A stretch of 64,000 nucleotides of DNA, from positions 2,553,001-2,617,000 of the forward strand of contig NZ_CP086111.1 in the NCBI RefSeq assembly GCF_016806835.2, in the 5' to 3' direction. Position 1 is the first letter of the stretch; every line of letters begins with the position of its first letter. The notes beneath the pieces were generated by a model. It did no database searches. It was not told the origin of the DNA and saw nothing but the letters and a program-made list of their open reading frames with translations. The position numbers and the translations under genes are program-made. Shown here piece after piece: positions 1 through 64,000 of the stretch. Origin of the DNA: Skermanella rosea (GTDB lineage: Bacteria > Pseudomonadota > Alphaproteobacteria > Azospirillales > Azospirillaceae).

Positions 1-129
1 GGCGTTCGCCTGCGGCGGCGCGCCCTGGGCGCTGGCCTTGCCGGAGGCGAGCGGTCCTGCCGCTGCCGCCGCCGTCACGGCCGCGGCGGTGCCGAGTAGA
101 GCGCGACGGTTCATTCCTGCTTCTGCCAT
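1..129 (-). CDS. N-terminus of an exported protein with a Tat-like signal (truncated by window edge)
   Basis: Only the first 43 codons are inside the window; the gene reads leftward off the edge. The visible start has a twin-arginine pair (NRRALLG) followed by a very Ala-rich hydrophobic stretch and an Ala-x-Ala type end (GKASAQG), which together look like a Tat signal peptide. An ATG at 129 is used; an internal Met six codons in, just before the NRR, could also serve. The function cannot be told from this fragment. It is divergent from the penicillin acylase gene across 271 bases in which I see no clear gene. Confidence 0.6.
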   Translation of the reverse strand, partial: MAEAGMNRRALLGTAAAVTAAAAAGPLASGKASAQGAPPQANA

Positions 130-400
130 GGCTTCGTTCCTCTTGCTGTTTGCTGGCTGCCGTTTGCCTGCCGGTACCGTCATTTAGGTCGACGCGCGCG
201 AAAGTCTCCGCCGCCCGCTTAAGCAGGACAACTTTGTGAAATGCATCAGGCGCCACCCTGTTCCGGCGGACCCCGTCGAAAATCGGGCATGCCTGCCATG
301 AGGCTTTTCCCGGACCGGAACCCTGTCCGGATGTCGGAAGCGCCGAATAGACTGCGCTCAACCACAAGTTCAGCAGTCATATGGAAAAAGGGGAGGAACG

Positions 401-2854
401 ATGGAGAGTTTCACGAAGCGGGCACTGGCAGCCTGTTCGCTCCTGGCGCTGATGGGGACCGCCGCCGCGGCGCAGACGCAGGGCGTGGCATCGGTGGCGG
501 AAAAGACCTACAGGGTCGCGGGCCTGACCTCTCCGGCCGAGATCATCGTCGACCGGTGGGGCGTTCCTCACCTTTACGCGGAAAACACTTACGACGTTTT
601 CTTCGTGCAAGGCTTCAACGCGGCGCGCGACCGGCTCTGGCAGATCGACCTGTGGCGGAAGCGCGGCCTGGGCGAACTCGCCCGCGATTTCGGCCCGGCC
701 TATGTCGAGCAGGACCGGATGGCCCGGCAGTTCCTGTACCGCGGCGACATGTACCGGGAGTGGCTGGCGTACGGGTCCGACGCGAAGCGGATCGCCCAGC
801 GCTACACAGACGGGGTGAACGCCTTCGTCACCCTGGCCCGGCAGGACGCCGACCTGCTGCCCCTGGAGTTCAAGCTTCTGGGATACCAGCCGTCCTACTG
901 GCTGCCGGAAGACGTGGTGCGCATCCGGAGCCACGGCCTGACCCGCAACCTCGACAGCGAGATCGAGCGCGCGGCCGTGGCCTGCGCCGCCGACCTCAAG
1001 ACCGACCTGATGCGCCGCACCCTGGAGGTCGATGCCGAAACGACGGGATGGGAGACGAAGGTGCCGGAGGGGCTCGATCCCTGCGCGATTCCGCCCCAGG
1101 TCGCGCAGGCGTACGATCTCGGCACCGGCGGCGTCACCTTCACCAAGGAGAAGCTGGCGGGGGGCCAGCGGGCGGGCAGAGAGTCCGGGCAAGTGCCGGA
1201 GATCGAGCCGACGGCGCTCGGCAGCAACAACTGGGCGATCGCGCCGGCAAAGACCACCACCGGCAGGGCTATCCTGGCCAACGACCCCCACCGGGCGCAC
1301 GGGGCGCCGTCGCTGCGCTACATCACCCACCTGAACGCGCCGGGCTTCAGCGTGATCGGCGCGGGCGAGCCGTCGCTTCCCGGCATCTCGATCGGCCATA
1401 ACGGCAAGATCGCCTTCGGCCTGACGATCTTCTCGATCGACCAGGAAGACCTCTATGTCTACGACCTGAACCCGGCCGACCGGTCCCAGTACAGCTACCA
1501 GGGCCGCTGGGAGCCGATGACGACCGTGGCCGACGAGATCCCGGTGAAGGGCCAGTCCGACCGCAAGGTGGGTCTCCGCTACACCCGGCACGGGCCGGTG
1601 CTTCATGTGGACGAGGCGAACAACAAGGCCTACGCCGTGCGCGCGGCTTGGCTGGAACCGGGTATGGCGCCTTACTTCGGCAGCATCGACTATATGCGCG
1701 CCGAGAACTGGGACGAGTTCCTGGCCGCCATGAACCGCTGGGGCTCCCCGTCGGAGAACCAGGTCTATGCCGATATCGACGGCAATATCGGCTGGAAGCC
1801 GGGCGGGCTGACTCCCGTGCGGCCGAACTGGGACGGGCTGCTGCCGGTGCCGGGTGACGGCCGCTACGAATGGGCCGGCTACCGCGACATGGACGAACTG
1901 CCGGTCGAGTACAATCCGCAGCGGAACTGGGTCGGCAGCGCCAACCAGAACAACCTGCCGGCGGGCTATCCCAACGCCGAGAAGAAGATCGGCTTCGAAT
2001 GGACCGACCCGTCCCGATTCAACCGGATCAGCGAGGTCCTGGACGCCGACCGCAAGTTCGGGCTGGAGGATTCCATGGCGCTCCAGGCCGACAACACCTC
2101 CATCCAGGGCCGGCGCGTCACCGCGCTGCTCGACGGGCTTCAAAGCTCCGATCCCGAGTTGGCGGAGGCGCTCCGGCTGCTGACCTCCTGGAACGGCGTG
2201 CTGACCGCCGACAGCGCCGCCGGCGCACTCTACGAGGTCTGGTTCATGAAGCACCTGCGGCCCGCCGTGGTCCGGGCGACGGTGCCGAAGGACGCCGTGG
2301 AACTGGTCGACAAGGGCGGCGTCCGGAGCGGCGAGCCGGCGGCGATCATCGCGGTGCTGGAACAACCGGACCAGCGCCTCGGCAGCGATCCGGCCGAGGC
2401 CAGGAACGCCCTGTTGCTGGACACCCTGAAGCCGGCGGTATCGGAGCTGAAGTCCAAGCTGGGGCCGGACATGCAGGCCTGGCGCTGGGCAAGCCTGCAC
2501 CATGGATACTTCCAGCACCCCCTGGCCGCGGTGGTCGGGGCGGAGGAGAGGCGCCTGCTGGACGTCGGTCCGTTCCCCAAGGGGGGCAGCGGCTTCACGC
2601 CGAACGCCACGACCTATCGGACCAGCGATTTCCGCATCACCGCCGGCGGTTCTTTCAAGATGGTGCTGGATGTCGGCAATTGGGACGCGTCGCGCGCGGT
2701 GAACACGCCGGGCCAGTCCGGCGATCCGAACAGCCCCCATTACCGCGACCTCGCCTCCCTCTGGCAGCAGGAGCAGTATTTCCCGCTGCTCTACAGCCGC
2801 GAAGGGGTCGAGGGTGCGGCCGCGGAGCGGATCCGGCTGATGCCGTCCAACTGA
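401..2854 (+). CDS. Penicillin acylase family amidase (Ntn hydrolase), exported
   Basis: 817 residues, the usual size for periplasmic penicillin/acyl-homoserine-lactone acylases, which cut the amide bond of N-acyl compounds. Residues 1-24 form a signal peptide ending in AAAAQ. The alpha-chain region contains the GVPHLYA and QGFNAARDRLWQ blocks typical of the family. The autocatalytic cleavage site is visible as LGSNNWAI, giving Ser275 as the new N-terminal nucleophile of the beta chain, and NDPH follows shortly after. A good Shine-Dalgarno (GGGAGGA) precedes the ATG. It is first in a same-strand set with an M20 amidohydrolase and a sodium symporter, so it may release amines or amino acids for uptake. 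Substrate (beta-lactam side chain, acyl-homoserine lactone or other amide) cannot be read from sequence. Confidence 0.92.
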   Translation: MESFTKRALAACSLLALMGTAAAAQTQGVASVAEKTYRVAGLTSPAEIIVDRWGVPHLYAENTYDVFFVQGFNAARDRLWQIDLWRKRGLGELARDFGPAYVEQDRMARQFLYRGDMYREWLAYGSDAKRIAQRYTDGVNAFVTLARQDADLLPLEFKLLGYQPSYWLPEDVVRIRSHGLTRNLDSEIERAAVACAADLKTDLMRRTLEVDAETTGWETKVPEGLDPCAIPPQVAQAYDLGTGGVTFTKEKLAGGQRAGRESGQVPEIEPTALGSNNWAIAPAKTTTGRAILANDPHRAHGAPSLRYITHLNAPGFSVIGAGEPSLPGISIGHNGKIAFGLTIFSIDQEDLYVYDLNPADRSQYSYQGRWEPMTTVADEIPVKGQSDRKVGLRYTRHGPVLHVDEANNKAYAVRAAWLEPGMAPYFGSIDYMRAENWDEFLAAMNRWGSPSENQVYADIDGNIGWKPGGLTPVRPNWDGLLPVPGDGRYEWAGYRDMDELPVEYNPQRNWVGSANQNNLPAGYPNAEKKIGFEWTDPSRFNRISEVLDADRKFGLEDSMALQADNTSIQGRRVTALLDGLQSSDPELAEALRLLTSWNGVLTADSAAGALYEVWFMKHLRPAVVRATVPKDAVELVDKGGVRSGEPAAIIAVLEQPDQRLGSDPAEARNALLLDTLKPAVSELKSKLGPDMQAWRWASLHHGYFQHPLAAVVGAEERRLLDVGPFPKGGSGFTPNATTYRTSDFRITAGGSFKMVLDVGNWDASRAVNTPGQSGDPNSPHYRDLASLWQQEQYFPLLYSREGVEGAAAERIRLMPSN

Positions 2855-2866
2855 CGGCACAATACG

Positions 2867-2895
2867 GCCCGCCGTCCATTGAATGGACGGCGGGC
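2867..2895 (+). terminator. Perfect 14-bp inverted repeat between acylase and amidohydrolase genes
   Basis: The left arm GCCCGCCGTCCATT is exactly complementary to AATGGACGGCGGGC with one base between them. It starts 12 bases after the acylase stop and ends just before the Shine-Dalgarno of the next gene. There is no T-run, so it may be an imperfect terminator, an mRNA-stabilising hairpin or an operator rather than a strong intrinsic terminator. Confidence 0.55.
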
Positions 2896-2914
2896 AAAGT
2901 CTTGGAGAAGAGAG

Positions 2915-4090
2915 ATGAAGATCGACGATCGCATCAAGGAGATGCACGGCGAACTGACCGAATGGCGGCGTGACCTTCACGCCCACCCGGAACTCGGATT
3001 CGAGGAGCACCGGACGAGCGACTTCGTCGCGGCCAAGCTCGAGGCGTTCGGCCTGGAGGTCCACCGGGGCATCGCGAAGACCGGCGTGGTCGGCGTGCTG
3101 CGGGCGGGGCACGGCGGCAACCAGGCGATCGGGCTTCGGGCCGACATGGACGCCCTGCCGATCACCGAGGCCAACGATCTGCCGTACAAGTCCACGGCGC
3201 CGGGCAAGATGCATGCCTGCGGCCATGACGGCCACACCACCATGCTGCTGGGCGCCGCCCGCTACCTGGCGGAGACGAAGCGCTTCGACGGCACCGCCTA
3301 CTTCATCTTCCAGCCCGCCGAGGAGACCGCCGGCGGCGGCCGGGTGATGGTCGAGGAAGGGCTGATGGACCGGTTCCCGATGGCTGCGGTCTATGGCATG
3401 CACAACTGGCCGGGTCTGCCGGTCGGCACCATCGGCGCCATGGTCGGGCCTGTCATGGCGTCGATGGACACCTTCGAGATCACGGTGAACGGCCTGGGCA
3501 CCCACGCCGCCATGCCGCACCTGGGCAAGGACCCGATCGTGGCCGGCGCCAACCTGGTCTCGACCCTCCAGACGATCGCCAGCCGGACGATCGCGCCGAC
3601 CGACGCGGTGGTGGTCAGCGTGACCCAGTTCCATGCCGGGGACGCCTTCAACGTGATCCCCGAGACGGTGGTGATCCGCGGCACGGTCCGGACGCTCAAT
3701 CGCGATGTCCAGGCGGGGATGGAGCCGGCGCTGCGCCGGATCTGCGAGGGGATGGCCCACGCCCACGGCATCGCCATGGACCTGCGGTACACCTATGGAT
3801 ATCCGGTGACGGTCAACACCGCCGCCGAGACCGAGTTCGCCCGGATCGTCGCGGCGCAGGTGGTCGGGTCCGACCAGGTGCGAGCCGATCTGGCGCCCAG
3901 CATGGGGGCCGAGGACTTCGCCTTCATGCTGGAGCATCGTCCGGGCTGCTATGTCTGGGTCGGGAACGGGCCGACCGACGGCAACCGGCTGCTCCATAAC
4001 CCGCGCTACGACTTCAACGACGACATCCTGCCGATCGGCGTCGCCTATTGGGGCGAACTGGTCGAGCGCGCCCTTCCGGCGCGCGGCTGA
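2915..4090 (+). CDS. M20 family metallo-amidohydrolase (aminoacylase/hippurate hydrolase type)
   Basis: 391 residues. The family uses a two-metal centre to hydrolyse N-acyl amino acids. Visible metal-site blocks are HACGHDGHT (Cys102, His104) and FQPAEETAGGG (Glu136/Glu137), with LRADMDALP before them and SMGAEDFAFM near the C-terminus, all diagnostic of the HipO/AmiA group. I chose the ATG at 2915 because GGAGAAG sits just upstream; an in-frame ATG at 2879 lies inside the preceding inverted repeat and would add 12 atypical residues. It is cytoplasmic (no signal peptide), so it probably acts on compounds brought in by the symporter encoded two genes later, downstream in pathway of the exported acylase. 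Confidence 0.93.
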   Translation: MKIDDRIKEMHGELTEWRRDLHAHPELGFEEHRTSDFVAAKLEAFGLEVHRGIAKTGVVGVLRAGHGGNQAIGLRADMDALPITEANDLPYKSTAPGKMHACGHDGHTTMLLGAARYLAETKRFDGTAYFIFQPAEETAGGGRVMVEEGLMDRFPMAAVYGMHNWPGLPVGTIGAMVGPVMASMDTFEITVNGLGTHAAMPHLGKDPIVAGANLVSTLQTIASRTIAPTDAVVVSVTQFHAGDAFNVIPETVVIRGTVRTLNRDVQAGMEPALRRICEGMAHAHGIAMDLRYTYGYPVTVNTAAETEFARIVAAQVVGSDQVRADLAPSMGAEDFAFMLEHRPGCYVWVGNGPTDGNRLLHNPRYDFNDDILPIGVAYWGELVERALPARG

Positions 4091-4102
4091 AGGAGGTGAT
4101 CC

Positions 4103-4333
4103 GTGGCGAGACTGCCGAATGAAAGCCGCCGGGACGCGAGCAAGCCTTTCGCGATCTTCACCCTGATCATGCTGCTGGTCATGATCTTTCCAGTCTACGG
4201 CTTCGCCAACAGCGTCGAGCCCATGATCCTGGGCCTGCCGTTCTCCCTGTTCTGGATCATCGCCTGGATCGGGGTCGAGTTCGTCGGACTGGTCTGCTTC
4301 ATCGCCTATGAATTCACGGGAGGCGACCGCTGA
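4103..4333 (+). CDS. DUF3311-type two-helix membrane protein, symporter partner
   Basis: 76 residues beginning with GTG, preceded by GGAGG at the correct distance. Two hydrophobic segments are visible at about 16-36 and 44-67, with the block VEPMILGLPFSLFW between them. This pattern is typical of small DUF3311 proteins that sit immediately upstream of SSS-family sodium symporters. The stop codon overlaps the ATG of the symporter by one base (TGATG), so the two are almost certainly translated together. A role as a small subunit or stabiliser of the symporter is inferred from this constant pairing; its mechanism is not known to me. Confidence 0.8.
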   Translation: MARLPNESRRDASKPFAIFTLIMLLVMIFPVYGFANSVEPMILGLPFSLFWIIAWIGVEFVGLVCFIAYEFTGGDR

Positions 4334-5793
4334 TGGAACGGTGGATGATCGCTTTGCTGGCCATGGGCGTGTACCTGGTCTTCGCCTTCCTGGTCGGGCT
4401 GCTGGCCGGCCGCGGCCGATCCTTCTGGTCGGTGTCGGAATACACCGTCGCCGACCGGGGCCTCGGCCTCGTGCTGATGTGGTTCCTGATGGGCGGGACC
4501 GTGTTCAGCGCCTTCGCCTTCCTGGGCGGGCCGGGCTGGGCCTACTCCAAGGGGGCGGCGTCCTTCTACATCCTGGCCTACACCTGTCTCGGCCTGCTGC
4601 CCTGGTACCTGATCGGGCCGAAGGTGGCCCGTATCGGCGAGCGCAAGAACTTCTACACCATGGGGGATTTCCTGGGCGACCGGTACCGGTCGCGGGCCAT
4701 CCAGGTGCTCGTGGGGATCATCTCCGTGCTCGCCTTCATCCAGTATCTCACATTGCAAATCAAGGGGATGGCGTATGTCTTCAATGTGCTGACTGAAGAC
4801 GCGATCCCGATCTGGCTGGGTGCCCTGATCTCCTACGGCATCGTCATCGTCTATGTCGCGACCAGCGGCGTGCGGGGAGCCGCCTGGAGCGACGTGCTGC
4901 AGGGCATCCTGATGCTGGTGGTCGCCTGGGTGGTCGGGTTCGCCCTGGTCTATCAGTTCCACGACGGAATCGGCGCGATGTTCCGGGGGATCGCGGAGAC
5001 ACGGCCCGGCTTCCTGACGATCGGCGGCGAAGGGTCGGCGATGTCGCCCATGGCCTACACCACCATCCTGCTGGTCTCGGTGGTAGGATTCATCATGTGG
5101 CCGCACCTGTTCACCAAGTCCTTCACGACGACCGAGAAGAAGATCAAGCAGACGGTGCTGGTCTATCCGCTGTTCGCGATTTTCCTGGTGCCGATCCTGT
5201 TCATCGGCTTCTCCGCGGTCGGCATCGTCGATCCGTCCGAGCTGTCCGGCCCGGATACGATCCTGCCGCACCTTGTCACCAACGAGCTTGGGGCCAGCGG
5301 GCTGGTCTACGGCCTGATCGGAGCCGGGGCGCTGGCGGCGGCCATGTCGTCGGCGGACGCGATTACCCATGGCGGATCAGTGTCTTTCGGCCGGGACATC
5401 ATCCAGCCTCTGAAGCCCGATCTGTCCGAGCGGGCGCAGATCTGGATCATGCGCCTGTCCGTCGTCGCGATCGGCACGGTGGCCTATTACCTGTCGATCT
5501 TCGGGGCCGCGGGGCTGGTTCAACTCCTGGTCGGCGCGTACGGGTCGATCGTCCAGTTCGCCCCAGCCGTCTACGGCGCCCTCTGGTGGCGGCGCGGAAC
5601 GGCGCCGGGCGTGATCGCCGGCCTGGTCGGCGGCATCGTGGTCAACTACTATTTCCAGCTCGTCCAGCCCGCGACGCCGCTGGACATCAATGCCGGGATC
5701 CTGGGCCTGATGGTCAACGTCGTGCTGTTCGTCGGCGTCAGCATGGTGACGCAGCCGGACGAGGCCGCGGCCGAGGATTACGTCGAGGCCTGA
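4333..5793 (+). CDS. Sodium:solute symporter (SSS family)
   Basis: 486 residues with about 13 hydrophobic segments. Characteristic SSS features are the first helices with GRGRSFWSVSEYTVADRG, the FLGGPGWAYSKG loop, and the AAAMSSADAITHGGS motif around helix 8 that lines the sodium/substrate site. The family co-transports sodium with solutes such as amino acids, carboxylates, pantothenate or sugars. The cognate solute is not readable, but the operon (secreted amidase, cytosolic N-acyl amidohydrolase) suggests an acyl amino acid, an amine or a carboxylate released from amides. Translationally coupled to the DUF3311 gene by a one-base overlap. Confidence 0.9.
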   Translation: MERWMIALLAMGVYLVFAFLVGLLAGRGRSFWSVSEYTVADRGLGLVLMWFLMGGTVFSAFAFLGGPGWAYSKGAASFYILAYTCLGLLPWYLIGPKVARIGERKNFYTMGDFLGDRYRSRAIQVLVGIISVLAFIQYLTLQIKGMAYVFNVLTEDAIPIWLGALISYGIVIVYVATSGVRGAAWSDVLQGILMLVVAWVVGFALVYQFHDGIGAMFRGIAETRPGFLTIGGEGSAMSPMAYTTILLVSVVGFIMWPHLFTKSFTTTEKKIKQTVLVYPLFAIFLVPILFIGFSAVGIVDPSELSGPDTILPHLVTNELGASGLVYGLIGAGALAAAMSSADAITHGGSVSFGRDIIQPLKPDLSERAQIWIMRLSVVAIGTVAYYLSIFGAAGLVQLLVGAYGSIVQFAPAVYGALWWRRGTAPGVIAGLVGGIVVNYYFQLVQPATPLDINAGILGLMVNVVLFVGVSMVTQPDEAAAEDYVEA

Positions 5794-5799
5794 TCATGC

Positions 5800-5829
5800 G
5801 CGGGCCGGACGCCACGGCGCCCGGCCCGC
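5800..5829. terminator. GC-rich hairpin between convergent symporter and TerC genes
   Basis: GCGGGCCGG at 5800-5808 is exactly complementary to CCGGCCCGC at 5821-5829, with a 12-base loop. It fills the 49-base gap between two convergent genes, the expected place for a shared bidirectional terminator. There is no clear T-run. Confidence 0.5.
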
Positions 5830-5842
5830 CCGTTCCCCATCC

Positions 5843-6580
5843 TCAGTGCGCGCGCTTGCGGGCCCGGCGGGCCAGCATGTTCAGGCCTTCGATCAGGGCG
5901 GAGAAGGCCATCGCCGCGTAGATGTAGCCCTTGGGCACATGGGCGCCGAAACCTTCGGCGATCAGGGTCATGCCGATCATCATCAGGAAGCCCAGCGCCA
6001 GCATGACGACGGTCGGGTTCTTGGCGATGAAGTTCGCAAGCGGGTCGGCAGCCACCAGCATGACCGTGACGGCGACCAGCACGGCGATCACCATGATCGG
6101 GATATGCTCGGTCATGCCGACGGCGGTGATGATGCTGTCGATGGAGAAGACCAGGTCCAGCAGCAGGATCTGGCCGATCGCCGCACCGAAGCCGATGCTG
6201 CCGCCCTTGCTGCCGAACATGTCAGGGCCGGGGTCGGGATCCACGTTGTGATGGATCTCCTTGGTCGCCTTCCAGACCAGGAACAGGCCGCCGGCGATCA
6301 GGATCAGGTCGCGCCAGGAGAAGCCATGGCCGAAGGCGGTGAAGATCGGTTCCGTCAGCTGGACGATGAAGGCGACGGTGCCGAGCAGGCCCAGGCGGAG
6401 GATCAGGGCGAGGCTGATGCCGATACGGCGTCCGCGCGATCGTTGATCTTCCGGCAAGCGATTCGTCAGGATGGATATGAAGATCAGGTTGTCGATGCCC
6501 AGGACCACTTCCATCGCGATCAGCGTCGCGAGGGCTATCCAGGCCGCCGGATCGGCGGCAAGCGCGAGCAGGTATTCCAT
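5843..6580 (-). CDS. TerC family integral membrane protein
   Basis: 245 residues with seven or so hydrophobic helices. The N-terminal block [19 protein letters not shown] and the matching internal [18 protein letters not shown] are the paired acidic GxDN/SxDS motifs that define TerC proteins, which have been linked to manganese/metal efflux at the membrane and to tellurite resistance. I chose the ATG at 6580, which gives the usual TerC N-terminus and has AGGGA upstream; an ATG at 6613 would add 11 residues. The gene stands alone, convergent with the symporter gene, followed upstream by an unrelated racemase-type gene on the same strand. Confidence 0.9.
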
Positions 6581-6684
6581 CGTCGGCAAGCTTCCCTGTT
6601 GGGTTTCCGTCATGGGCAGTGGCCGCTGATAACGGACCTGCCGCCCCTTCGGATCATGCTTACCGCAAATTTGCACAGCACGGG

Positions 6685-7404
6685 TCAGGATGCCCGAGCC
6701 TCCTCCGGTGTCGGTTCGGGCTCCGGCCAATAGCGGACGCCGAGCCTCACCAGCGTCGCCGCATGGCTGATGGCGCAGGCGGTGCCGTCCAGCAGCGGGA
6801 CGGGAACCTGGTCGCGGATGCGATGGGCCAAGCCCGCAAGGGGGCCTCCGCCGAGGACGATCGACCGGACGCCCTCGGTCGCGGCGGCCCTGCGGCACAG
6901 CCCGGCCAGCGTCGTGCCATGATCATGCTGCACGGTGGCGGCCCTCCTGGCGCCGTCCTCCGCGCCGGCGGGCGGGTCGAGCGCATGGATCGCGGACAGG
7001 CGATCGGCGCAGCCGAGCCGGCGGGCCGCCTGTTCAAGGACCGGCTTCAGGGCCGACCCCAGGGTGACGATCGCGAACCGGCCGCCGCACAGCAGGGCGG
7101 TCAGCATGGCGCTTTCCGCGATGCCGACCACCGGGACCGGGGAGACGGCGCGCGCCGCGTCCAGCCCCGGGTCGGAGAAGGCCGCGATCACGACGGCATC
7201 GAATCCCGGGGCCAGCCGGGCGACCAGTTCCAAGACCGCTTCGGCAGCCGTCGCCGACTCTTCCGGCGTCTGGATGAATGGGGAACCGAAGCGGGCGGAC
7301 ACGCCGGTGATCTCGATATCCTGGCTCGCGACCCGCCGCGCCTCCGCCACGATGCTTTCGGTGACGGCGACGGTCGTGTTCGGATTTATGACGAGGACTC
7401 TCAT
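6685..7404 (-). CDS. Asp/Glu/hydantoin racemase superfamily protein lacking both catalytic cysteines
   Basis: 239 residues with the N-terminus [11 protein letters not shown] and block [10 protein letters not shown] that mark the hydantoin/allantoin racemase group. In active members two cysteines act as acid and base, in the contexts IACF and LGCAGM. Here these read IAAF (Ala75) and LGGGPLAG (Gly186), so a classic racemase mechanism is not possible. It may be a subfamily with another chemistry or a binding role. Its ATG overlaps the stop of the upstream ABC ATPase gene (ATGA), making it the last, translationally coupled gene of a peptide-type importer operon. This suggests it acts on the imported compound. 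Confidence 0.8.
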
Positions 7405-8423
7405 GATCTCTCGCGGTCGATTCTCAGGCAGCGGGCGGTGTGGTCGGGTGCCGGGCGGAACAGCGGGATGTCGGTCTCGCGGCACCGGCCATCGACATAT
7501 CGGCAGCGCGGCGCGAAGCTGCAGCCGGAAGGCAAGCGGGCGAGGTTGGGCGGGGCGCCGGGGATCGTCTGAAGGCGCTCGCCGCGGGACGCGCCGTGGA
7601 CGGTCGAGGCGAGCAGCCCCTCGGTGTAGGGGTGCAGGCGCCGGCCGATCACGTCCCCGACGGGACCGGCCTCGATGAAGCGGCCGGCATACATGACCGC
7701 GACGTCGTCCGCGATCTCGGCGGCGACGCCCATGTCATGGGTCACGAAGATCACCGCCATGCCCATCTCCCGCTGGAGCTGGCGCAGCAGGACCAGGACC
7801 TGCATCTGGACGGTGGCGTCCAGCGCGGTCGTCGGCTCGTCCGCCAGCAGCAGGTCGGGCCGGCACGACAGGGCCAGGGCGATCATCGCCCGCTGGCGCA
7901 TGCCGCCGGACATCTCGTGCGGGTAGGCCCTGAGGCGGCGGGCGGCCGACGGGATCTGGACCAGTTCCAGCAGTTCCAGGGCGCGCTTCTCCGCGTCGCG
8001 GTATGAGACGCCCTCGTGGCGGACGACCGTCTCGGCGATCTGGCGGCCGATCGTGTACACCGGGTCGAAGGCCAGCATCGGCTCCTGGAAGATCATGCTG
8101 ACCACGGAGCCGCGGACCTGAACCAGTTCACGCTCGGAAAGGGACAGGATGTCGCGCCCGCCGATCCGGATACTGCCGCCGTACCGGGTGCGCCTCTGCG
8201 GATGAAGGCGCATCATCGCCTTGAGCGTGACGCTCTTGCCGGAGCCGGATTCGCCCAGGATGGTCAGCACCTTGCCGCGCTCCAGGGTGAAGTCCACGCC
8301 GTTGACGGCGCTGATATCGCCGTCGCCGCCCCTGAAGCGGACGGTCAGGCCTTCCACCGACACGAGGGGCGCTACGGCGGGAGCCGCCGCGAGGGCGGCG
8401 TCCTGGCGGAGGGCTGCGGTCAT
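7401..8423 (-). CDS. Peptide/opine-type ABC transporter ATP-binding protein (DppD-like)
   Basis: 340 residues. Walker A is GESGSGKS, the ABC signature is [12 protein letters not shown], and Walker B is [12 protein letters not shown]. The C-terminal extension with the Cys-rich CSFAPRC...C pattern is typical of the oligopeptide/dipeptide transporter ATPases and forms an Fe-S-like or structural motif in that group. It powers the importer encoded by the upstream genes. Both ends overlap neighbouring genes by four bases, showing tight translational coupling with the second ATPase before it and the racemase-like gene after it. Confidence 0.93.
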
Positions 8424-9472
8424 GCTACTGCTCCGATCGGCTGGGGGGCGGCCCTGGTATGGCCGGAACCCGCGATTTCCATGTGGCAGGCGGCGGCATG
8501 GCGTTCGGCGGGACGGATGATCTCCAGGCGGGGCTCCGTCCGGGCGCAGACATCCTCCGCGAAGGCGCAGCGAGTGCGGAAGCGGCAGCCGGACGGCGGG
8601 TTGATCGGATTGGGCGGGTCGCCGGTCAGGGCCGGCGCGGTCGTCCGCCGGGCCGGGTCCATGCTGGGCATGGAGGAGAGCAGGGCGCGGGTGTAGGGGT
8701 GGCGCGGATCGCCGTAGATGGATTCCACCGTGCCGGTCTCGACCACCTTGCCGAGGTACATGACCAGGACCCGGTCGCTGATGTACTGGACCACGTTCAG
8801 GTCGTGGGAGATGAAGATGTAGGTCAGGTTCATCTCGCGCTTCAGATCGTTCAGCAGGTTCAGCACCTGCGCCTCGACCGACTTGTCCAGGGCGGAGACG
8901 GCCTCGTCGAAGATGACCAGGCGGGGTTCCAGCGCCAGGGCGCGGGCGATGTTGACGCGCTGGCGCTGTCCGCCCGACAGCTCGTGCGGATAGCGGCGGA
9001 CGAACAGGTTGGGATCCAGCCCGACCTTGGCGAGCAGGGCGCGGGCGCGCTCCCGCGCCGCCTTGGCTGGAAGTCCGTGGACCTTGGGGCCGAAGGCGAT
9101 CGACTCCTCGATGGTGAGCCGCGGGTTCAGGCTGGCGTAGCTGTCCTGGAAGACCATCTGCATGTTCCGCCGCATGTCCCGGACGGAGATGCCATGCTGC
9201 TCGCCGACGCCCTCGCCGTCGAAGATGACGTCGCCCGCGTCGGGCTCGATCAGGCGCATCAGCAGGCGGGCGGTGGTGGACTTGCCGCAGCCGCTTTCGC
9301 CGACGACGCCCAGGGTTTCCCCGCGGGCGACCTCGAACGAGACCTCGTCCACCGCCTGCACGGTGGCGACCTTGCGGTTGAGCACGCCGCCCAGGATCGG
9401 GAAATACTTCTTCAGGTCCTTGACCAGGAGGAGCGGCTGGGCGCTGCCGGGGGCGGAGATCGCGCCGGTCAT
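8420..9472 (-). CDS. Peptide-type ABC transporter ATP-binding protein (DppF-like)
   Basis: 350 residues. GESGCGKST (Walker A), LSGGQRQRVNIARAL (signature) and RLVIFDEAVSALD (Walker B) are clear, and a C-terminal oligopeptide-transporter extension (PPSGCRFRTRC) is present. It is the second of the paired ATPases that Dpp/Opp systems use. The open frame runs far upstream, but the real start is the ATG at 9472, which makes a four-base ATGA overlap with the permease stop; the upstream extension is merely the anti-frame of the permease genes. Confidence 0.93.
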   Translation of the reverse strand: MTGAISAPGSAQPLLLVKDLKKYFPILGGVLNRKVATVQAVDEVSFEVARGETLGVVGESGCGKSTTARLLMRLIEPDAGDVIFDGEGVGEQHGISVRDMRRNMQMVFQDSYASLNPRLTIEESIAFGPKVHGLPAKAARERARALLAKVGLDPNLFVRRYPHELSGGQRQRVNIARALALEPRLVIFDEAVSALDKSVEAQVLNLLNDLKREMNLTYIFISHDLNVVQYISDRVLVMYLGKVVETGTVESIYGDPRHPYTRALLSSMPSMDPARRTTAPALTGDPPNPINPPSGCRFRTRCAFAEDVCARTEPRLEIIRPAERHAAACHMEIAGSGHTRAAPQPIGAVA

Positions 9473-10356
9473 GATTTCACGTCCATGGCGGCGCGCAGGC
9501 CGTCGCTCATCAGGTTGAAGCAGATCGAGGTGATGAAGATCATGACGCCGGGCAGGGCGCAGACCCAGGGATTGACGTAGATCGACTGACGCAGCGTGTT
9601 CAGCATAAGGCCCCACTCGGGTTCGGGCGGCCGGACGCCGAGCCCCAGGAAGCTGAGGCCGGAGGCCAGGATGATCGACACGCTGATCAGGCCGGTGGCG
9701 AAGACGAAGACGGGCCCCAGCACGTTGCCCAGCACATGGACGCGGATGATGGTGAAGCTGCCGGCGCCGCTGGCGCGCGCGGCCTCCACGAAGTCCAGGT
9801 TGCGGACGCTGGTGGTCACGCTCTCGGCGACGCGGGTGATGGGCGGGATGAAGACGATGGTCAGCGACACGATGCTGTTGACCAGACCGGCGCCCAGCGC
9901 CCCGGAAATCGCGATGGCGAGCAGGACGGAGGGGAAGGCATAGAACACGTCCACCGTCCGCATGATCACCATGTTGACCTTGCCGCCGACGAAGCCCGCC
10001 ACGATGCCGAGCAGGCTGCCGATCACCAGGGCGTTGATCACGGGGGTGATCCCCATCAGGAGCGACAGCCGCCCGCCATGGATCAGCCGGCTCAGCATGT
10101 CGCGGCCCAGCTCGTCGGTTCCGAGCGGGAAGCCCGGCGTCCCGATATCCTTCAGCCGGCGGATCACGCTGGTCTTGTAGGGATCGGCCGGCGCGATCCA
10201 GGGCGCGAAGACGGCGGACAGGATGATGACGGCCAGGACGACGAGGCAGAGGATCGTCGTCCAGTCGCCGCTCAGCCGGCGGAAGACGGTGCTCCAGTAG
10301 CCGCGCGACGTGACCGGAGCGTCGGGGACCAAACCCGGCAGGGTGGTTTCGGCCAT
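9469..10356 (-). CDS. Peptide-type ABC transporter permease (DppC-like)
   Basis: 295 residues. There is an N-terminal OppC_N-like segment (residues about 20-60, WTTILCLVVLAVIILSAVF), then the BPD_transp_1 domain with six helices and the EAA-type loop FVEAARASGAGSFTIIRVH that contacts the ATPases. LSFLGLGVRPPEPEWG is a strong DppC/OppC signature. It forms the channel with the DppB-like permease encoded three bases upstream. Confidence 0.93.
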   Translation of the reverse strand: MAETTLPGLVPDAPVTSRGYWSTVFRRLSGDWTTILCLVVLAVIILSAVFAPWIAPADPYKTSVIRRLKDIGTPGFPLGTDELGRDMLSRLIHGGRLSLLMGITPVINALVIGSLLGIVAGFVGGKVNMVIMRTVDVFYAFPSVLLAIAISGALGAGLVNSIVSLTIVFIPPITRVAESVTTSVRNLDFVEAARASGAGSFTIIRVHVLGNVLGPVFVFATGLISVSIILASGLSFLGLGVRPPEPEWGLMLNTLRQSIYVNPWVCALPGVMIFITSICFNLMSDGLRAAMDVKS

Positions 10357-10359
10357 GGG

Positions 10360-11313
10360 TCAGGCCCTCTTGATGCGGGGATCGACCGCCGTCTGGATCA
10401 GGTCCACGACGACGTTGAGGAAGACGAAGAAGAGCGCCAGCACCAGGATGGTCCCCTGGAGCATCGGGATGTCGCGGCGGAAGATCGCGGTGTTCAGCAG
10501 GAAGCCGGTGCCGGGCCAGGAGAACACCGTCTCGATCAGGATCGACCCGCCGAGCAGGTACCCGAGTTGCAGCCCCATGACGGCCAGCACGGTGGGGGCG
10601 ACGTTGCGGACGACATGGCCCAGGATGTGCCGTTCGGACAGGCCCTTCGCGCGGAGCGCCTGGACGAATTCCTGGTTCAGGACTTCCGCGACGGCGGAGC
10701 GGGTGGTCCGCATCACGATGCCGATCGGGATCACCGCCAGGGTGATCGCGGGCAGGATCAGGTGCCGCATATGGTCCCAGTCCCAGGCCCAGTCGGTCGA
10801 GCCGCCTGGACCCATGCCGACCGCGGGCAGGGCGTTCAGCTGGACCGAGAAGACGATCACCAACACCATGCCGAGCCAGTAGTGGGGCACGCTGATGCCG
10901 GCCACCGCGATGGCGGTCGCGGCCTTGTCCATCGCCCGCCCCTGGTTGTAGCCGGCGACGAAGCCCAGCACGGCGCCCAGGGTGAACCCGACGAGGGCCG
11001 CGCAGAGCGAGAGCAGGATCGTGTTGCCGACGGCCGACATGACCTCCGCCGCGACCGGCTGGCCGGAGGCGACCGAGTTGCCCAGGTCTCCGGTGACGGC
11101 GCGGCCGAGCCACAGCGCGAACTGGACCGGCAGCGGCTTGTCGTAGCCGTAGTCGGCGCGCAGCCGCTCGACCACCTCCGGCGGCGCGTCGGCGGGGGCG
11201 ATGGCGCTGATCGGGTCGCCCGGGGCGAGATGGACCAGCAGGAAGATCATCAGCGACACGCCGAGCGCGATCGGCACGGAATAGAGCAGCCGTCGTATCA
11301 GGTAGGAGATCAT
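10360..11313 (-). CDS. Peptide-type ABC transporter permease (DppB-like)
   Basis: 317 residues. The start MISYLIRRLLYSVPIALGVS and the block LAPGDP are the classic DppB N-terminus; the EAA-type loop is visible as YVQALRAKGLSERHILGHVVRN-like sequence around residue 215, and the end VDPRIKRA is typical. It is separated from the DppC-like gene by only three bases. Together with the binding protein, DppC and two ATPases it makes a full importer for peptides or peptide-like solutes. Confidence 0.93.
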   Translation of the reverse strand: MISYLIRRLLYSVPIALGVSLMIFLLVHLAPGDPISAIAPADAPPEVVERLRADYGYDKPLPVQFALWLGRAVTGDLGNSVASGQPVAAEVMSAVGNTILLSLCAALVGFTLGAVLGFVAGYNQGRAMDKAATAIAVAGISVPHYWLGMVLVIVFSVQLNALPAVGMGPGGSTDWAWDWDHMRHLILPAITLAVIPIGIVMRTTRSAVAEVLNQEFVQALRAKGLSERHILGHVVRNVAPTVLAVMGLQLGYLLGGSILIETVFSWPGTGFLLNTAIFRRDIPMLQGTILVLALFFVFLNVVVDLIQTAVDPRIKRA

Positions 11314-11332
11314 GGCGCGGCCTTCCTGGAAC

Positions 11333-11353
11333 GGGGCGGCGCGGCGCCGCCCC
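11333..11353 (-). other. Strong 9-bp hairpin between binding-protein and permease genes
   Basis: GGGGCGGCG and CGCCGCCCC are exactly complementary around a three-base loop, in the 46 bases between the binding-protein stop and the first permease start. Such intercistronic stems in ABC operons often protect the upstream mRNA so the binding protein is made in excess; that role here is inferred from position. Confidence 0.5.
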
Positions 11354-11359
11354 GGCCCC

Positions 11360-12961
11360 TTACTCGACGGTGATGGAGGAGAAGTTCTGGTACCAGTTCT
11401 GCGCCTGGACGAAGCCCTTCACCTTGGGCGACATGGCGCGCGGCGCGACGTCGTGGGTGACGTACAGGAAGAGGGCGTCGTCGACGAACTTCTCGTGAAC
11501 CTGTTGCAGCGCCCTGGCCTGTTCCGCCGGATCGAAGGCGGTCTTGGCCTTCAGGAACAGGGTGTCCATCTCCGGATCGTTGTACCAGCCCCAGTTGGTC
11601 CCGTTCGGCGCCGTCAGCCGGCTGTCGAGATGCCGGATGAAGCCGGTGAACGGATCCTGGATGAAGTAGCTGAAATTGATGGAGTGGGCGCCCTTGACCT
11701 GGTCGGACTTGGCGCCGGCCCGCCACAGGTTCACCATGGTGTTCCACTCCACCACCTCGAACTCGACATTGATGCCGACCTCGCCCAGCGTCTGCTGGAT
11801 ATACTCGTTCATGGGGAGCGGCTGCATCTGGCCCGACCCGCTGGCGGAGATCAGCGCCTTGACTGTGACCGGCTTGTCCGGGCCGTAACCGGCCTCGGCC
11901 AGCAGTTCCTTGGCCTTCTCCGGATCGTAGGTGATGTCGAACTCGGGCTTGCCGAACCACTGGCTGCCGGGCAGCACGTGGCCCTTGGCCGGAACCATCA
12001 TGCCGCCCAGCAACTCGCCGAGCCCCTCGCGGTCCACGGCCAGGTTGGCCGCCTTGCGGATGCGGATATCGTTCCAGGGCGAGCCTTCGACCCGGCTGAG
12101 ATGCCAAGTCCAGTTATGGGGATAGCCGTTGGAGGTGATCTGGAACCCCGCCGATTTCAGGCTGGGGATCGCGTCGGGGGCTGGGGCCTCGATCCAGTCC
12201 ACCTGGCCGGAGCGGAGCGCCGACGTGCGGGTCGCGGCCTCGGGGATCGGGACCAGGATCAGCTTGTCCAGCTTGGGAACGCGGGTCTTGTCCCAGTAGT
12301 CCTTGAACGGCAGCATCTCGGCGCGCTCGCGCGGCGTCCAGGAGACGAGCTGCCAGGGGCCGGTGCCGGACGGCTTCTCGCCGAACTTGACCCAGTCCTT
12401 GCCGACCGCTTCCCAGTGGGCCGGGCTGGAGATCAGGATCCAGGCGAGCTGGTAGGGCAGGAAGGCGTCCGGCTCCTTGGTCGTGATCTCGAGGATATGG
12501 TCGTCGATCGCCTTGTAGGATGCCACCGCCGGGATCCGGCTGCGGCCCTGGGCGGCCTGCTTGGGATCGTATTGCGGCGACTTGTCGTCGAGCAGCTTGT
12601 CCAGGTTCCAGACCACGGCTTGCGCCGTGAAGTCGGAGCCGTCGTGGAACTTGACGCCCTCGCGCAGCTTGAAGGTCCATTTGGTCTTATCGGTGGCGTC
12701 CACGGCCCATTCGGTCGCGAGGCCCGGGACGAGCTCGGACGGCTTGTCGGCCGAGGTCAGATCCCAGTTCACCAGCGCGTCATAGACGGTGTAGCCCATG
12801 AAACGCTGCCCCTCGCCGCCCTGGTCCGTCTGGCCGGTCGTCAGCGGGATGTCCGCCAGCGTCATGCCGATCCGCAGCGTTCCCTGGGCGTTGGCGTATC
12901 CCGGCGCCATCAGTGCCGTCGCGACCGCCGCCGCGGCCATCAGTTTCTTCATCGTGCTCAT
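11360..12961 (-). CDS. ABC transporter substrate-binding protein, SBP family 5 (peptide/nickel type)
   Basis: 533 residues, normal for family 5 binding proteins. Residues 1-25 are a Sec signal peptide ending in GYANA; there is no lipobox cysteine, so it should be soluble in the periplasm. The block WTFKLREGVKFHDGSDFTAQAVVWNLDKL is the family 5 hallmark (shown here only as its sense: heat-stable lobe-I motif). It is the first gene of the importer operon. The ligand may be a peptide, glutathione-like compound or opine; the downstream racemase-fold gene hints at a D- or N-carbamoyl amino-acid derivative, but this is inference. Confidence 0.93.
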   Translation of the reverse strand: MSTMKKLMAAAAVATALMAPGYANAQGTLRIGMTLADIPLTTGQTDQGGEGQRFMGYTVYDALVNWDLTSADKPSELVPGLATEWAVDATDKTKWTFKLREGVKFHDGSDFTAQAVVWNLDKLLDDKSPQYDPKQAAQGRSRIPAVASYKAIDDHILEITTKEPDAFLPYQLAWILISSPAHWEAVGKDWVKFGEKPSGTGPWQLVSWTPRERAEMLPFKDYWDKTRVPKLDKLILVPIPEAATRTSALRSGQVDWIEAPAPDAIPSLKSAGFQITSNGYPHNWTWHLSRVEGSPWNDIRIRKAANLAVDREGLGELLGGMMVPAKGHVLPGSQWFGKPEFDITYDPEKAKELLAEAGYGPDKPVTVKALISASGSGQMQPLPMNEYIQQTLGEVGINVEFEVVEWNTMVNLWRAGAKSDQVKGAHSINFSYFIQDPFTGFIRHLDSRLTAPNGTNWGWYNDPEMDTLFLKAKTAFDPAEQARALQQVHEKFVDDALFLYVTHDVAPRAMSPKVKGFVQAQNWYQNFSSITVE

Positions 12962-13093
12962 GCGCTAAAGTGCCTCCGCCCTGCTTCAGGTCCGATTTGT
13001 CGCAGGGCTTGTTCAAGATCGGTGCCAGGGAGGCGGCGCGCGGCGATTGGTCCGACTGACTGTTCGCAACGCCGCGTTTAGTGCTCAAAAATA

Positions 13094-13127
13094 CGGCAAT
13101 ATGCCGGTAGTGCCCAAATGACCGGCA
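13094..13127. promoter_or_regulatory. Overlapping inverted repeats in the divergent importer / acyl-CoA dehydrogenase promoter region
   Basis: The 231-base gap between the divergent genes is less GC-rich than its surroundings. It contains CGGCA-ATA-TGCCG at 13094-13106 and TGCCGGT at 13102-13108 repeated inverted as ACCGGCA at 13121-13127. These share one half-site and look like a dimer-binding operator array. No regulator gene is adjacent. Confidence 0.35.
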
Positions 13128-13192
13128 GCACATTCCGCTGGCCGATGTTATCCAGGGAAGACTTGTCGAAGACTCCAAGGGAACGAGCACCG

Positions 13193-14362
13193 ATGCCGAT
13201 CGAGATACCGAGCCGTGACGACCATTCCGACCTGAGGGACGCCGTGCGAGCCCTGTGCGCCGACTTCGATGGCGCCTACTGGCGGCGGATCGACGAGGAG
13301 CGGGGCTATCCGGAGGAGTTCGTCACCGCCCTGACGCGGGCTGGATGGCTGGCGGCGCTGATCCCCGAGGACTATGGCGGCTCGGGCCTCGGGCTGACGG
13401 AGGCGTCCATCGTCATGGAGGAGATCAACCGGTCCGGCGGCAATTCCGGCGCCTGCCACGGGCAGATGTACAACATGTCCACGCTGCTGCGGGCCGGCAG
13501 CGAGGAACAGAGGCGCAAATACCTGCCGGGCATCGCCTCGGGGGAGCTTCGCCTGCAGTCCATGGCCGTCACGGAGCCGACCACGGGATCGGACACGACG
13601 AAGCTCAAGACGACGGCGGTCCGGAAAGGCGACCGCTACGTCGTCAACGGACAAAAGGTGTGGACGTCGAGGCTCCAGCATTCGGACCTGATGATCCTGC
13701 TGGCCCGGACGACGCCGCTGGACCAGGTGGCGAAGAAATCGGAGGGACTGTCGGTCTTCGTCGTTGACCTGGCCTCGGCGGTCGGCAACGGAATGACCGT
13801 GCATCCCATCCGCAACATGGTGAACCACGAGACCAACTCGGTCTTCTTCGACGACCTGGAGATCCCGGTCGAGAACCGCATCGGCGAGGAGGGCCGGGGC
13901 TTCCGCTACATCCTGGAGGGACTGAACGCCGAGCGCGCGCTGATCGCGGCGGAGTGCATCGGCGACGGCCGCTGGTTCGTCGAGAAGGCCTCCGCCTATG
14001 CGGGGGAGCGGGTCGTGTTCGACCAGCCGATCGGGCGGAACCAGGGCATCCAGTTCCCGATCGCCCGCGCCCACGTGGACGTGGAGGCGGCGAGCCTGAT
14101 GCGCTTCACGGCCTGCCGCCTGCACGACGCCGGCCAGCCCTGCGGCGCAGAGGCGAACATGGCCAAGCTGCTGGCGGCCGACGCCTCTTGGGCGGCGGCC
14201 AACGCCTGCCTCCAGACCTTCGGCGGGTTCGGCTTCGCGGCGGAATACGATGTCGAACGCAAGTTCCGGGAGACGCGCCTGTACCAGGTGGCGCCGATCT
14301 CGACCAACCTGATCCTGGCCTATGTCGGCGAGCACGTGCTGGGCATGCCGCGGTCGTACTGA
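13193..14362 (+). CDS. Acyl-CoA dehydrogenase family flavoprotein
   Basis: 389 residues with the three-part acyl-CoA dehydrogenase fold: an N-terminal helical region (PEDYGGSGLGLTEA), a middle beta region (MAVTEPTTGSDTTKLKT) and a C-terminal helical region (QTFGGFGFAAEYDVER). I chose the ATG at 13193 with AAGGGA upstream; the frame is open to an ATG at 13118. The residue that is the catalytic Glu in medium-chain enzymes (YEGT) aligns with Pro368 in LYQVAPIST, so either another residue supplies the base or the substrate is unusual. This variant ending recurs in acyl-CoA dehydrogenases I have seen annotated only generically. Convergent with the downstream dehydrogenase gene. Confidence 0.88.
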   Translation: MPIEIPSRDDHSDLRDAVRALCADFDGAYWRRIDEERGYPEEFVTALTRAGWLAALIPEDYGGSGLGLTEASIVMEEINRSGGNSGACHGQMYNMSTLLRAGSEEQRRKYLPGIASGELRLQSMAVTEPTTGSDTTKLKTTAVRKGDRYVVNGQKVWTSRLQHSDLMILLARTTPLDQVAKKSEGLSVFVVDLASAVGNGMTVHPIRNMVNHETNSVFFDDLEIPVENRIGEEGRGFRYILEGLNAERALIAAECIGDGRWFVEKASAYAGERVVFDQPIGRNQGIQFPIARAHVDVEAASLMRFTACRLHDAGQPCGAEANMAKLLAADASWAAANACLQTFGGFGFAAEYDVERKFRETRLYQVAPISTNLILAYVGEHVLGMPRSY

Positions 14363-14382
14363 GATGATGGAGGGGATCGAAC

Positions 14383-15315
14383 CTATACCACCGCCATCGG
14401 CGGCTCCCGCCCGCCGAAGTGCGCCGACAGGTTCTCCAGCACCAGGTCGCCCATCGCCGTGCGGGTCTCCACCGTGGCGCTACCCTGATGGGGGGCGAGG
14501 ACGACGTTCTGGAGGGGGAAGAGGGCCGTGGGAACGTTCGGCTCGTCGGCGAAGACGTCGAGGCCGGCACCGCCCAGACGGCCTTCCAACAGGGCCTCCA
14601 CCAGTTCAGGCTCGTCCACGACGCTGCCGCGGGCGACGTTGACCAGGATCCCGTCGGGGCCGAGGGCATCGAGGACGGCGCGGCCGACCAGGTTCCGGGT
14701 CGCATCCCCACCGGCCGCGGCGATCACCAGCACATCGCTGTCCCGGGCCAGGACCTCGAGCGAGGGTTCGAACCGCCAGGAGGGCGCCGCCTCCGGGGAC
14801 GGCCGCCGGCTGGTATAGGCGATCTCCATGCGGAAGCCGGCGGCCCGCTCGGCGACGGCGCGCCCGATCCGGCCGAGGCCGAAGATCCCGAGCCGCTTGC
14901 CGGTCAGCTTGCGGGCCAGCGGGAACTTTCCCCGGGGCCAGGCGCCGGCCCGGACGAAGCGGTCGCCGGCCGCGATCCGGCGCGAGGCGTCCAGCATCAG
15001 CCCGATCGCCAGGTCGGCCACGTCGTCGGTCAGCACGTCCGGGGTGTTGGTGACCCGGATGCCCCGGTTGCGGGCGTGCTCCAGGTCCACCGCATCGGTC
15101 CCGACGCCGTTGATCGCGATGATCTCCAGGTTCGGAAGGGCGTCGAACAGCGGACGGGAGACGCCGGTGCCGCCGCCTGTCACCACGGCCCGGATGCGCG
15201 CGCCGATTTCGCCAAGATCCTCGATCCGGGCGGACCGGTGGACCGTGTAGGCCGCGTCCAGCGACGCCTCGATGGCCGGCAACATCGGGTTGACCAGGAG
15301 GATTTCGGGTTTCAT
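14383..15315 (-). CDS. D-2-hydroxyacid dehydrogenase (glyoxylate/hydroxypyruvate reductase type)
   Basis: 310 residues. The nucleotide-binding loop GLGRIGRAVA lies at about 146, followed by TSRR at the end of the next strand, which favours NADP(H). The catalytic triad is visible: Arg in NVARGSVVDE, Glu in FADEPNVP and His in LAPHQGSAT. The family reduces 2-oxo acids such as hydroxypyruvate or glyoxylate to D-2-hydroxy acids. It is the last gene of the LacI-linked ABC operon, 16 bases after the ATPase gene, so it probably acts on the imported acid or its product. Confidence 0.9.
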   Translation of the reverse strand: MKPEILLVNPMLPAIEASLDAAYTVHRSARIEDLGEIGARIRAVVTGGGTGVSRPLFDALPNLEIIAINGVGTDAVDLEHARNRGIRVTNTPDVLTDDVADLAIGLMLDASRRIAAGDRFVRAGAWPRGKFPLARKLTGKRLGIFGLGRIGRAVAERAAGFRMEIAYTSRRPSPEAAPSWRFEPSLEVLARDSDVLVIAAAGGDATRNLVGRAVLDALGPDGILVNVARGSVVDEPELVEALLEGRLGGAGLDVFADEPNVPTALFPLQNVVLAPHQGSATVETRTAMGDLVLENLSAHFGGREPPMAVV

Positions 15316-15331
15316 TCGCGTGCCGCTCCGG

Positions 15332-16114
15332 TCAGTGGGTCAGGATCTGGCCGAGGAAGTTGCGCGTACGCTCCGACTTCGGATTGCCGAAGAACTCCTC
15401 CGGCTCGGACATCTCGACGATCTCGCCGCGGTCCATGAAGATGACCCGGTCGGCGACGCTCCGGGCGAAGCCCATCTCGTGGGTGACGCAGATCATGGTC
15501 ATGCCGTCTTCGGCCAGGCCGATCATGGTGTCCAGGACCTCCTTGACCATTTCCGGGTCGAGGGCCGAAGTCGGCTCGTCGAACAGCATGATCTTCGGGT
15601 TCATGCACAGGGCGCGGGCGATCGCGACGCGCTGCTGCTGGCCGCCGGAGAGCTGGCCGGGGTACTTGTCGGCCTGCTCCGGGATGCGCACCCGCTCCAG
15701 GTAGCGCATCCCGGTCCGCCGGGCCTCATCCTTGGAGACGCCGCGGACCTTGAGCGGCGCCAGCATGCAGTTTTCCAGCACGGTCAGGTGAGGGAACAGG
15801 TTGAAGCTCTGGAACACCATGCCGACCTCGCGGCGGACCGCGTCGATGTTGCGGGTGCTGGCGCCGATCTCCATCCCATCGACGGTGATCCTGCCCTTCT
15901 GGTGATGTTCGAGCTGGTTGATGCAGCGGATCATGGTCGATTTGCCGGAACCCGAGGGCCCGCACACCACGATCCGTTCGCCGGTGCGGACTTCCAGGTT
16001 GATGTTCTTCAGCACCTGGAAGTCGCCGTACCATTTCTGGACGTCCTCCATGCGGATGATGATCCGGTCGCCCACATGGTGCGCCACCGCGTGCTCGCTC
16101 AACTCCATGGTCAT
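15332..16114 (-). CDS. Polar-amino-acid-type ABC transporter ATP-binding protein (GlnQ-like)
   Basis: 260 residues. Walker [10 protein letters not shown], signature [15 protein letters not shown] and Walker [16 protein letters not shown] match the GlnQ/HisP group closely, including the PLKV and [19 protein letters not shown] blocks. The ATG at 16114 has GGGAGGG upstream. It energises the two permeases and binding protein encoded just before it in the same operon. Confidence 0.93.
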
Positions 16115-16160
16115 AGTCGTTCCCTCCCCAGGGCGTCTTTGTGGTCTGGACCCGATCCGG

Positions 16161-16976
16161 TCAGGACTTCGGCATGGTCAGGTCGGGCAGATCGGTGCCG
16201 AGCCACTTCCGGTGGATCGCGTTCAACTCGCCGTTGCCCTTGGCATCGGTCAGGAACCCGTTGACCCAGGCGGTCAGGTCGGACTGGTCCTGGCGCATCG
16301 CGATGCCCTGGAACTGGCGGCGCAGGGTGAATTTCGGCTCGTAGCCGGCCGACGGGTCAAGCTTGTTGATCTCCTGCGCGACCAGGGTGCTGACGCCGAG
16401 CCCGTCGACCTGCCGGGACAGCAGCGCCTGCATCGCGGTCGCGTCGTCGTCGAAGCGCATGATCTTGGTGCCCTTCGGCGCGGAGGAGGTCACCGCGAGG
16501 TCCTGGGTGCTGGCGCGGGTGACCGCGATCCGATAGCCCTTCAGGTCTTCCGGCTTGGAGATCTCGGTATCCGCGGGGGCCAGCAGGACCACGTCGATGC
16601 TGGCGTAGGGGTCGGAGAACCGGACCTGCTTGGCGCGTTCCTCGGTGATGCCGAACGAGGCGACCAGAAGGTCGACCTTGTTGGTCAGCAGGAACGGGAT
16701 GCGGTTGGGGCCGGTCACCGGGACCAGGTCGACCTCGACGCCCATGTGCTTGCCCATCAGCCGCGCGACGTCGGCGTCGTAGCCGTCGGGCTGGTTCTCG
16801 GCGTTGGTGATGCCGTAGGGCGGGAAGTCCACCAGCATGCCGACGGTCAGCTTTCCCTTTGACTTGATCTCGTCGACGGTCTGGGAGGCGGCGGGCAGGG
16901 CGGCGAAGCCGGCGGCGGTGGCGGCCAGCAGGCCGGCGGCGACGGCGCGGCGGAAATGCCGGGCGATTGCGTGCAT
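16161..16976 (-). CDS. ABC transporter substrate-binding protein, family 3 (amino-acid type)
   Basis: 271 residues. Residues 1-32 form a signal peptide (Arg-Arg pair, Ala-rich core, LPAASQ end). [16 protein letters not shown] and the [23 protein letters not shown] block are typical of family 3 periplasmic receptors for amino acids and small carboxylates. The frame is open upstream, but the ATG at 16976 gives the signal peptide. The ligand is uncertain: the neighbouring LacI regulator, sugar-acid-type kinase and hydratase suggest an acidic sugar or hydroxy-amino acid rather than glutamine. Confidence 0.9.
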
Positions 16977-17020
16977 CTCGGGGTTTCCTCTTTTGATGTG
17001 TTCGTTGTCGGTCCCGCCGC

Positions 17021-17674
17021 TCAGCGGGCGGGGGCGGCGAAACGCCGTTCCAGATGTCCGCTCAGCAGGGACAGCGGCCAGCACATGACGAAGTACAGCG
17101 CCGCCACGATGCCGAAGACCAGGAAGGGCTTGAAGGTGGCGTTGTTGATGATCTGGCCGGCGCGGGTCAGTTCGGTGAAGCCGATGATCGCGGTCAGCGA
17201 CGTGCTCTTGATCAGCTGGACCAGGAAGCCGACGGTCGGCGGAATGGCGATCTTCAGGGCCTGGGGCAGGACCACGTAGCGCATCCTGCCGGCGTAGCGA
17301 AGGCCCAGGGCGGTCGCGGCCTCCCACTGCCCTTTCGGCACTGCCTCGATGCAGCCGCGCCAGATCTCGCCCAGGAACGCGCCGGCGTTCAGCGTCAGGC
17401 CGAGGGCCGCCGCGATCCAGGGATTGATGTCGAAGCCGAGCACGTTGGCACCGAAGAACACCAGGAAGAGCTGCATCAGCAGCGGCGTTCCCTGGAAGAC
17501 CTGGATATAGCCGCCGGCGGCGTAGCGGAGCGGCTTGACGGTCGAGGTCCGGGCCAGCGCGATGCAGAGGCCGGCGATCGAGCCGCCGAGGAATGCCAAG
17601 GCCGACAGGGCCAGCGTCCATTGCACCGCGGTCAGGAGGAATAGGAACTCGTTGAACTCGAAGGGACGGATCAT
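17021..17674 (-). CDS. Polar-amino-acid-type ABC transporter permease
   Basis: 217 residues with five hydrophobic segments. The HEQRGALRA-class loop appears as AATALGLRYAGRMRYVVLPQALKIAIPP, the ATPase-contact motif of the His/Glu/Gln/Arg permease family. It is the second of a pair of permeases; its start is 18 bases after the stop of the other. It forms a heterodimeric channel with that partner. Confidence 0.92.
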   Translation of the reverse strand: MIRPFEFNEFLFLLTAVQWTLALSALAFLGGSIAGLCIALARTSTVKPLRYAAGGYIQVFQGTPLLMQLFLVFFGANVLGFDINPWIAAALGLTLNAGAFLGEIWRGCIEAVPKGQWEAATALGLRYAGRMRYVVLPQALKIAIPPTVGFLVQLIKSTSLTAIIGFTELTRAGQIINNATFKPFLVFGIVAALYFVMCWPLSLLSGHLERRFAAPAR

Positions 17675-17692
17675 GTCTCGTGCGCTCCTCTG

Positions 17693-18364
17693 TCAGCGGC
17701 GGTCGGCGTAGGAGAAGACGGCACGGTAGATGCCGGCGAACAGCGCCGAGAACATCAGGGACATCACCAAGTACATGACCGTCACGACGATGTAGATCTC
17801 GAAGCTGCGGAAGGTCTGGGACTGTATGTCGTTGGCGACCGAGGTCAGTTCCTCCGCCGAGATGGCGGAGACGACGCTCGAGGTCAGCATCAGCAGGATG
17901 AACTGGCTGGTCAGCGCGGGATAGACCGCCCGCAGCGCCGGGATCAGCACCACATGGCGGAAAACCTGGAGCTTGCTCAGGCCGAGGGCCATCCCGGCCT
18001 CGACCTGGCCTTTTTGGATCGATTCGATTCCGGCGCGGATGATCTCGGTCGCGTAGGCGCCGACATTGACGACCATCGCCACCAGCGCCGCCTCGTAGGG
18101 CGACAGGCGCAGGCCGAGGCTCGGCAGGCCGAAGAAGATCAGGAAGATCTGCACCAGGAACGGGGTGTTGCGGATCACCTCCACGTACCCGTTGACCAGC
18201 CAGCGAGCCGGTTTCGGTCCCGAGGTCTTGACCAGGGCGCAGGCCACGGCGACCGCGAGGCCGATCAGCATGGCCGACCCGGAGAGCTGGATGGTCAGCC
18301 AGGCGCCGGCCAGCAACTCTTCGGATGAGGCGAACACGTCGCCGAATTGGAACTGGTAATCCAA
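17693..18364 (-). CDS. Polar-amino-acid-type ABC transporter permease, TTG start
   Basis: 223 residues. The family loop is EAGMALGLSKLQVFRHVVLIPALRAVYPAL, and RNTPFLVQIFLIFFGLP is a permease signature. No ATG fits; the frame begins at TTG, six bases after a strong GGGAGGA Shine-Dalgarno, so the start is well supported. It is the first gene of the importer operon and lies about 110 bases downstream of the promoter and operator described at 18484-18512. Confidence 0.92.
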   Translation of the reverse strand: MDYQFQFGDVFASSEELLAGAWLTIQLSGSAMLIGLAVAVACALVKTSGPKPARWLVNGYVEVIRNTPFLVQIFLIFFGLPSLGLRLSPYEAALVAMVVNVGAYATEIIRAGIESIQKGQVEAGMALGLSKLQVFRHVVLIPALRAVYPALTSQFILLMLTSSVVSAISAEELTSVANDIQSQTFRSFEIYIVVTVMYLVMSLMFSALFAGIYRAVFSYADRR

Positions 18365-18424
18365 GGCACTCCTCCCAAGAAGGGCCGGGCCAGCCGTCGC
18401 TCAGCAGGACGGAGGCCGCACAGC

Positions 18425-18438
18425 TTGCATCGATCCAA
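18425..18438. promoter_or_regulatory. LacI-type operator copy B (TTGCATCGATCCAA)
   Basis: A 14-base ATCGAT-centred palindrome differing at one position from the copies at 18491-18504 and 21439-21452. Its centre is 66 bases from that of copy A and lies about 45 bases downstream of the predicted transcription start, a spacing that would allow repressor looping. Confidence 0.65.
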
Positions 18439-18483
18439 GTCTGTTATTATTGTTCTGTATGGATGATCCATTTTCTGAACAGA

Positions 18484-18512
18484 ATCATAATTGGATCGAT
18501 CTAAATACGCAA
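18484..18512 (-). promoter_or_regulatory. Sigma-70-type promoter of the ABC operon with embedded LacI-type operator copy A
   Basis: On the minus strand TTGCGT (-35, 18512-18507) and TATGAT (-10, 18489-18484) are separated by exactly 17 bases. The spacer holds the palindrome TTAGATCGATCCAA (18491-18504), so a bound repressor would block polymerase directly. The same 14-mer occurs upstream of the LacI-family gene, which links this promoter to that regulator. Confidence 0.75.
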
Positions 18513-18543
18513 GCTGTTTCTCCAATTCCTGCCGAGGAAATTT

Positions 18544-19302
18544 TTAGACGATATCGAGTACGGCCTTGCCCACTCCGGGAAACTCCGCGGTCAGCCGGCA
18601 GGGTGCCTTCACAAAGATGGTCCCGCAGGTCGAGCCGGAGGTCACCTGGTCTCCGGCCTTGATGCCGCCCCGGCCGCGCGAACCGACATTGGCGAGCCAC
18701 AGCAGCATGCGCCGGGGGTCTCCCGCCGAGTTGCCGCCGATCGTCTCGAACTCCCGCCGGTCGTCGACCCACAGCGTGACCGGTTCGTTGACCGGCTCGA
18801 TGCCGCGCCAGTCGGTCGTGCCGGTGCCGACGACGAGGACGCCGTGGCTGGTCTGGTCCGCGATCTGGCTGAACTGGTCCACCGACTTCCACACCTTGTA
18901 GCGCGTGTCGGCGATCTCGATCGCCGCATGGACCGAGCCGACGGCCGCCAGCACTTCCTCGAGATCGTAGGGCTTGTCCCGGAGGGGCAGGGGAAAGGCG
19001 AAGCGGTAGACCAGTTCGGCCTCGGCGCCGATCACGTTGAAGCCCGAGGCGGGAAGCCGGGCCGGGCTCTCGTGGATGGTGTCGGACGCGATGGCTCCGC
19101 GGATCGGCTCCGCGGTGGGAGACGGCGCCCCGACCTTCCAGCCGGCCACCCCGCCCTTGCGGCGGACGAGCAGGTCCTGGATCGCGTAGGCCTCCTCCAG
19201 GGTACGGGGCCGCGCGGATTCGGGAAGTTCCGTCAGCCACGCGCCGGTGCGCCGGGCGTCGAGCAGCAGGTCGGCGGCTGCGGACAGGTCTGTTTCGGTC
19301 AC
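18544..19302 (-). CDS. MhpD-type 2-keto-4-pentenoate hydratase / FAH-superfamily enzyme
   Basis: 252 residues. The blocks GWKVGAPS, GAEAELVYRF, VGSVHAAIEIADTR and the terminal TCGTIFV fit the hydratase branch of the fumarylacetoacetate-hydrolase superfamily, whose members use a divalent metal to hydrate or decarboxylate 2-oxo-4-enoates. In this operon (after a KDG-type kinase) it may instead handle a 2-keto-3-deoxy acid. A paralogue lies at 56557-57336. The gene starts 21 bases after the kinase stop, so the two are probably one transcript with the LacI gene. Confidence 0.82.
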   Translation of the reverse strand: MTETDLSAAADLLLDARRTGAWLTELPESARPRTLEEAYAIQDLLVRRKGGVAGWKVGAPSPTAEPIRGAIASDTIHESPARLPASGFNVIGAEAELVYRFAFPLPLRDKPYDLEEVLAAVGSVHAAIEIADTRYKVWKSVDQFSQIADQTSHGVLVVGTGTTDWRGIEPVNEPVTLWVDDRREFETIGGNSAGDPRRMLLWLANVGSRGRGGIKAGDQVTSGSTCGTIFVKAPCRLTAEFPGVGKAVLDIV

Positions 19303-19323
19303 GCTTGTCAGTCCTTCGGTTTT

Positions 19324-20241
19324 TCAGGTTTCGAACACGGTCGCGGGCATCGCCGCCCGTGGGATGATGGCGCCGCGGTGCTGGACGACCACGCCGGCCA
19401 GCCTGTGGCCGGCCCGTGCCGCCGCCTCGGGATCGGCGCCCTTCAGCCGGGCCGCCAGATAGGCGGCGGCGAAGCTGTCGCCGGCCGCGGTGGTGTCCAG
19501 GACATTCTCCACCGGGGCCGCGTCGACCACGCTGTCGGTTCCGTCCCTCATCACCCGGCAGGAGGGGCGGGCCAGCTTGAGTGCCAGTTCCTTCGGCCTG
19601 CCGCCTTCCATCAGGGTTTCCTCGCCGCGGCCGCCATACAGCAGGTCGAGATCCTCGGTCGACGCCAGCACGATGTCGGAGCGATCCAGGGTCTGGCGAT
19701 AGGCCCGGCGCGCCACCTCGGGCTCGGGCCAGCCGCGGGGCCGGAAATTGGTGTCGAAGGCGAGACGGGCGCCGCCGGCGCGGGCGCGGTCGATCGCCTC
19801 GAACAGGCGCTGGCGCCCGGCCTCGCCATAGAGTGAAAGGGTGATGCCGGAGAGATAGAGGAGCCCGTAGTCGCGGGCCAGCGCCTCGACCAAGGCCGGG
19901 GTGTCCGGCTGGTCGAACAGGTCGCGTGCCGCCGCGCGGTCGCGCCAGTACTGGAAACGCCGCTCGCCCTTCGGGTCGGTTTGGATGACGTAGAGCCCCG
20001 GAAGACGGCCCGCCATGCGGACCACCCGGCCGGTCCCGATACCCTCCCCGGTCCAGGCCGTGACCATCTCCTCGCTCCACCCGTCATCGCCCAGCGCGGT
20101 GACGTAATCGACCTCGACGCCGAGGCGGGCCATGTAGAGGGCGGTGTTGAGGGTGTCGCCACCGAAGCTGCGCGACAGGGTTCCGTCGGCACGCTCCGAC
20201 AACTCGATCATGCATTCGCCGATGCAGGCGACCCGAACCAT
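19324..20241 (-). CDS. kdgK: PfkB-family sugar kinase, 2-keto-3-deoxygluconate kinase type
   Basis: 305 residues. The N-terminal GECMIELS and FGGDTLNTALYMARLG blocks are characteristic of KDG kinases among PfkB proteins, and the C-terminal signature DTTAAGDSFAAAYLAARL carries the catalytic Asp. KDG kinase phosphorylates 2-keto-3-deoxygluconate to KDPG for the Entner-Doudoroff route. Lies between the LacI regulator and the hydratase on the same strand. The gene symbol is by similarity; the true substrate could be a related 2-keto-3-deoxy acid. Confidence 0.85.
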   Translation of the reverse strand: MVRVACIGECMIELSERADGTLSRSFGGDTLNTALYMARLGVEVDYVTALGDDGWSEEMVTAWTGEGIGTGRVVRMAGRLPGLYVIQTDPKGERRFQYWRDRAAARDLFDQPDTPALVEALARDYGLLYLSGITLSLYGEAGRQRLFEAIDRARAGGARLAFDTNFRPRGWPEPEVARRAYRQTLDRSDIVLASTEDLDLLYGGRGEETLMEGGRPKELALKLARPSCRVMRDGTDSVVDAAPVENVLDTTAAGDSFAAAYLAARLKGADPEAAARAGHRLAGVVVQHRGAIIPRAAMPATVFET

Positions 20242-20326
20242 GCTTTTCTCCGTCCATGCCAGTGGCGCCCATACCCGGGGCCCTGCCCAGCAATACCCGC
20301 CCGGGCAGGGTTTGGTAAAGAATGCT

Positions 20327-21385
20327 TCAGCTTACCGGGCCACGCCGCTCGGGGCGGCGAGCCGCGCCGCAAGTCTCCCGCACGATCAGCCGGGTCGGCA
20401 GGATGACCCGCTCCGGCGGGCCGTTGGGGTCGGCGATGCGGCGGAGCAGCAGCCGCGCCGCCTCCTCCCCGATCTGGAATGGCTGGGTCGCCACCGTCGT
20501 CAGGCCGGGCCGGCTCAGCGCCGCCTCCTGGACGTCGTCGAACCCGGTCACTGCGAAATCCCGGCCGGCCAGCTTTCCCCGGTCGGACAACCCCAGCATC
20601 ACGCCGAACGCCACGATGTCGTTGAAGCAGACGGCCGCGGTCGGCGGGTCCCGCCGTGCCAGCAGGTCGCCGATCGCCTCGGCCCCGGCGCGCCGGGTCA
20701 GCGGAGTCTTCAGGATCAGGTCGGGTGCCAAGCCGTGGCGGCGCATCGCCGTGGCGAAGCCTGCCCGCCGCGCCGTGAGCGCGGAGTGCGCCCGGTCGCC
20801 GCCGATGAAGGCGATGCGGCCGTGGCCCAGCCGGATCAGGTGCTCGGTGACCAGCTCCATGCCCAACTCGTAGTCCGAGCCGGCGTAATCGCCCGTCCGG
20901 GAGGAGACGTGGCGGAGCGCCTGGATGCACGGCATGCCCCACTGGCGCATCCGCTCCAGCAGGTCCGCCGTGCTGCCCGCGGCGGGGCAGATGATCACCC
21001 CGTCGACGTTCTGCTCGCGCATGCGCAGAAGGAAACGGTCCTGGCGCTCGACCTGTTCGTTCGTGTTGGCGAGGAAAGGCGCGAGGCCGGCGGCGTCGAG
21101 GACATGGTCCACCCCGGCGGTGAGCTCGGCGAAGAAGGGATTGGTGATCTCGCAGACGACCAGGCCGACGGTCTTGGTGCGCGACGCCCGCATGTTGGCG
21201 GCGCCCCGGTTGTAGACGTAGCCCAGTGCATCCATCGACGCGCGGACCAGCCGCCTGGTGTCGTCGGCGACCAGCGGGCTCTCCCGCAGCACCAGCGAGA
21301 CGGTCGAGCGGGACACGCCGGCATGGCGGGCGACGTCCAGCAGGGTGATGCGGCCCCGGCTCGCGGCTTCATGGATATCCGGCAT
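20327..21385 (-). CDS. LacI-family transcriptional regulator
   Basis: 352 residues. The N-terminal helix-turn-helix is ITLLDVARHAGVSRSTVSLVL (about residues 13-33, hinge helix after it), followed by a periplasmic-binding-like effector domain (VGLVVCEITNPFFAELTAGV, then DIVAFGVMLGL and VTGFDDV). It likely represses the kinase-hydratase genes and the ABC operon in response to a sugar-acid-like effector. Identical palindromes sit 54 bases upstream of its own start and inside the ABC-operon promoter, predicting autoregulation. Confidence 0.92.
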   Translation of the reverse strand: MPDIHEAASRGRITLLDVARHAGVSRSTVSLVLRESPLVADDTRRLVRASMDALGYVYNRGAANMRASRTKTVGLVVCEITNPFFAELTAGVDHVLDAAGLAPFLANTNEQVERQDRFLLRMREQNVDGVIICPAAGSTADLLERMRQWGMPCIQALRHVSSRTGDYAGSDYELGMELVTEHLIRLGHGRIAFIGGDRAHSALTARRAGFATAMRRHGLAPDLILKTPLTRRAGAEAIGDLLARRDPPTAAVCFNDIVAFGVMLGLSDRGKLAGRDFAVTGFDDVQEAALSRPGLTTVATQPFQIGEEAARLLLRRIADPNGPPERVILPTRLIVRETCGAARRPERRGPVS

Positions 21386-21438
21386 CTCGCTTCCCCCGCC
21401 TCCTCCCGGTCCGGCCGATCCCTGCTTCGGTTGGTCTT

Positions 21439-21452
21439 TTGGATCGATCTAA
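21439..21452. promoter_or_regulatory. LacI-type operator copy C (TTGGATCGATCTAA)
   Basis: Identical over 14 bases to operator copy A at 18491-18504. It lies 54 bases upstream of the LacI-family start codon, in the 136-base gap to the MBL hydrolase gene, so it should mediate control of the regulator-kinase-hydratase transcript. Confidence 0.7.
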
Positions 21453-21521
21453 ACCGAAGATGCTGTCTTGCCGCCCCCGCTGTCAAGGAAATGCGGGCGC
21501 CGGCCGGCGATCCCTGCGGGA

Positions 21522-22556
21522 TCAGGGACGCGAGAAGCGGAGCACGCCGTTCCCGTCCGTCCGCCGGATCAGCCGCCCCCGGGCGGCGAGATGGTTGAGA
21601 TGCGCCAGCGCCTCGCCGACGGCGAACACCAGCTGGTGCGGGTCGAGCGGGCGGTTGAACATCACGCGGGTCACCTGGGCGACGGTGCTCGGCTCCGCGC
21701 AGGCTTTCACGACCTCCTCCAGCCGCTCGCGATGATGGGTGGCCAGGGCGTCCAGCCGGGCATGCAGGCCGGTGAAGGGCGTATCGTGCGACGGCAGGAC
21801 CAGAAGGTCGTCCGGCAGGCTCCTAAGCCGGTCCAGGGTGCGGAGGAAATCGTCCAGCGGATCGGCGTCCGGCTCGGATGCCCAGACGCTGATGTTGGGA
21901 CTGATCCGCGGCAACACCTGGTCGCCCGCGATGAAAATGCCCCGGTCGGGGCAGTGCAGGCAGACATGTTCCGGCGTATGACCGCCGCCCGTGATCACGT
22001 GCCAGTCGGTCCCGCCGATCGGCAGCCGGTCGCCCGCCCTCAGGCGGCGCAGCCGGGCGGGCAGGGGCGTGACGCCCTTGGCATAGGAATTTCCGCGCTC
22101 CGCCATGATCGCCAGCGCCGCTTCGTCCAGCCCGGCGCGACGATAGAAGGCAAGGCTGGTGCGGACCATGGCTTCCGGGCTTTCCAGGCTGAGCATCCGG
22201 CCGAACAGCCACTCAGTCAGGCTTGCACAGAACTCGGCCTGCCATCGGTCGACCAGCCATCCCGCCAGGCCGACATGGTCCGGGTGGAAGTGGGTCGCGA
22301 TGATGCGCACCACCGGCTTGGCGTCCAGCGACTCCCGGAAGATCCGCTCCCAATAATCCTTCGTCCTGGTACTGCGGATGCCCGTGTCGACGATCGTCCA
22401 GCCGTCCTCGCCCTCCAGAAGCCAGACATTGATGTGGTTCAGCGCGAACGGAAGGGGCATCCGTACCCACAGGACGCCGGGAACGACTTGCCGCGCGGTG
22501 CCAGGGTCGGGAAGGTCTTCCATGACCCGGTTCGGGACGCGTCGGGCTTCTTGCAT
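21522..22556 (-). CDS. MBL-fold metallo-hydrolase (glyoxalase II/RNase Z-like superfamily)
   Basis: About 344 residues. The metal-binding motif THFHPDHVG is intact, with further ligands in GGGHTPEH, AGDQVLP and a late HDTPF block. Members hydrolyse thioesters, lactones or phosphoesters. The C-terminal helical part (residues about 250-340, VFAVGEALAHLNHLAARG) is of the winged-helix type seen in LACTB2-like hydrolases. The frame is open to 22676; ATGs at 22556 and 22523 both give plausible starts with weak Shine-Dalgarno sequences, and I chose the first. Stands alone. Confidence 0.87.
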   Translation of the reverse strand: MQEARRVPNRVMEDLPDPGTARQVVPGVLWVRMPLPFALNHINVWLLEGEDGWTIVDTGIRSTRTKDYWERIFRESLDAKPVVRIIATHFHPDHVGLAGWLVDRWQAEFCASLTEWLFGRMLSLESPEAMVRTSLAFYRRAGLDEAALAIMAERGNSYAKGVTPLPARLRRLRAGDRLPIGGTDWHVITGGGHTPEHVCLHCPDRGIFIAGDQVLPRISPNISVWASEPDADPLDDFLRTLDRLRSLPDDLLVLPSHDTPFTGLHARLDALATHHRERLEEVVKACAEPSTVAQVTRVMFNRPLDPHQLVFAVGEALAHLNHLAARGRLIRRTDGNGVLRFSRP

Positions 22557-22750
22557 GGGCAGGGCTCGGTTCGTTGGGTTCGGGCGTCCGGCCGGCGCCA
22601 CCCGTTTCGTTATACAGGCCCGGCGGTCCGGCACGTCAAGGATTATGCGGGACGCGCGAACTTTCAGGCCAACCAACGATCTCCGGCGCCCCGGTGGAAA
22701 CTGTCACACTGCGCCGTCAGACTGGTCATCCGAAAGCAACCGGTAGAGAC

Positions 22751-22945
22751 ATGTCAGGAATGGTAAAGCGGGAAAGCTACATCATAGAGTTGGACGACGA
22801 TGCGGTCGGTGTCGTCGTGGCCTATGGCAGCCGCGTCACCTTCCATGCGTCCGACGCGCGGATGGCTGGATTGGAAGGCCGCGTCTTCGAGGATGCCGGC
22901 GCGGCCGTCAGAGCCGCCCGGTCGGAACTGCGGAAAGCCGCGTGA
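22751..22945 (+). CDS. Small conserved-looking hypothetical protein (64 aa)
   Basis: 64 residues beginning MSGMVKRESY; no membrane segment or signal. The sequence IIELDDDAVGVVVAYGSRVTFHA reads as beta strands and the C-terminus (DAGAAVRAARSELRKAA) as one amphipathic helix, so a small folded cytoplasmic protein is likely. Codon use matches neighbours and the gap to the divergent MBL gene is a normal promoter size. A second Met three codons in could also start. I do not recognise a family. Confidence 0.6.
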   Translation: MSGMVKRESYIIELDDDAVGVVVAYGSRVTFHASDARMAGLEGRVFEDAGAAVRAARSELRKAA

Positions 22946-23002
22946 GCAACGAGTATCGACACCCCGCAGCCCGGTCCGCGGGGCGGGCGATCAAAGGCGG
23001 CT

Positions 23003-23485
23003 TCAGGCGAAGCGGCGCATCCTTTCGAGCTGGCTGACCGCCTCGGTGGGGGTCTGGCCGCCCGCGACGACCGCGAAGAAGCTCGGAAGGTGGCGATCGA
23101 CCAGGGCGATATGACGCTCCACCAGCAGGCGCAGGCTACTGGGAACGGCATCGGCCGGGATGCGATGCAGGCCCCGGCAATGGACACGTCCGGAAACGTC
23201 CGGCCCCTCGAAGCGCCCGTCGTCGGCCAGTGCGTTCAGGCACGCGACCAATTCCCCGACAGCGGCACGCTGGCGCCGGCTGACGGTCAGGGGCAGCGTG
23301 GACACGATGTCCAGGACATCGTCCGCCCGATCCAGGCATGGCTCGTCGACGGTCATGACGACCGGCCAGTTGCCGTTGCGGCCCATGGCGTGGAAACGCA
23401 GCGCCTGCGGGTCGTCACACCTGCGCGGAGTCCCCGCGTGGCGCTTCCCCAAGCCCTTGCGCAAATGATCGAGAACCCGTTGCAT
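23003..23485 (-). CDS. YbjN-like protein
   Basis: 160 residues, cytoplasmic. The strand-rich centre (DVSGRVHCRGLHRI) followed by SLRLLVERHIALVDRHLPSFFAVVAGGQTPTEAVSQLE matches the layout of the YbjN/type III chaperone-like fold, where a helix pair ends in a GxxPxEA motif. YbjN proteins are linked to stress and motility control, with no defined biochemical activity. I chose the ATG at 23485, preceded by GGAGGGGG, rather than the GTG at 23515. It is upstream of, and on the same strand as, a response-regulator gene but separated from that gene's end by 172 bases on its promoter side. Confidence 0.6.
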   Translation of the reverse strand: MQRVLDHLRKGLGKRHAGTPRRCDDPQALRFHAMGRNGNWPVVMTVDEPCLDRADDVLDIVSTLPLTVSRRQRAAVGELVACLNALADDGRFEGPDVSGRVHCRGLHRIPADAVPSSLRLLVERHIALVDRHLPSFFAVVAGGQTPTEAVSQLERMRRFA

Positions 23486-23657
23486 GGCGACGTACCCCCT
23501 CCCCTGGAGCAGCACCGGAGGCGTTCCGCCTTGTGAAGACAGAACGCTCCGTGAGCCTTATACCCGGATGGTGCTCCCAATGGGTTCGCACTTGCAACAC
23601 AGTCGAAGGTGAGGATTGCTTAAGGATATGTGAATTCGAGATCCCTGGCCGGCCTGC

Positions 23658-24332
23658 CTAGGCTGAAAGTCGGGGTGAGATGCCGTGCTGGATCGCCCAG
23701 ACGGCTGCCTGGGTGCGGTTCTGAGCACGAATCTTTCGCATCACGTTCTTGAAATGCATCTTCACCGTCGACTCGGTGATATTCAAGTTGCGCGCGATGG
23801 CCTTGTTCGACTGGCCGCCCAGCAGGCAGCGAAGGATCTCGATCTCCCTCTTGGAAAGTTCGTTGCCGAGCGAGGGCAGGGCGGCCGAAGGGGGCAGGGC
23901 GACTTCTTCCAGCGCGTTGCTGATCAGCAGATCGGCTATGCTGCGCGGGAAAACGGCCTCCCCCAGCATGACGAGATGCAGGGACCGCTGAAGGGCTTCG
24001 CAGGACATCGTCTTGTTCAGGCAACCGTCGGCACCGCTCTGCAGCGCGCCGCTGAGAATCTGGGAGGTCAGTTCCGACGCGAGGACGACGATGCGCGCTT
24101 GCGCGGCGGTCGTGCGCAGAAGCTTGAGCTGACCCAGTTCCTCGGCGTTGCCGCTCTGCAGGTTGAGCAGGATCAGGTCCGGCCGCCGCCCCTGGCGAAC
24201 GGCGTTGCTGGCATCGGCGAGCGTCGAGAATTCCGCGGAAATGCGGAATGCGGTCGTTTCCAGCAGAGCTGCCAACGCGGCGCAAAAAAGACGGTCGCTG
24301 TCGACAAGCATGACTTCGCAGTTGGTCGTCAT
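23658..24332 (-). CDS. NarL/LuxR-family response-regulator-like transcription factor with Asn in place of phospho-Asp
   Basis: 224 residues: receiver domain (about 5-120) and a C-terminal LuxR helix-turn-helix (LSKREIEILRCLLGGQSNKAIARNLNITESTVKMHFKNV, the recognition helix being ESTVKMHF). The acidic pocket is partly kept (D11, D13) and the conserved Lys is present (LNKTMS), but the phospho-acceptor position reads LLNL, giving Asn57. It should therefore not be switched by ordinary phosphorylation, unlike its divergent neighbour. It may act constitutively, bind a ligand or heterodimerise. Confidence 0.88.
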   Translation of the reverse strand: MTTNCEVMLVDSDRLFCAALAALLETTAFRISAEFSTLADASNAVRQGRRPDLILLNLQSGNAEELGQLKLLRTTAAQARIVVLASELTSQILSGALQSGADGCLNKTMSCEALQRSLHLVMLGEAVFPRSIADLLISNALEEVALPPSAALPSLGNELSKREIEILRCLLGGQSNKAIARNLNITESTVKMHFKNVMRKIRAQNRTQAAVWAIQHGISPRLSA

Positions 24333-24682
24333 CGGGCTCTCCGATCTGGCGGCTCAGTCCGCATTGTTTGAAGTTAGATCAGGTTCTTCGGCTGTTTTCG
24401 TCAAAAGGAGTAGTTGAGGTCATCGTTAACAAAAACCTACATGAATTATGTAGTGCAGTGCTATAGGATACTTACAAGTCCAAAGACGCAATCCTAATCC
24501 GGTGATCGTAGGGGGCAACTAAAAAGAGACGTTTGATCGAGCCGGATCAGGCTTCGTGAATCCTTGCGAGGGGGAGTATCCATGGACGCCAGCCAGACGG
24601 TTGCACTGCAGCAACCCACAGTCCGACCTGAAAAGGTTTCTTTTCGAACCAATTTGCCCAACTGCAGACGTGATCTGGTACA
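24333..24682. promoter_or_regulatory. Divergent promoter region of two response regulators with palindrome CTACATGAATTATGTAG
   Basis: 350 bases without a gene, clearly more AT-rich than the flanks. At 24437-24453 the perfect inverted repeat CTACAT-N5-ATGTAG forms a LuxR/NarL-style operator candidate between the two divergent regulators. I see no other clear structure and no credible small ORF here. Confidence 0.45.
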
Positions 24683-25345
24683 ATGACCGGCGATCGATTG
24701 AAAGTGCTGATCGTTGACGATCACGCCCTCGTTCTGCATGGCTTCGCTCTTTCGGTCCTCGAACTGTTCCCCGAAGCGGAGGTCTTCGAAGCGAACTCCC
24801 TGGACGCGGCCTTGTCGATCGTACGACGTACGGAGGATCTGTCGCTGGTCCTCTTCGACCTCCACCTGGACAGCGACGACGGCTTGTCCAACGTGCGCCG
24901 CATGATCGAGGCGCTCGACGGCGTACCGCTGATCGTGATCTCGGCCTCCGACGAAAGCGCCGACGTGATCGACAGCGTACGCGCCGGGGCCAAGGGCTAC
25001 CTCCTCAAATCGGGATCTTCGGCCCTGCTCGAACACGCGATCCTGCTGGTCCTGTCCGGGGAAACCTATGTTCCGATGCCGCGCACGGTGCTGGTCAGCG
25101 CGGCCACGGCCGAGCCGGACCGTCCGACCAACCACATGCTGGACCGGCTGACCGATCGGCAGAGGGACGTCTTCCAGCTCCTGCTGGCCGGCCACTCCAA
25201 CAAGGAGATCGCACGGTCGCTGGGCGTTCTGGAAGGAACGGTGAAGGTTCATGTCCGCGCCATCATGCAGAAGCTCGGGGTGAAGAACCGGACGCAGGTC
25301 GCCGTGGCGGCGGCACGTGCCGGCTGTTTCCCGGAGGAGGTCTGA
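24683..25345 (+). CDS. NarL/LuxR-family response regulator
   Basis: 220 residues. Receiver domain with D12/D13 in LIVDDH, phospho-acceptor Asp59 in LVLFDLHLD, and Lys in YLLKSG; LuxR-type helix-turn-helix at the C-terminus (LTDRQRDVFQLLLAGHSNKEIARSLGV then EGTVKVHVRAIM). No histidine kinase gene is adjacent; the nearest is the hybrid HWE kinase at 29325. Divergent from the Asn57 homologue and convergent with phaC. The product probably controls nearby genes through the palindrome in the shared upstream region. Confidence 0.92.
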   Translation: MTGDRLKVLIVDDHALVLHGFALSVLELFPEAEVFEANSLDAALSIVRRTEDLSLVLFDLHLDSDDGLSNVRRMIEALDGVPLIVISASDESADVIDSVRAGAKGYLLKSGSSALLEHAILLVLSGETYVPMPRTVLVSAATAEPDRPTNHMLDRLTDRQRDVFQLLLAGHSNKEIARSLGVLEGTVKVHVRAIMQKLGVKNRTQVAVAAARAGCFPEEV

Positions 25346-25353
25346 ACGGCGCT

Positions 25354-25381
25354 CCGGGGCCGGCGCGAGGGCCGGCCCCGG
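25354..25381. terminator. GC-rich hairpin between convergent regulator and phaC genes
   Basis: CCGGGGCCGGC at 25354-25364 is exactly complementary to GCCGGCCCCGG at 25371-25381 around a 6-base loop. It occupies most of the 43-base gap between convergent genes and should stop or stabilise both transcripts. No T-run. Confidence 0.6.
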
Positions 25382-25388
25382 GATGCCG

Positions 25389-27464
25389 TCACTTCTCCAG
25401 CACGTAGGTACCGGGAGCGTCGCACAGAGCCGGGTGGTTGGCGTTGCCGACCGGCGGGGGCGCCACCTTGCTGCCGGAATGGGCGACCAGCCAGCGGTTC
25501 CAGTCGGTCCACCAGCTGCCGTCGTTCCGCTCGGCGGCCTCCAGCCACTTCTCGGGGCTTTCCGCCGGCTTCTCCCCTTCAAGCACCCAGTAGCTGCCCT
25601 TCTTGCCGGCCGGATGGTTGATGATGCCGGCGATATGGCCGCTGGTCGCCATGACGAACCGCACCTTGCCTCCGGTCAGCTGGGTGATCCGCCAGGCCGA
25701 GTTCCAGGGCACGATGTGGTCCTTCTCCGCTCCGACCGCATAGATGTCGAGCTTGATCCGGCCCAGGTCGATCGGCACGCCGCCCAGTTGGATCTTGCCC
25801 GGCTTGATCAGGTTGTTCTCGACATAGGTGTTGCGCAGGTACCAGCTGTGGGCGGCGCGCGCCATGCGGGTTCCGTCGCTGTTCCAGTAGAGCAGGTCGA
25901 ACGCCGGAGGCTTGCCGCCGAGCAGATAGTTGTTGACGACGTTGCTCCAGATCAGGTCGTTCGAGCGGAGCAGGTTGAACATGTTCGCCATCTCTCGGCT
26001 GTCGAGATAGCCCCGCTCCATCATCTGCTGCTCGATGAAGTCGATCTGCGGCTCGTCCATGAAGAAGGCCGTGTCGCCGACGCGGCTGAAGTCCTGCATG
26101 GACACCATGAAGGTCGCGGTCCCGAACCGCTTGTCGCCCTTGTCGGCCAGATAGGACAGCGTCATCGCCAGCAGGGTGCCGCCGATGCAGTAGCCCACAG
26201 GATTGACGGTCTTGCTCCCGGTGATGTCGCGGACCACGTCGGCCGCGGCGAGCGGGCCCAGGTTCATGTAGTCCTCGAAGGTGATGTCCTCCATCGAGGC
26301 ATCCGGGTTCTTCCAGCTGACCATGAACACGGTAAAGCCCTGGTCGACCAGGTACTTCACCATGCTGTTCTTGGGCTGCATGTCGAGGATGTAGAACTTG
26401 TTGATCCACGGCGGCATGAACAGGATGGGGACTTCCTGGACCTGCTCCGTGGTCGGGCTGTACTGGATCAGCTCGATCAGCCGGTTCCGGTAGACGACCT
26501 TGCCCTTGGTGACCGCAAGGTTGCGCCCCGGCTCGAAGGCGGTGGCGTCGACCATGCTGAGCCGGCCCTCGCGCAGGTCGTGAAGCAGGTTACGGGCGCC
26601 GTCTGCAAGGCTGGCGCCGCCCGTCTCCATCGCGCGGCGCAACGCCACCGGGTTCGACAGCAGCAGCAGGCTGGGGCTCATCGCGTCGACGAACTGGCGC
26701 AGGTGGAACGTGATGCGCTCGCGCTCCTGCGGGTCCATGTCGTTGTCCTCCAGCCCCTGGCGCAGCAGGAAGTCGGAGGCGAGCAGGTACATCTCCTTCA
26801 GGGTCCGGTAGACCGGGTTCGAATGCCATTCAGGCGCGTCGAATCGCTTGTCCCCGCCGGCCGGCGCGCCCGACGCGACGCCCCACCAGCGCGCACCCGC
26901 CGCGTTCCAGGCCTCGACCGCCGAGGTCCAGATCTGCATGTTCAACTCGGCCGACCGCGTCAGGGTCTTCGCCGGGTCGCGGAGCGACCGGAGCCAGACG
27001 ATGCGCAGGGCGCGGACGGCCTCGGCCCAGTCCACCGGGATCACCTCCCGGAGCGGGTTGGCGTTCCACACCTTGTCGATCGAGGCCAGCATCGGGTCCG
27101 ATGCCACGAACCGCTGGAACTGCTCCACCCCGCTGGCCAGCAGCGTCCCGGACAGCGCATCGGCATTCATCGCCCACCAGGGCTGGGCGCCGTCGCCGCC
27201 GGTCGCGGGGGCACCCATCATGTTGCCCATGCCGCCGACATTCTGGGACATCCACGACATCCAGAGGCCGAGGGCCGCCTCCGGCGTCGGAATGCCCATG
27301 CCGGCCGGCTGTCCGGCATCGTCCTGCCGGCCCGAGCCCTGGGGCGCCTGACCTTGGGAGGTTTGTTCGGGGGCCGGCCGGCCCGGGCTCTCCGAAGCTT
27401 CGACGGCCCGCTTCGCAGCCGGCGGCCGTTTGCGCCTGGTTTCATCGCTCTTCATGGTCGCCAT
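25389..27464 (-). CDS. phaC: Poly(3-hydroxyalkanoate) synthase (PhaC)
   Basis: 691 residues. Polymerises 3-hydroxyacyl-CoA on the surface of PHA granules. The lipase-like box is GYCIGG with Cys426 as nucleophile, and the remaining triad is visible as AEKDHIVPW (Asp) and SGHIAGIINHP (His). PPWINKFYILDMQPKNS and VSWKNPD are strong PhaC signatures. The N-terminal 80 residues are a Pro/Gln/Ser-rich tail longer than in typical class I enzymes, which usually have about 560-600 residues. Start at 27464 follows GGGGGGA. A small acidic-proline protein and a PhaC-related hydrolase lie upstream on the same strand, suggesting a PHA locus. Confidence 0.95.
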   Translation of the reverse strand: MATMKSDETRRKRPPAAKRAVEASESPGRPAPEQTSQGQAPQGSGRQDDAGQPAGMGIPTPEAALGLWMSWMSQNVGGMGNMMGAPATGGDGAQPWWAMNADALSGTLLASGVEQFQRFVASDPMLASIDKVWNANPLREVIPVDWAEAVRALRIVWLRSLRDPAKTLTRSAELNMQIWTSAVEAWNAAGARWWGVASGAPAGGDKRFDAPEWHSNPVYRTLKEMYLLASDFLLRQGLEDNDMDPQERERITFHLRQFVDAMSPSLLLLSNPVALRRAMETGGASLADGARNLLHDLREGRLSMVDATAFEPGRNLAVTKGKVVYRNRLIELIQYSPTTEQVQEVPILFMPPWINKFYILDMQPKNSMVKYLVDQGFTVFMVSWKNPDASMEDITFEDYMNLGPLAAADVVRDITGSKTVNPVGYCIGGTLLAMTLSYLADKGDKRFGTATFMVSMQDFSRVGDTAFFMDEPQIDFIEQQMMERGYLDSREMANMFNLLRSNDLIWSNVVNNYLLGGKPPAFDLLYWNSDGTRMARAAHSWYLRNTYVENNLIKPGKIQLGGVPIDLGRIKLDIYAVGAEKDHIVPWNSAWRITQLTGGKVRFVMATSGHIAGIINHPAGKKGSYWVLEGEKPAESPEKWLEAAERNDGSWWTDWNRWLVAHSGSKVAPPPVGNANHPALCDAPGTYVLEK

Positions 27465-27533
27465 GCTGGTTCCCCCCTAATTCTGACGCCGGACGAGCCG
27501 GCTTTGGCAGGTTCTGGTCTGTTGGTCCGGGAC

Positions 27534-27707
27534 CTAGCGGGCCGCCGCCGTGGAGCGGCTGCGGTCGGCCTGCTCTCGCGACGGAGCTTCGCCCGGTATG
27601 GGCTTCTGCGGGAGGACGCCCGGAGTCGTCTCGATGGAGGGCGTCTCGGGTGTGTCGATGTCGTTCGCGAAGGTAGGTTCATCCTTGCCGCTGCGGGAAC
27701 CACTCAT
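27534..27707 (-). CDS. Small proline/glutamate-rich protein (57 aa) upstream of phaC
   Basis: 57 residues of low complexity: TPETPSIETTPGVLPQKPIPGEAPSRE-type sequence with no Cys, Trp or Tyr and no hydrophobic segment, so probably disordered. The ATG at 27707 has AGGGAGA six bases upstream, which makes the start credible. It ends 69 bases before phaC on the same strand. A granule-associated or PhaC-interacting role is only suggested by position; I do not recognise a family. Confidence 0.55.
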   Translation of the reverse strand: MSGSRSGKDEPTFANDIDTPETPSIETTPGVLPQKPIPGEAPSREQADRSRSTAAAR

Positions 27708-27859
27708 CTGCTTCTCCCTGGATCCTGAAGCCGGGCGGGTGCGGCGCCTGGCGTTGCCAGAGTCAACACGGGACGAGCGCGATCCTCCCTGAAAAGATTT
27801 ACCATAAAGCCTTCTTTGGCGGCAGTGGCAGTCATGGGGTGCGTCATTCCGACCGACGC

Positions 27860-28978
27860 TCAGGCCGACCGGCCGGGCTCCTCCGAACGGACGATTTCCC
27901 ACATCCAGCGCGTGATCTCGGGCCAGAGGTGTTCGTGCGCCGCCCGGCCGATCAGGGGGCCGACATGCTGGAGCGCCACGCCGACGTCGCCCGCATAGTC
28001 GAGCACCAGCTTCCGGTCCGCGGGCGAGGCGTCAATCACCGGAAGCATGGAGCCGGGCGGAATGATCTCGCTGCCCTTGCCGATGACGGCGAGCAGCGGC
28101 GCCGCCAGTCCCGACGGCAGCGCCGCCCGGCCGCCGATCGCGAGCAGGCCGCGCGAGAACTGGTTGTCTCGATAGAGCCGTTCGATCAGATCCTCGAAGA
28201 ACCGCCCGGCGATGGGGAACTCGTCCAGCGTCCACCGTTCCACCGCCAGATGGGTCTTCAGGGCCCTGGGGTCGGCGAGGCTCGCGATCATGTCCACCCG
28301 ACGCTGCCAGTTGAACTCACGCGGGGACGCCCGCACCGAGACGAGATTGAGGAAGCTTCCCGGGATGTTGCCGAAGGCCTCGCGCAGCGTCGCGGCCGGC
28401 GGCGCCTCGGCGACCATCCTGGCCAGCGCGCCGCCGTCCTCCCCGAAATGGAGCGGCGCTTCCACGACGACCAGACCGCGCACGCGGTCGGCATGCATGC
28501 TGGCGAACAGGGTCGCCAAAGTGCCGCCGAGCGAATGCCCCGCCAGGAACACCCGCGCGCTCCCGGCGTCCCTGGAGACGGCGGAAACGCATTTTCCGAT
28601 CAGGCGGTCGGCATAGTCGGCCAGATCGAAGTCGCGCTCGGCCTCGCCGGGCTCGGTCCATTCCGTCATGTAGACCCGGAAGCCTTCGGCCGCCAGCCGC
28701 CGGACGACGCTGACATGGGGCAGCAGGTCCCAGATGTAGCCGCGCTTGATGGGCGCGGGAACGATCAGGACGGCGGGACCGGAGGCGGGCAGGGGGTCGT
28801 ACCGCCGCAGGCGGACCCCGGGTTCCTCCATCACGATCCCGTACGCGCTCTCCTGGGGCCCAAGGCCCATGCCGTCCATGGCGAGGCCGCGCCAGCGGCG
28901 GACGGCATCGAAGTGATGGAGCGCGTCGGCCCAGAAGGTCGCGCCACCGGTGGATGTCGGCCGCCTGTCCTCGGTCAT
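27860..28978 (-). CDS. PhaC-related alpha/beta hydrolase with Ser nucleophile
   Basis: 372 residues. The overall order resembles PHA synthases (PAPIKRGYIWDLLPHVSVVRRLAAEGFRVYMTEWTEP; late HVGPLIGRAAHEHLWPEITRW), but the nucleophile elbow is GHSLGG with Ser, not GxCxGG with Cys. That points to a hydrolase such as an intracellular PHA depolymerase or an esterase rather than a polymerase. The late His in LQHVGPLIG would complete the triad. AAGGA precedes the ATG. It lies upstream of phaC on the same strand with a 150-base gap, supporting a PHA-linked role. Confidence 0.75.
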   Translation of the reverse strand: MTEDRRPTSTGGATFWADALHHFDAVRRWRGLAMDGMGLGPQESAYGIVMEEPGVRLRRYDPLPASGPAVLIVPAPIKRGYIWDLLPHVSVVRRLAAEGFRVYMTEWTEPGEAERDFDLADYADRLIGKCVSAVSRDAGSARVFLAGHSLGGTLATLFASMHADRVRGLVVVEAPLHFGEDGGALARMVAEAPPAATLREAFGNIPGSFLNLVSVRASPREFNWQRRVDMIASLADPRALKTHLAVERWTLDEFPIAGRFFEDLIERLYRDNQFSRGLLAIGGRAALPSGLAAPLLAVIGKGSEIIPPGSMLPVIDASPADRKLVLDYAGDVGVALQHVGPLIGRAAHEHLWPEITRWMWEIVRSEEPGRSA

Positions 28979-29324
28979 CTAGATCAGCTTTCCTTTTTTC
29001 GAGCGGCTCCCGGCCGTCACCTTGGAAGAGCCTTGTAACACACGCCGGGCTCATCCGGACAAGCAGACATCGCGGCTTCATCGACGAAGCGTCGCGCCTG
29101 CGCATCCGACTTCGCCTGTCCCTGGTTCCGTCCGCGCGGGATCGTGGCCAGTATAGGGCAGATCACCTTCCTGAGGTTTCTTAATATTGACAGGGAAACT
29201 ATTCCATTACGGACAGGAACGACCGTTCTATCTTTTTACTCAGGTAGTAACCCTAAGCATTCCATGATATCGATCGAAGCGCGGCCGGAACATAACCTCC
29301 CTGTCCCGGATAACATAACCAGTT
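28979..29324. promoter_or_regulatory. Divergent promoter region with ATTCCAT boxes and start-codon inverted repeat
   Basis: 346 bases without a convincing gene; the part from about 29180 is AT-rich. ATTCCAT occurs at 29201-29207 and within GCATTCCAT at 29257-29265. The latter is exactly complementary to ATGGAATGC at 29325-29333, which contains the kinase start codon, so the leader RNA could fold onto its own start. GGACAGG (29211) and CCTGTCC (29300) form another inverted pair. Confidence 0.35.
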
Positions 29325-32051
29325 ATGGAATGCATGAAAAGGATCAGGCTCCTCTGGACTCTTGAGTGCAGTCTGGCGATTTCCTTGGTTGCCAACGCGG
29401 TCCAGGCGGGCGTGATACTCGACCTGTCGGCAGTGCTGACCGCCTTCTTCGCGGCGATGCCGGCCATGCTGTTCGCCGTCATGCGTTGCCGGATGGGCCG
29501 CATGCTCATCGACGAGCAGGTGCTTGGGCAAACGTCCGAAATACTGGAAAGCGTCGGCGACGCCTTCTATGCGGTGGATCGCCATTTCAGGTTCACCTAT
29601 CTGAACCGCAAGGCGCTGGAACAGATCGGCAGGCCTCGGGGCCAGCTGATAGGTCGGCCGTTCCTCGATGTCTTCCCCCAGGCCGAGGGGTCGGGGCTCC
29701 ACGACAGCTGCATCCAGGTCATGCGCGACGGCAAGGCGCGGGAGTTCGTCGGAGTCTCCCCGATCCTCAAGCGCTGGAAATCCTACCTCGTGCTGCCCCG
29801 GCCGGACGGCGGCCTGCTGGTGCATTCCCGCGACATATCCGCCCAGAAGGCGGCGGAAGCCGCGATGCACGAAAGCGAGAAGCGCCTCCGATTGGCGGCA
29901 CATGCCGCGCGGTTCGGCACTTACGACTGGGATGTCGCGAACGGCCTGCTGTTCTGGTCGCCGGAGAGCCACGCGATCCACGGATTCCACTGCTCCGGAT
30001 CGATCGTCTGCGAACAGGCCTTCCGCCTGATCCACCCGGAGGACAGGGGCCGCGTCGCGGTGGCGGTCGAACGCGGGCTGGACCCGGGCGGGACGGGCTT
30101 CTGGTCGATCGACTACCGCATCGTGCGGCCGGACGGACAGACCCGCTGGATCAACGCCCAGTCGCATGTCGTCTTCGAGGGGGAGCGCGGTGACCGCAAG
30201 GCGATCAGGGTGATCGGCACGTTGCAGGACGTCACGGACCGCAAGGCGGCCCAGCAGGCGCTCCTGAGCGAGCGCATGCGGTTCAAGACCGTGGTCGAGC
30301 ATGTGCCGGTCGGGCTCCTGCTGGTGGAGGTCCCGTCCGGGCGGACCCTGGTCGGGAACCGCCAGGCGGAGCGGATCACGGGATGCAGGATCCCGGAGAA
30401 CCCCGACGTCTGGCTGCTGGAGCGCTGGAAGGGCTATGACGAGAACGGCCGGGAAATCGCCGCCGACGACCAGCCGCTCGCCATCACCATGGCAACCGGC
30501 GAGCCGGCAGAGCTGACCGCCCTGAGCCCTCGGGACGACGGTTCGATAGCCTGGTTGCGGATCACCAGCGCACCGATCCGCGATCCCGACGGAACCGTCA
30601 CCGGGATCGTCGTGACCATAGTGGACATCGATGCCGAGCGGCGCGGCGCGGATACCCTGCGGGACAGCGAGGCCAGGCTCCGGCGCGCGGTGGAGAATGC
30701 CCCGTTCCCGGTCATGGTCCATGCGGAGGATGGAACCGTCGTACATCTCAGCCGGGCATGGCTGTCGATCACCGGCTACGCCGCCGAGGATCTCCGGACC
30801 ATGGCCGGCTGGACCCGTCTCGCCTACGGCGATGGCGCCGATCCGGTCATGGCCCGGGTACGGTCCCTGTTTCAACAGGACTGCCCGATCGACGAGAGGG
30901 AGAACGTGGTGCGGACGGCCGACGGATCGCGCCGGACCTGGAGTTTCCGCTCGGCGCCGATCGGCCGGGACATCGACGGGCGCCGGCTGGTCGTCACCAT
31001 GGCGGTGGACCTGACCGAGCGCAAGGAGAACGAAGCCCGGCTTCACCTGCTGATGCGCGAGGTCGACCATCGCGCCAAGAATGTCCTGGCCGTCGTGCAG
31101 TCGATCCTGCATCTGACGCGTGCCGAGGACCCTGCGGACTTCACGGCCGCGATCGAGGGCCGCCTTGCGGCCATGGCCCGTGCCCACACCCTGTTGGCCG
31201 CCAGCCGCTGGTCCGGTGCCGACCTCGCAGCCCTGATCGTCGATGAACTGGCCCCGTTCGCCAGCGTCGGCCGGATCGCCGTCCAGGGACCCGCCGTGTC
31301 GATCGCTGCGGAAGCCGCCCAGGCCGTGGCCATGTGCCTGCACGAACTGTCCACCAACGCCGCCAAATACGGTGCCCTGTCGGCTCCCGCCGGCCGCCTG
31401 GAACTGACGTGGCGGATGGAGGGGCAGGAGGGAGGCCTTGTCCTGGATTGGAGGGAGACCGGCGGCCCTCCCGTGGCGCCGCCCGAGCGCGCGGGTTTCG
31501 GCTCGATGGTCCTTCGGCAGACGGTGGAGAGCCAGCTGGGTGGCGAACTGGTCCTCGACTGGAACCCGGCGGGACTGTGCTGCCGGATCGCGCTGCCCGC
31601 TGACTGCTTCTCGGTCGCGGCAGCCGCCGAGCCGATGAGCGAAGCCGTCGATCAAGGGGCGGCGGCGAAGCGGGCCGGTCCGGGCGCGCGCGTCCTCGTC
31701 GTGGAGGACGAGGCGCTGACGGCGCTCGCCATGGAACAGGTCCTGCTCGATGCCGGCCTCGCCGTGCTCGGGCCGGTGGGGCGGGTCGAAGACGCCCTGG
31801 AACTCCTGGGTGAAACCGTTCCCGACGTCGCCGTGCTGGACGTCAACCTTTTCGGCCGGACGGTTTTCCCGGTGGCCGAGCGGCTTCAGGCACTCGGCGT
31901 CCCCTTCCTGTTCTGCTCCGGCTATTCAAGGCTGGATGACATCAGCGACAAGCTGAGGCAGGTTCCCCTTCTGGCCAAGCCGGTACTCGCCGATCATCTC
32001 ATCGCGACCTTGTCCGACCTGATGGCGAAATACGAGGCCAAGGTCAGCTGA
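29325..32051 (+). CDS. Multi-PAS HWE-type sensor histidine kinase with C-terminal receiver
   Basis: 908 residues. Two N-terminal hydrophobic helices (about 8-55) suggest membrane attachment. Four PAS/PAC-like units follow (about 70-185, 190-310, 320-440, 450-570; PAC ends seen as GTLQDVTDRKAAQ and TMAVDLTERKENE). The kinase core has LMREVDHRAKNVLAVVQSI with His582 and the N-box LHELSTNAAKYGAL, diagnostic for the HWE/HisKA_2 group common in alphaproteobacteria. A receiver domain (about 785-905) holds VLVVEDE and Asp839 in VLDVNL. An ATG at 29334 is an alternative start. The product senses redox, light or small molecules through PAS domains and is an orphan; the regulator pair at 23.7-25.3 kb is a possible partner. 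Confidence 0.93.
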   Translation: MECMKRIRLLWTLECSLAISLVANAVQAGVILDLSAVLTAFFAAMPAMLFAVMRCRMGRMLIDEQVLGQTSEILESVGDAFYAVDRHFRFTYLNRKALEQIGRPRGQLIGRPFLDVFPQAEGSGLHDSCIQVMRDGKAREFVGVSPILKRWKSYLVLPRPDGGLLVHSRDISAQKAAEAAMHESEKRLRLAAHAARFGTYDWDVANGLLFWSPESHAIHGFHCSGSIVCEQAFRLIHPEDRGRVAVAVERGLDPGGTGFWSIDYRIVRPDGQTRWINAQSHVVFEGERGDRKAIRVIGTLQDVTDRKAAQQALLSERMRFKTVVEHVPVGLLLVEVPSGRTLVGNRQAERITGCRIPENPDVWLLERWKGYDENGREIAADDQPLAITMATGEPAELTALSPRDDGSIAWLRITSAPIRDPDGTVTGIVVTIVDIDAERRGADTLRDSEARLRRAVENAPFPVMVHAEDGTVVHLSRAWLSITGYAAEDLRTMAGWTRLAYGDGADPVMARVRSLFQQDCPIDERENVVRTADGSRRTWSFRSAPIGRDIDGRRLVVTMAVDLTERKENEARLHLLMREVDHRAKNVLAVVQSILHLTRAEDPADFTAAIEGRLAAMARAHTLLAASRWSGADLAALIVDELAPFASVGRIAVQGPAVSIAAEAAQAVAMCLHELSTNAAKYGALSAPAGRLELTWRMEGQEGGLVLDWRETGGPPVAPPERAGFGSMVLRQTVESQLGGELVLDWNPAGLCCRIALPADCFSVAAAAEPMSEAVDQGAAAKRAGPGARVLVVEDEALTALAMEQVLLDAGLAVLGPVGRVEDALELLGETVPDVAVLDVNLFGRTVFPVAERLQALGVPFLFCSGYSRLDDISDKLRQVPLLAKPVLADHLIATLSDLMAKYEAKVS

Positions 32052-32110
32052 TGCGGGCCGGATGTCGGCGGGCGCCTCCCGCCGGGGAAGACGGGACACG
32101 CAAGAAAAAA

Positions 32111-32135
32111 GCCGCTCGGGGAATGCCCGAGCGGC
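32111..32135. terminator. Intrinsic terminator after the hybrid kinase gene
   Basis: A perfect 10-bp stem (GCCGCTCGGG / CCCGAGCGGC) with a 5-base loop, flanked by six A residues on the left and TTTT a few bases to the right. It lies 60 bases after the kinase stop and could work in both directions. Confidence 0.85.
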
Positions 32136-32210
32136 TCGAGTTTTACAGGGAGGAAACGCTGCCCAAAGGACATCGTGAGAGGGACTGTAAGTCGATAATG
32201 GTTAACAAGC

Positions 32211-32226
32211 TGTGAGCGACCTCACA
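32211..32226. promoter_or_regulatory. CRP/FNR-type palindrome TGTGAGCGACCTCACA
   Basis: Matches the TGTGA-N6-TCACA consensus of CRP-family regulators exactly and is symmetrical over six bases each side. It sits in the 217 bases between the kinase terminator and the end of a convergent gene, where no promoter for an annotated gene is expected. In the remaining sequence to 32352 I see no gene. Confidence 0.4.
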
Positions 32227-32352
32227 GGTTCTGAGAAAAATCGGGCCTGACGGCGGATTGCATTTGGACCAATTTGTCGCACCCTTCCCCAGGTGCACTT
32301 CTCTTGCAGGAAAACGCGTATTTCGCGCATTCGCGAGGATGGGGTCTATCTT

Positions 32353-32874
32353 TCAGAACTCTTCCAGCCGCTTGGGGCTGCTTTTCAGCAGGGTTTCCAG
32401 CATCCCGACGATCTCCTCGATTTCGATGCGGGTCGCTTCGAGCGCATCGGCGGTCTTGTCGTCGATCCCGGCTTCGAAAATCATGTTGTCGAAATAGCCG
32501 TTCACCGCCGCGAAGGCCGTCATCTCGTCGGAAAGGATGTCCCAGGCTCCCAGCGAGTGGGTCAGGGTCAGAGGCGGGTTTGAGAAAAAGACGTGGCTGA
32601 TATGGGTGAACGCGGACAAGGCCTTGAGCTTCGCCCTGATGACCCATTGCTTGAAGCCGGTCGGCAGGCTCTTCTCGACCCGCGGGAACCTGTCCTCGAC
32701 CGTGAAGATCAGGCTCTGGATTCCAAGGTAGTTTTCCCGGACCTTCTTGTAATGCAGGAACGTCTTGATGGCGCCGCCATTGGACTGGCGCTGAAGATCG
32801 GTGATGTCGGCGGCCAGGGTGCGCGCCATCCCGATGACGATCTGGACATCCTTGGGATTGGCTGAGATCGACAT
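32353..32874 (-). CDS. Hypothetical helical cytoplasmic protein (173 aa)
   Basis: 173 residues, predicted mainly helical, no signal peptide or membrane segment. There is an N-terminal MSISANPKDVQIVIGMARTLAADITDLQ helix and a C-terminal helix EATRIEIEEIVGMLETLLKSS. No motif is recognised. The ATG at 32874 has no close Shine-Dalgarno; a GTG at 32883 has GGAGG 13 bases upstream and would add three residues. Convergent with the hybrid kinase. GC content of gene and flanks is somewhat below the window norm. Confidence 0.6.
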   Translation of the reverse strand: MSISANPKDVQIVIGMARTLAADITDLQRQSNGGAIKTFLHYKKVRENYLGIQSLIFTVEDRFPRVEKSLPTGFKQWVIRAKLKALSAFTHISHVFFSNPPLTLTHSLGAWDILSDEMTAFAAVNGYFDNMIFEAGIDDKTADALEATRIEIEEIVGMLETLLKSSPKRLEEF

Positions 32875-33223
32875 GTCCGTCACGTTGGGTCCGCTGCCTC
32901 CAGGGGTGGGTCCGAAGCTATCACACCGGTGGAAGATCCGGAACAGGACGGAATACCACCAAGGCGCCGATCCCTTCGTTCGGATGCTCCGGCCGCCGTC
33001 GTGATGATCGATCGTCGAGCTTCCCCGCACAATTAAGACAAAAGGCGGGATTCCGCCGCCCTTGCCCACGCAATCCCGCCGTGCGTCGCCATGCGCTTCC
33101 GGCCGCTGCTGTCCGGCTTCGGACCGGCTTGGCCAATCTTGCCGTTGGCACGCTGTTCAGCGTCGCCTAAGCTGCATCCGGAAGTACTTCAGCACGGTAA
33201 GGGCAGCACGGGAAAGGCGCGCC
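32875..33223. other. 349-base divergent intergenic region with nested hairpin at 33044-33080
   Basis: No gene seen. GGCGGGATT (33044-33052) pairs exactly with AATCCCGCC (33072-33080) over a 19-base loop, and GGCGG/CCGCC inside the first half can form a competing short stem (33044-33057). It precedes the PLP-enzyme gene on the plus strand by about 145 bases. Alternative folds of this kind could be a leader control element, but there is no recognised riboswitch here. Confidence 0.35.
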
Positions 33224-34513
33224 ATGACGGACCGGGAGGAGACCGTCCTGATCGACGGCAGGACCAAGGGCATCCCGCCGGGCCAGGAGCCGTTCGCGCT
33301 CGCCGGGATCGGCCGCAAGGGCTGGAACGTGCTGCGGGAGGACATGGTCCTGCCCCTAGCCGTGCTGAAGTCGACCGCCCTGGACCATAACGGCCGGTGG
33401 ATGCGCAGCTTCCTCGACCTGACCGGGACCGCGCTGGCCCCTCACGGCAAGACGACGATGAGCCCCGACCTGTTCGCCCGGCAGTTCGCCGACGGCGCCT
33501 GGGGGCTGACCCTGGCGACGGTGCAGCAGGTCCGTGTCGCCCGCGCCGCCGGGATCGCCCGGATCGTCCTCGCCAACCAGCTGGTCGGCCGCCAGGCGAT
33601 CGGCTACGTCGCCGCCGAGCTGGCGGCGGACGACGGATTCGACTTCTACTGCCTGGTCGATTCGATCAAGGGCGTGGAACAGCTCGCCGCCGGTCTCGGG
33701 GCGAGCGCCCCCGGGCGGCCGCTCCAGGTCATGGTCGAGGTGGGTGCCGCCGGAGGCCGCACCGGCTGCCGCAGCGACGAGGCCGCGCTCGACGTCGCGC
33801 GCGCCGTGAAGCGGGCGGAACCGCTTCTGGTCCTGCGCGGGGTGGAAGGCTACGAGGGCATGGTGCGGGGCGACGGCGACCGTGACGGGGCGATCCGGTC
33901 CTATATCGACCGCATCGCCGCCGTCGCGGCCGCCTGCGAGGCGGAAGGCCTGTTCGGGCCCGGACCGGTGATCCTGAGCGCCGGCGGCTCCGCCTTCTAC
34001 GACATGGTGGCGGAGCGCCTGGGCTCGGCGGAACTGGGTCGGGAAACCTTGGTCCTGCTGCGGTCCGGCTGCTACCTGACCCATGACAGCAGTTCCTACG
34101 CGGCGCTGTTCGAGCAGGTCCGCCAGCGCATGCCCGAGGTGGACGGCCTCGGACCCGGGCCCGCCGCGGCGCTGGAGGTATGGGCTTACGTGCAAAGTCG
34201 GCCGCAGCCCGACAAGGCGATCCTGACGGTCGGCAAGCGCGACATCTCCCACGATGCCGGAATGCCGGTCCCCGCCCTGTGGTTCCGGCCGGGACGGCAC
34301 GACGCTCCTGCGGCCATGCCGCACGGCGCCGTGGTGACGGAACTGAACGACCAGCACGCGCACCTGTCGATATCGCCGGACTCGGACCTTCGGGTCGGCG
34401 ACATGGTGGCCTTGGGCGTCTCGCATCCCTGCACCACGTTCGACAAATGGCGGGTGCTGTACGTCGTGGATGACCGGTACGACGTCGTCTCCGCCGTCAC
34501 GACCTGGTTCTGA
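33224..34513 (+). CDS. Fold-type III PLP enzyme: D-serine dehydratase / amino-acid deaminase-like
   Basis: 429 residues. The alanine-racemase-type TIM barrel carries the PLP lysine in LAPHGKTT (Lys76). The C-terminal domain has HPCTTFDKWRVLYVVDD, where His and Cys match the zinc ligands of eukaryotic-type D-serine dehydratase, and an upstream DQHAHL. Such enzymes remove ammonia from D-serine, D-threonine or D-threo-3-hydroxyaspartate. The ATG at 33224 follows GGAAAGG; the open frame extends to 33062 without support. No regulator is adjacent. D-amino acid catabolism fits the importer-rich window. Confidence 0.87.
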   Translation: MTDREETVLIDGRTKGIPPGQEPFALAGIGRKGWNVLREDMVLPLAVLKSTALDHNGRWMRSFLDLTGTALAPHGKTTMSPDLFARQFADGAWGLTLATVQQVRVARAAGIARIVLANQLVGRQAIGYVAAELAADDGFDFYCLVDSIKGVEQLAAGLGASAPGRPLQVMVEVGAAGGRTGCRSDEAALDVARAVKRAEPLLVLRGVEGYEGMVRGDGDRDGAIRSYIDRIAAVAAACEAEGLFGPGPVILSAGGSAFYDMVAERLGSAELGRETLVLLRSGCYLTHDSSSYAALFEQVRQRMPEVDGLGPGPAAALEVWAYVQSRPQPDKAILTVGKRDISHDAGMPVPALWFRPGRHDAPAAMPHGAVVTELNDQHAHLSISPDSDLRVGDMVALGVSHPCTTFDKWRVLYVVDDRYDVVSAVTTWF

Positions 34514-34629
34514 CCCGGCCAAAGGGACAAATCCAACGTTTCTCCATTGCCAAGCGGCGGCAGCTGGCCCTATGTTCCAGTGTTTTGCGAATAGCTCTCA
34601 TTCGCGGATATGGGGAAGGCATCGGAACG

Positions 34630-35496
34630 ATGGCTGGTTCGAAGGTCAAGATCTGGGTCGGGCTGGGGACATATGTGCTGGCCAGCAGCGTCGGCGCCGC
34701 CGCCTGGGCGGAAGCTCCCAAGGCCGATCACCACGGCAAGCACGGCGTGCAGGTTGCCCAGGCGACCCACGGCCATGGTGGCGAGGGGGGAGAAGGCGGC
34801 GAAGGGGGTGAGGGCGGCGAAGGCGGCGAGGCCGGTTCCGACGCGCTCGCCGGGCTGGATGCGGACCAGGCCTATCTGGCGAACATCGCCATGATCCGGG
34901 GCCACCTGAACGTCGGCAACGAACTGTATGCCAAGGGCCGCCCCAACGACGCCCTGCCGCACTTCCTGCACCCGGTCGAGGAGCTGTACGGCGAGCTCGA
35001 TTCGGTGATCAAGGAGAAGAGCGTCTCGCCGTTCAAGGCCGATCTCGACAAGCTGTCCGGCATGGTCAAGCGGAAGGCCCCCGTATCGGAGGTCCAGGCC
35101 CAGACCGAGGTCGTCCTGACCCGGCTGACCGACGCGACCGCCGCCGTTCCGGCCGCCAAGCAGACCGACCCGGCCTTCGCCCTGCCGATCGTGATCGGCG
35201 TGCTGCGCACCGCGGCGGATGAGTACGCGGCGGCCTTCGAGGGCGAGTCGATCGCCAACCCGGTGGAGTACCAGGATTCGCTGGGCTTCGCCCGCGTCGC
35301 CAACGCCTCGGTCGAGTTGCTGACCCCCGCCTTGACCGCCAAGGACGCCGATGCCGCGAACACGCTGCGGCAGGAGATGAACACCCTTCTCCAGGCGTGG
35401 CCGTCGGTCGTGCCCGAGCGCAAGGCGGCCATGAGCGCTTCGGAAGTCTCCGGCCTCGTGTCCCGCATCGAGTTCGCGTCGGCCCGGCTGCGCTGA
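34630..35496 (+). CDS. Exported His- and Gly-Glu-repeat protein of unknown function
   Basis: 288 residues. Residues 1-27 are a signal peptide ending in AAAWAEA. Next comes a His-rich stretch (DHHGKHG, THGHGG) and about six tandem GGE triplets, then a mostly helical domain of roughly 215 residues (LANIAMIRGHLNVGNELYAKGRPNDALPHFLHPVEELY). The His/Glu-rich linker looks able to bind metal; the helical domain recalls periplasmic imelysin/EfeO-like bundles only in overall style. GGGGAAGG lies before the ATG at 34630. It is 31 bases upstream of an Fe(II)-dependent hydroxylase gene, so a link with iron is plausible but unproved. Confidence 0.7.
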   Translation: MAGSKVKIWVGLGTYVLASSVGAAAWAEAPKADHHGKHGVQVAQATHGHGGEGGEGGEGGEGGEGGEAGSDALAGLDADQAYLANIAMIRGHLNVGNELYAKGRPNDALPHFLHPVEELYGELDSVIKEKSVSPFKADLDKLSGMVKRKAPVSEVQAQTEVVLTRLTDATAAVPAAKQTDPAFALPIVIGVLRTAADEYAAAFEGESIANPVEYQDSLGFARVANASVELLTPALTAKDADAANTLRQEMNTLLQAWPSVVPERKAAMSASEVSGLVSRIEFASARLR

Positions 35497-35527
35497 GCGA
35501 CCGGCACCGGGCGGTGGAGAAGCCATC

Positions 35528-36190
35528 ATGATACTTTGCATCGCACAGGTCCTGCCGCCCGACCTGCTGGAGGACGTCGTCCGCCGCCTGGAGGATGCGC
35601 GCTTCGTCGACGGCGCGCGGACCGCCGGCTGGCACGCCAGGCTGGTCAAGGCGAACGAGCAGCTGTCGCCGGCCGACGCAGCCCATGCCGACCTGATCCG
35701 TCGCATCAACGCGGCGATCGAGGGTCATCAGCTGTTCCAGATCGCGGCACGCCCCAAGGCGGTCCGGCCGGTCATGATCAGCCGCTACACCGAGGGCATG
35801 GAATACGGGACCCATGTGGATGACGCCATGATGGGCGGCATCCGCACCGACGTCTCCTTCACTCTGTTCCTCGGCGATCCCGCGTCCTACGACGGCGGGG
35901 AACTTGTGATGGAGGGGACCGGCGGCGAGCAGGCCTACAAGCTCGACGCCGGCTCCATGATCCTCTACCCGTCCGGCGCGCTGCACCGGGTCGAGCCGGT
36001 CACCCGGGGCGCCCGCTTCGCCGCGGTCGGCTGGGCGCAGAGCCTGGTGCGCGATCCCGGGAAGCGGGAGATCCTGTTCGACCTGGACACCGCGCGCCGC
36101 GCGATCTTCCGGCAGCAGGGCAAGACGGCGGAGTTCGACCTGATCTCCAAGAGCACCGCCAACCTGATGCGGCTCTGGGCGGAGTCCTGA
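35528..36190 (+). CDS. PKHD-type Fe(II)/2-oxoglutarate hydroxylase (PiuC-like)
   Basis: 220 residues, close to the usual 226. The double-stranded beta-helix iron site is complete: His96-x-Asp98 in YGTHVDDAMM and His153 in ALHRVEPV, with Arg163 positioned for 2-oxoglutarate. MILCIAQVLPPDLL and the C-terminal TANLMRLWAE are typical of this family, often found near TonB-dependent iron receptors and sometimes named PiuC. No receptor gene is in the window. The gene follows the His/GGE-repeat exported protein in a likely operon and is convergent with the SagB-like gene six bases away. Confidence 0.92.
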   Translation: MILCIAQVLPPDLLEDVVRRLEDARFVDGARTAGWHARLVKANEQLSPADAAHADLIRRINAAIEGHQLFQIAARPKAVRPVMISRYTEGMEYGTHVDDAMMGGIRTDVSFTLFLGDPASYDGGELVMEGTGGEQAYKLDAGSMILYPSGALHRVEPVTRGARFAAVGWAQSLVRDPGKREILFDLDTARRAIFRQQGKTAEFDLISKSTANLMRLWAES

Positions 36191-36196
36191 CCGTGC

Positions 36197-37792
36197 TCAC
36201 CGGGCCAGGTGGCCGTAAGCCGGCTCGGTCGCGATCCGGGAATCCTCGATCGCCGTGCCGACGGTGAAGTGGTAGAGGCTCTGCCACGCCAAGGCCTTGC
36301 CGTCGATCCCCAGGGTTTCATGCACCGCGTCGTCGAAGTAGCAGCCGATCCCGGTGCCCGATACCCCCGCGGCGGTCGCTTCCAGATACAGCACCTGGCC
36401 GATCAATCCGGCTTCCCAGAACAGGCGCCGATAGGCCCAGGGGCCTTCCTCGTCCAGCGTGCGCCCGAACTCCGCGACCATGCCGAGGCTGAACGCTCCC
36501 TTGCCCGCGATGGCCTGAAGGCAGCTGAGCTGCGAAGCGCGCTTTTCCAGGTCGCCGCGTGCAAGCAGGAAAAGCGGCAGGCCGCTCTGCTCCCCCGCCG
36601 GCTGCCAGAGGAAGGAGGCATCGCAGGCGGCCTTCAGCTCGGAGAACGAATCCGGGTCCCGGATCAGGGCGTACAGCCCGCGCTCCATCCCCTCGACCCG
36701 ATGGACGAACAGGAAGAGCGCGATCCGCGCCGGCCAGGGGAAGCCGGTCCAGGGGACGTGCCGGGCATCGGGCAATGTCGCCGCGAGCATGCCGTCCAAG
36801 GCCTCCCGCGGAAGGCTCTTCGAAGCATCCATGCGCATGACGCTGCGCCGGCGTCGGATCACGGCGCCGGCGACCTCCCCCGACACCGGAACCGGCGGTC
36901 CCGGGACCGGCCGTGGATCCCGTGCATCGCCCGCCGGCTTGGCCGTGAAACGCAGGGCCAAATCCACCGCCGGCCAGGGATCGTGGTCGTCGCTCAGGCG
37001 GTTGGCCTGCCCGTACCAGGTCCCGCCGGGATGCTGCGGAAGGATCGCGGCGCAGGGGCCGGGATGGACAAGGGCCAGCAGGTCGGGGTGCTCGCGTTCG
37101 AACCGATGTCCGGCGTCCTCGCGGTGCAGCCCAAGCCACTCCGCGACCTCGGCGTCGCCCGGCCGGGCCAGGACGGTCAGGCGCCAGCCAAGGCAGGCGG
37201 CGGCGTAGGCCAGCGATCCGACGGCGTGGCCGACATCATGCTGACAATACCGGAAAGCCCTCTCGCCATACTTCCATGCTTCCCGCCAGGCGACCGAGGA
37301 GAGCCCGACCATGAAGCCGCCGGGCGGCAGTTCGGGTACGGTCCCGAAGACGCAGCGCTCTTCCAGCGCGTGGGCCGCGACCGCGTAGTGGTACAGCGCC
37401 GAGGCCTCGCCGATGCCGGGAAGGGGCGGCAGGACGACGTATCCTTCGGTCGGATGCAGGTTGCCGCTGGACGGGTTGTTGCGCACGGCCCACCGGGCAC
37501 CGTCGACCGCCTTCCAGGCGCTCACCCCCAGCGCCAGTTCCAGGAACAGTCCGAGCGACCCGATGTCCAGGCGCTGCGGCGGAACGCCGTCCCACCGGCC
37601 GAACGGCGGCGTCCGCCGGTCCAGTTCCAGAGGCAGGACGACCAAACGGGCGCCGTGGAAGCGGCGGAAGGGGTCGGGTTGCGACTCCCAATCCAGGAAG
37701 GCCGGGCCGAGCGCATACCGGTGCGGCGCATGCTTGGTGCGCCGATGATATCCCCTGATGTCGCGCGGCAGGCTGTCTTCGGGCGCGCCCAT
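36197..37792 (-). CDS. SagB-type oxidoreductase with two nitroreductase-like domains
   Basis: 531 residues. Two related halves: the first (about 75-230) contains NNPSSGNLHPTEGYVV, a SagB/ThcOx signature; the second (about 305-520) begins at VIRRRRSVMRMD and has GLIGQVLYLEATAAGVSGTGIGCYFDD near its end. SagB enzymes are FMN-dependent azoline dehydrogenases in thiazole/oxazole peptide pathways, but single two-domain versions also occur alone with unknown substrates. No YcaO cyclodehydratase is in the window, so a peptide-modifying role is not supported here. A 70-residue gene and a strong hairpin lie just upstream. Confidence 0.82.
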   Translation of the reverse strand: MGAPEDSLPRDIRGYHRRTKHAPHRYALGPAFLDWESQPDPFRRFHGARLVVLPLELDRRTPPFGRWDGVPPQRLDIGSLGLFLELALGVSAWKAVDGARWAVRNNPSSGNLHPTEGYVVLPPLPGIGEASALYHYAVAAHALEERCVFGTVPELPPGGFMVGLSSVAWREAWKYGERAFRYCQHDVGHAVGSLAYAAACLGWRLTVLARPGDAEVAEWLGLHREDAGHRFEREHPDLLALVHPGPCAAILPQHPGGTWYGQANRLSDDHDPWPAVDLALRFTAKPAGDARDPRPVPGPPVPVSGEVAGAVIRRRRSVMRMDASKSLPREALDGMLAATLPDARHVPWTGFPWPARIALFLFVHRVEGMERGLYALIRDPDSFSELKAACDASFLWQPAGEQSGLPLFLLARGDLEKRASQLSCLQAIAGKGAFSLGMVAEFGRTLDEEGPWAYRRLFWEAGLIGQVLYLEATAAGVSGTGIGCYFDDAVHETLGIDGKALAWQSLYHFTVGTAIEDSRIATEPAYGHLAR

Positions 37793-37814
37793 GGCGGAAT
37801 CCTCGTCCGGGGGA

Positions 37815-37851
37815 GCCGGGGCCGTCCCGGGATGCGGGACGGCCCCGGTTC
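37815..37851 (-). terminator. Long perfect hairpin between the 70-aa gene and the SagB-like gene
   Basis: CCGGGGCCGTCCC (37817-37829) is exactly complementary to GGGACGGCCCCGG (37837-37849), extendable by an A-T pair, with a 7-base loop. It starts a few bases after the stop of the 70-residue gene. There is no T-run, so it may attenuate or stabilise rather than end transcription before the SagB-like gene. Confidence 0.6.
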
Positions 37852-37857
37852 GCCGGA

Positions 37858-38070
37858 TCAGACCGCGTCGGCCAGGGTCGACCGGGCGAGCTGGAGGGCT
37901 TCGCCGATCGCCTCGACCTGCTCGCGGGTCAGGTTCACCAGCCGCTCGGTGACAGGCTGCGGCGGGTCCTGGGTCAGCGCCAGATTCTCGAAAGCCGCGA
38001 GGATCTTCAGGGCTTCGGACTGGAGCAGTTCCAGGTGCTCGATTCGCTCAAGGGGGGTCCTGTTCATCAT
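37858..38070 (-). CDS. Small helical hypothetical protein (70 aa)
   Basis: 70 residues in two or three amphipathic helices (LERIEHLELLQSEALKILAAFENLAL and TREQVEAIGEALQLARSTLADAV) with a QDPPQP turn between; no signal or membrane part. A GGAG precedes the ATG closely. It sits 65 bases upstream of the SagB-like gene with only a hairpin between. I do not recognise it. It is not Gly/Cys/Ser-rich, so it does not look like a thiazole/oxazole peptide precursor. Confidence 0.6.
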   Translation of the reverse strand: MMNRTPLERIEHLELLQSEALKILAAFENLALTQDPPQPVTERLVNLTREQVEAIGEALQLARSTLADAV

Positions 38071-38258
38071 GCCGCTCCGTCATGCTGGGGTCTGGGTCGT
38101 GGAGATATGACGTGATGCCGTCCGCCCCGTACTTTAGTCATATTGCGCCGGCTTCGCGCCACGCTTTTCGACGGCGCTCCTTGCAATTGGCGCCTTGCAC
38201 CGGGAGAGTGCCCGAAAGCGCGGCGGATGCCGGGCAGGAGACGCAGAGGAGGAGCCGG

Positions 38259-39119
38259 ATGTACCGTCACCTGACCACCCAGGACGAGATCGACCGGGAG
38301 TACAATCCCCGACTCATCGCCTCGGACGTCGACCGGGTGGTGGCGGGGTGGGCGGAGCGGAGCGCCGCGACCCGCGACGCCTGTCCGAACCGGCTGCGCC
38401 GCTCGTTCGGGCCGACGCTGGCGGAGTGTCTCCATGTCTTCCCCGCCGGAGCACCCGGCGCGCCGATCCATGTCTTCGTCCATGGCGGCTACTGGCGGGC
38501 GTTCGGGGCCGACGACTTCAGTTTCATCGCCGACTCCGGGCTGGAGCGGGGTGTCGCGACCGTGGTGGTCAACTACGACCTGTGCCCGCGCGTCCGGATC
38601 CCGGAGATCACCCGGCAGGTCCGCGGCGCGCTGGCCTGGGTCTGGCACAACGCGGCCGAGTTCGGCGGCGACCGCGGCAACATCGTGGTGTCGGGCCATT
38701 CGGCCGGCGGCCATCTGGTGGGGCGCCTGCTGGCGACCAACTGGGTGCGCGACTACGGGCTTCCGGCCGACCTGATCAAGGGAGCGCTGCCGATCAGCGG
38801 GCTGTTCGACCTGGAGCCGCTGCGCTGGTCATGGCTCCAGCCGACCATCCAGCTGACCGGCGACGACATCCTGACCGAAAGCCCGATCCGCCGGCTTCCG
38901 CCGGTTCCGATTCCCGTCGTCGCCGCGGTCGGCGGCGCGGAAAGCGAGGAGTTCCGCCGCCAGTCACGCGCCTATGCCGACGCGCTGCGGGCCGAGGAGT
39001 CGACCGCGGACGTCCTGGAGGTGGCGGGACGCGACCACTTCACCATCCTCGACGACCTGGCCGACGCCGACGGGCCGCTGTGGCGGGAGGCGGAGCGCAT
39101 GCTGAAACGAACCTCTTGA
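38259..39119 (+). CDS. Alpha/beta hydrolase, kynurenine-formamidase-like
   Basis: 286 residues. Oxyanion motif HGGYWR, nucleophile elbow GHSAGGH, and a late RDHFTILDDL block carrying the catalytic His. This combination is typical of arylformamidase/BNA7-like hydrolases, which cleave N-formylkynurenine or small esters. The ATG at 38259 follows GAGGAGGAG. No tryptophan-pathway gene is adjacent; the branched-chain-type importer follows 76 bases downstream on the same strand and could be co-transcribed, perhaps bringing in an aromatic or acyl compound. Confidence 0.85.
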   Translation: MYRHLTTQDEIDREYNPRLIASDVDRVVAGWAERSAATRDACPNRLRRSFGPTLAECLHVFPAGAPGAPIHVFVHGGYWRAFGADDFSFIADSGLERGVATVVVNYDLCPRVRIPEITRQVRGALAWVWHNAAEFGGDRGNIVVSGHSAGGHLVGRLLATNWVRDYGLPADLIKGALPISGLFDLEPLRWSWLQPTIQLTGDDILTESPIRRLPPVPIPVVAAVGGAESEEFRRQSRAYADALRAEESTADVLEVAGRDHFTILDDLADADGPLWREAERMLKRTS

Positions 39120-39195
39120 AGATTCAGCAGGATACCGGCAAAAAACGCCGCTAAACTGCGGCAACGAAGAAGACCGGACAGGGAGTCCCTCGTAG

Positions 39196-40377
39196 ATGAA
39201 TTCCGTATCCCGCGGCGTCGCCGCCATCCTGGCGGCAGGATTCGCCTGTTTCGCTTCCCCCCTTTCCGCCCAGACCGGTGACGTGAAGGTCGGGATGATC
39301 ACCACCCTGTCGGGTCCCGGCAGCGGGCTCGGCATCGACGTGCGCGACGGCTTCGCGCTGGCGCTGAAGGACCTGGGCGGCACGCTCGGCGGCCTGAAGG
39401 CCACGGTGATCGAGGGCGACGACCAGCAGAAGCCCGACATCGCCAAGCAACTCGCCGACCGCATGGTGGAGCGGGACGAGGTGGACGTCGTGACCGGCAT
39501 CATCTGGTCCAACCTGGCCCTGGCCCTGATGCCCAGCCTGGAACGGGCGGAGGTCTTCTTCCTGAGCCCGAACGCCGGGCCGTCGCAACTCGCCGGCAAG
39601 CAGTGCAACCCGTTCTTCTTCGGCGTCGCCTATCAGAACGACGGCCAGCACGAGGCGATGGGCCAGCACATGCAGTCCCAGGGGATCAAGCGGGCCTACC
39701 TGATGGCGCCGAACTACCCGGCGGGCAAGGACGCGCTGACCGGGGTCAAGCGCTTCTTCAAGGGCGAGGTGGTCGGCGAGGTCTACACCGCGGTCGGCCA
39801 GCTCGACTACGCGGCGGAGCTGGCGCAGCTTCGCGCGGCGGCGCCGGACGGCGTCTATATCTTCTATCCCGGCGGCATGGGCATCAATTTCGTCAAGCAG
39901 TTCGAGCAGGCCGGCCTGAAGGGGAAGGTCCCGCTGTTCGGGCCCGGCTTCAGCTTCAGCGAGGATTCACTGCCGGCGATCGGCGACGCGGCGCTCGGCG
40001 TCATGAACACCGCGCAGTGGAGCGGCGACCTCGACAACCCGCAGAACCGGAAGTTCGTCCAGGGCTTCGAGGCCGCCTACAACCGCCTGCCGTCGGTCTA
40101 CGCGGCGCAGGCCTACGACACGGCGCTGCTGCTGGACAGCGCGGTCCGCAAGGTGGGTGGCAACCTGGCGGACAAGGACGCCCTGAGGGCGGCGCTGAAG
40201 GCGGCCGACTTCCAGTCGATCCGGGGCGATTTCAAGTTCAACGCCAACCATTTCCCGATCCAGGACTATTACCTGCGGGAGGTGGTCAAGGACGGCAAGG
40301 GCCGGCTGACCAACGTGATCCGCGGCACCGTGTTCGAGGACCACGCCGATCCCTACGCGGCTGAGTGCAGGATGTGA
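39196..40377 (+). CDS. Branched-chain-type ABC transporter substrate-binding protein
   Basis: 393 residues. Residues 1-25 form a signal peptide (LSAQ end). VGMITTLSGPGSGLGIDVRDGFALALKDLGG is the typical periplasmic-binding-protein type 1 start of LivJ/LivK-like receptors, and PNYPAGKDAL and FGPGFSF blocks follow. The ligand may be a branched-chain or aromatic amino acid, an amide or a short acid. First of a five-gene importer operon; its stop overlaps the permease start. Confidence 0.92.
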   Translation: MNSVSRGVAAILAAGFACFASPLSAQTGDVKVGMITTLSGPGSGLGIDVRDGFALALKDLGGTLGGLKATVIEGDDQQKPDIAKQLADRMVERDEVDVVTGIIWSNLALALMPSLERAEVFFLSPNAGPSQLAGKQCNPFFFGVAYQNDGQHEAMGQHMQSQGIKRAYLMAPNYPAGKDALTGVKRFFKGEVVGEVYTAVGQLDYAAELAQLRAAAPDGVYIFYPGGMGINFVKQFEQAGLKGKVPLFGPGFSFSEDSLPAIGDAALGVMNTAQWSGDLDNPQNRKFVQGFEAAYNRLPSVYAAQAYDTALLLDSAVRKVGGNLADKDALRAALKAADFQSIRGDFKFNANHFPIQDYYLREVVKDGKGRLTNVIRGTVFEDHADPYAAECRM

Positions 40378-41294
40378 ACACGCTTCTGCTGGTGGAGCAG
40401 GGGCTGAACGGGCTTCAACTGGGCGTGATGCTGTTCCTGATGGCGGCCGGGCTGACGCTGGTCTTCGGCATCATGGACATGATCAACCTGGCGCACGGCT
40501 CGTTCTACATGGTCGGCGCCTATCTGACGGCGACCTTCGCGCCGCTGCTCGACAGCTTCGCCCTGGGCCTGCTGGCCGCCCTGCCGCTGGCGGCCCTGGC
40601 CGGCATGGCGGTGGAGATGGTGGCGCTTCGCACGCTCTACCGGCGCGAACACCTGGACCAGGTGCTCGCCACCTTCGGCCTGATCCTGTTCTTCAACGAA
40701 CTGGTTCGGATCGTCTGGGGTCCGCAGCCGATCTTCCTGAGCCCGCCGGCGTGGCTGGCCGGCACGGTCGAGATCATTCCCGGCGTGCCCTATCCGGCGT
40801 TCCGGCTGGCGATCATCGGAGTCGGGCTGGCGGTCGCCGGCTTCCTCTACCTGCTGATCACCCGGACCCGGACCGGCATGCTGATCCGCGCCGGCGCCTC
40901 CAACCGGGAGATGCTGGGGGCGCTGGGCGTCGACGTGAAGCGGCTCTACACCCTGGTGTTCGGCCTGGGTGCCGCGCTGGCTGCCCTGGCCGGGGCCATG
41001 GCGGGGCCGATCCTGGCGGTCCAGGTCGGCATGGGCGAGAGCGTGCTGATCCTGACCTTCGTGGTGATCGTGATCGGCGGGCTGGGATCGGTGCGGGGCG
41101 CCCTGGTCGGAGCCCTGCTGGTCGGCATGGTGGACACGATGGCGCGGGCGCTGCTGCCGACGCTGCTCCGCGCCGTGATGCCGCCGTCCCAGGCGGACGG
41201 CATGGGCGCGTCGCTGGCCTCGATGACGATCTATATCCTGATGGCCGCCGTGCTGGCCTGGAAGCCCCGGGGGCTGTTTCCGGCCCATGCCTGA
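40374..41294 (+). CDS. livH: Branched-chain-type ABC transporter permease (LivH-like)
   Basis: 306 residues, about eight hydrophobic helices. LTLVFGIMDMINLAHGSFYMVGAY is the defining LivH helix, and VIVIGGLGSVRGALVGALLVG the C-terminal signature. I chose the GTG at 40374, which makes a four-base GTGA overlap with the binding-protein stop and gives the usual N-terminus NTLLLVEQ; a GTG at 40365 is the alternative. Confidence 0.92.
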   Translation: MNTLLLVEQGLNGLQLGVMLFLMAAGLTLVFGIMDMINLAHGSFYMVGAYLTATFAPLLDSFALGLLAALPLAALAGMAVEMVALRTLYRREHLDQVLATFGLILFFNELVRIVWGPQPIFLSPPAWLAGTVEIIPGVPYPAFRLAIIGVGLAVAGFLYLLITRTRTGMLIRAGASNREMLGALGVDVKRLYTLVFGLGAALAALAGAMAGPILAVQVGMGESVLILTFVVIVIGGLGSVRGALVGALLVGMVDTMARALLPTLLRAVMPPSQADGMGASLASMTIYILMAAVLAWKPRGLFPAHA

Positions 41295-42285
41295 CTTCCG
41301 TAGCCGCGAAACCTGGGCGGTCCTGATCGGCCTCGCCTTCCTGCTGGCATTGCCGCCGCTGGCGGACGCCATGGGCAAGGGATTCTACATCACCCTGTTC
41401 ACCCGGATCCTGATCTTCGGGCTGGCCGCCGTCAGCCTCGACCTGATCCTGGGCTATGGCGGCATGGTCAGCTTCGGCCACGCCGCCTTCGTCGGGGTCG
41501 GGGCCTATGTGGTCGGCATCCTGTCCTGGCACGTGTTCGACGCCTCGCCGGTGGTCACCTGGCCGGTCCTGGTCGAGGGAACGGAGAACGCCTTCGTCGT
41601 CTGGCCGCTGGCGGCGCTCATGGGCGGGCTGTTCGCCCTGGTGATCGGGGCGGTCAGCCTGCGGACGACCGGCATCTCCTTCATCATGATCACCCTGGCC
41701 TTCGCCCAGATGCTGTTCTACCTGGCCATCGGGCTCCGGAAGTACGGCGGGGAGGACGGCATCGCGCTCTACAACAAGAGCGAGCTGGTGCCCGCCATCG
41801 ACCTGTTCGACCGGACCACCTTCTACTATGTCTGCTTGGCGATCCTGGCGGCCTTCCTGGCGCTGTGCCGGCGGCTGGTCGGCAGCCGGTTCGGCATGGC
41901 GGTTCAGGGTGCCCGGATCAACGAGCGGCGGATGCGGGCGCTGGGCTTCTCACCCTATCGCCACAAATTGACCGCCTTCGTGATCTCGGGCGCCGCCGCC
42001 GGCCTGTCCGGCGCGCTGCTGGCGAATGCCGCCGAGTTCGTCGGGCCGGCCTACATGTCGTGGCAGCGCTCCGGCGAGCTGATCGTGATGGTCGTGCTGG
42101 GCGGCATGGGATCGCTGTTCGGTCCGGTATTGGGCGCCGCGGCCTTCCTGCTGCTGGAAGAATGGCTGGCCGACCTGACCGAGCATTGGCAGATCCTCCT
42201 CGGCCCGATCCTGCTCTTCGTCGTGGTGTTCGCCCGACGCGGCATCTGGGGCGTCGTCGCCGGCCCGGACCGGCGGGAGCGCTAG
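41287..42285 (+). CDS. livM: Branched-chain-type ABC transporter permease (LivM-like)
   Basis: 332 residues, about ten hydrophobic helices. LDLILGYGGMVSFGHAAFVGVGAY and VMVVLGGMGSLFGPVLGA-type blocks are LivM signatures. It overlaps the LivH-like gene by eight bases (ATGCCTGA), so translation is coupled. Makes the membrane channel together with LivH. Confidence 0.92.
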   Translation: MPDFRSRETWAVLIGLAFLLALPPLADAMGKGFYITLFTRILIFGLAAVSLDLILGYGGMVSFGHAAFVGVGAYVVGILSWHVFDASPVVTWPVLVEGTENAFVVWPLAALMGGLFALVIGAVSLRTTGISFIMITLAFAQMLFYLAIGLRKYGGEDGIALYNKSELVPAIDLFDRTTFYYVCLAILAAFLALCRRLVGSRFGMAVQGARINERRMRALGFSPYRHKLTAFVISGAAAGLSGALLANAAEFVGPAYMSWQRSGELIVMVVLGGMGSLFGPVLGAAAFLLLEEWLADLTEHWQILLGPILLFVVVFARRGIWGVVAGPDRRER

Positions 42286-42288
42286 CCG

Positions 42289-43029
42289 ATGCTGGAGACC
42301 CGGGATCTCTGCAAGCGGTTCGGCGGGCTGGTCGCGACCGACCACGTGTCGCTGTCGATCCGGGAGGGCGAGCTCCATGCGGTGATCGGGCCCAACGGGG
42401 CCGGCAAGACGACCCTGATCGCCCAGCTGGCGGGCGAGCTGAAGCCGGACCAGGGCGCCATCCTGTTCGACGGGCGCGACGTGACCCGGCTGCCTGTCCA
42501 CCACCGGGCCGCCGCCGGGCTGGCGCGGTCGTTCCAGATCACCAGCGTCTTTCCCCGGTTCACCGCGCTCCAGAACGTGGCCCTGGCGGTCCAGGCCCAT
42601 GCCGGGCACAGCTTCCGGTTCTGGCGCCAAGCCTCCCGGGACGAGGCGCTGAACGGCCCGGCGCGCGGGGCGCTGAACCTGGTCGGGCTGGGCGACCGGG
42701 CGGGCGTCCGGGCCGAGCTGCTGTCCCACGGGGAACAGCGCCAGCTGGAGATCGCCATGGCGCTGGCGACCGGGCCGCGCATGCTTCTGCTGGACGAACC
42801 CATGGCCGGCATGGGTCCGGCCGAGGGCGCCCAGATGGTGGAGATGCTGCGCGGGTTGAAGCGGCGCTACACCATCCTGCTGATCGAGCACGACATGGAC
42901 GCGGTCTTCGCCCTGGCGGACTGGATCACCGTGCTGGTCCACGGCGCCGTGATCGCGACCGGCACGCCGGCCGAGATCCGCTCCGATCCCGAGGTCCGCC
43001 GGGCCTATCTGGGCGAGGAGGCCGGCTGA
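42289..43029 (+). CDS. livG: Branched-chain-type ABC transporter ATP-binding protein (LivG-like)
   Basis: 246 residues. Walker A GPNGAGKTT, signature LLSHGEQRQLEIAMAL (LSHG variant normal for LivG) and Walker B RMLLLDEPMAGMGP. RSFQITSVFPRFTALQNV is another LivG-type block. It starts three bases after the LivM-like stop. Confidence 0.93.
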   Translation: MLETRDLCKRFGGLVATDHVSLSIREGELHAVIGPNGAGKTTLIAQLAGELKPDQGAILFDGRDVTRLPVHHRAAAGLARSFQITSVFPRFTALQNVALAVQAHAGHSFRFWRQASRDEALNGPARGALNLVGLGDRAGVRAELLSHGEQRQLEIAMALATGPRMLLLDEPMAGMGPAEGAQMVEMLRGLKRRYTILLIEHDMDAVFALADWITVLVHGAVIATGTPAEIRSDPEVRRAYLGEEAG

Positions 43030-43032
43030 GCC

Positions 43033-43719
43033 ATGCTGACGGTCGAGGGCATCGAAACCTTCTACGGCACCAGCCAGGTCCTGTTCGGCCTGTCGCTGGA
43101 GGTGGCCACCGGCGACGTCGTGACCTTGCTGGGGCGGAACGGCATGGGCAAGACCACGACGGTCCGCTCGGTCATGGGCCTGACGCCGCCCCGCGCAGGC
43201 ACCATCCGGTTCGACGGGACGGTGATCTCCGGCCTGCCGTCCTTCCGGGTGGCCCAGGCCGGGCTGGGACTGGTGCCGGAGGGGCGCCAGATCTTCGCCA
43301 ACCTGACGGTGCGGGAAAACCTGGTCGCCACGGCGCGGCACGGCCCCTGGGACCTGGCCGCCATCCACGAGCTGTTCCCCCGGCTGAAGGAGCGCGGCGG
43401 CAACATGGGCAACCAGCTTTCCGGCGGCGAGCAGCAGATGCTGGCGATCGGGCGGGCATTGATGACCAACCCGCGCCTGATGATCCTGGACGAGGCGACC
43501 GAGGGGCTGGCGCCGCTGATCCGCCAGGAGATCTGGCATTGCCTGGACCGGCTGAAGGCGGCCGGACAGTCGATCCTGCTGATCGACAAGAACATCGAAC
43601 CGATGCTGCGTCTGGCGGACCGCCATTACGTGATCGAGAAGGGCCGGGTGGTCTGGTCAGGCACCTCGCCGGAACTGGCGGCCAAGCCGGAGATCCGCCA
43701 GCGCTACCTGGGCGTCTGA
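43033..43719 (+). CDS. livF: Branched-chain-type ABC transporter ATP-binding protein (LivF-like)
   Basis: 228 residues. Walker A GRNGMGKTT, signature LSGGEQQMLAIGRALM and Walker B RLMILDEATEGLAPL are classic LivF. It is the last gene of the importer, three bases after LivG, and convergent with the phosphatase gene six bases downstream, with no room for a separate terminator. Confidence 0.93.
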   Translation: MLTVEGIETFYGTSQVLFGLSLEVATGDVVTLLGRNGMGKTTTVRSVMGLTPPRAGTIRFDGTVISGLPSFRVAQAGLGLVPEGRQIFANLTVRENLVATARHGPWDLAAIHELFPRLKERGGNMGNQLSGGEQQMLAIGRALMTNPRLMILDEATEGLAPLIRQEIWHCLDRLKAAGQSILLIDKNIEPMLRLADRHYVIEKGRVVWSGTSPELAAKPEIRQRYLGV

Positions 43720-43725
43720 GCGGCC

Positions 43726-44301
43726 CTACGCCTCCGGCACCTCGTGGGCGCGGCCGTGCAGGCGGATCAGGCTCGCCAGGTCGGGGTGGCTGGCCGCCAC
43801 CTTGGCGTGATGGCCGCGAAGCTCCCGGACCAGCGCGCCGCCCCGGCCGAGCAGGTCGTCGGCGATCCCGACCATCAGGCTGTTCGGCCAGCTCCGTGGG
43901 CGAACGCGGGAGAGTTCCTGGAAGACCTCGGGCTCGCGCCCGGGATTGTTCTGGGCCATCAGGATCACGGCGGTGGCCGTCGAGCGCGAGACACCGGCAT
44001 GGCAGTGGATCAGCAGCTGTTCGGCCTTCTCCGCCAGCAGCTCCTCGCCCAGCGTCAAGATCTTGCGGACGTCCCGCTCGCACGGGACGGTCATGCCCGG
44101 CCCGGGCTGGAGGGTGTCGTCGAATCGCCAGAGCACCCGGCGGTGCGGCAGGTAGGCCGTGAAATCCTCCGGGTCGGCCCGCTCCGGGTCGAGGATCGAG
44201 ACCACGTGCGTGAAGCCGCCCTGGGCATGGCCCGCCAGCTCGTCGAGGCCGCAGATGGTGATGCGGTAGGGAAGCAGGGGCGTCGTGATGTCGGTGGTCA
44301 T
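43726..44301 (-). CDS. Tyrosine/dual-specificity-type protein phosphatase
   Basis: 191 residues. The P-loop HCHAGVSRST gives the Cys100-x5-Arg106 signature of cysteine-based phosphatases, and WRFDD about 40 residues earlier supplies a possible general-acid Asp. The rest matches the compact DSP-like proteins of alphaproteobacteria. It is probably cytoplasmic and single-gene. Substrate unknown: protein phosphotyrosine, phospholipid or nucleotide are all possible for this fold. Confidence 0.87.
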   Translation of the reverse strand: MTTDITTPLLPYRITICGLDELAGHAQGGFTHVVSILDPERADPEDFTAYLPHRRVLWRFDDTLQPGPGMTVPCERDVRKILTLGEELLAEKAEQLLIHCHAGVSRSTATAVILMAQNNPGREPEVFQELSRVRPRSWPNSLMVGIADDLLGRGGALVRELRGHHAKVAASHPDLASLIRLHGRAHEVPEA

Positions 44302-44410
44302 CGGTCCGGACGGCTTTCGGCAGTAATTGGGGCGGTTGGGGCTGCGGGAGGAAGCTGGCGCGTTCCGCGGCCAAGGTCAACCTTGCACGACGGGCGCCAT
44401 GCATGTTCAA

Positions 44411-44429
44411 TCCCCGGAAGAGCCGGGGA
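44411..44429 (+). promoter_or_regulatory. Hairpin covering the Shine-Dalgarno of the MetX-like gene
   Basis: TCCCCGG (44411-44417) pairs exactly with CCGGGGA (44423-44429) across AAGAG. The right arm contains most of the GGGGAGGA ribosome-binding site for the ATG at 44440, so folding would hide it. This could set low or conditional translation. Confidence 0.5.
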
Positions 44430-44439
44430 GGACAGCGGA

Positions 44440-45543
44440 ATGAACCAATGGATCAGCCGGGCGCGGGCCGCCTGCTTCGCCGTCGCGATCGGGGCGGCGG
44501 CAGGGGCGGCGCCGGCGCTCGCCGACGGGGACGGCGACCCGCCGCACCGGCGCTTCGAACTGGGCGATTTCCAGCTGGAGAACGGGCAGGTCATCGAGAG
44601 CGGCTTCCTGACATACGTCACCCACGGCACGCTCAACGAGCAGGGAAGCAACGCCGTCCTCGTGCTTCCGGCGCTGATGGCGACCCATCACCGCCATGAT
44701 TTCCTGATCGGCCCGGGCAAGGCGCTGGACCCGGAAAAGTTCTTCATCATCGCGGCGGACACGCTGGGCAACGGCCGCGCGATCTCGCCCAGCAACAGCA
44801 AGACCCAGCCCGGCATATCCTTTCCCCAGTTCTCGATCCGCGACATGGTCGCCGCCCAGCACCGGCTGGTGACCGAAGGGCTCGGCCTGGAGCGCCTGCT
44901 GGCGGTCGTCGGCCTGTCCATGGGCGGCATGCAGGCGTACCAATGGGCCGTCAGCTATCCCGACACCATGGCGGCGATCGTGCCGATCGTGTCCATGGGT
45001 CGCACCTCCCCCTGGGTCACCGCCATCTGGGAGAGCCAGCGGCAGGCGATCATGGCCGACGCCGCCTGGGCCGGCGGCGACTATGTCGAGCAGCCGACCC
45101 AGGGGCTGCGCGCCGCGGCGGCGGCCTTGGAGGTCTGGACCCGGCACTGGGACGGCCTGGACCGGCAGTTCAAGGACAACGGCTCGGTGATCGAATGGCT
45201 GGACGCCCGCACCGCCGAGACCGTTGGAGCGTGGGACGCCAACGATTTCATCTATCAGACCCGCGCCGAGGACCTTCACGACATCGCCGCGGGCGGCGAC
45301 TATGCGGCGGCGTTCCGCGGGATCCAGGCTCGGGCGCTGCTGATGCCCGGCACCCGCGACCTGCTGCACCCCGCCGCGGACGCCCGGTTCGCGGCGAAGC
45401 ACATTCCGAGGGCCGTGCTGGCGGAGATCGAATCGGACCAGGGGCACATGGCGAGCGGCATGGTCGCCAAGGACATCGAGTTCGTCAACGATACGATCAG
45501 GCGGTTCCTCAACGAGGTGCTGAGCGACCTCGTCAAGATATGA
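44440..45543 (+). CDS. Exported alpha/beta hydrolase of the homoserine O-acetyltransferase (MetX) fold
   Basis: 367 residues. A signal peptide (1-29, ending APALADG) marks it as periplasmic, unlike true MetX. The nucleophile elbow is VGLSMGGMQAYQW and a late Asp/His pair is visible in PGTRDLLHPAAD and SDQGHMASG. NAVLVLPALMATHH and ADTLGNGRAISPSNS resemble MetX blocks. A secreted member more likely hydrolyses esters or amides than acetylates homoserine. Translation may be limited by the hairpin at 44411-44429. Confidence 0.82.
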   Translation: MNQWISRARAACFAVAIGAAAGAAPALADGDGDPPHRRFELGDFQLENGQVIESGFLTYVTHGTLNEQGSNAVLVLPALMATHHRHDFLIGPGKALDPEKFFIIAADTLGNGRAISPSNSKTQPGISFPQFSIRDMVAAQHRLVTEGLGLERLLAVVGLSMGGMQAYQWAVSYPDTMAAIVPIVSMGRTSPWVTAIWESQRQAIMADAAWAGGDYVEQPTQGLRAAAAALEVWTRHWDGLDRQFKDNGSVIEWLDARTAETVGAWDANDFIYQTRAEDLHDIAAGGDYAAAFRGIQARALLMPGTRDLLHPAADARFAAKHIPRAVLAEIESDQGHMASGMVAKDIEFVNDTIRRFLNEVLSDLVKI

Positions 45544-45607
45544 GGGCCGGAACGGCGGGCATCCCGGCGTGTTGTGAAGGGGAGACCTTCAACGCGGAGG
45601 AATTGCC

Positions 45608-45784
45608 ATGCGAACGAAGATGGATGAATTGCGGGAGTTCCGGCTGACCGGACCGATCCCGCCGACGCCGGGCCAGCCCGAACCGGACAACCCGGCCGAC
45701 CCCGACGCGCCGCCGCCGATCGATGAGCCGCCGGCCCCGATCCCGGTGCCGCCGGTCCATAATCCGCCGGGACCCCTGACTTGA
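45608..45784 (+). CDS. Proline-rich microprotein (58 aa)
   Basis: 58 residues starting MRTKMDELREF; from residue 15 on, about one residue in three is proline (PIPPTPGQPEP, PPPIDEPPAP, VHNPPGPL), acidic and without Cys or hydrophobic segments. A perfect GGAGGA lies seven bases before the ATG and the frame ends cleanly in TGA, so it is a good gene candidate despite its size. Probably an extended or disordered peptide; function unknown. It lies between the MetX-like and dipeptidase genes on the same strand. Confidence 0.65.
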   Translation: MRTKMDELREFRLTGPIPPTPGQPEPDNPADPDAPPPIDEPPAPIPVPPVHNPPGPLT

Positions 45785-45898
45785 CGGCGTAACGGCGGCG
45801 GGAGCCGGAGCGCCCGGCCATGTCGCATATTGCCCCGCGGAACGGCATCTGCTTTGGTAGGGACCTTTCCAGCCTTTCCGCAGAACCGGACCCATCCC

Positions 45899-47290
45899 AT
45901 GCTCTCCGTCGCTCCCGTCCTGGACCATCTCGACCGTGACTTCGACGCCGCCGTCGGCCGGCTGTGCGACCTGCTGCGCATCCGGAGCGTCAGCACGGAC
46001 CCCGCCTATGCGGGCGAGACCCGGCAGGCGGCGCAGTGGCTGGCCGGCCAGCTGACCGGCATGGGATTCGAGGCGAGTCTGCGCGACACCCCCGGCCATC
46101 CGATGGTGGTGGCCCACCATCCGGGGCCGGAGGGGGCGACCGGGCCTCACCTGCTCTATTACGGCCACTACGACGTGCAGCCGCCCGAGCCGCTGGACCT
46201 GTGGAACAGCCCGCCGTTCGAGCCGACCGTCGTGGACGCCAGGCACGGCAAGCGGGTGGTGGCCCGGGGCGCGGTGGACGACAAGGGCCAAGTGATGACC
46301 TTCATCGAGGCGTTCCGCGCTTGGCACGCCGTCCACGGGACGATGCCGACCCGGATCACCGTCCTGCTGGAGGGCGAGGAGGAGACCGGCAGCCCCAACC
46401 TCGTCCCGTTCCTGGAGGCGAACAAGGCGGAGCTGGGCGCCGACGTCTGCGTGGTGACCGACACCAACAGCTGGAACATAGAGACGCCGGCGATCACCTA
46501 CATGCTGCGCGGCATGCTCTACCTGGAGGTCACGCTGCACGGCCCGAGCCACGACCTGCATTCCGGCATGTATGGCGGCGCCGTGCTGAACCCGAACAAC
46601 GCCCTGGCGCGTATCCTGGCCCAGATCCACGACGAGGCGGGGCGCGTGCAGTTCCCCGGCTTCTACGACGACGTGGTGCCGCTGTCGGAAGCGGAGCGGG
46701 AGCAGTGGCGCGGCCTGGGGTTCGACGAATCCGGCTTCCTGGCCGGCGTGGGCCTGAAGACCCCGCGCGGCGAGGAGGGCTGGAGCACCCTGGAGCGGGT
46801 CTGGGCCCGGCCCACCTGCGACATCAACGGCATGTGGGGCGGCTACACCGGGGCGGGATCGAAGACGGTGATCCCGGCCCAGGCCTCGGCCAAGTTCAGC
46901 TGCCGGCTGGTCGCGGGGCAGGACCCGAAGAAGATCCTGGCGGGCATCCGGGAGTTCCTCGACGCGCGCACGCCAGCCGACTGCCGGTGGGAGATCAAGA
47001 CCTTCGGCAATTCGCCGGCCATCAAGGTTCCGGCGGAGCAGCCGCTGATGCGGAAGGCCATGGCCGGGCTGGCCGACATCTACGGCAGGCCGCCGGTGCT
47101 GATCGGGTCGGGCGGGTCGATCCCGGTGGTGGGATACATCCAGCGGATCCTGGGGTTCGACAGCATCCTGGTCGGCTTCGGGCTGGAGGACGACCTGATC
47201 CATTCGCCGAACGAGAAGTTCGAGCTGAAGTGCTACCGCAACGGCATGCGGTCCCACGCCGCCATCCTGGCCCGGATGGCGGAGGGCTGA
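45899..47290 (+). CDS. M20 family dipeptidase
   Basis: 463 residues, the normal size for CNDP/DapE-like dipeptidases. Metal-site blocks: YYGHYDVQP (His, Asp), ARGAVDDKGQ (Asp), LEGEEETGSPN (Glu-Glu), and a late HSPNEKFEL. The dimerisation domain is in the middle (DLHSGMYGGAVLNPNNAL). It hydrolyses dipeptides or related amides in the cytoplasm. The frame extends to 45830, but the ATG at 45899 gives the usual start. Convergent with an exonuclease gene five bases on. Confidence 0.92.
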   Translation: MLSVAPVLDHLDRDFDAAVGRLCDLLRIRSVSTDPAYAGETRQAAQWLAGQLTGMGFEASLRDTPGHPMVVAHHPGPEGATGPHLLYYGHYDVQPPEPLDLWNSPPFEPTVVDARHGKRVVARGAVDDKGQVMTFIEAFRAWHAVHGTMPTRITVLLEGEEETGSPNLVPFLEANKAELGADVCVVTDTNSWNIETPAITYMLRGMLYLEVTLHGPSHDLHSGMYGGAVLNPNNALARILAQIHDEAGRVQFPGFYDDVVPLSEAEREQWRGLGFDESGFLAGVGLKTPRGEEGWSTLERVWARPTCDINGMWGGYTGAGSKTVIPAQASAKFSCRLVAGQDPKKILAGIREFLDARTPADCRWEIKTFGNSPAIKVPAEQPLMRKAMAGLADIYGRPPVLIGSGGSIPVVGYIQRILGFDSILVGFGLEDDLIHSPNEKFELKCYRNGMRSHAAILARMAEG

Positions 47291-47295
47291 GTCGC

Positions 47296-48084
47296 TCAGG
47301 GTTCGTGCGGGCGGGTGCCATAGGGGTTGTGGACCGGCTCGATCACGTTGAGGTGGACGAGCCGGGCGAAGATCGACACCGGCGTCCGCAGGAACAGCTC
47401 CAGGATATCCAGCACGGCGACGCCCTCGCGCCACATCCGGAGCAGGCGTTCGTCCTGTTCCGGAGTCCAGGGCTGGCCGCGCCGCAAGGGTTCCGGGCAG
47501 CGGTCGCGGCGGACCTTCTGGAGCCGGGGATCGATCGCCTTCCGCGCCGCCTTGAGCGCGGCCTTCTCCCGGTTGATCTCGGCCCGGACGGCACGGCGCT
47601 CCTCCGCCGTCAGGTCGGGCAGGGTCTCCAGCCAGCCATGCACGGTCCGGCAGGCGAGCGCGTCGGCCGCCGCCCGGTGCCACGGCCCGGCGGCGACGTG
47701 GCCGGCGCGCTCGGCGGCCAGCGACAGCTTGAGCGCGTAGCCCAGCTTGGCGCGGCAGAGATTGACCGTGCAGGTGCTCTCCGCGATGCCGGCCGCCGCC
47801 TCGCCGACGACGGCAAGGTCGAACTGCGCGTTGTGGGCGACGAAGCGTGCGCCTTCCAGGATGCGGGTCAGTTCGGGCCGGATATCGTCCCAGGTCGGAG
47901 CCTGGGCCACCATCTCGTCCGTGATGCCGTGGATCTGGGTGCAGAACGGCGCGATCGGGTGCATCGGGTTGACCAGTTGGTCCATCAGAACGGTGCCGTC
48001 CTGGTCGATCACCGCGATTTCCAAGAGGCCGGCGGGACCGTTCCTGACCCCGCTGGTTTCGGTATCGACGTAGAGAGTCCTCAT
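47296..48084 (-). CDS. DEDD-family 3'-5' exonuclease (DnaQ/PolC-like) with C-terminal extension
   Basis: 262 residues. ExoI motif YVDTETSG (Asp7, Glu9), ExoII HNAQFDLAV and ExoIII HRAAADALA are in order; the final position of the motif has the His-x(4)-Asp pattern of the DEDDh group. The last 90 residues are a basic helical stretch (EERRAVRAEINREKAALKAARKA) followed by a SANT/helix-turn-helix-like part (WTPEQDERLLRMWREGVAVLDI) that may bind nucleic acid. I prefer the ATG at 48084 over an adjacent TTG. Likely role: trimming DNA or RNA ends, not the replicative proofreader. Confidence 0.88.
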   Translation of the reverse strand: MRTLYVDTETSGVRNGPAGLLEIAVIDQDGTVLMDQLVNPMHPIAPFCTQIHGITDEMVAQAPTWDDIRPELTRILEGARFVAHNAQFDLAVVGEAAAGIAESTCTVNLCRAKLGYALKLSLAAERAGHVAAGPWHRAAADALACRTVHGWLETLPDLTAEERRAVRAEINREKAALKAARKAIDPRLQKVRRDRCPEPLRRGQPWTPEQDERLLRMWREGVAVLDILELFLRTPVSIFARLVHLNVIEPVHNPYGTRPHEP

Positions 48085-48199
48085 CAAGCTTCCCGCTTCC
48101 GTGTGATGTCGGAATATTTAGTCGGAGTCGGGCCGTTTCGAAACGGGATGTTGGTGCCGGCCTGCGATGGAAGGGACAGGCCGCCGTCCGGCTCAACGC

Positions 48200-48226
48200 T
48201 TGACGTTTAACGCGCGGCGATATACC
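48200..48226 (+). promoter_or_regulatory. Possible promoter of the higBA operon
   Basis: TTGACG at 48200-48205 and TATACC at 48221-48226 (15-base spacer, or 16 to an ATATAC one base earlier) lie just before the toxin start. The spacer is slightly short, so this is only a candidate; HigA-type antitoxins usually bind over such a promoter. Confidence 0.35.
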
Positions 48227-48234
48227 GTCACCCG

Positions 48235-48513
48235 ATGATAAAGAGTTTCCGTGACAAGACCACCGAGGAGCTTTTCCGGCTCGGATCTGCCAGGAGATTT
48301 TCGTCAGTTTCGAAAGTGGCCTCGCGTAAACTCGACATGATCAATGCCGCGATCGCACTGGATGATCTTCGCAGCCCTCCCGGCAACAGGCTGGAAGCGT
48401 TGAAGGGAGATCGTTGCGGGCAACACAGTATTTGCATAAACGAACAATGGCGCATCTGCTTCCGATGGAGTGGCGACGGTGCCGACGACGTGGAGATCGT
48501 AGATTATCACTGA
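48235..48513 (+). CDS. higB: HigB-type toxin (RelE/ParE superfamily)
   Basis: 92 residues. MIKSFRDKTTEELFRLG, the RKLDMINAAIALDDLRSPPGNRLEALKGDR core and the C-terminal WRICFRW...VEIVDYH are the standard HigB-1 pattern. These toxins are ribosome-dependent mRNA endonucleases. The gene precedes the antitoxin by 22 bases, the toxin-first order typical of higBA. The gene is less GC-rich than its neighbours, as usual for mobile toxin-antitoxin pairs. Confidence 0.93.
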   Translation: MIKSFRDKTTEELFRLGSARRFSSVSKVASRKLDMINAAIALDDLRSPPGNRLEALKGDRCGQHSICINEQWRICFRWSGDGADDVEIVDYH

Positions 48514-48535
48514 CGATCATCAGCCTGGAGGGTAC

Positions 48536-48823
48536 ATGAGACTGAAGACCCACCCTGGAGAAGTGTTGCGCGAAGAATTCCTGGCTCCCCTTGGGCTATC
48601 CGCGAATGCCCTTGCCACGGCGTTGCGTGTGCCCGTTACGCGTATCAGCGAAATCATCCACGAACGACGCGCCGTCACGGCTGATACGGCTCTGCGCCTG
48701 GGTCGCTACTTCGGCACGTCACCCGAGTTCTGGATGAATCTTCAGCAAGCTTACGATTTGTCCGTCGTGGCCAGGGACCGCGGCGGCGATATAGAACGTG
48801 ACGTCCAGCCGCGGGCGGCGTAG
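48536..48823 (+). CDS. higA: HigA-type antitoxin (XRE helix-turn-helix)
   Basis: 95 residues. HPGEVLREEFLAPLGLSANALATAL is the HigA family start, and ALRVPVTRISEIIHERR the helix-turn-helix; RYFGTSPEFWMNLQQAYDL is a near-invariant C-terminal block. It neutralises HigB and represses the operon. Follows the toxin gene directly. Confidence 0.95.
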   Translation: MRLKTHPGEVLREEFLAPLGLSANALATALRVPVTRISEIIHERRAVTADTALRLGRYFGTSPEFWMNLQQAYDLSVVARDRGGDIERDVQPRAA

Positions 48824-48940
48824 CGAGCCGTAGCCCTTCCGCCCCTGCGGCGCATGCCGCCCATGAGCCGGTGCGACTGGACATACCAGTCCGTCCTGGT
48901 CCAGATTAGCGGCCGAACCGAAGCGCCTGGGGACATCGCG

Positions 48941-49435
48941 ATGCCGGCCGAAACCTTCCTGCCTCCCGCGGCCGATCTGCCGAAGCCGGAAATCTATGCC
49001 GACCTGAAGTCCCAGCTCGGCGGGCTGATGGCGGGGGAAACGGACCTGATCGCCAATGCCGCCAACATGGCGGCCGTGATCTATCACGGGCTGCCGGAAC
49101 TGAACTGGGCCGGTTTCTATTTCATGAAGGACGGCGTCTTGGTGCTGGGGCCGTTCCAGGGGAAGCCGGCCTGCATCCGGATCCCGGTCGGCAAAGGCGT
49201 TTGCGGGACGGCGGTCGAGCAGGGCGTCAGCCAGGTGGTGCCGGACGTCCATGCCTTTCCCGGACACATCGCCTGCGATGCCGCGTCTCGGTCGGAGTTG
49301 GTGGTGCCGATCGCGGTGGATGGCCGGGTGATCGGGGTGCTGGACCTGGACAGTCCGGTGCCGGGGCGGTTCGACGAGCAGGACAGGGCCGGGTGCGAGG
49401 CTTTGGTCGCGGTGCTTGTCGACCATATAAGATAA
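48941..49435 (+). CDS. Free methionine-(R)-sulfoxide reductase (GAF domain)
   Basis: 164 residues, a single GAF domain. The three catalytic cysteines are at 78, 88 and 112 (PACIRI, GVCGTA, HIACDAAS); the spacing of 10 and 24 residues equals that of the E. coli enzyme. NWAGFYFMKDGVLVLGPFQGKPACIRIPVGKGVC is the family core. It reduces free Met-R-sulfoxide during oxidative stress. I chose the ATG at 48941 after a GGGGA; the frame is open to 48854. Confidence 0.93.
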   Translation: MPAETFLPPAADLPKPEIYADLKSQLGGLMAGETDLIANAANMAAVIYHGLPELNWAGFYFMKDGVLVLGPFQGKPACIRIPVGKGVCGTAVEQGVSQVVPDVHAFPGHIACDAASRSELVVPIAVDGRVIGVLDLDSPVPGRFDEQDRAGCEALVAVLVDHIR

Positions 49436-49500
49436 GCAAGAGAGATCAGCGGAGGCGACTGCAAAGCCCTCCGGAGGGAATGGATCAGGAGGGAACGGGA

Positions 49501-51033
49501 ATGTCCGATGTACAGCCGCTGACGATCCGTCTGAGCGCCGCGGACAATGTGGTGGTGGCGCGGGTCAACATGCTGCCGGGGGCGCCGATCGGGGTCGGCG
49601 ACGTGGCGTGCCGGGGGCAGGTGCCGCGCGGGCACAAGATCGCGATCGAGCCGATCGCGGCCGGCGAGCCGATCCGCAAGTACAATCAGATCATCGGCTT
49701 CGCGACGGTGGACATCGCCCCCGGCGACCATGTCCATGTCCATAACGTCGAAATGCACGATTTCGCGCGCGACTACGCGTTCGGCGCCGATGTCAAGCCG
49801 GTCGATTACGTGCCGGAGGCGGAGCGGGCGACCTTCCTGGGCTTCAAGCGGGCCAACGGGAAGGTCGGCACGCGCAACTATATCGGCGTGCTGTCCAGCG
49901 TGAACTGCTCGGCCACGGTGTCGCGCTACATCGCGGCGGAGTTCGAGAAGCCGGGCGCGCTCGATGCCTTCCCCAACGTGGACGGCGTCGTCGCGATCAC
50001 CCATTCGACCGGCTGCGGCATGGCCGACAGCGGGGAAGGCTACGCGAACCTCCAACGGACCCTGTGGGGCTATGCCCGCAACCCCAACTTCGCCGGCGTG
50101 CTGCTGGTCGGGCTGGGCTGCGAGGTCAACCAGATCGACTTCCTGCTGGAAGCCTACGGCATCGAGCGCGGGCCGATGTTCCAGACCATGAACATCCAGG
50201 GACTGGGCGGCACGCGGCGGACCATCGAGTTCTGCCGGCAGCGCGTGATGGAGATGCTGCCGCTGGCGAACGAATTCACCCGCACCCCGCAGCCGGCCAG
50301 CGAGCTGCTGGTGGCCTTGCAATGCGGCGGGTCCGACGGCTATTCCGGGATCTCGGCCAACCCGGCGCTGGGCGCCGCGGTCGACATCCTGGTGCGCCAC
50401 GGCGGCACCGCGGTCCTGAGCGAGACTCCGGAGGTCTACGGCGCCGAGCACCTGCTGACCCGCCGTGCGGTCAGCCGCAAGGTCGGGGAGAAGCTGGTCG
50501 AGCGCATTCGCTGGTGGGAGGGCTACACCGCCCGCAACGGCGGCGAGATGAACAACAACCCGTCCCCCGGCAACAAGGCCGGCGGACTGACCACCATCCT
50601 GGAGAAGTCGCTGGGGGCGACCGCCAAGGGCGGCACGACCAACCTGGTGGAGGTCTACAAATACGCGGAGCCGATCACAGCCAAGGGCTTCGTCTTCATG
50701 GACACGCCAGGCTACGACCCTGCGTCGGCGACCGGCCAGGTGGCGGGCGGGGCCAACGTGGTGTGCTTCACCACCGGGCGCGGCTCGGTGTCGGGGTTCA
50801 AGCCGGCGCCCTGCATCAAGCTGGCGACCAACACGACCATGTACGAGCACATGGAAGAGGACATGGACATCAACTGCGGGACGGTCGCCGACGGGCTGGA
50901 GACGGTCGAGCAGGCTGGTGAGAAGATCTTCCGGAAGATTCTGGAAGTGGCGTCGGGTACGCCGACCAAGAGCGAGGCCCAGGGCTTCGGAGACAACGAG
51001 TTCGTGCCGTGGCAGATCGGCGCGGTAATGTGA
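49501..51033 (+). CDS. UxaA-family dehydratase (altronate/galactarate dehydratase type)
   Basis: 510 residues. An N-terminal SAF-like domain (residues 1-100, with GHKIAI and DHVHVHN) is fused to the long UxaA/GarD domain (HSTGCGMADSGEGYANLQRTL, LQCGGSDGYSGISANPALG, NPSPGNKAGGLTTILEKSLG). The family dehydrates sugar acids to 2-keto-3-deoxy acids using a metal held by His/Cys residues. AGGAGGG lies just before the ATG. It is paired with an FAH-family hydrolase 37 bases downstream, suggesting a pathway in which a sugar acid (possibly a deoxy-sugar acid) is dehydrated and later cleaved. Exact substrate not readable. Confidence 0.9.
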   Translation: MSDVQPLTIRLSAADNVVVARVNMLPGAPIGVGDVACRGQVPRGHKIAIEPIAAGEPIRKYNQIIGFATVDIAPGDHVHVHNVEMHDFARDYAFGADVKPVDYVPEAERATFLGFKRANGKVGTRNYIGVLSSVNCSATVSRYIAAEFEKPGALDAFPNVDGVVAITHSTGCGMADSGEGYANLQRTLWGYARNPNFAGVLLVGLGCEVNQIDFLLEAYGIERGPMFQTMNIQGLGGTRRTIEFCRQRVMEMLPLANEFTRTPQPASELLVALQCGGSDGYSGISANPALGAAVDILVRHGGTAVLSETPEVYGAEHLLTRRAVSRKVGEKLVERIRWWEGYTARNGGEMNNNPSPGNKAGGLTTILEKSLGATAKGGTTNLVEVYKYAEPITAKGFVFMDTPGYDPASATGQVAGGANVVCFTTGRGSVSGFKPAPCIKLATNTTMYEHMEEDMDINCGTVADGLETVEQAGEKIFRKILEVASGTPTKSEAQGFGDNEFVPWQIGAVM

Positions 51034-51070
51034 AATCCTGGACCAGAAAAGAAGTGGAGAACCAGACACC

Positions 51071-51922
51071 ATGAAGCTGTTGCGCTATGGCCCGCCCGGT
51101 GCGGAGAAGCCCGGTATCCTGGACGCCGAAGGCCGCATCCGCGACTTGTCCGGCGTGATCGACGACATCGGGCCGGCGACGCTGGACGATGCCTCGCTCG
51201 ATCGCCTGCGCGCGATCGACCCGACGACGCTGCCGCTGGTGGAGGGAAATCCCCGCATCGGCCCCTGCGTCGGCAACGTGTCGAAGTTCCTGTGCATCGG
51301 CCTGAACTATGCCGACCACGCTGCGGAATCCAACCTGCCGGTTCCCCCGGAGCCGGTGATGTTCATGAAGGCGCCATCGGCCATCTGCGGTCCGAACGAC
51401 ACCGTGATCATCCCCAAGAACAGCACCAAGCCGGACTGGGAAGTCGAGCTGGGCATCGTGATCGGCAAGAAGGCCCAGTATGTCGAGGAGGCCGACGCGC
51501 TGGATTATGTCGCCGGCTACTGCGTGGTCAACGACGTGTCCGAGCGGGCCTTCCAGATCGAGCGGTCCGGCCAGTGGGTCAAGGGCAAGAGCGCCGACAC
51601 CTTCGGCCCGATCGGCCCCTGGATGGTGACCCGCGACGAGGTCCCCGACCCGCAGAAGCTGAAGCTGTGGCTGGAGATCGACGGCAAGCGGTTCCAGGAC
51701 GGCACGACCGAGACCATGGTCTACGGCGTTCGGCACCTGGTGCATTACTGCAGCCAGTTCATGACGCTGCTGCCGGGCGACATCATCTCCACCGGGACGC
51801 CGCCGGGCGTCGGCATGGGGCAGAAGCCGCAGGTGTGGCTGAAGCCGGGCAACACCATGCGCCTGGGCGTCGAGGGGCTGGGCGAGCAGGTCCAGAAAGT
51901 CGAGGCCTACTCGGGCAAGTGA
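51071..51922 (+). CDS. FAH-family hydrolase (2,4-diketo-3-deoxy acid hydrolase-like)
   Basis: 283 residues. FLCIGLNYADHAAESNLP, EVELGIVIGKKAQYV and GDIISTGTPPGVGMGQ are strong FAH signatures with the metal-binding Glu-x-Glu. Close relatives are often annotated ureidoglycolate lyase, but proteins of this length and sequence style also act on 2,4-diketo-3-deoxy-L-fuconate, cutting it to pyruvate and an acid. Being after a sugar-acid dehydratase, the second role is more likely. No oxidoreductase that would make the diketo acid is adjacent. Confidence 0.87.
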   Translation: MKLLRYGPPGAEKPGILDAEGRIRDLSGVIDDIGPATLDDASLDRLRAIDPTTLPLVEGNPRIGPCVGNVSKFLCIGLNYADHAAESNLPVPPEPVMFMKAPSAICGPNDTVIIPKNSTKPDWEVELGIVIGKKAQYVEEADALDYVAGYCVVNDVSERAFQIERSGQWVKGKSADTFGPIGPWMVTRDEVPDPQKLKLWLEIDGKRFQDGTTETMVYGVRHLVHYCSQFMTLLPGDIISTGTPPGVGMGQKPQVWLKPGNTMRLGVEGLGEQVQKVEAYSGK

Positions 51923-51934
51923 CGGCCCGCCGCT

Positions 51935-52537
51935 TCAGCCCCCGGGCGGGTTGAAGCGGATCAGGGCCCGGCGGGGCAGGAAACGCGGGTTGTTCCGCTG
52001 GCGCTCGGAGAAGGGCGTCAGCGGGTCCCGATCGACGTTCGGGTTCTCCGACACGATGCCGGTCGTGCGAAAGTCGAAGAAGCTGGCGTTGATCGTGAAG
52101 TCGGGCAGGCGCCAGACGATCCTGACGGCGCTGGGCACCGCGATGTCGCCGTCCCGCGCCGTCTCCTCCGGTTCGCCATAGCGGTCGGTCAGGGCCCGGA
52201 CGATGTCCTCGAACACCACGGGCGTCGCCTGCCGGCCGCGCCGTTCCAGCAGGATCTGCCCCAGGCCGCCGGTCCGGCGGTCGATCTGGAGGAAGGCGCG
52301 GAACGGGATGCCGCCGACCTCGACATCCTCGACCGTGGTTTCCGAGAAGTAGCGTCCGAAGTCCCAACGGCCGGGCAAAGGGTTGGCGGATTCGCCCAGG
52401 GCGTCGGAAATCTCGGCCGGGCTCATGCCCCAGCGGACGCGCCCCAGGGTCTCCAGGTCGGCCGCCAGGGCGGCAGCGGCCAGGACGGCGGATTGCAGCG
52501 CCGAGACCAGGAGGAGCGCCGCGGCCAGGCGGGCCAT
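51935..52537 (-). CDS. Exported hypothetical protein co-translated with S10 carboxypeptidase
   Basis: 200 residues. Signal peptide at 1-26 (LAAALLLVSALQSAVLAAAALAAD region). The mature part has VRWGMSPAEISDALGE, an arrangement seen in many small periplasmic proteins in which a short conserved WGMSxxEV motif starts a beta-rich domain, and ends in an FNPPGG tail. Its ATG overlaps the stop of the peptidase gene (ATGA), so both are made together. No known function. Confidence 0.7.
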   Translation of the reverse strand: MARLAAALLLVSALQSAVLAAAALAADLETLGRVRWGMSPAEISDALGESANPLPGRWDFGRYFSETTVEDVEVGGIPFRAFLQIDRRTGGLGQILLERRGRQATPVVFEDIVRALTDRYGEPEETARDGDIAVPSAVRIVWRLPDFTINASFFDFRTTGIVSENPNVDRDPLTPFSERQRNNPRFLPRRALIRFNPPGG

Positions 52538-54096
52538 CACCGCCGTCCCCCCGCCGACTGCCCGTAGAAGCGGGCGACATCCTCGTTCATCAGGCGGCGC
52601 TGCTCGGGCCGCATATACATCATATGGCCGCCCGGGTAGGTTTTGACCGCGAGGTTCGCCTTGACCTCGGCCGGCAGGCGGAGCTGGTCGATCAGCCAGC
52701 GCGACGCCAGGTAGGGGGTCACAAGGTCGGTGATGCCGTGGGTCACCAGGACATGCATGTCGGGATTGACCGCCAGCGCTTCCTGAAGCTCGTCGGTCGC
52801 CCCGACATAGCCCTGCTGCCGGCCGAGGTCCCAGTTCCACTCGCCGGAGACGCGGCGGTTCAGCAGCCGGTAGGGCACCTCCGTCTCGAAGCCCAGCTCC
52901 GTCCGGACGTAATCATTGAACACGGCGGAGTAGGGAGCGATCAGGGCGTCCAGGAAGGGGTCGGACCCGACCGACTGGCGTTCGGGGCTGGGGTCGGGAG
53001 TCCTGATCGTCCCGTCGTAGAGGCTGACCACACGCCCCGGTTCCTGCGGCAACTCCTTGGCGAAGAGCTGGATCGGCAGTTTGGCGCGGAACCGCTCCAC
53101 CACGTGCACCGGCACGCCGGTCAGTCGGGCGACGCGGGCGTGGAAGGCCTTGGCCTCCTCGCTGTCCGGCTCGCTCATCGAGGCGAGGCCGACCAGATAG
53201 CCTTCGAGCGCGAAACGTTCCGCCTCCTCCAGCGAGGTTCCGTCGCCCCGGCCGAGCGCCTGGGCCGAGGCGGCCATGGAGGGCAGGGTCATGGCCCAGC
53301 CGAGCAGGTCGAAGTCGCCCCCGCGCAGCAGCGAGAATTCCAGCGCCGGGGAGACCAGGACGAGCCCGTTCAGCGCGATGCCGGCGTCGCGCTGGAGCTG
53401 GCGGGCCATCAGGACCGCGCGAAAGCCCCCATAGCTCTCGCCGGCGATGTATTTGGGCGAGGCCCAGCGGCCGTTGCGGGTCAGCCAGAGCCTGACGATC
53501 TCCGACATGCTGGAGACATCGCCCTGGACGCCGAGGAAGCGCTTCTCCGCGTCGTCCTCCTTGCCGGTCGCGCGGGAAAAGCCGGTGCCGACGGGGTCGA
53601 CGAACACGAGGTCGGTGAAGGCCAGCCAGGTTTCCGGATTTTCCTGGAGCCGTGCCGGCGGAGGCGCCAGCGTGCCGTCCGGATTGGTGACCAGCACCTT
53701 GGGGCCGACCACGCCCAGATGCAGGAAGGCGGAGGCGGCGCCGGGGCCGCCGTTGAACAGGAAAGTCACCGGGCGGTCCGAGCGGCCGGCATCGCGCGCG
53801 ATGTAGGAGGCCACGAAGATGCGGGCGGTCGTTTCCCCCTGGCCGTTGACGATCGGCATCATCTCCGCCGTGGCGGTGTAGTCGAGCCGGCGGCCGGCCA
53901 AGTCGAGCGCCAGTTGCCTGCGTGCCGGGGCGGCATCCGGGGCCGGACCGGGAGCCGGTGTCGCCGCCTCCTCCGTTTCCTCGGGTGGTTGCAGCGGCAT
54001 CTCCTGGGCGGCGACGGGCGGGCCGGCCAGCAGCCAAGCGGCCGTCAGGGCTGCGGCAAAGGACCGACGGGGAAAGGGCGGCGAGTTCTGGAGCAT
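52537..54096 (-). CDS. S10 family serine carboxypeptidase-like, exported
   Basis: 519 residues. Signal peptide 1-30, then a Pro/Glu/Ala-rich linker. FLFNGGPGAASAFLHLG is the S10 oxyanion region; the nucleophile is in YIAGESYGGFRA; Asp in THGITDLVTPY; His in TYPGGHMMYM. Bacterial S10 peptidases remove C-terminal residues from periplasmic or imported peptides. It is the first gene of a two-gene unit with an unknown exported protein. The window also has two cytoplasmic M20 enzymes and a peptide importer, so peptide use is a theme. Confidence 0.9.
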   Translation of the reverse strand: MLQNSPPFPRRSFAAALTAAWLLAGPPVAAQEMPLQPPEETEEAATPAPGPAPDAAPARRQLALDLAGRRLDYTATAEMMPIVNGQGETTARIFVASYIARDAGRSDRPVTFLFNGGPGAASAFLHLGVVGPKVLVTNPDGTLAPPPARLQENPETWLAFTDLVFVDPVGTGFSRATGKEDDAEKRFLGVQGDVSSMSEIVRLWLTRNGRWASPKYIAGESYGGFRAVLMARQLQRDAGIALNGLVLVSPALEFSLLRGGDFDLLGWAMTLPSMAASAQALGRGDGTSLEEAERFALEGYLVGLASMSEPDSEEAKAFHARVARLTGVPVHVVERFRAKLPIQLFAKELPQEPGRVVSLYDGTIRTPDPSPERQSVGSDPFLDALIAPYSAVFNDYVRTELGFETEVPYRLLNRRVSGEWNWDLGRQQGYVGATDELQEALAVNPDMHVLVTHGITDLVTPYLASRWLIDQLRLPAEVKANLAVKTYPGGHMMYMRPEQRRLMNEDVARFYGQSAGGRR

Positions 54097-54260
54097 CCGG
54101 GACCTTCGCTGACTGGCTGCGACGACGGGTTCTTGGAAACCTCAACCTTCCGGGGTGCGGGATGATCCGACATTCCGGTCACAATGAAGTAACTAATTTG
54201 AGCTAAACACTTTCCGATGCGCTTCGAGGACGTCCAAGAAGATCAAGCTTCTGGTGGAAC

Positions 54261-55010
54261 ATGGAACTTGGCACTGCGGTTACCACCGTCAAAGGCGACC
54301 CGATCACGGTCGCCGACGTGATCCTTCACCTCAAGGCCAAGGGGACCTTCCGCACCGCGATCTATGAGATCATCGAACGGCGGGTGGTCGAGTACAAGCT
54401 GGAGGAGCATGGCGTCAGCCTGACCGACGTCGAGATCGAGGAAAGGGTCCATGGCCGCAAGACGATGCTGGCGCTGTGGGACGAGAACGCTTTCGCCTCC
54501 TATCTCAAGCATTTCGGCCTGACCCGCGAGCAGTGGCTGGACACGCTGGCGGCCGACATGCGGCGGGAGCGGCTGCGCGACCTGGTGGTCACCAGGGAGC
54601 TGGTGCAGAATCACTACCGCCAGAACAGCGCCCGCTTCACCTCCGTCTCGATCGCGCGGATCGCCTGCCGCACCAGGGCCGACGCGGAGCGCGCGCTGGC
54701 TGCGGTCGGCGCCCGGCAGGCTGATTTCGTGGAGCTGGCGCGGACCTACTCGGTCGATGACAATACGAGGCTGAGCGGCGGCTATATCGGCAACCTGAAG
54801 CGCGGCATGCTGCCGGCCGAGGTGGACGAGCGGGCCTTCGCCTGCGGTGAGAACGAGATCATCGGCCCGTTCTCCGAAAACGGGCTGTGGACCATCTACA
54901 AGGTCTATTCGCGGACCGTGACCAAGCTGAACGACGCCCTGACGAAGCAGATCAAGGACCACATCTTCGAGGAGTGGCTGCGCCATCAGGTCTGCGTCGC
55001 TCCGGCGTGA
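54261..55010 (+). CDS. PpiC/parvulin-related protein without signal peptide, coupled to HlyD
   Basis: 249 residues. N-terminal helical SurA-like part (residues 1-120, ITVADVILHLKAKGTF, REQWLDTLAADMRRERLRDLVV), then a parvulin-like domain (about 125-215) with ADFVELARTYSVDDNTRLSGGYIGNLKRGMLP. Unlike periplasmic SurA/PpiD there is no signal or membrane anchor, so it should be cytoplasmic. PpiC-related proteins of this type occur in several putative peptide maturation and export loci. Its stop overlaps the HlyD start codon by four bases (GTGA). Confidence 0.83.
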   Translation: MELGTAVTTVKGDPITVADVILHLKAKGTFRTAIYEIIERRVVEYKLEEHGVSLTDVEIEERVHGRKTMLALWDENAFASYLKHFGLTREQWLDTLAADMRRERLRDLVVTRELVQNHYRQNSARFTSVSIARIACRTRADAERALAAVGARQADFVELARTYSVDDNTRLSGGYIGNLKRGMLPAEVDERAFACGENEIIGPFSENGLWTIYKVYSRTVTKLNDALTKQIKDHIFEEWLRHQVCVAPA

Positions 55011-56437
55011 CCGTGGGGATCCGGGATCGGGGCCGTTCCGTGGCAACGGCGAAGCCCGCGAAACCCATCCGGAAGCGGACGCCGCCGAAGCCGGCCGGCA
55101 AGGCTTTGGCCAAGCGGTCGCGGGACGAGGACCGGCATCCGCTGAAGGCGGCGACGCTGCTGTTCTCCTCGCCGAACCCGCTGTTCCGCGCGCCGGTCTA
55201 TGTCCTGTTCTTCACGCTGCTGGGAATGCTGATCTATTCCTTCTTCGCGACCAAGGACACGACGGTGGAGGCGCCGCTGATGCTCCAGCGGCAGGCGATG
55301 ATGATCCAGGCGGTCGGCGGCGGGCTGGTGGAGGCGGTCGAGGCCGGCGAGAACGCAGCGGTGTTCGCGGGCGATCCGCTGGCCACGATCCAGGAGAAGA
55401 TCCGGGCGGCGACCACGCCCGAGCAGGAGGCCATGCAGCGCCAGATCGCCGACCTTCAGCAGCAGGAGCGGGAGGCGGCCAAGGAGTACGATTTCCGCCT
55501 GAGCCAGCTGGAACTCGACCGACTGAACCTGGAGCGGCGCCGCGCCACCGAGCAGGGGGCGATCGACAACCGCATCCGGCAGATCGAGATCCAGCTCCAG
55601 ATCACCCAGCGCAACCGCCAGGGAATCGACGAGGATCTGGCGAACGCCCGGCAGGACCTGGGCGTCCGGCAGCAGCTCTATGCCATGCGCGACATCCCGC
55701 AGGTGGAGCTTCAACGTGCCCAGACCCGGGTCAGCGATCTCCAGCGCGCGCAAGTGAATGCCGAGTCCGACATACAGAACGTCAGGCTGGCGCTGGAGAC
55801 CGCGCGGGCCGAACGGGTCCAGATGGCGCAGACCTTCTCCCAGTCCAGGCTGGAGAACGAGATCGAGAACCTGAAGAGCGCCCGGCAGCGCGACCAGGCG
55901 CTGATCCGCGACCGCATCGACGAGTTGACCAACCGACTGCTGGAATCCCGCACGCTGGTCCCGGGTGTTCGTTACGACGGCGAGAAGGCGCTCTACAGCA
56001 GCGTCGTGGACGGCGTGGTGACGGCGGTCCATGTCCAACGCGGCACGATCATCAATCCCGGCATGCCGATGTTCACCATGGTGCGGAACACGGCGCCGCT
56101 GGAAGCCCATGTGCTGATCAAGAACCGCGACATCGGCCGGATCAGGCGCGGCCAACGGGTGCAGATCAAGTACTTCGCCTATCCGGGAGTCGACTACGGC
56201 GTTCAGAACGGGATCGTCGCCGACATCGCGGCCAAGCCGGACAGCCAGCCCGGCGGGCAGTCCATGTACCTGGTCAAGGTGGCGCTGGAGCGCGAGACGG
56301 TGACCGGGCTGAACGGCGTGACCAAGACGCTGGAGATCGGCCTGGAGGGCACCGCCGAGATCAAGACCGGCGAAAAGCGCCTGATCGAAATCCTGTTCGC
56401 CCCGGCTTCCCGCTTCTTCCAGAAGGAAGAGGGCTGA
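55007..56437 (+). CDS. HlyD-type membrane fusion protein (type I secretion)
   Basis: About 476 residues. A basic, Pro/Lys-rich cytoplasmic tail, one membrane helix (about 66-85, VYVLFFTLLGMLIYSFF), a lipoyl half-motif, a long coiled coil (about 135-310, Gln/Glu/Arg-rich heptads), a second lipoyl half and a beta-barrel domain (SVVDGVVTAVHVQRGTIINPGMPMF). This is the HlyD/adaptor design that links an inner-membrane ABC exporter to TolC. I use the GTG at 55007 (GTGA overlap with the PpiC stop); GTG at 55040 is an alternative. No exporter ATPase is in the window; a TolC-like gene is at the right edge. Confidence 0.9.
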   Translation: MTVGIRDRGRSVATAKPAKPIRKRTPPKPAGKALAKRSRDEDRHPLKAATLLFSSPNPLFRAPVYVLFFTLLGMLIYSFFATKDTTVEAPLMLQRQAMMIQAVGGGLVEAVEAGENAAVFAGDPLATIQEKIRAATTPEQEAMQRQIADLQQQEREAAKEYDFRLSQLELDRLNLERRRATEQGAIDNRIRQIEIQLQITQRNRQGIDEDLANARQDLGVRQQLYAMRDIPQVELQRAQTRVSDLQRAQVNAESDIQNVRLALETARAERVQMAQTFSQSRLENEIENLKSARQRDQALIRDRIDELTNRLLESRTLVPGVRYDGEKALYSSVVDGVVTAVHVQRGTIINPGMPMFTMVRNTAPLEAHVLIKNRDIGRIRRGQRVQIKYFAYPGVDYGVQNGIVADIAAKPDSQPGGQSMYLVKVALERETVTGLNGVTKTLEIGLEGTAEIKTGEKRLIEILFAPASRFFQKEEG

Positions 56438-56556
56438 GGTCCCGGATGGCCGCCGACACCGCGGATCTCCTTACCGGTGCCGGAATACCACCACTGCGAT
56501 GATCGCCGCAGCGAATTTGTGTTCGGGATCGGCCCGCGGCAGGGCAGGATACCGCC

Positions 56557-57336
56557 ATGACGATCTCTCTCACCGAACAAGCCGAATTCCTGGCAAGCGC
56601 CCGCAAGGCGGGCCGCGCGCTCCGGGAGTTTCCGGGCCACCCGCCGGCGAACGTGGACGAGGCCTACCGCCTTCAGGACGAGGTGCGGGCCGCCATGGAC
56701 GAACCGGTGTGCGGCTGGAAGATCGGCGCGACCAGCCGCCCGGTCCAGGAGGCGATCGGCACCGACGAGCCGTTCGCCGGACCCCTGTATGGTCCGCGTT
56801 GCCACGGCACCGGTGCCGAACTGCCCGTCCCGGAAGGCGTCCTGGGGGTGGAGTGCGAGTTCGCGTTCCGCCTCGCCCGTCCGCTGCCGCCGCGCCCTCT
56901 TCCCTATGCGCCCGAAGAGGTGGTCGAGGCCGTGGGCAGCGTGCATCCGGCCATCGAACTCGTCGGCCTGTACCTGCCGCCGGAGGCGTTCAGGGATGTC
57001 CGTTGGTGCATCGCCGACCATGCGCTCGACGTCGCCTTCGTCGCCGGTGCCGCGATCCCTGACTGGCGCGGTCTCGATCTTCCGGCGCTGCCGGTCCGCT
57101 GCATGGTCAATGGCAGGGAGGTCGCCGCCGGCACCGGGGCCGCCGTCCTCGGCGACCCGGTGACGGCGCTGACCTGGCTGGCGAATGCGCTCTCCCGCCG
57201 TGGCTGCGGCTTGCTGGCCGACGACTGGATCAGCACGGGCACCTGTACGGGCATCCAGCCCGTCCGGCCGAGGGATGTGGTCGAGGCGGTGTTCGGCGGC
57301 ACAGGCAGCGTCCGCGTGGCCTTTACCGGCGCTTGA
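56557..57336 (+). CDS. MhpD-type 2-keto-4-pentenoate hydratase / FAH-superfamily enzyme (second copy)
   Basis: 259 residues. VCGWKIGATSRPVQEAIG, LGVECEFAFRLARPL, AVGSVHPAIEL and ISTGTCTGIQPV match the hydratase family and the paralogue at 18544-19302, with clear but moderate similarity. It is set between an exporter gene and the ATP-grasp gene and is not obviously linked to either; a 2-oxo-acid catabolic role is likely. 119 bases separate it from the HlyD stop and it is convergent with the ATP-grasp gene. Confidence 0.82.
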   Translation: MTISLTEQAEFLASARKAGRALREFPGHPPANVDEAYRLQDEVRAAMDEPVCGWKIGATSRPVQEAIGTDEPFAGPLYGPRCHGTGAELPVPEGVLGVECEFAFRLARPLPPRPLPYAPEEVVEAVGSVHPAIELVGLYLPPEAFRDVRWCIADHALDVAFVAGAAIPDWRGLDLPALPVRCMVNGREVAAGTGAAVLGDPVTALTWLANALSRRGCGLLADDWISTGTCTGIQPVRPRDVVEAVFGGTGSVRVAFTGA

Positions 57337-57404
57337 TACGAATGATGCCGTCAGGCTGATGCTCGATCATGCGCTCCCGGCTTCATCACGCGGCGTTGCG
57401 GCGC

Positions 57405-58373
57405 CTAGGCCGCCGCCTCCAGCGTGCCGGTCCGGGCGAACGCGACGAGGTAGCGGGCGAGGGCGCCGAACACGGTGTGGCGGTGTTCGGGCGGCAGCCA
57501 CATGACGAACGGGCCGGGGTTGCAGTCGAGATATGTGAGCTTGCCGTCATCGTCCAGGATGGCGTCCCAGGCGGCATAGTGCAGGCCGAGGGCACGGTTG
57601 GCCCGGACGATGGCCTTCTCCTCCGCCGGGTCCAGCGTCACCGGCTCGAAGCCTCGGGTCGCGGTCCGGGAATCGACGCCGTCGGCCAGGATGCGGAGCG
57701 GCAGGACGACGCGGTCGGCGACGATGTGGATACGGATGGTGGAGCCGGGCACCCGATGCTGGAACAGCGCCGGGCACAGCAGTAGCTCGTCCAGCCGGGT
57801 CCTGTCCTCGGCCGTGACGCTGCGGGTGGAGCCGACGCCGATGGCGGGCTTGACGACCGCCTCCCCGACTTCGTCCAGGAAACGCCCGGCCTCGTCCGGG
57901 CAGCTCGTGCTGAGCGACCTCGGCACCCGGAAGCCGGCGGCGCGCAGCTTCTCGTAGAACTGCCCCTTGCTGTTGTGGTCGATGTAAGCGGAAGTCAGCC
58001 GGTTGATCACCAGCCGGCCGCCCAGGTGCAGATGCTCGAAGAAGCCGTAGGTCGCGGCGTTCAGCGCCTGTTCCTGGATGTAGGACACGCGGTACTCGGC
58101 ATAGCTCGCCTCGTTCAGCACGGGCGGCAGGACGGGCAGGGTGCGGGGCGCCGTGCAGCGGATATGGACCGCCCGAATGTCACCGAAGTCCGTGTCGCCC
58201 CAGCGGGCTGCCGCGGCGGAACCGGGCGCCCCGATGGCGACCGTCGGCTTGCCCGGCCGCCCGACCTGGATGTCCAGGACCACGGGCTCGGCCCCCAGCG
58301 CGGTCACCTCGGCGGCGATCTCGGCGATCTGGGCACTGTCCTGGTTGGCGAACAGGGCAATCTTCGCGGTCAT
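57405..58373 (-). CDS. RimK-like ATP-grasp ligase next to a glycine-rich peptide gene
   Basis: 322 residues. Pre-ATP-grasp domain, then the ATP-grasp fold: substrate/ATP region with KLRAAGFRVPRSLSTSCPDEA and the ATP-binding Lys in VVKPAIGVGSTRSV, and the metal motif in YLDCNPGPFVMW (D-x-NP in place of E-x-NP). The family joins a carboxylate to an amine, hydroxyl or thiol using ATP. The ATG at 58373 has GGAG nine bases upstream; an ATG at 58382 lies directly against that GGAG and is less likely. It begins 49 bases after the stop of the glycine-rich peptide gene on the same strand, the layout of precursor plus maturase in ATP-grasp RiPP loci. Confidence 0.82.
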   Translation of the reverse strand: MTAKIALFANQDSAQIAEIAAEVTALGAEPVVLDIQVGRPGKPTVAIGAPGSAAAARWGDTDFGDIRAVHIRCTAPRTLPVLPPVLNEASYAEYRVSYIQEQALNAATYGFFEHLHLGGRLVINRLTSAYIDHNSKGQFYEKLRAAGFRVPRSLSTSCPDEAGRFLDEVGEAVVKPAIGVGSTRSVTAEDRTRLDELLLCPALFQHRVPGSTIRIHIVADRVVLPLRILADGVDSRTATRGFEPVTLDPAEEKAIVRANRALGLHYAAWDAILDDDGKLTYLDCNPGPFVMWLPPEHRHTVFGALARYLVAFARTGTLEAAA

Positions 58374-58422
58374 TCCGGGCATCTCCGCAGGGTCGTCGCC
58401 GACCGGTCAGGAACCGAGGTGG

Positions 58423-58680
58423 TCAGAAGCTGATATTGATGGAGCCGATGGCGGTGTTGTCGGCGGCTCCCCCGCCCAGCGCGCCGCCCGCGGTGGCGGA
58501 GGAATACCCGTCGCCGCCGGACCCGGACGCGCCCGCCTGGCCGAACGAGGCTCCGAACCCGCCGCCGGCCGATGCCGAGCCCGACCCCGTGCCGCCGACC
58601 CCGGAGGAGCCGGCATGGCCATGGCCGAACGCGTCGCCGCCGGATTTCCCGCTTTGGTCGAAGTTCAGATCAGTGCCCAT
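58423..58680 (-). CDS. Glycine/serine/alanine-rich 85-aa peptide, candidate RiPP precursor
   Basis: 85 residues: 28 Gly, 14 Ser and 13 Ala, no Cys, Trp or Pro. A short charged start (MGTDLNFDQSGKSGGDAF) is followed by a His-Gly segment (GHGH), a long Gly/Ser/Ala tract broken by Phe, Asp57 and Tyr59, and a distinct end NTAIGSINISF. AGGGAG lies seven bases before the ATG. Placement directly before an ATP-grasp ligase suggests a modified and exported peptide, with Asp, Ser, Thr or Lys side chains as candidate sites. A structural glycine-rich protein is the main alternative. Confidence 0.7.
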   Translation of the reverse strand: MGTDLNFDQSGKSGGDAFGHGHAGSSGVGGTGSGSASAGGGFGASFGQAGASGSGGDGYSSATAGGALGGGAADNTAIGSINISF

Positions 58681-58989
58681 GGACAAACTCCCTGCCGCAT
58701 GCCGTCGCCATACCGAGCCGAGGTTGCAACCAGAAGGAAATAATCGGTCGCGCGCATATGTCGTAGCGGGTGCCGTACCAGTCGATGTACCATTTGTTTC
58801 GGGCTTCGTCCATGGCTTCGTCCGGGCCAGCGCCTGCGGTGGCAAATCCAGAAGGTTAGACACCGAAGCGGCACGGTTTCCTTCAATTTTATATTTATCT
58901 TGAGTCACTCGGACGGGAATGACATTAACTCAGGGTGGACCGGACTGCCTCCCGACGGGCGCCGGCCCCCGATCAGGATGATTTCTTGA
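58681..58989. promoter_or_regulatory. 309-base divergent promoter region of the glycine-rich peptide and PP2C genes
   Basis: No credible gene. The part at 58880-58930 is strikingly AT-rich for this genome and contains TATAAA on the minus strand (58888-58893), a possible -10 element that would give the peptide mRNA a leader of about 200 bases. GTACCA occurs twice in direct repeat (58775-58780 and 58787-58792), 12 bases apart. Confidence 0.4.
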
Positions 58990-59751
58990 ATGACAGGCAC
59001 CAGACCCCGCTCAGTTCAGTATGCCGGCCTCACGGATGTCGGCCGCGTCCGCTCCCAGAACGAGGACTCGTTCCAGATCGATCCGGATCTCGGCCTCGTC
59101 CTCGTCGCGGACGGCATGGGTGGCCATGTCGGCGGCGACATCGCCAGCCGGACAGCGATCGAGGCGGTCAACGACTTCATCCTCGAATACGAGCCGGTGC
59201 CGGACGGGTTCGACCGGACGGGAACCGAGGGATCGATCGAGATCGCCCGCACCGCTGTCCATCGCGCGAACCAGCGGATCGTCGGCCTGAACCATGAGCG
59301 GGGGCTGCCGGACAACCGGGGGATGGGCACGACCATCGTCGGGTTCTGGCTGCCGTCGGGCTTGTCCCCGGCCATCGTCTTCCATGTCGGCGACAGCCGG
59401 CTCTACCGGCTTCGCGGCGGGCGGCTGGACCAGATCACCCACGACCACAGCCTTTACCAGGCCTGGGTGGATGCCGGCCGATCGGGTGCCCCGCCGAACC
59501 GCAACATCATCATGCGGGCGCTGGGCGTCGCGGACGATGCCGAAGCCGACGTATCCGTCGAGGAGACCCGGGCGGGCGACATTTTCCTGCTGTGCTCCGA
59601 CGGCCTGAACGGCATGGTCCCGGACGACACGATCATCGACATCCTGATCGAGCCGCTGCCGCTGGAAGAAGCCTGCCGCCGGCTGGTCGAGGAGGCGAAC
59701 GCCCATGGCGGCCGCGACAACGTGACGGTGGCCCTGGTTCGGTTCGACTGA
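58990..59751 (+). CDS. PP2C-type serine/threonine protein phosphatase
   Basis: 253 residues, soluble. All metal motifs are present: DVGRVRSQNEDSF, VLVADGMGGHVGGDIAS, GMGTTIVGFW, FHVGDSRLYRLR, LLCSDGLNGMV and GGRDNVTVALV. It removes phosphate from Ser/Thr residues, often the partner of a Hanks-type kinase and FHA proteins. No kinase lies in the window, but two FHA proteins are encoded convergently just downstream, so the three probably share a signalling circuit. Divergent from the glycine-rich peptide gene. Confidence 0.93.
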   Translation: MTGTRPRSVQYAGLTDVGRVRSQNEDSFQIDPDLGLVLVADGMGGHVGGDIASRTAIEAVNDFILEYEPVPDGFDRTGTEGSIEIARTAVHRANQRIVGLNHERGLPDNRGMGTTIVGFWLPSGLSPAIVFHVGDSRLYRLRGGRLDQITHDHSLYQAWVDAGRSGAPPNRNIIMRALGVADDAEADVSVEETRAGDIFLLCSDGLNGMVPDDTIIDILIEPLPLEEACRRLVEEANAHGGRDNVTVALVRFD

Positions 59752-59764
59752 CGGGATCCCCCCG

Positions 59765-60661
59765 CTATCCGGCCTCCCCCTCGATCGTGCCGCAACGGTA
59801 CCGGATGACATTGTCCGGGTCCTCGGCCGGCGCGATCCCGAGGGAGATCAGGCCGGAGGTCAGCAGGTAGGTCGGTTCCCGCTTCAGCACCAGCAGGCGC
59901 TGGCTTTCGTCGAGGCAGAAGGTGCCGTTGGTGCTGTGGTCGGTCAGGGTGAACCGGCCGTTCATGATCTCCAGCGTGGCATGTCGGCGCGAAGCCCAGT
60001 CGCTGTTGATCACCAGCCCGCAACCGACGTCGCGCCCCATCAGCACCGGCGCCGAGCCGGTGTCGAGGCGGAGCTGGCGTCCCCGGTGGGTCAGGATCAG
60101 GATGCCCCGGCGCTTGCCGCTGGCGCCATCGAGCTGGCCGGCCGCGACGGTCACGTTCTCCGGATCGCCGAGGGTGCGGTAGATCTCGACCGCGTCGATG
60201 CCGCCCTTGACCACCGCCGAATCGAGCCGCTGGGTGTTGGACCGGTAGGCCGGGTGCAGGGCGTCGACACAGGCGCGGGTCATCAGCACCTCGCCTGGGC
60301 TGGCGAGGGCGGCGAGGCGGGACGCGAGGTTGACCGTGGCGCCGAACACGTCGCCCGGGGTCACGATCACGGGTCCGATGGTGAAGCCGATCCTGACCTT
60401 CGGCTCGGTGCCGCGCAGCGCTTCCTGGATGTGGGCGGCGGCGCAGTAGGCGGTGTCGGCCGACGGGAAGGTGCTGAGCGCCCCGTCGCCCATGGTCTTG
60501 ACCACGGTTCCGGAATAGCGCTCGGTCGCCTCGATGATCTGGCCGACGCACCGCTCCGTCAGGGCGTGCGCGGCGGCATCTCCCAGGACCTGGTAAAGGC
60601 GCGTGCTGTCGCAAACGTCCGCGAACATCACCGCCATGGACTCGCCGGACTGGACCGTCAC
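59765..60661 (-). CDS. Class III adenylate/guanylate cyclase fused to FHA domain
   Basis: 298 residues from the GTG at 60661. N-terminal cyclase domain (about 5-165): metal Asp in VMFADVCDST, Lys and Asp in KTMGDGALS, and the transition-state Asn/Arg in GATVNLASRL, so it looks catalytically competent. C-terminal FHA domain (about 195-285) with MGRD, SRRHATL and STNGTF, which reads phospho-threonine. Starting at 60736 would overlap the upstream FHA gene by 56 bases and adds a poor N-terminus. Likely links Ser/Thr phosphorylation state to cyclic nucleotide output. Confidence 0.88.
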   Translation of the reverse strand: MTVQSGESMAVMFADVCDSTRLYQVLGDAAAHALTERCVGQIIEATERYSGTVVKTMGDGALSTFPSADTAYCAAAHIQEALRGTEPKVRIGFTIGPVIVTPGDVFGATVNLASRLAALASPGEVLMTRACVDALHPAYRSNTQRLDSAVVKGGIDAVEIYRTLGDPENVTVAAGQLDGASGKRRGILILTHRGRQLRLDTGSAPVLMGRDVGCGLVINSDWASRRHATLEIMNGRFTLTDHSTNGTFCLDESQRLLVLKREPTYLLTSGLISLGIAPAEDPDNVIRYRCGTIEGEAG

Positions 60662-60680
60662 GACCGCGCCACCCCGCTCG

Positions 60681-62012
60681 TCACCCCGGGCCGGACCCCA
60701 GGAACTCTTTCCACTGGTTGAGCAACGGCAGGTCACGGTCCTCGACCGACTTCACCGCCGAGTTGAACAGCACGTAGTCCACCGACAGGTACCTGTTCGT
60801 CTCCCGCCGGATCCGGGTGAAATCGAGCTTCTGCGCATCCAGCGCCTGGATGCGGTCGCGCGGCGGCTGGGCCGGGGCGAGCTTCGACACCTGCGGGAAC
60901 TCGGCCGAGAGGGCGCGCAGGTCGATCAGGATGCGGGCCAGCTTCACCAGTTCGCGGGCGACCGCGACTCCGTCGGCCGAGCCGTGCTCGGCATTGGCGG
61001 GAACACGGCCGGCCGTCGTCTCCAGGTCGGCGTTCAGCCGTTCGGTCAGGCGGCGCAGGCTGGCCAGGTCTCCCTTTGCGAGCAGAGGCAGGAACTCCCG
61101 CTCGAAGGACAGGAACTTCATGCGGGCCGCCAGGTCGGCCAGCGGCGCGCTCTGTTCGGAAGCGAGCAGCCGGCCGCTGTCGGCGATCGCCTCCGCCAGG
61201 TCGTTCAAGTCCTGGTCGAACGAGGCGGCCTGGTTGCCGCCGGCATACTGGGATGCGCGGTCGATCACCCGCTTGCGGACCGCGGCGGAATGCTCGATCG
61301 TCTGTGCGATGAACTGCTGCTTCTTGTGGATCGGGTAATAGACGGCGGCCCCGATGCCCAGCCCCGCCAGCACGATGCCCACCACGCCGCCCAGGACCAG
61401 CCTGCCGCGGATGCCGGAGCGTTCCCGCTCTTCCCCGGCGCCGTCCTCGTCCTCGTCGATCTTCACCTTGACGGGGGCTTCCACCTTTCGGACGGCGTCG
61501 AGCACGGCCTTCCCGGCACCCAGGCTGCCGACCATCATGGTCCGCTCGGACAGGTCGTCGTCATGGTGGACGGGCAGGGCGCGTCCGCGCTCCGGCGAGT
61601 TGGCGGGAGGGCGGTCCAGCTCGAAACGGAAGGCCAGGGAGCCGAGCCTGACCTCGTCATTGTGCTTCAGCCAGATCGTATTGATCTTGTGGCCGTTGAC
61701 GTAGACGCCGTTGGTGCTGTTGAGATCCTCGACGCCCCAGGTGCCCTCGCCGGGAAACAGCTTGGCATGCTGGCGCGAGAGCTTGCGGGACGCGACGACG
61801 AACGAGCTGGCGTCGCCCCGCCCTATCGTCACCGTCTTTCCGCCGGGCAGCGGCACCACGACCTGGGCCGGAGCGCCGTCGATCTGCGACGGATCCAGGC
61901 AGATGAGCTTTCCGTCCGGATTGCCGGCAGGCGCGTTCGCTCCGCCGGCGGCACCGGCCCTGCGCCCCTGGTCGCGTACCAGCATGGTTCTGTCTTGATT
62001 TGAATCGATCAT
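60681..62012 (-). CDS. FHA-domain membrane protein
   Basis: 443 residues. FHA domain at about 55-145 (IGRGDASS, SRKLSRQHAKLF, DLNSTNGVYVNG), an acidic linker (DEDEDGAGEE), one membrane helix near 205-230 (LVLGGVVGIVLAGLGIGAAVYYP) and a helical C-terminal part of about 210 residues, probably periplasmic. The ATG at 62012 is preferred over 62060, which would add a basic stretch. It would place a phosphothreonine reader on the inner membrane. Upstream of and close to the cyclase-FHA gene (20 bases). Confidence 0.87.
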   Translation of the reverse strand: MIDSNQDRTMLVRDQGRRAGAAGGANAPAGNPDGKLICLDPSQIDGAPAQVVVPLPGGKTVTIGRGDASSFVVASRKLSRQHAKLFPGEGTWGVEDLNSTNGVYVNGHKINTIWLKHNDEVRLGSLAFRFELDRPPANSPERGRALPVHHDDDLSERTMMVGSLGAGKAVLDAVRKVEAPVKVKIDEDEDGAGEERERSGIRGRLVLGGVVGIVLAGLGIGAAVYYPIHKKQQFIAQTIEHSAAVRKRVIDRASQYAGGNQAASFDQDLNDLAEAIADSGRLLASEQSAPLADLAARMKFLSFEREFLPLLAKGDLASLRRLTERLNADLETTAGRVPANAEHGSADGVAVARELVKLARILIDLRALSAEFPQVSKLAPAQPPRDRIQALDAQKLDFTRIRRETNRYLSVDYVLFNSAVKSVEDRDLPLLNQWKEFLGSGPG

Positions 62013-62130
62013 CGCTCGACGGAATGTCCGGGCCAGGTGATGTGCAGGACGCCTCGGCATGGGGGCCGTTGCGCCGCAGCGCGGAGCCGCAGGGTCACTA
62101 TGCCGAAGCGTGGCATTTTAAGCAACCGCA

Positions 62131-62157
62131 GCGGTAATAATTAACGGTAATTAACCT
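62131..62157. repeat. Tandem GTTAATTA boxes one helical turn apart
   Basis: On the minus strand the sequence reads GTTAATTACC then GTTAATTATT, two copies of GTTAATTA with a 10-base period, followed by ACC. It is an AT island in GC-rich DNA directly after the ATP-grasp stop and about 120 bases upstream of the FHA gene, so it may be a regulator site or a promoter element. Confidence 0.4.
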
Positions 62158-63213
62158 TTATGCGGGAGGTGCGGCCGCATGCTTGGTCCGCTCGATGTCG
62201 AACTGGATGCGGAGCATGCGGCGCAGAAAGAGACTGTCCCTGGGGGCAGCCGCGAGCCCGTCGGCCGTGGGGTGCGGCTCCCCGGCGAGGGTGGCGGCCA
62301 GGCACCCGGTCAGGTGCTCGCCCATCGCCCCGGGAAGGTCCGTCACCGCCGGATCGGCGTCCACGTCGTAGATGACGGGGCCGTCGGGGCCGGCGACGTA
62401 AAGGACGCTGCCCCAACGCAGGCCGGACAGGGCAAGCGCGGTCCCGGCGACGCTGCTCTCGGCGTCCGGCAGCGGTCCCGTGACAGGACCGAAGACCTCC
62501 AGGCGCTCCAGCCCATCGTCGGACGGCATGGCCCATTCGAGCGTCAGGACGGTCCGGCCGTCGATCGCGTAGGCGCGGCGCAGCGGCCCGTCCACGGTCG
62601 GCGCCAGCAGGACGGGCGGCTTGTCCGCCCCCATCAAGTGTTCGCGCTGGCGGTCGCGGAACAGCTGCCAAGCGCATTTTCCGGTCGCCGTCCGCCACAC
62701 GACGGCACGCCCCTGGTCGGCCACGGACCGGGCGAAGTCCCGCGCGATGTCGGGATCATTGGTGCAGATCGCGCGGGCGACCGCCAGCCCCCCCTGGTCG
62801 AGGCGTTCCAGCTGATGGTGGCGCGGAAAGGCCGCGAGGTGCCCGGCCGGGCCGTTGTAGAGCCGCACCGGCGCGTCTTCGAGCCGGGACAGCAGGCTGT
62901 AGAGGAAGCTGTAGCGCTGCTGCCGCCGGACATGCTCCGACTGCCACAGGGACCAGTCGGCGCCGGGTTCGGTGCCGGGGTCGGCGGCCGGGATCACCGG
63001 GTCCTCGTAGCGGAAGCCATGGACGAACAGGGCGTCGAACCGGTCGAGCTCGTGCCCGTTCCAGCGGATGCCGGCCTGGCCCACGCTCATCCGGGTTCCT
63101 TCCGGCATCGAGGCGTCGAGCCAGGGCACGTCGCTTCCCAGGCGCCGGCACAGCCCGGCATGGAGGCGGCGGCCGAAGGGAGAGGCCGCCGGCGCGATCA
63201 GGCCGATCTTCAT
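62158..63213 (-). CDS. ATP-grasp-like protein coupled to TolC-type gene
   Basis: 351 residues. The start MKIGLIAPAASPFGRRL and FDALFVHGFRYEDP are those of a RimK/glutathione-synthetase-like pre-ATP-grasp domain, and NGPAGHLAAFPRHHQLERLDQGGLA resembles the ATP-grasp entry helix of peptide-modifying ligases. The expected E-x-N metal motif is not clear: the corresponding place reads YDVDADPAV. It may be a degenerate, peptide-binding paralogue of the ligase at 57405. Its ATG overlaps the stop of the TolC-type gene by four bases (ATGA), so export and this protein are made together. Confidence 0.62.
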   Translation of the reverse strand: MKIGLIAPAASPFGRRLHAGLCRRLGSDVPWLDASMPEGTRMSVGQAGIRWNGHELDRFDALFVHGFRYEDPVIPAADPGTEPGADWSLWQSEHVRRQQRYSFLYSLLSRLEDAPVRLYNGPAGHLAAFPRHHQLERLDQGGLAVARAICTNDPDIARDFARSVADQGRAVVWRTATGKCAWQLFRDRQREHLMGADKPPVLLAPTVDGPLRRAYAIDGRTVLTLEWAMPSDDGLERLEVFGPVTGPLPDAESSVAGTALALSGLRWGSVLYVAGPDGPVIYDVDADPAVTDLPGAMGEHLTGCLAATLAGEPHPTADGLAAAPRDSLFLRRMLRIQFDIERTKHAAAPPA

Positions 63214-64000
63214 GGTTTTCCTTCCGGTTTGGCGACCCGGTCCTGCCGGGACTCGGCGGGTCTGAAGAAAGAGAGGTGGCCGGCATCGGCCAGCAACGAG
63301 AGGCGGTTGCGGTCGAACTGGCTGACGACGGTCTGTTCCGCCAGCGCGCCCGCGATGGTCCCCTCGGCGAACAGCAGTCCGCTCTCGGCCTGCTTGGCCT
63401 CGACCCGCGCCCCGGTCAGGGCGAGCCGGGCGGAGAGCAGGCGGCGCGTCGCCTGGATCAGCTCGTCCTCCGACACCGTGCCGGTGAGCGCCTGCTGGCG
63501 CTCCAGGCTGGCGACGGCGGTCGCGAGGTTGTCGACTTCGGCGGCGCCCGCCCTGACCCGGGCGCGGGAGGCCTGGACTGCAGCCAGCCGCTCGGTGATC
63601 TCGCGGCGGACGCGGTTCTGGAGGGACTGGGTGGCATAATCCTGATCCTGCGTGCCGAGCCGCGCGATCTCGGCGCCGGCCTCGGCGGAGCGGTTCGCCC
63701 AGGGATAGGACAGGCCCAGGCCGTAGCTCTGGTTGAGGCTGTCCGGCGACGCTATCCCGGTATGGCTCTCGAGGGGGTCGGCATAGCCGTAGGACGTCCC
63801 GTTCTGGCCGGCGGTGACGCTGGCGACGAACCGGAGATCCAGGCGGGCCTGGTTGCGGGCCAGGGCCTCGTTGATCTCGCGCAGGACCCGGTTGATGTCG
63901 TCCACCTTGAAGTCGGGCCGGCTCTCCCGGGCGGTGCGCAAGGCGGTCTCCAGGTCGACAGGCACGGCCTGCGCCAGGTCGTCCTCGTAGTCGACCGGCA
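63210..64000 (-). CDS. TolC-family outer-membrane efflux protein, C-terminal part (cut by window edge)
   Basis: At least 263 residues; the frame stays open to the right edge, so the N-terminus lies outside. The helical repeats typical of TolC are visible: ALRTARESRPDFKVDDINRVLREINEALARNQARLDL, LGLSYPWANRSAEA and LQNRVRREITERLAAVQASRARVRAGAAEVDNLATAVASLERQQALTGTVSEDELIQ. Outer-membrane channel for type I export. It probably works with the HlyD-type protein at 55007 and an ABC exporter that should lie outside the window. Confidence 0.87.
   Translation of the reverse strand, partial: PVDYEDDLAQAVPVDLETALRTARESRPDFKVDDINRVLREINEALARNQARLDLRFVASVTAGQNGTSYGYADPLESHTGIASPDSLNQSYGLGLSYPWANRSAEAGAEIARLGTQDQDYATQSLQNRVRREITERLAAVQASRARVRAGAAEVDNLATAVASLERQQALTGTVSEDELIQATRRLLSARLALTGARVEAKQAESGLLFAEGTIAGALAEQTVVSQFDRNRLSLLADAGHLSFFRPAESRQDRVAKPEGKP

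Follow-up and report, generated by a model that had tools for sequence, protein, structure and literature searches.

The closest described systems come from the graspetides and from type I secretion. Rosaritide, which belongs to graspetide group 21 and is encoded by MirABCD, is presented in the available part of the report by Carter et al. (2026) as the product of a TIGR04187 ATP-grasp protein, a TIGR04500 protein and a peptidase-type ABC exporter (PMC13097080). According to the same part of that report, the TIGR04500 partner is required, including the N-domain of MirC at residues 1-90 (PMC13097080). As a mining strategy, graspetide precursors have been taken from beside the ligase, as set out in the accessible text of another study (PMC8939145). 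For type I secretion, the excerpted source links C39-like domains without the catalytic cysteine to large cargoes of > 50 kDa (PMC8277102).

Here we describe a locus of Skermanella rosea in a window of 64,000 nucleotides (contig NZ_CP086111.1, positions 2,553,001 to 2,617,000), whose numbering is used throughout. The genes look like part of a new graspetide branch that is present in Skermanella and some related bacteria. We read them as a dedicated system for graspetide-type biosynthesis and type I secretion, with a probability of roughly 60%. The literature searched, in the parts available, gives no account of this peptide family or of a Skermanella or Magnetococcales ATP-grasp system, and the supplementary list of the 19 newer graspetide groups may include one.

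Gene content of the locus

The initial annotation had named a PpiC-HlyD pair, an 85-residue peptide with an ATP-grasp ligase, a second ATP-grasp protein with a TolC-type channel, and a PP2C/FHA/cyclase set, and all of these are present in the sequence. On the forward strand, a 249-residue PpiC/TIGR04500-like protein with no obvious signal peptide (54261..55010; Pfam Rotamase, E 2.9e-10) is followed after about 26 bp by a HlyD-type periplasmic adaptor (about 55037..56437, start codon uncertain; TIGR01843, 112.3 bits, cut-off 208.65). The reverse strand carries the gene for the 85-residue Gly-rich precursor peptide (58423..58680) and, with a spacing of 40 nt, that for GRASP1, an ATP-grasp ligase of the graspetide-synthetase type with 325 residues (57405..58382). 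A PP2C phosphatase (58990..59751, forward) scores 205 bits against the Stp1-type model NF033484, with a cut-off of 230. Two reverse-strand genes encode a nucleotide cyclase domain fused to an FHA domain (59765..60736; Pfam Guanylate_cyc 3.6e-11, FHA 3.5e-10) and an FHA protein (60681..62060; FHA, E 8e-18) in which a hydrophobic segment was seen by reading. GRASP2, a PsnB-fold ATP-grasp-like protein (62158..63213, reverse), adjoins the 651-residue TolC_A (63210..65165, reverse), which is cut by the window end and matches Pfam OEP over its part in the window (63210..64000). Outside the window lie TolC_B (65162..67210), TolC_C (67207..69114) and a sigma-54 activator (69227..70546, forward) with a Sigma54_activat match.

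Two other genes were considered and rejected. An FAA-hydrolase-like gene (56557-57336) has no match between HlyD and ligase in four other Skermanella (L024, L025, L026, L028). An S10-type peptidase, named by reading (52537-54096), adjoins PpiC in five Skermanella and was unmatched in the stretches from other genera, and it is not counted in the core.

A family of Gly-rich precursor peptides

We gathered 56 distinct family members with the pattern Q..K.GG plus [DN]N[TS].[IVL], a collection that leaves out divergent copies, copies cut by contig ends and the scattered copies of G080. Q-x-x-K-x-G-G stands near the N-terminus in 56/56, as the search pattern required, and D-N-T-x-I near the C-terminus in 56/56, where the pattern allowed [DN]N[TS].[IVL]; its Asp is the 12th residue from the end. 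The Lys (imposed by the pattern), Asp and Thr are invariant in all 56. A second acidic site is D or E in 53 of the 56, and just one acidic position is invariant. The middle is of low complexity (G 39%, A 21%, S 11%). At both ends, dN is lower than dS in 28/28 orthologue pairs. One divergent copy is known, a 52-residue ORF (L031, 2462-2620) that keeps the N-terminal motif, has almost no middle, replaces D-N-T with D-T-T and contains one Cys.

With a profile built from 17 of the members, those in the genomes of the order are matched with E-values from 2.4e-26 to 2.2e-14, three partial matches apart. The S. rosea genome holds three further peptide genes, which are scattered and whose neighbours, read from their translations, show no common function. 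No Pfam or NCBIfam model, known precursor models (NHLP or other) included, matches the window ORF that holds the peptide (58423-58908) up to E 0.1, and the graspetide leader motif Phhx(1,2)h is not apparent in the peptides. Cleavage at the N-terminal GG would leave the invariant Lys in the leader.

A graspetide-synthetase-type ligase and its paralogue

The best NCBIfam model for GRASP1 is TIGR04187, 'ATP-grasp ribosomal peptide maturase', at 65.6 bits with a cut-off of 350. Its best solved relative in a profile search is PsnB (7drm, E 5.5e-33), which is also the best Foldseek match of its AlphaFold model (E 1.6e-22); the AlphaFold alignments are shallow, with 7 and 4 rows. The YKP, DFR, GMD and LELN of PsnB align with VKP, DSR, AWD and LDCN of GRASP1. 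K178, D237-S-R239, D273, D286 and N288, which we take to be ATP-site and D-x-R motif residues, are invariant in 11/11 sequences from three lineages. By sequence and predicted fold, GRASP1 appears to be a graspetide-synthetase-type ligase, with the graspetide macrocyclase PsnB as its nearest solved relative.

GRASP1 could also act as a RimK-like enzyme that attaches an amino acid or a small amine at the fixed C-terminus or at the D-N-T carboxylate without making a ring, and such a tag would direct secretion or assembly. The C-terminal segment, which is equally long in 56/56 peptides, would suit this, as would the RimK structures among the model matches and a weak Pfam RimK match under the cut-off. 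However, PsnB, MdnC, AMdnB, CdnC and PruB outrank RimK both by sequence and by the best chain of the model search, and GRASP1 retains the DxR motif; we consider a RimK-like role unlikely.

The graspetide-type reading also has to accommodate GRASP2, which matches TIGR04187 weakly. Its fold is confirmed by a profile match to PsnB (E 1.7e-17) and by an AlphaFold model with PsnB as the best match (E 8.5e-20). In an hhalign comparison with GRASP1 (99.3%), GRASP2 has Arg, Leu, Leu and Asp opposite K178, R239, D273 and N288, and Asp opposite D237 and D286. GRASP2 is probably inactive, although some ATP-site positions are kept and the Lys is exchanged for Arg. In one genome (G047), GRASP2 is present without GRASP1 or the peptide.

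Predicted export machinery

The PpiC protein is best matched by TIGR04500, 'putative peptide maturation system protein' (76.9 bits, cut-off 180), and covers only model positions 90-329 of 340. Its gene is found in 8/82 genomes of the order, every one of them ligase-positive. The initial annotation had suggested looking for an ABC exporter to the right of position 64000. An exporter with a C39-like domain does exist, but in Skermanella it is encoded on another replicon, and the suggested place contains the TolC genes and the sigma-54 activator. The exporter combines cNMP-binding folds, the C39-like domain and the ABC part; its best NCBIfam model, TIGR01846, is matched under the cut-off, and beside it on contig C2 lies a second HlyD with 66% identity to that in the window. 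At the catalytic Cys position of C39, 9/10 aligned exporters have S, A, N or T and only L162 has C, unlike the double-glycine peptide exporters (PCAT), whose C39 domain carries a catalytic Cys. In the exporter alignment, both cNMP-binding folds seemingly lack the phosphate-binding Arg that is presumably their usual motif. All three TolC proteins match TIGR01844 under the cut-off. Their tree has three groups, which places the separation of the paralogues before the split between the two lineages of the system. An ABC exporter, a HlyD adaptor and a TolC channel are all encoded, as expected of a type I secretion system. No clear exporter orthologue was found in G080 and G056, and G056 also lacks PpiC.

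The PpiC-HlyD-ABC-TolC chassis might instead secrete unmodified Gly-rich matrix or surface peptides, which the ATP-grasp pair would merely hold or chaperone. The low-complexity middle is consistent with this, and catalytic positions are already altered in one of the two ATP-grasp proteins. A similar chassis without an ATP-grasp match occurs in part in Leptolyngbya and, as a PpiC-HlyD-cNMP/C39/ABC-S54-PP2C set, in a 27-kb stretch of Caballeronia, which suggests that PpiC may serve export and not the ligase. Mere holding would not, however, demand that the catalytic motifs of GRASP1 be invariant in 11 sequences from three lineages, and secretion without modification seems to us distinctly improbable.

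Distribution and regulation

The initial annotation would have been undermined by ATP-grasp homologues that mostly occur without the peptide gene, and the ligase passes this check. Ligase and peptide were found in identical genomes, 9/82 of the order and 6/48 of a second class (Magnetococcales), and one more alphaproteobacterial MAG has both. The peptide adjoins the ligase in 14 of the 16 ligase-positive genomes, a count that leaves out G159 (weak ligase match) and two Mycobacterium partial matches; in G049 and G050 it lies elsewhere in the genome. The rows of the peptide profile came from 7/9 genomes of the order and 1/6 of the Magnetococcales, which are positive by construction; the other seven positives of these two groups and all negatives are not. 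In four of the six Magnetococcales (L160, L161, L162, L164), three TolC genes, GRASP2, peptides and GRASP1 form one co-directional run, cut inside the first TolC in L161 and L164 and headed by FHA and ABC genes in L160 and L162. PpiC-HlyD-ABC runs occur in L095-L099, with an adjoining sigma-54 activator in L095, L096, L097 and L099. Co-occurrence and contiguity in other genomes thus support the proposal that the pieces form a single system.

Each of the three scattered S. rosea peptide genes is preceded by a sigma-54 promoter-like site and a common enhancer-like palindrome. Sigma-54 sites precede 21/32 first-in-row peptide genes, compared with 51/20,000 random windows, and the palindrome (GTCCA-N7-TKGAC) is found at 13/13 scattered peptide genes of four Skermanella. 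Among genome-wide sigma-54 consensus matches, 13/16 yielded no further peptide. No copy of the palindrome was found at the machinery loci that were scanned, and a switch shared by peptides and machinery is therefore hypothetical. A PP2C gene is near the ligase in 9/9 ligase-positive genomes of the order and in L019, and in other genera, as well as in Magnetococcales, the FHA protein gene stays next to the TolC genes or the exporter. The cyclase-FHA gene is beside the ligase in five Skermanella only; because of this and the Arg not apparent in the cNMP folds, cyclic-nucleotide gating is unconfirmed. That these are chance neighbours with a spurious ORF is already contradicted and very improbable: GC-rich DNA readily yields Gly-rich ORFs and the Skermanella machinery is distributed among several loci and replicons, but the same co-occurrence in two classes, the Magnetococcales run, purifying selection and sigma-54 sites all speak against it.

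Discussion

We suggest the following mechanism for the proposed graspetide-type system. Gly/Ala/Ser-rich precursors would be made from one gene beside the ligase and from others scattered through the genome, the latter transcribed from sigma-54 promoters that are fired by the activator encoded with the machinery. GRASP1 with ATP is predicted to activate an Asp carboxylate, which would be joined to the side chain of a Lys or of a Ser/Thr. For this link, the strongest candidates are the Asp and Thr that are invariant in the C-terminal D-N-T-x-I, together with the invariant Lys close to the N-terminus. Partner or substrate-holding roles may fall to the PpiC protein and to GRASP2, which is probably inactive. 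The peptide is predicted to exit uncleaved in most species, through the ABC exporter whose C39 domain lost its catalytic Cys, and then by way of HlyD and an outer-membrane conduit of three specialised TolC paralogues. The FHA and PP2C proteins could tune activity through phosphorylation. A bolder version is a new class of secreted cross-linked peptides whose scattered precursors, with invariant ends and a variable Gly-rich middle, share a private sigma-54 enhancer regulon. A graspetide synthetase, aided by an inactive paralogue, would staple them end to end from the invariant Lys to the invariant Asp (a ring of ~60 residues), and they would leave uncleaved through a TolC-type channel that is an obligate hetero-trimer with one copy per paralogue; as a whole, we regard this version as unlikely.

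The novelty lies in precursors that have invariant ends and are scattered through the genome, in their private regulon, in the C39 domain without Cys (9/10), in the probably inactive synthetase paralogue and in three TolC paralogues that predate the split of the two lineages. If our reading is true, graspetides would extend to long Gly-rich precursors encoded apart from the synthetase. Mining beside the ligase, as far as its source describes it, would overlook the scattered copies altogether, along with each full copy found in G049 and G050. The system also offers a natural case of an active and a probably inactive synthetase. Its TIGR04500-like partner apparently has no N-domain, its Cys-less C39 domain would go with a small cargo, and its TolC proteins are candidates for a hetero-oligomeric channel.

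Rosaritide, as described in the available text, shares with the Skermanella system a small precursor, an ABC exporter of the peptidase type and two proteins of related families, an ATP-grasp protein (TIGR04187) and a PpiC-type protein (TIGR04500). In contrast to it, the Skermanella proteins score far under the family cut-offs (65.6/350, 76.9/180, 531.4/853.3). PpiC matches TIGR04500 from position 90, with the MirC N-domain counterpart apparently missing. The precursor is Gly-rich without a multi-Asp core, and GRASP2, the three TolCs, HlyD, FHA/PP2C and the sigma-54 regulon are absent from the Mir set in that description. With synthetase and partner under the TIGR04187 and TIGR04500 cut-offs and apparently no partner N-domain, the system falls outside group 21. 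The Leptolyngbya plasmid pLBY has a like chassis of PpiC (peptidylprolyl isomerase), cNMP-C39-ABC exporter and HlyD, whereas neither the ATP-grasp nor the peptide queries found a match in its fetched stretch. HlyB-class type I secretion, in the accessible accounts, likewise joins ABC, HlyD and TolC to a C39 domain without the catalytic Cys; the Skermanella system differs in its cargo of ~85 residues, two fused N-terminal cNMP-binding folds and three TolC paralogues. Described graspetides have multi-Asp/Glu cores, whereas the Skermanella peptides have one invariant acidic position. GRASP1 is 24-26% identical to PsnB over the model, and it shares its fold, aligned ATP-site and DxR motifs with PsnB (7drm-7drp) and the microviridin ligases MdnB/MdnC.

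Organization of the locus and its distribution across genomes

The window (G000:C1:2553001-2617000) comes from Skermanella. In its genes and their arrangement, the locus resembles a graspetide pathway joined to a type I secretion system; modification and secretion of the peptide are predicted. The initial annotation proposed a possible undescribed system here. That the system is real is borne out by the genes confirmed and by their co-occurrence, and the literature searched, as far as its text was accessible, holds no description of such a system. The genes it named are present as ORFs and in Pfam and NCBIfam comparisons: a TIGR04500-like protein (PpiC, 54261-55010, plus strand), an HlyD adaptor (about 55037-56437, plus), a graspetide-synthetase-type ATP-grasp ligase (GRASP1, 57405-58382, minus), a Gly-rich precursor peptide (58423-58680, minus), a second ATP-grasp-fold protein (GRASP2, 62158-63213, minus) and the signalling genes FHA and PP2C. 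The minus-strand run extends to the right past the end of the window through three TolC ORFs (TolC_A, to 65165; TolC_B, 65162-67210; TolC_C, 67207-69114), followed by a divergent sigma-54 activator (69227-70546) and, from reading the translation, an elongation-factor-G-like gene.

In each of the five Skermanella, PpiC has a divergently oriented neighbour, an S10-type peptidase (family by reading) with an apparent signal peptide (52537-54096). An FAA-hydrolase-like gene (56557-57336) separates HlyD from the ligase here; the other four Skermanella have no match at that spot. A small gene pair at 48235-48823 resembles a HigB/HigA toxin-antitoxin module.

The co-occurrence check of ligase and peptide returned the same genomes for both: nine of 82 in the order and six of 48 in a second class, Magnetococcales, reached through G501, whose contig is identical to locus L020 of a Magnetococcales MAG. 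Rows of the peptide profile came from seven genomes of the order's nine and from a single one of the Magnetococcales six. In wider samples the ligase is found in 4/385 genomes of the class (including a weak match, 9e-22, in G159) and 7/398 of the phylum, own genome included in each. PpiC is in eight of the 82 order genomes, every one ligase-positive, and is absent from ligase-positive G056. GRASP2 is in ten, namely the nine ligase-positive genomes and G047, where the order searches found neither ligase nor peptide.

The cassette is syntenic in 5/5 Skermanella over the length of the fetched stretches. In G049, G050, G056 and G057 it is split, with GRASP2, three TolC genes and FHA apart from the ligase and PP2C. 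The proposal that the parts form a single system is supported by four Magnetococcales loci (L160, L161, L162 and L164), in which three TolC genes, GRASP2, two to four peptide genes and GRASP1 form a contiguous co-directional run; L161 and L164 are truncated inside the first TolC, and an exporter and an FHA protein head the run in L160 and L162. A further ligase match (L163 6688-7620, G582) contains one TGA within the aligned stretch. Ser/Thr-protein-kinase-like genes, by reading, lie near PP2C in G056 (L032 14289-16259) and near GRASP2 in G057 (L034 3-1349), and their products are possible partners of PP2C and FHA.

The ATP-grasp proteins and the peptide family

By profile, GRASP1 has PsnB as its leading match (5.5e-33), with MdnC, MdnB, PruB and RimK well behind. 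PsnB also ranks first for the AlphaFold models of GRASP1 (pLDDT 79.8, 7 rows) and GRASP2 (pLDDT 73.0, 4 rows), and profile comparison of GRASP2 with GRASP1 gives 99.3%. Facing K178, R239, D273 and N288 of GRASP1, GRASP2 has Arg, Leu, Leu and Asp. Among eight GRASP2 proteins compared, this Arg and this Asp are invariant, the R239 position is L/V/M and the D273 position L/I; an Asp is kept at the D286 position. GRASP2 is best interpreted as a partner protein that is probably inactive.

We gathered 56 distinct peptides by sequence pattern, with an N-terminal Q-x-x-K-x-G-G and a C-terminal D-N-T-x-I motif. Over and above the requirements of the pattern, every member carries a Gly ten positions after the Gln as well as the Asp, Thr and Ile of D-N-T-x-I, and this Asp is always the 12th residue from the C-terminus. 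A single Lys is found in 54 and Cys in none. The middle spans 51-61 residues (Gly 39%, Ala 21%, Ser 11%). dN is below dS in 28/28 orthologue pairs for the ends and 27/28 for the middle (short sequences; pairs not independent), and the ends are under purifying selection. The window peptide, 85 residues long, has no Pfam or NCBIfam match. A 52-residue variant ORF in a tandem row (L031 2462-2620), outside the set of 56, has the N-terminal motif, almost no Gly-rich middle, D-T-T in the C-terminal motif and one Cys.

Scattered copies and a proposed private sigma-54 regulon

The source genome has three further peptide genes distant from the cassette. The sigma-54 consensus TGGCAYGNNNNTTGCW has 16 matches in its 7.76 Mb (reversed-pattern control, 6), three of which are directly upstream of these genes. 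Scoring a 110-nt window per copy in the fetched loci, sites reaching at least the cut-off of 12 accompany 21/32 first-in-row copies (orthologues not independent), 1/23 downstream copies in tandem rows and 51/20,000 random windows. Eleven first-in-row copies fall below the cut-off: the cassette copy of each of the five Skermanella, and L083, L084, L085, L160, L162 (11.4) and L164. A double palindrome, GTCCA-N7-TKGAC...TCC...GAC, begins 89-156 bp ahead of the sigma-54 site at 13/13 scattered copies fetched from four Skermanella, the scoring matrix being built from 12 of them (L073 is outside it); none was found in the machinery loci scanned. A sigma-54 activator gene lies next to PpiC or TolC, and its product is, we infer, the natural candidate to bind the palindrome.

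The export machinery

A tree of 27 TolC rows (two partial), drawn from nine genomes that represent both classes, resolves into three groups, A, B and C. Every group forms one side of a branch (support 95/95, 95/94 and 100/100) and holds one protein per genome, with identical gene order. Since the groups span both classes, all three have been kept since before the system's two lineages parted. Such retention would be accounted for by a hetero-trimeric channel, and also by three separate homotrimers. E. coli TolC is described as a homotrimer in a review (PMC8277102), whose searched text makes no mention of 'heterotrimeric', and no hetero-trimeric TolC-type channel appears in titles and abstract openings among the literature matches listed for 'heterotrimeric' and TolC.

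The initial annotation proposed a search for an ABC exporter to the right of the window. One with a C39 domain exists on another replicon (G000:C2:46944-50138), and three TolC genes stand in the place proposed. In five loci (L095 to L099) a protein of 1060-1113 residues adjoins PpiC-HlyD. Pfam, applied to four of these proteins (L098 aside), recognises a C39 domain, the permease and ATPase parts of an ABC transporter and two stretches of cNMP-binding type. Skermanella G000, G078, G079 and G081 have a relative at 61-63% identity with a second HlyD, away from the cassette, on plasmid pSM-2 in S. mucosa. The single-contig G080 and G056 gave no comparable match. Among the matches listed for ligase-free G005, G059, G066 and G047, none covers the exporter's N-terminal third; the best begin no earlier than residue 320 and reach 38% identity, and one short match confined to the ATPase has 43%. 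NiFe-hydrogenase-like genes, by reading, lie near the activator-PpiC-HlyD-exporter set in two genera, on differing sides (L095 14569-19000, L097 9598-13222).

The catalytic Cys of C39 is replaced by Ser, Ala, Asn or Thr in 9/10 aligned exporters and kept in one, which makes export without cleavage the likelier mode in Skermanella. The review PMC8277102 associates Cys-less C39 domains with large RTX cargo, a rule that the small cargo here does not fit.

Comparison with known systems

In rosaritide (PMC13097080), a TIGR04500 protein can be essential to a TIGR04187 synthetase, and by this analogy PpiC is a plausible partner of GRASP1. The window PpiC differs in apparently being without the MirC N-domain described there; as speculation, GRASP2 perhaps supplies the missing function. 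By another analogy, PpiC may possibly act in export rather than with the ligase. A Caballeronia sp. SBC2 plasmid has PpiC, HlyD, a cNMP-C39-ABC exporter (33% identical), a sigma-54 activator (42%), PP2C and FHA (L169 4892-5347, 7127-17734); the ATP-grasp queries matched nothing in this 27-kb stretch. The C39 of this exporter has an intact DCG motif. Two small ORFs there resemble, by reading, double-glycine precursors with GG-leader-like ends. On the Leptolyngbya boryana plasmid pLBY (L170 7774-15909), a peptidylprolyl isomerase/PpiC, a cNMP-C39-ABC exporter and HlyD stand in a row that also holds a small ORF and a second peptidase-type ABC. Thus, the chassis for export and regulation ranges more widely than the graspetide genes do.
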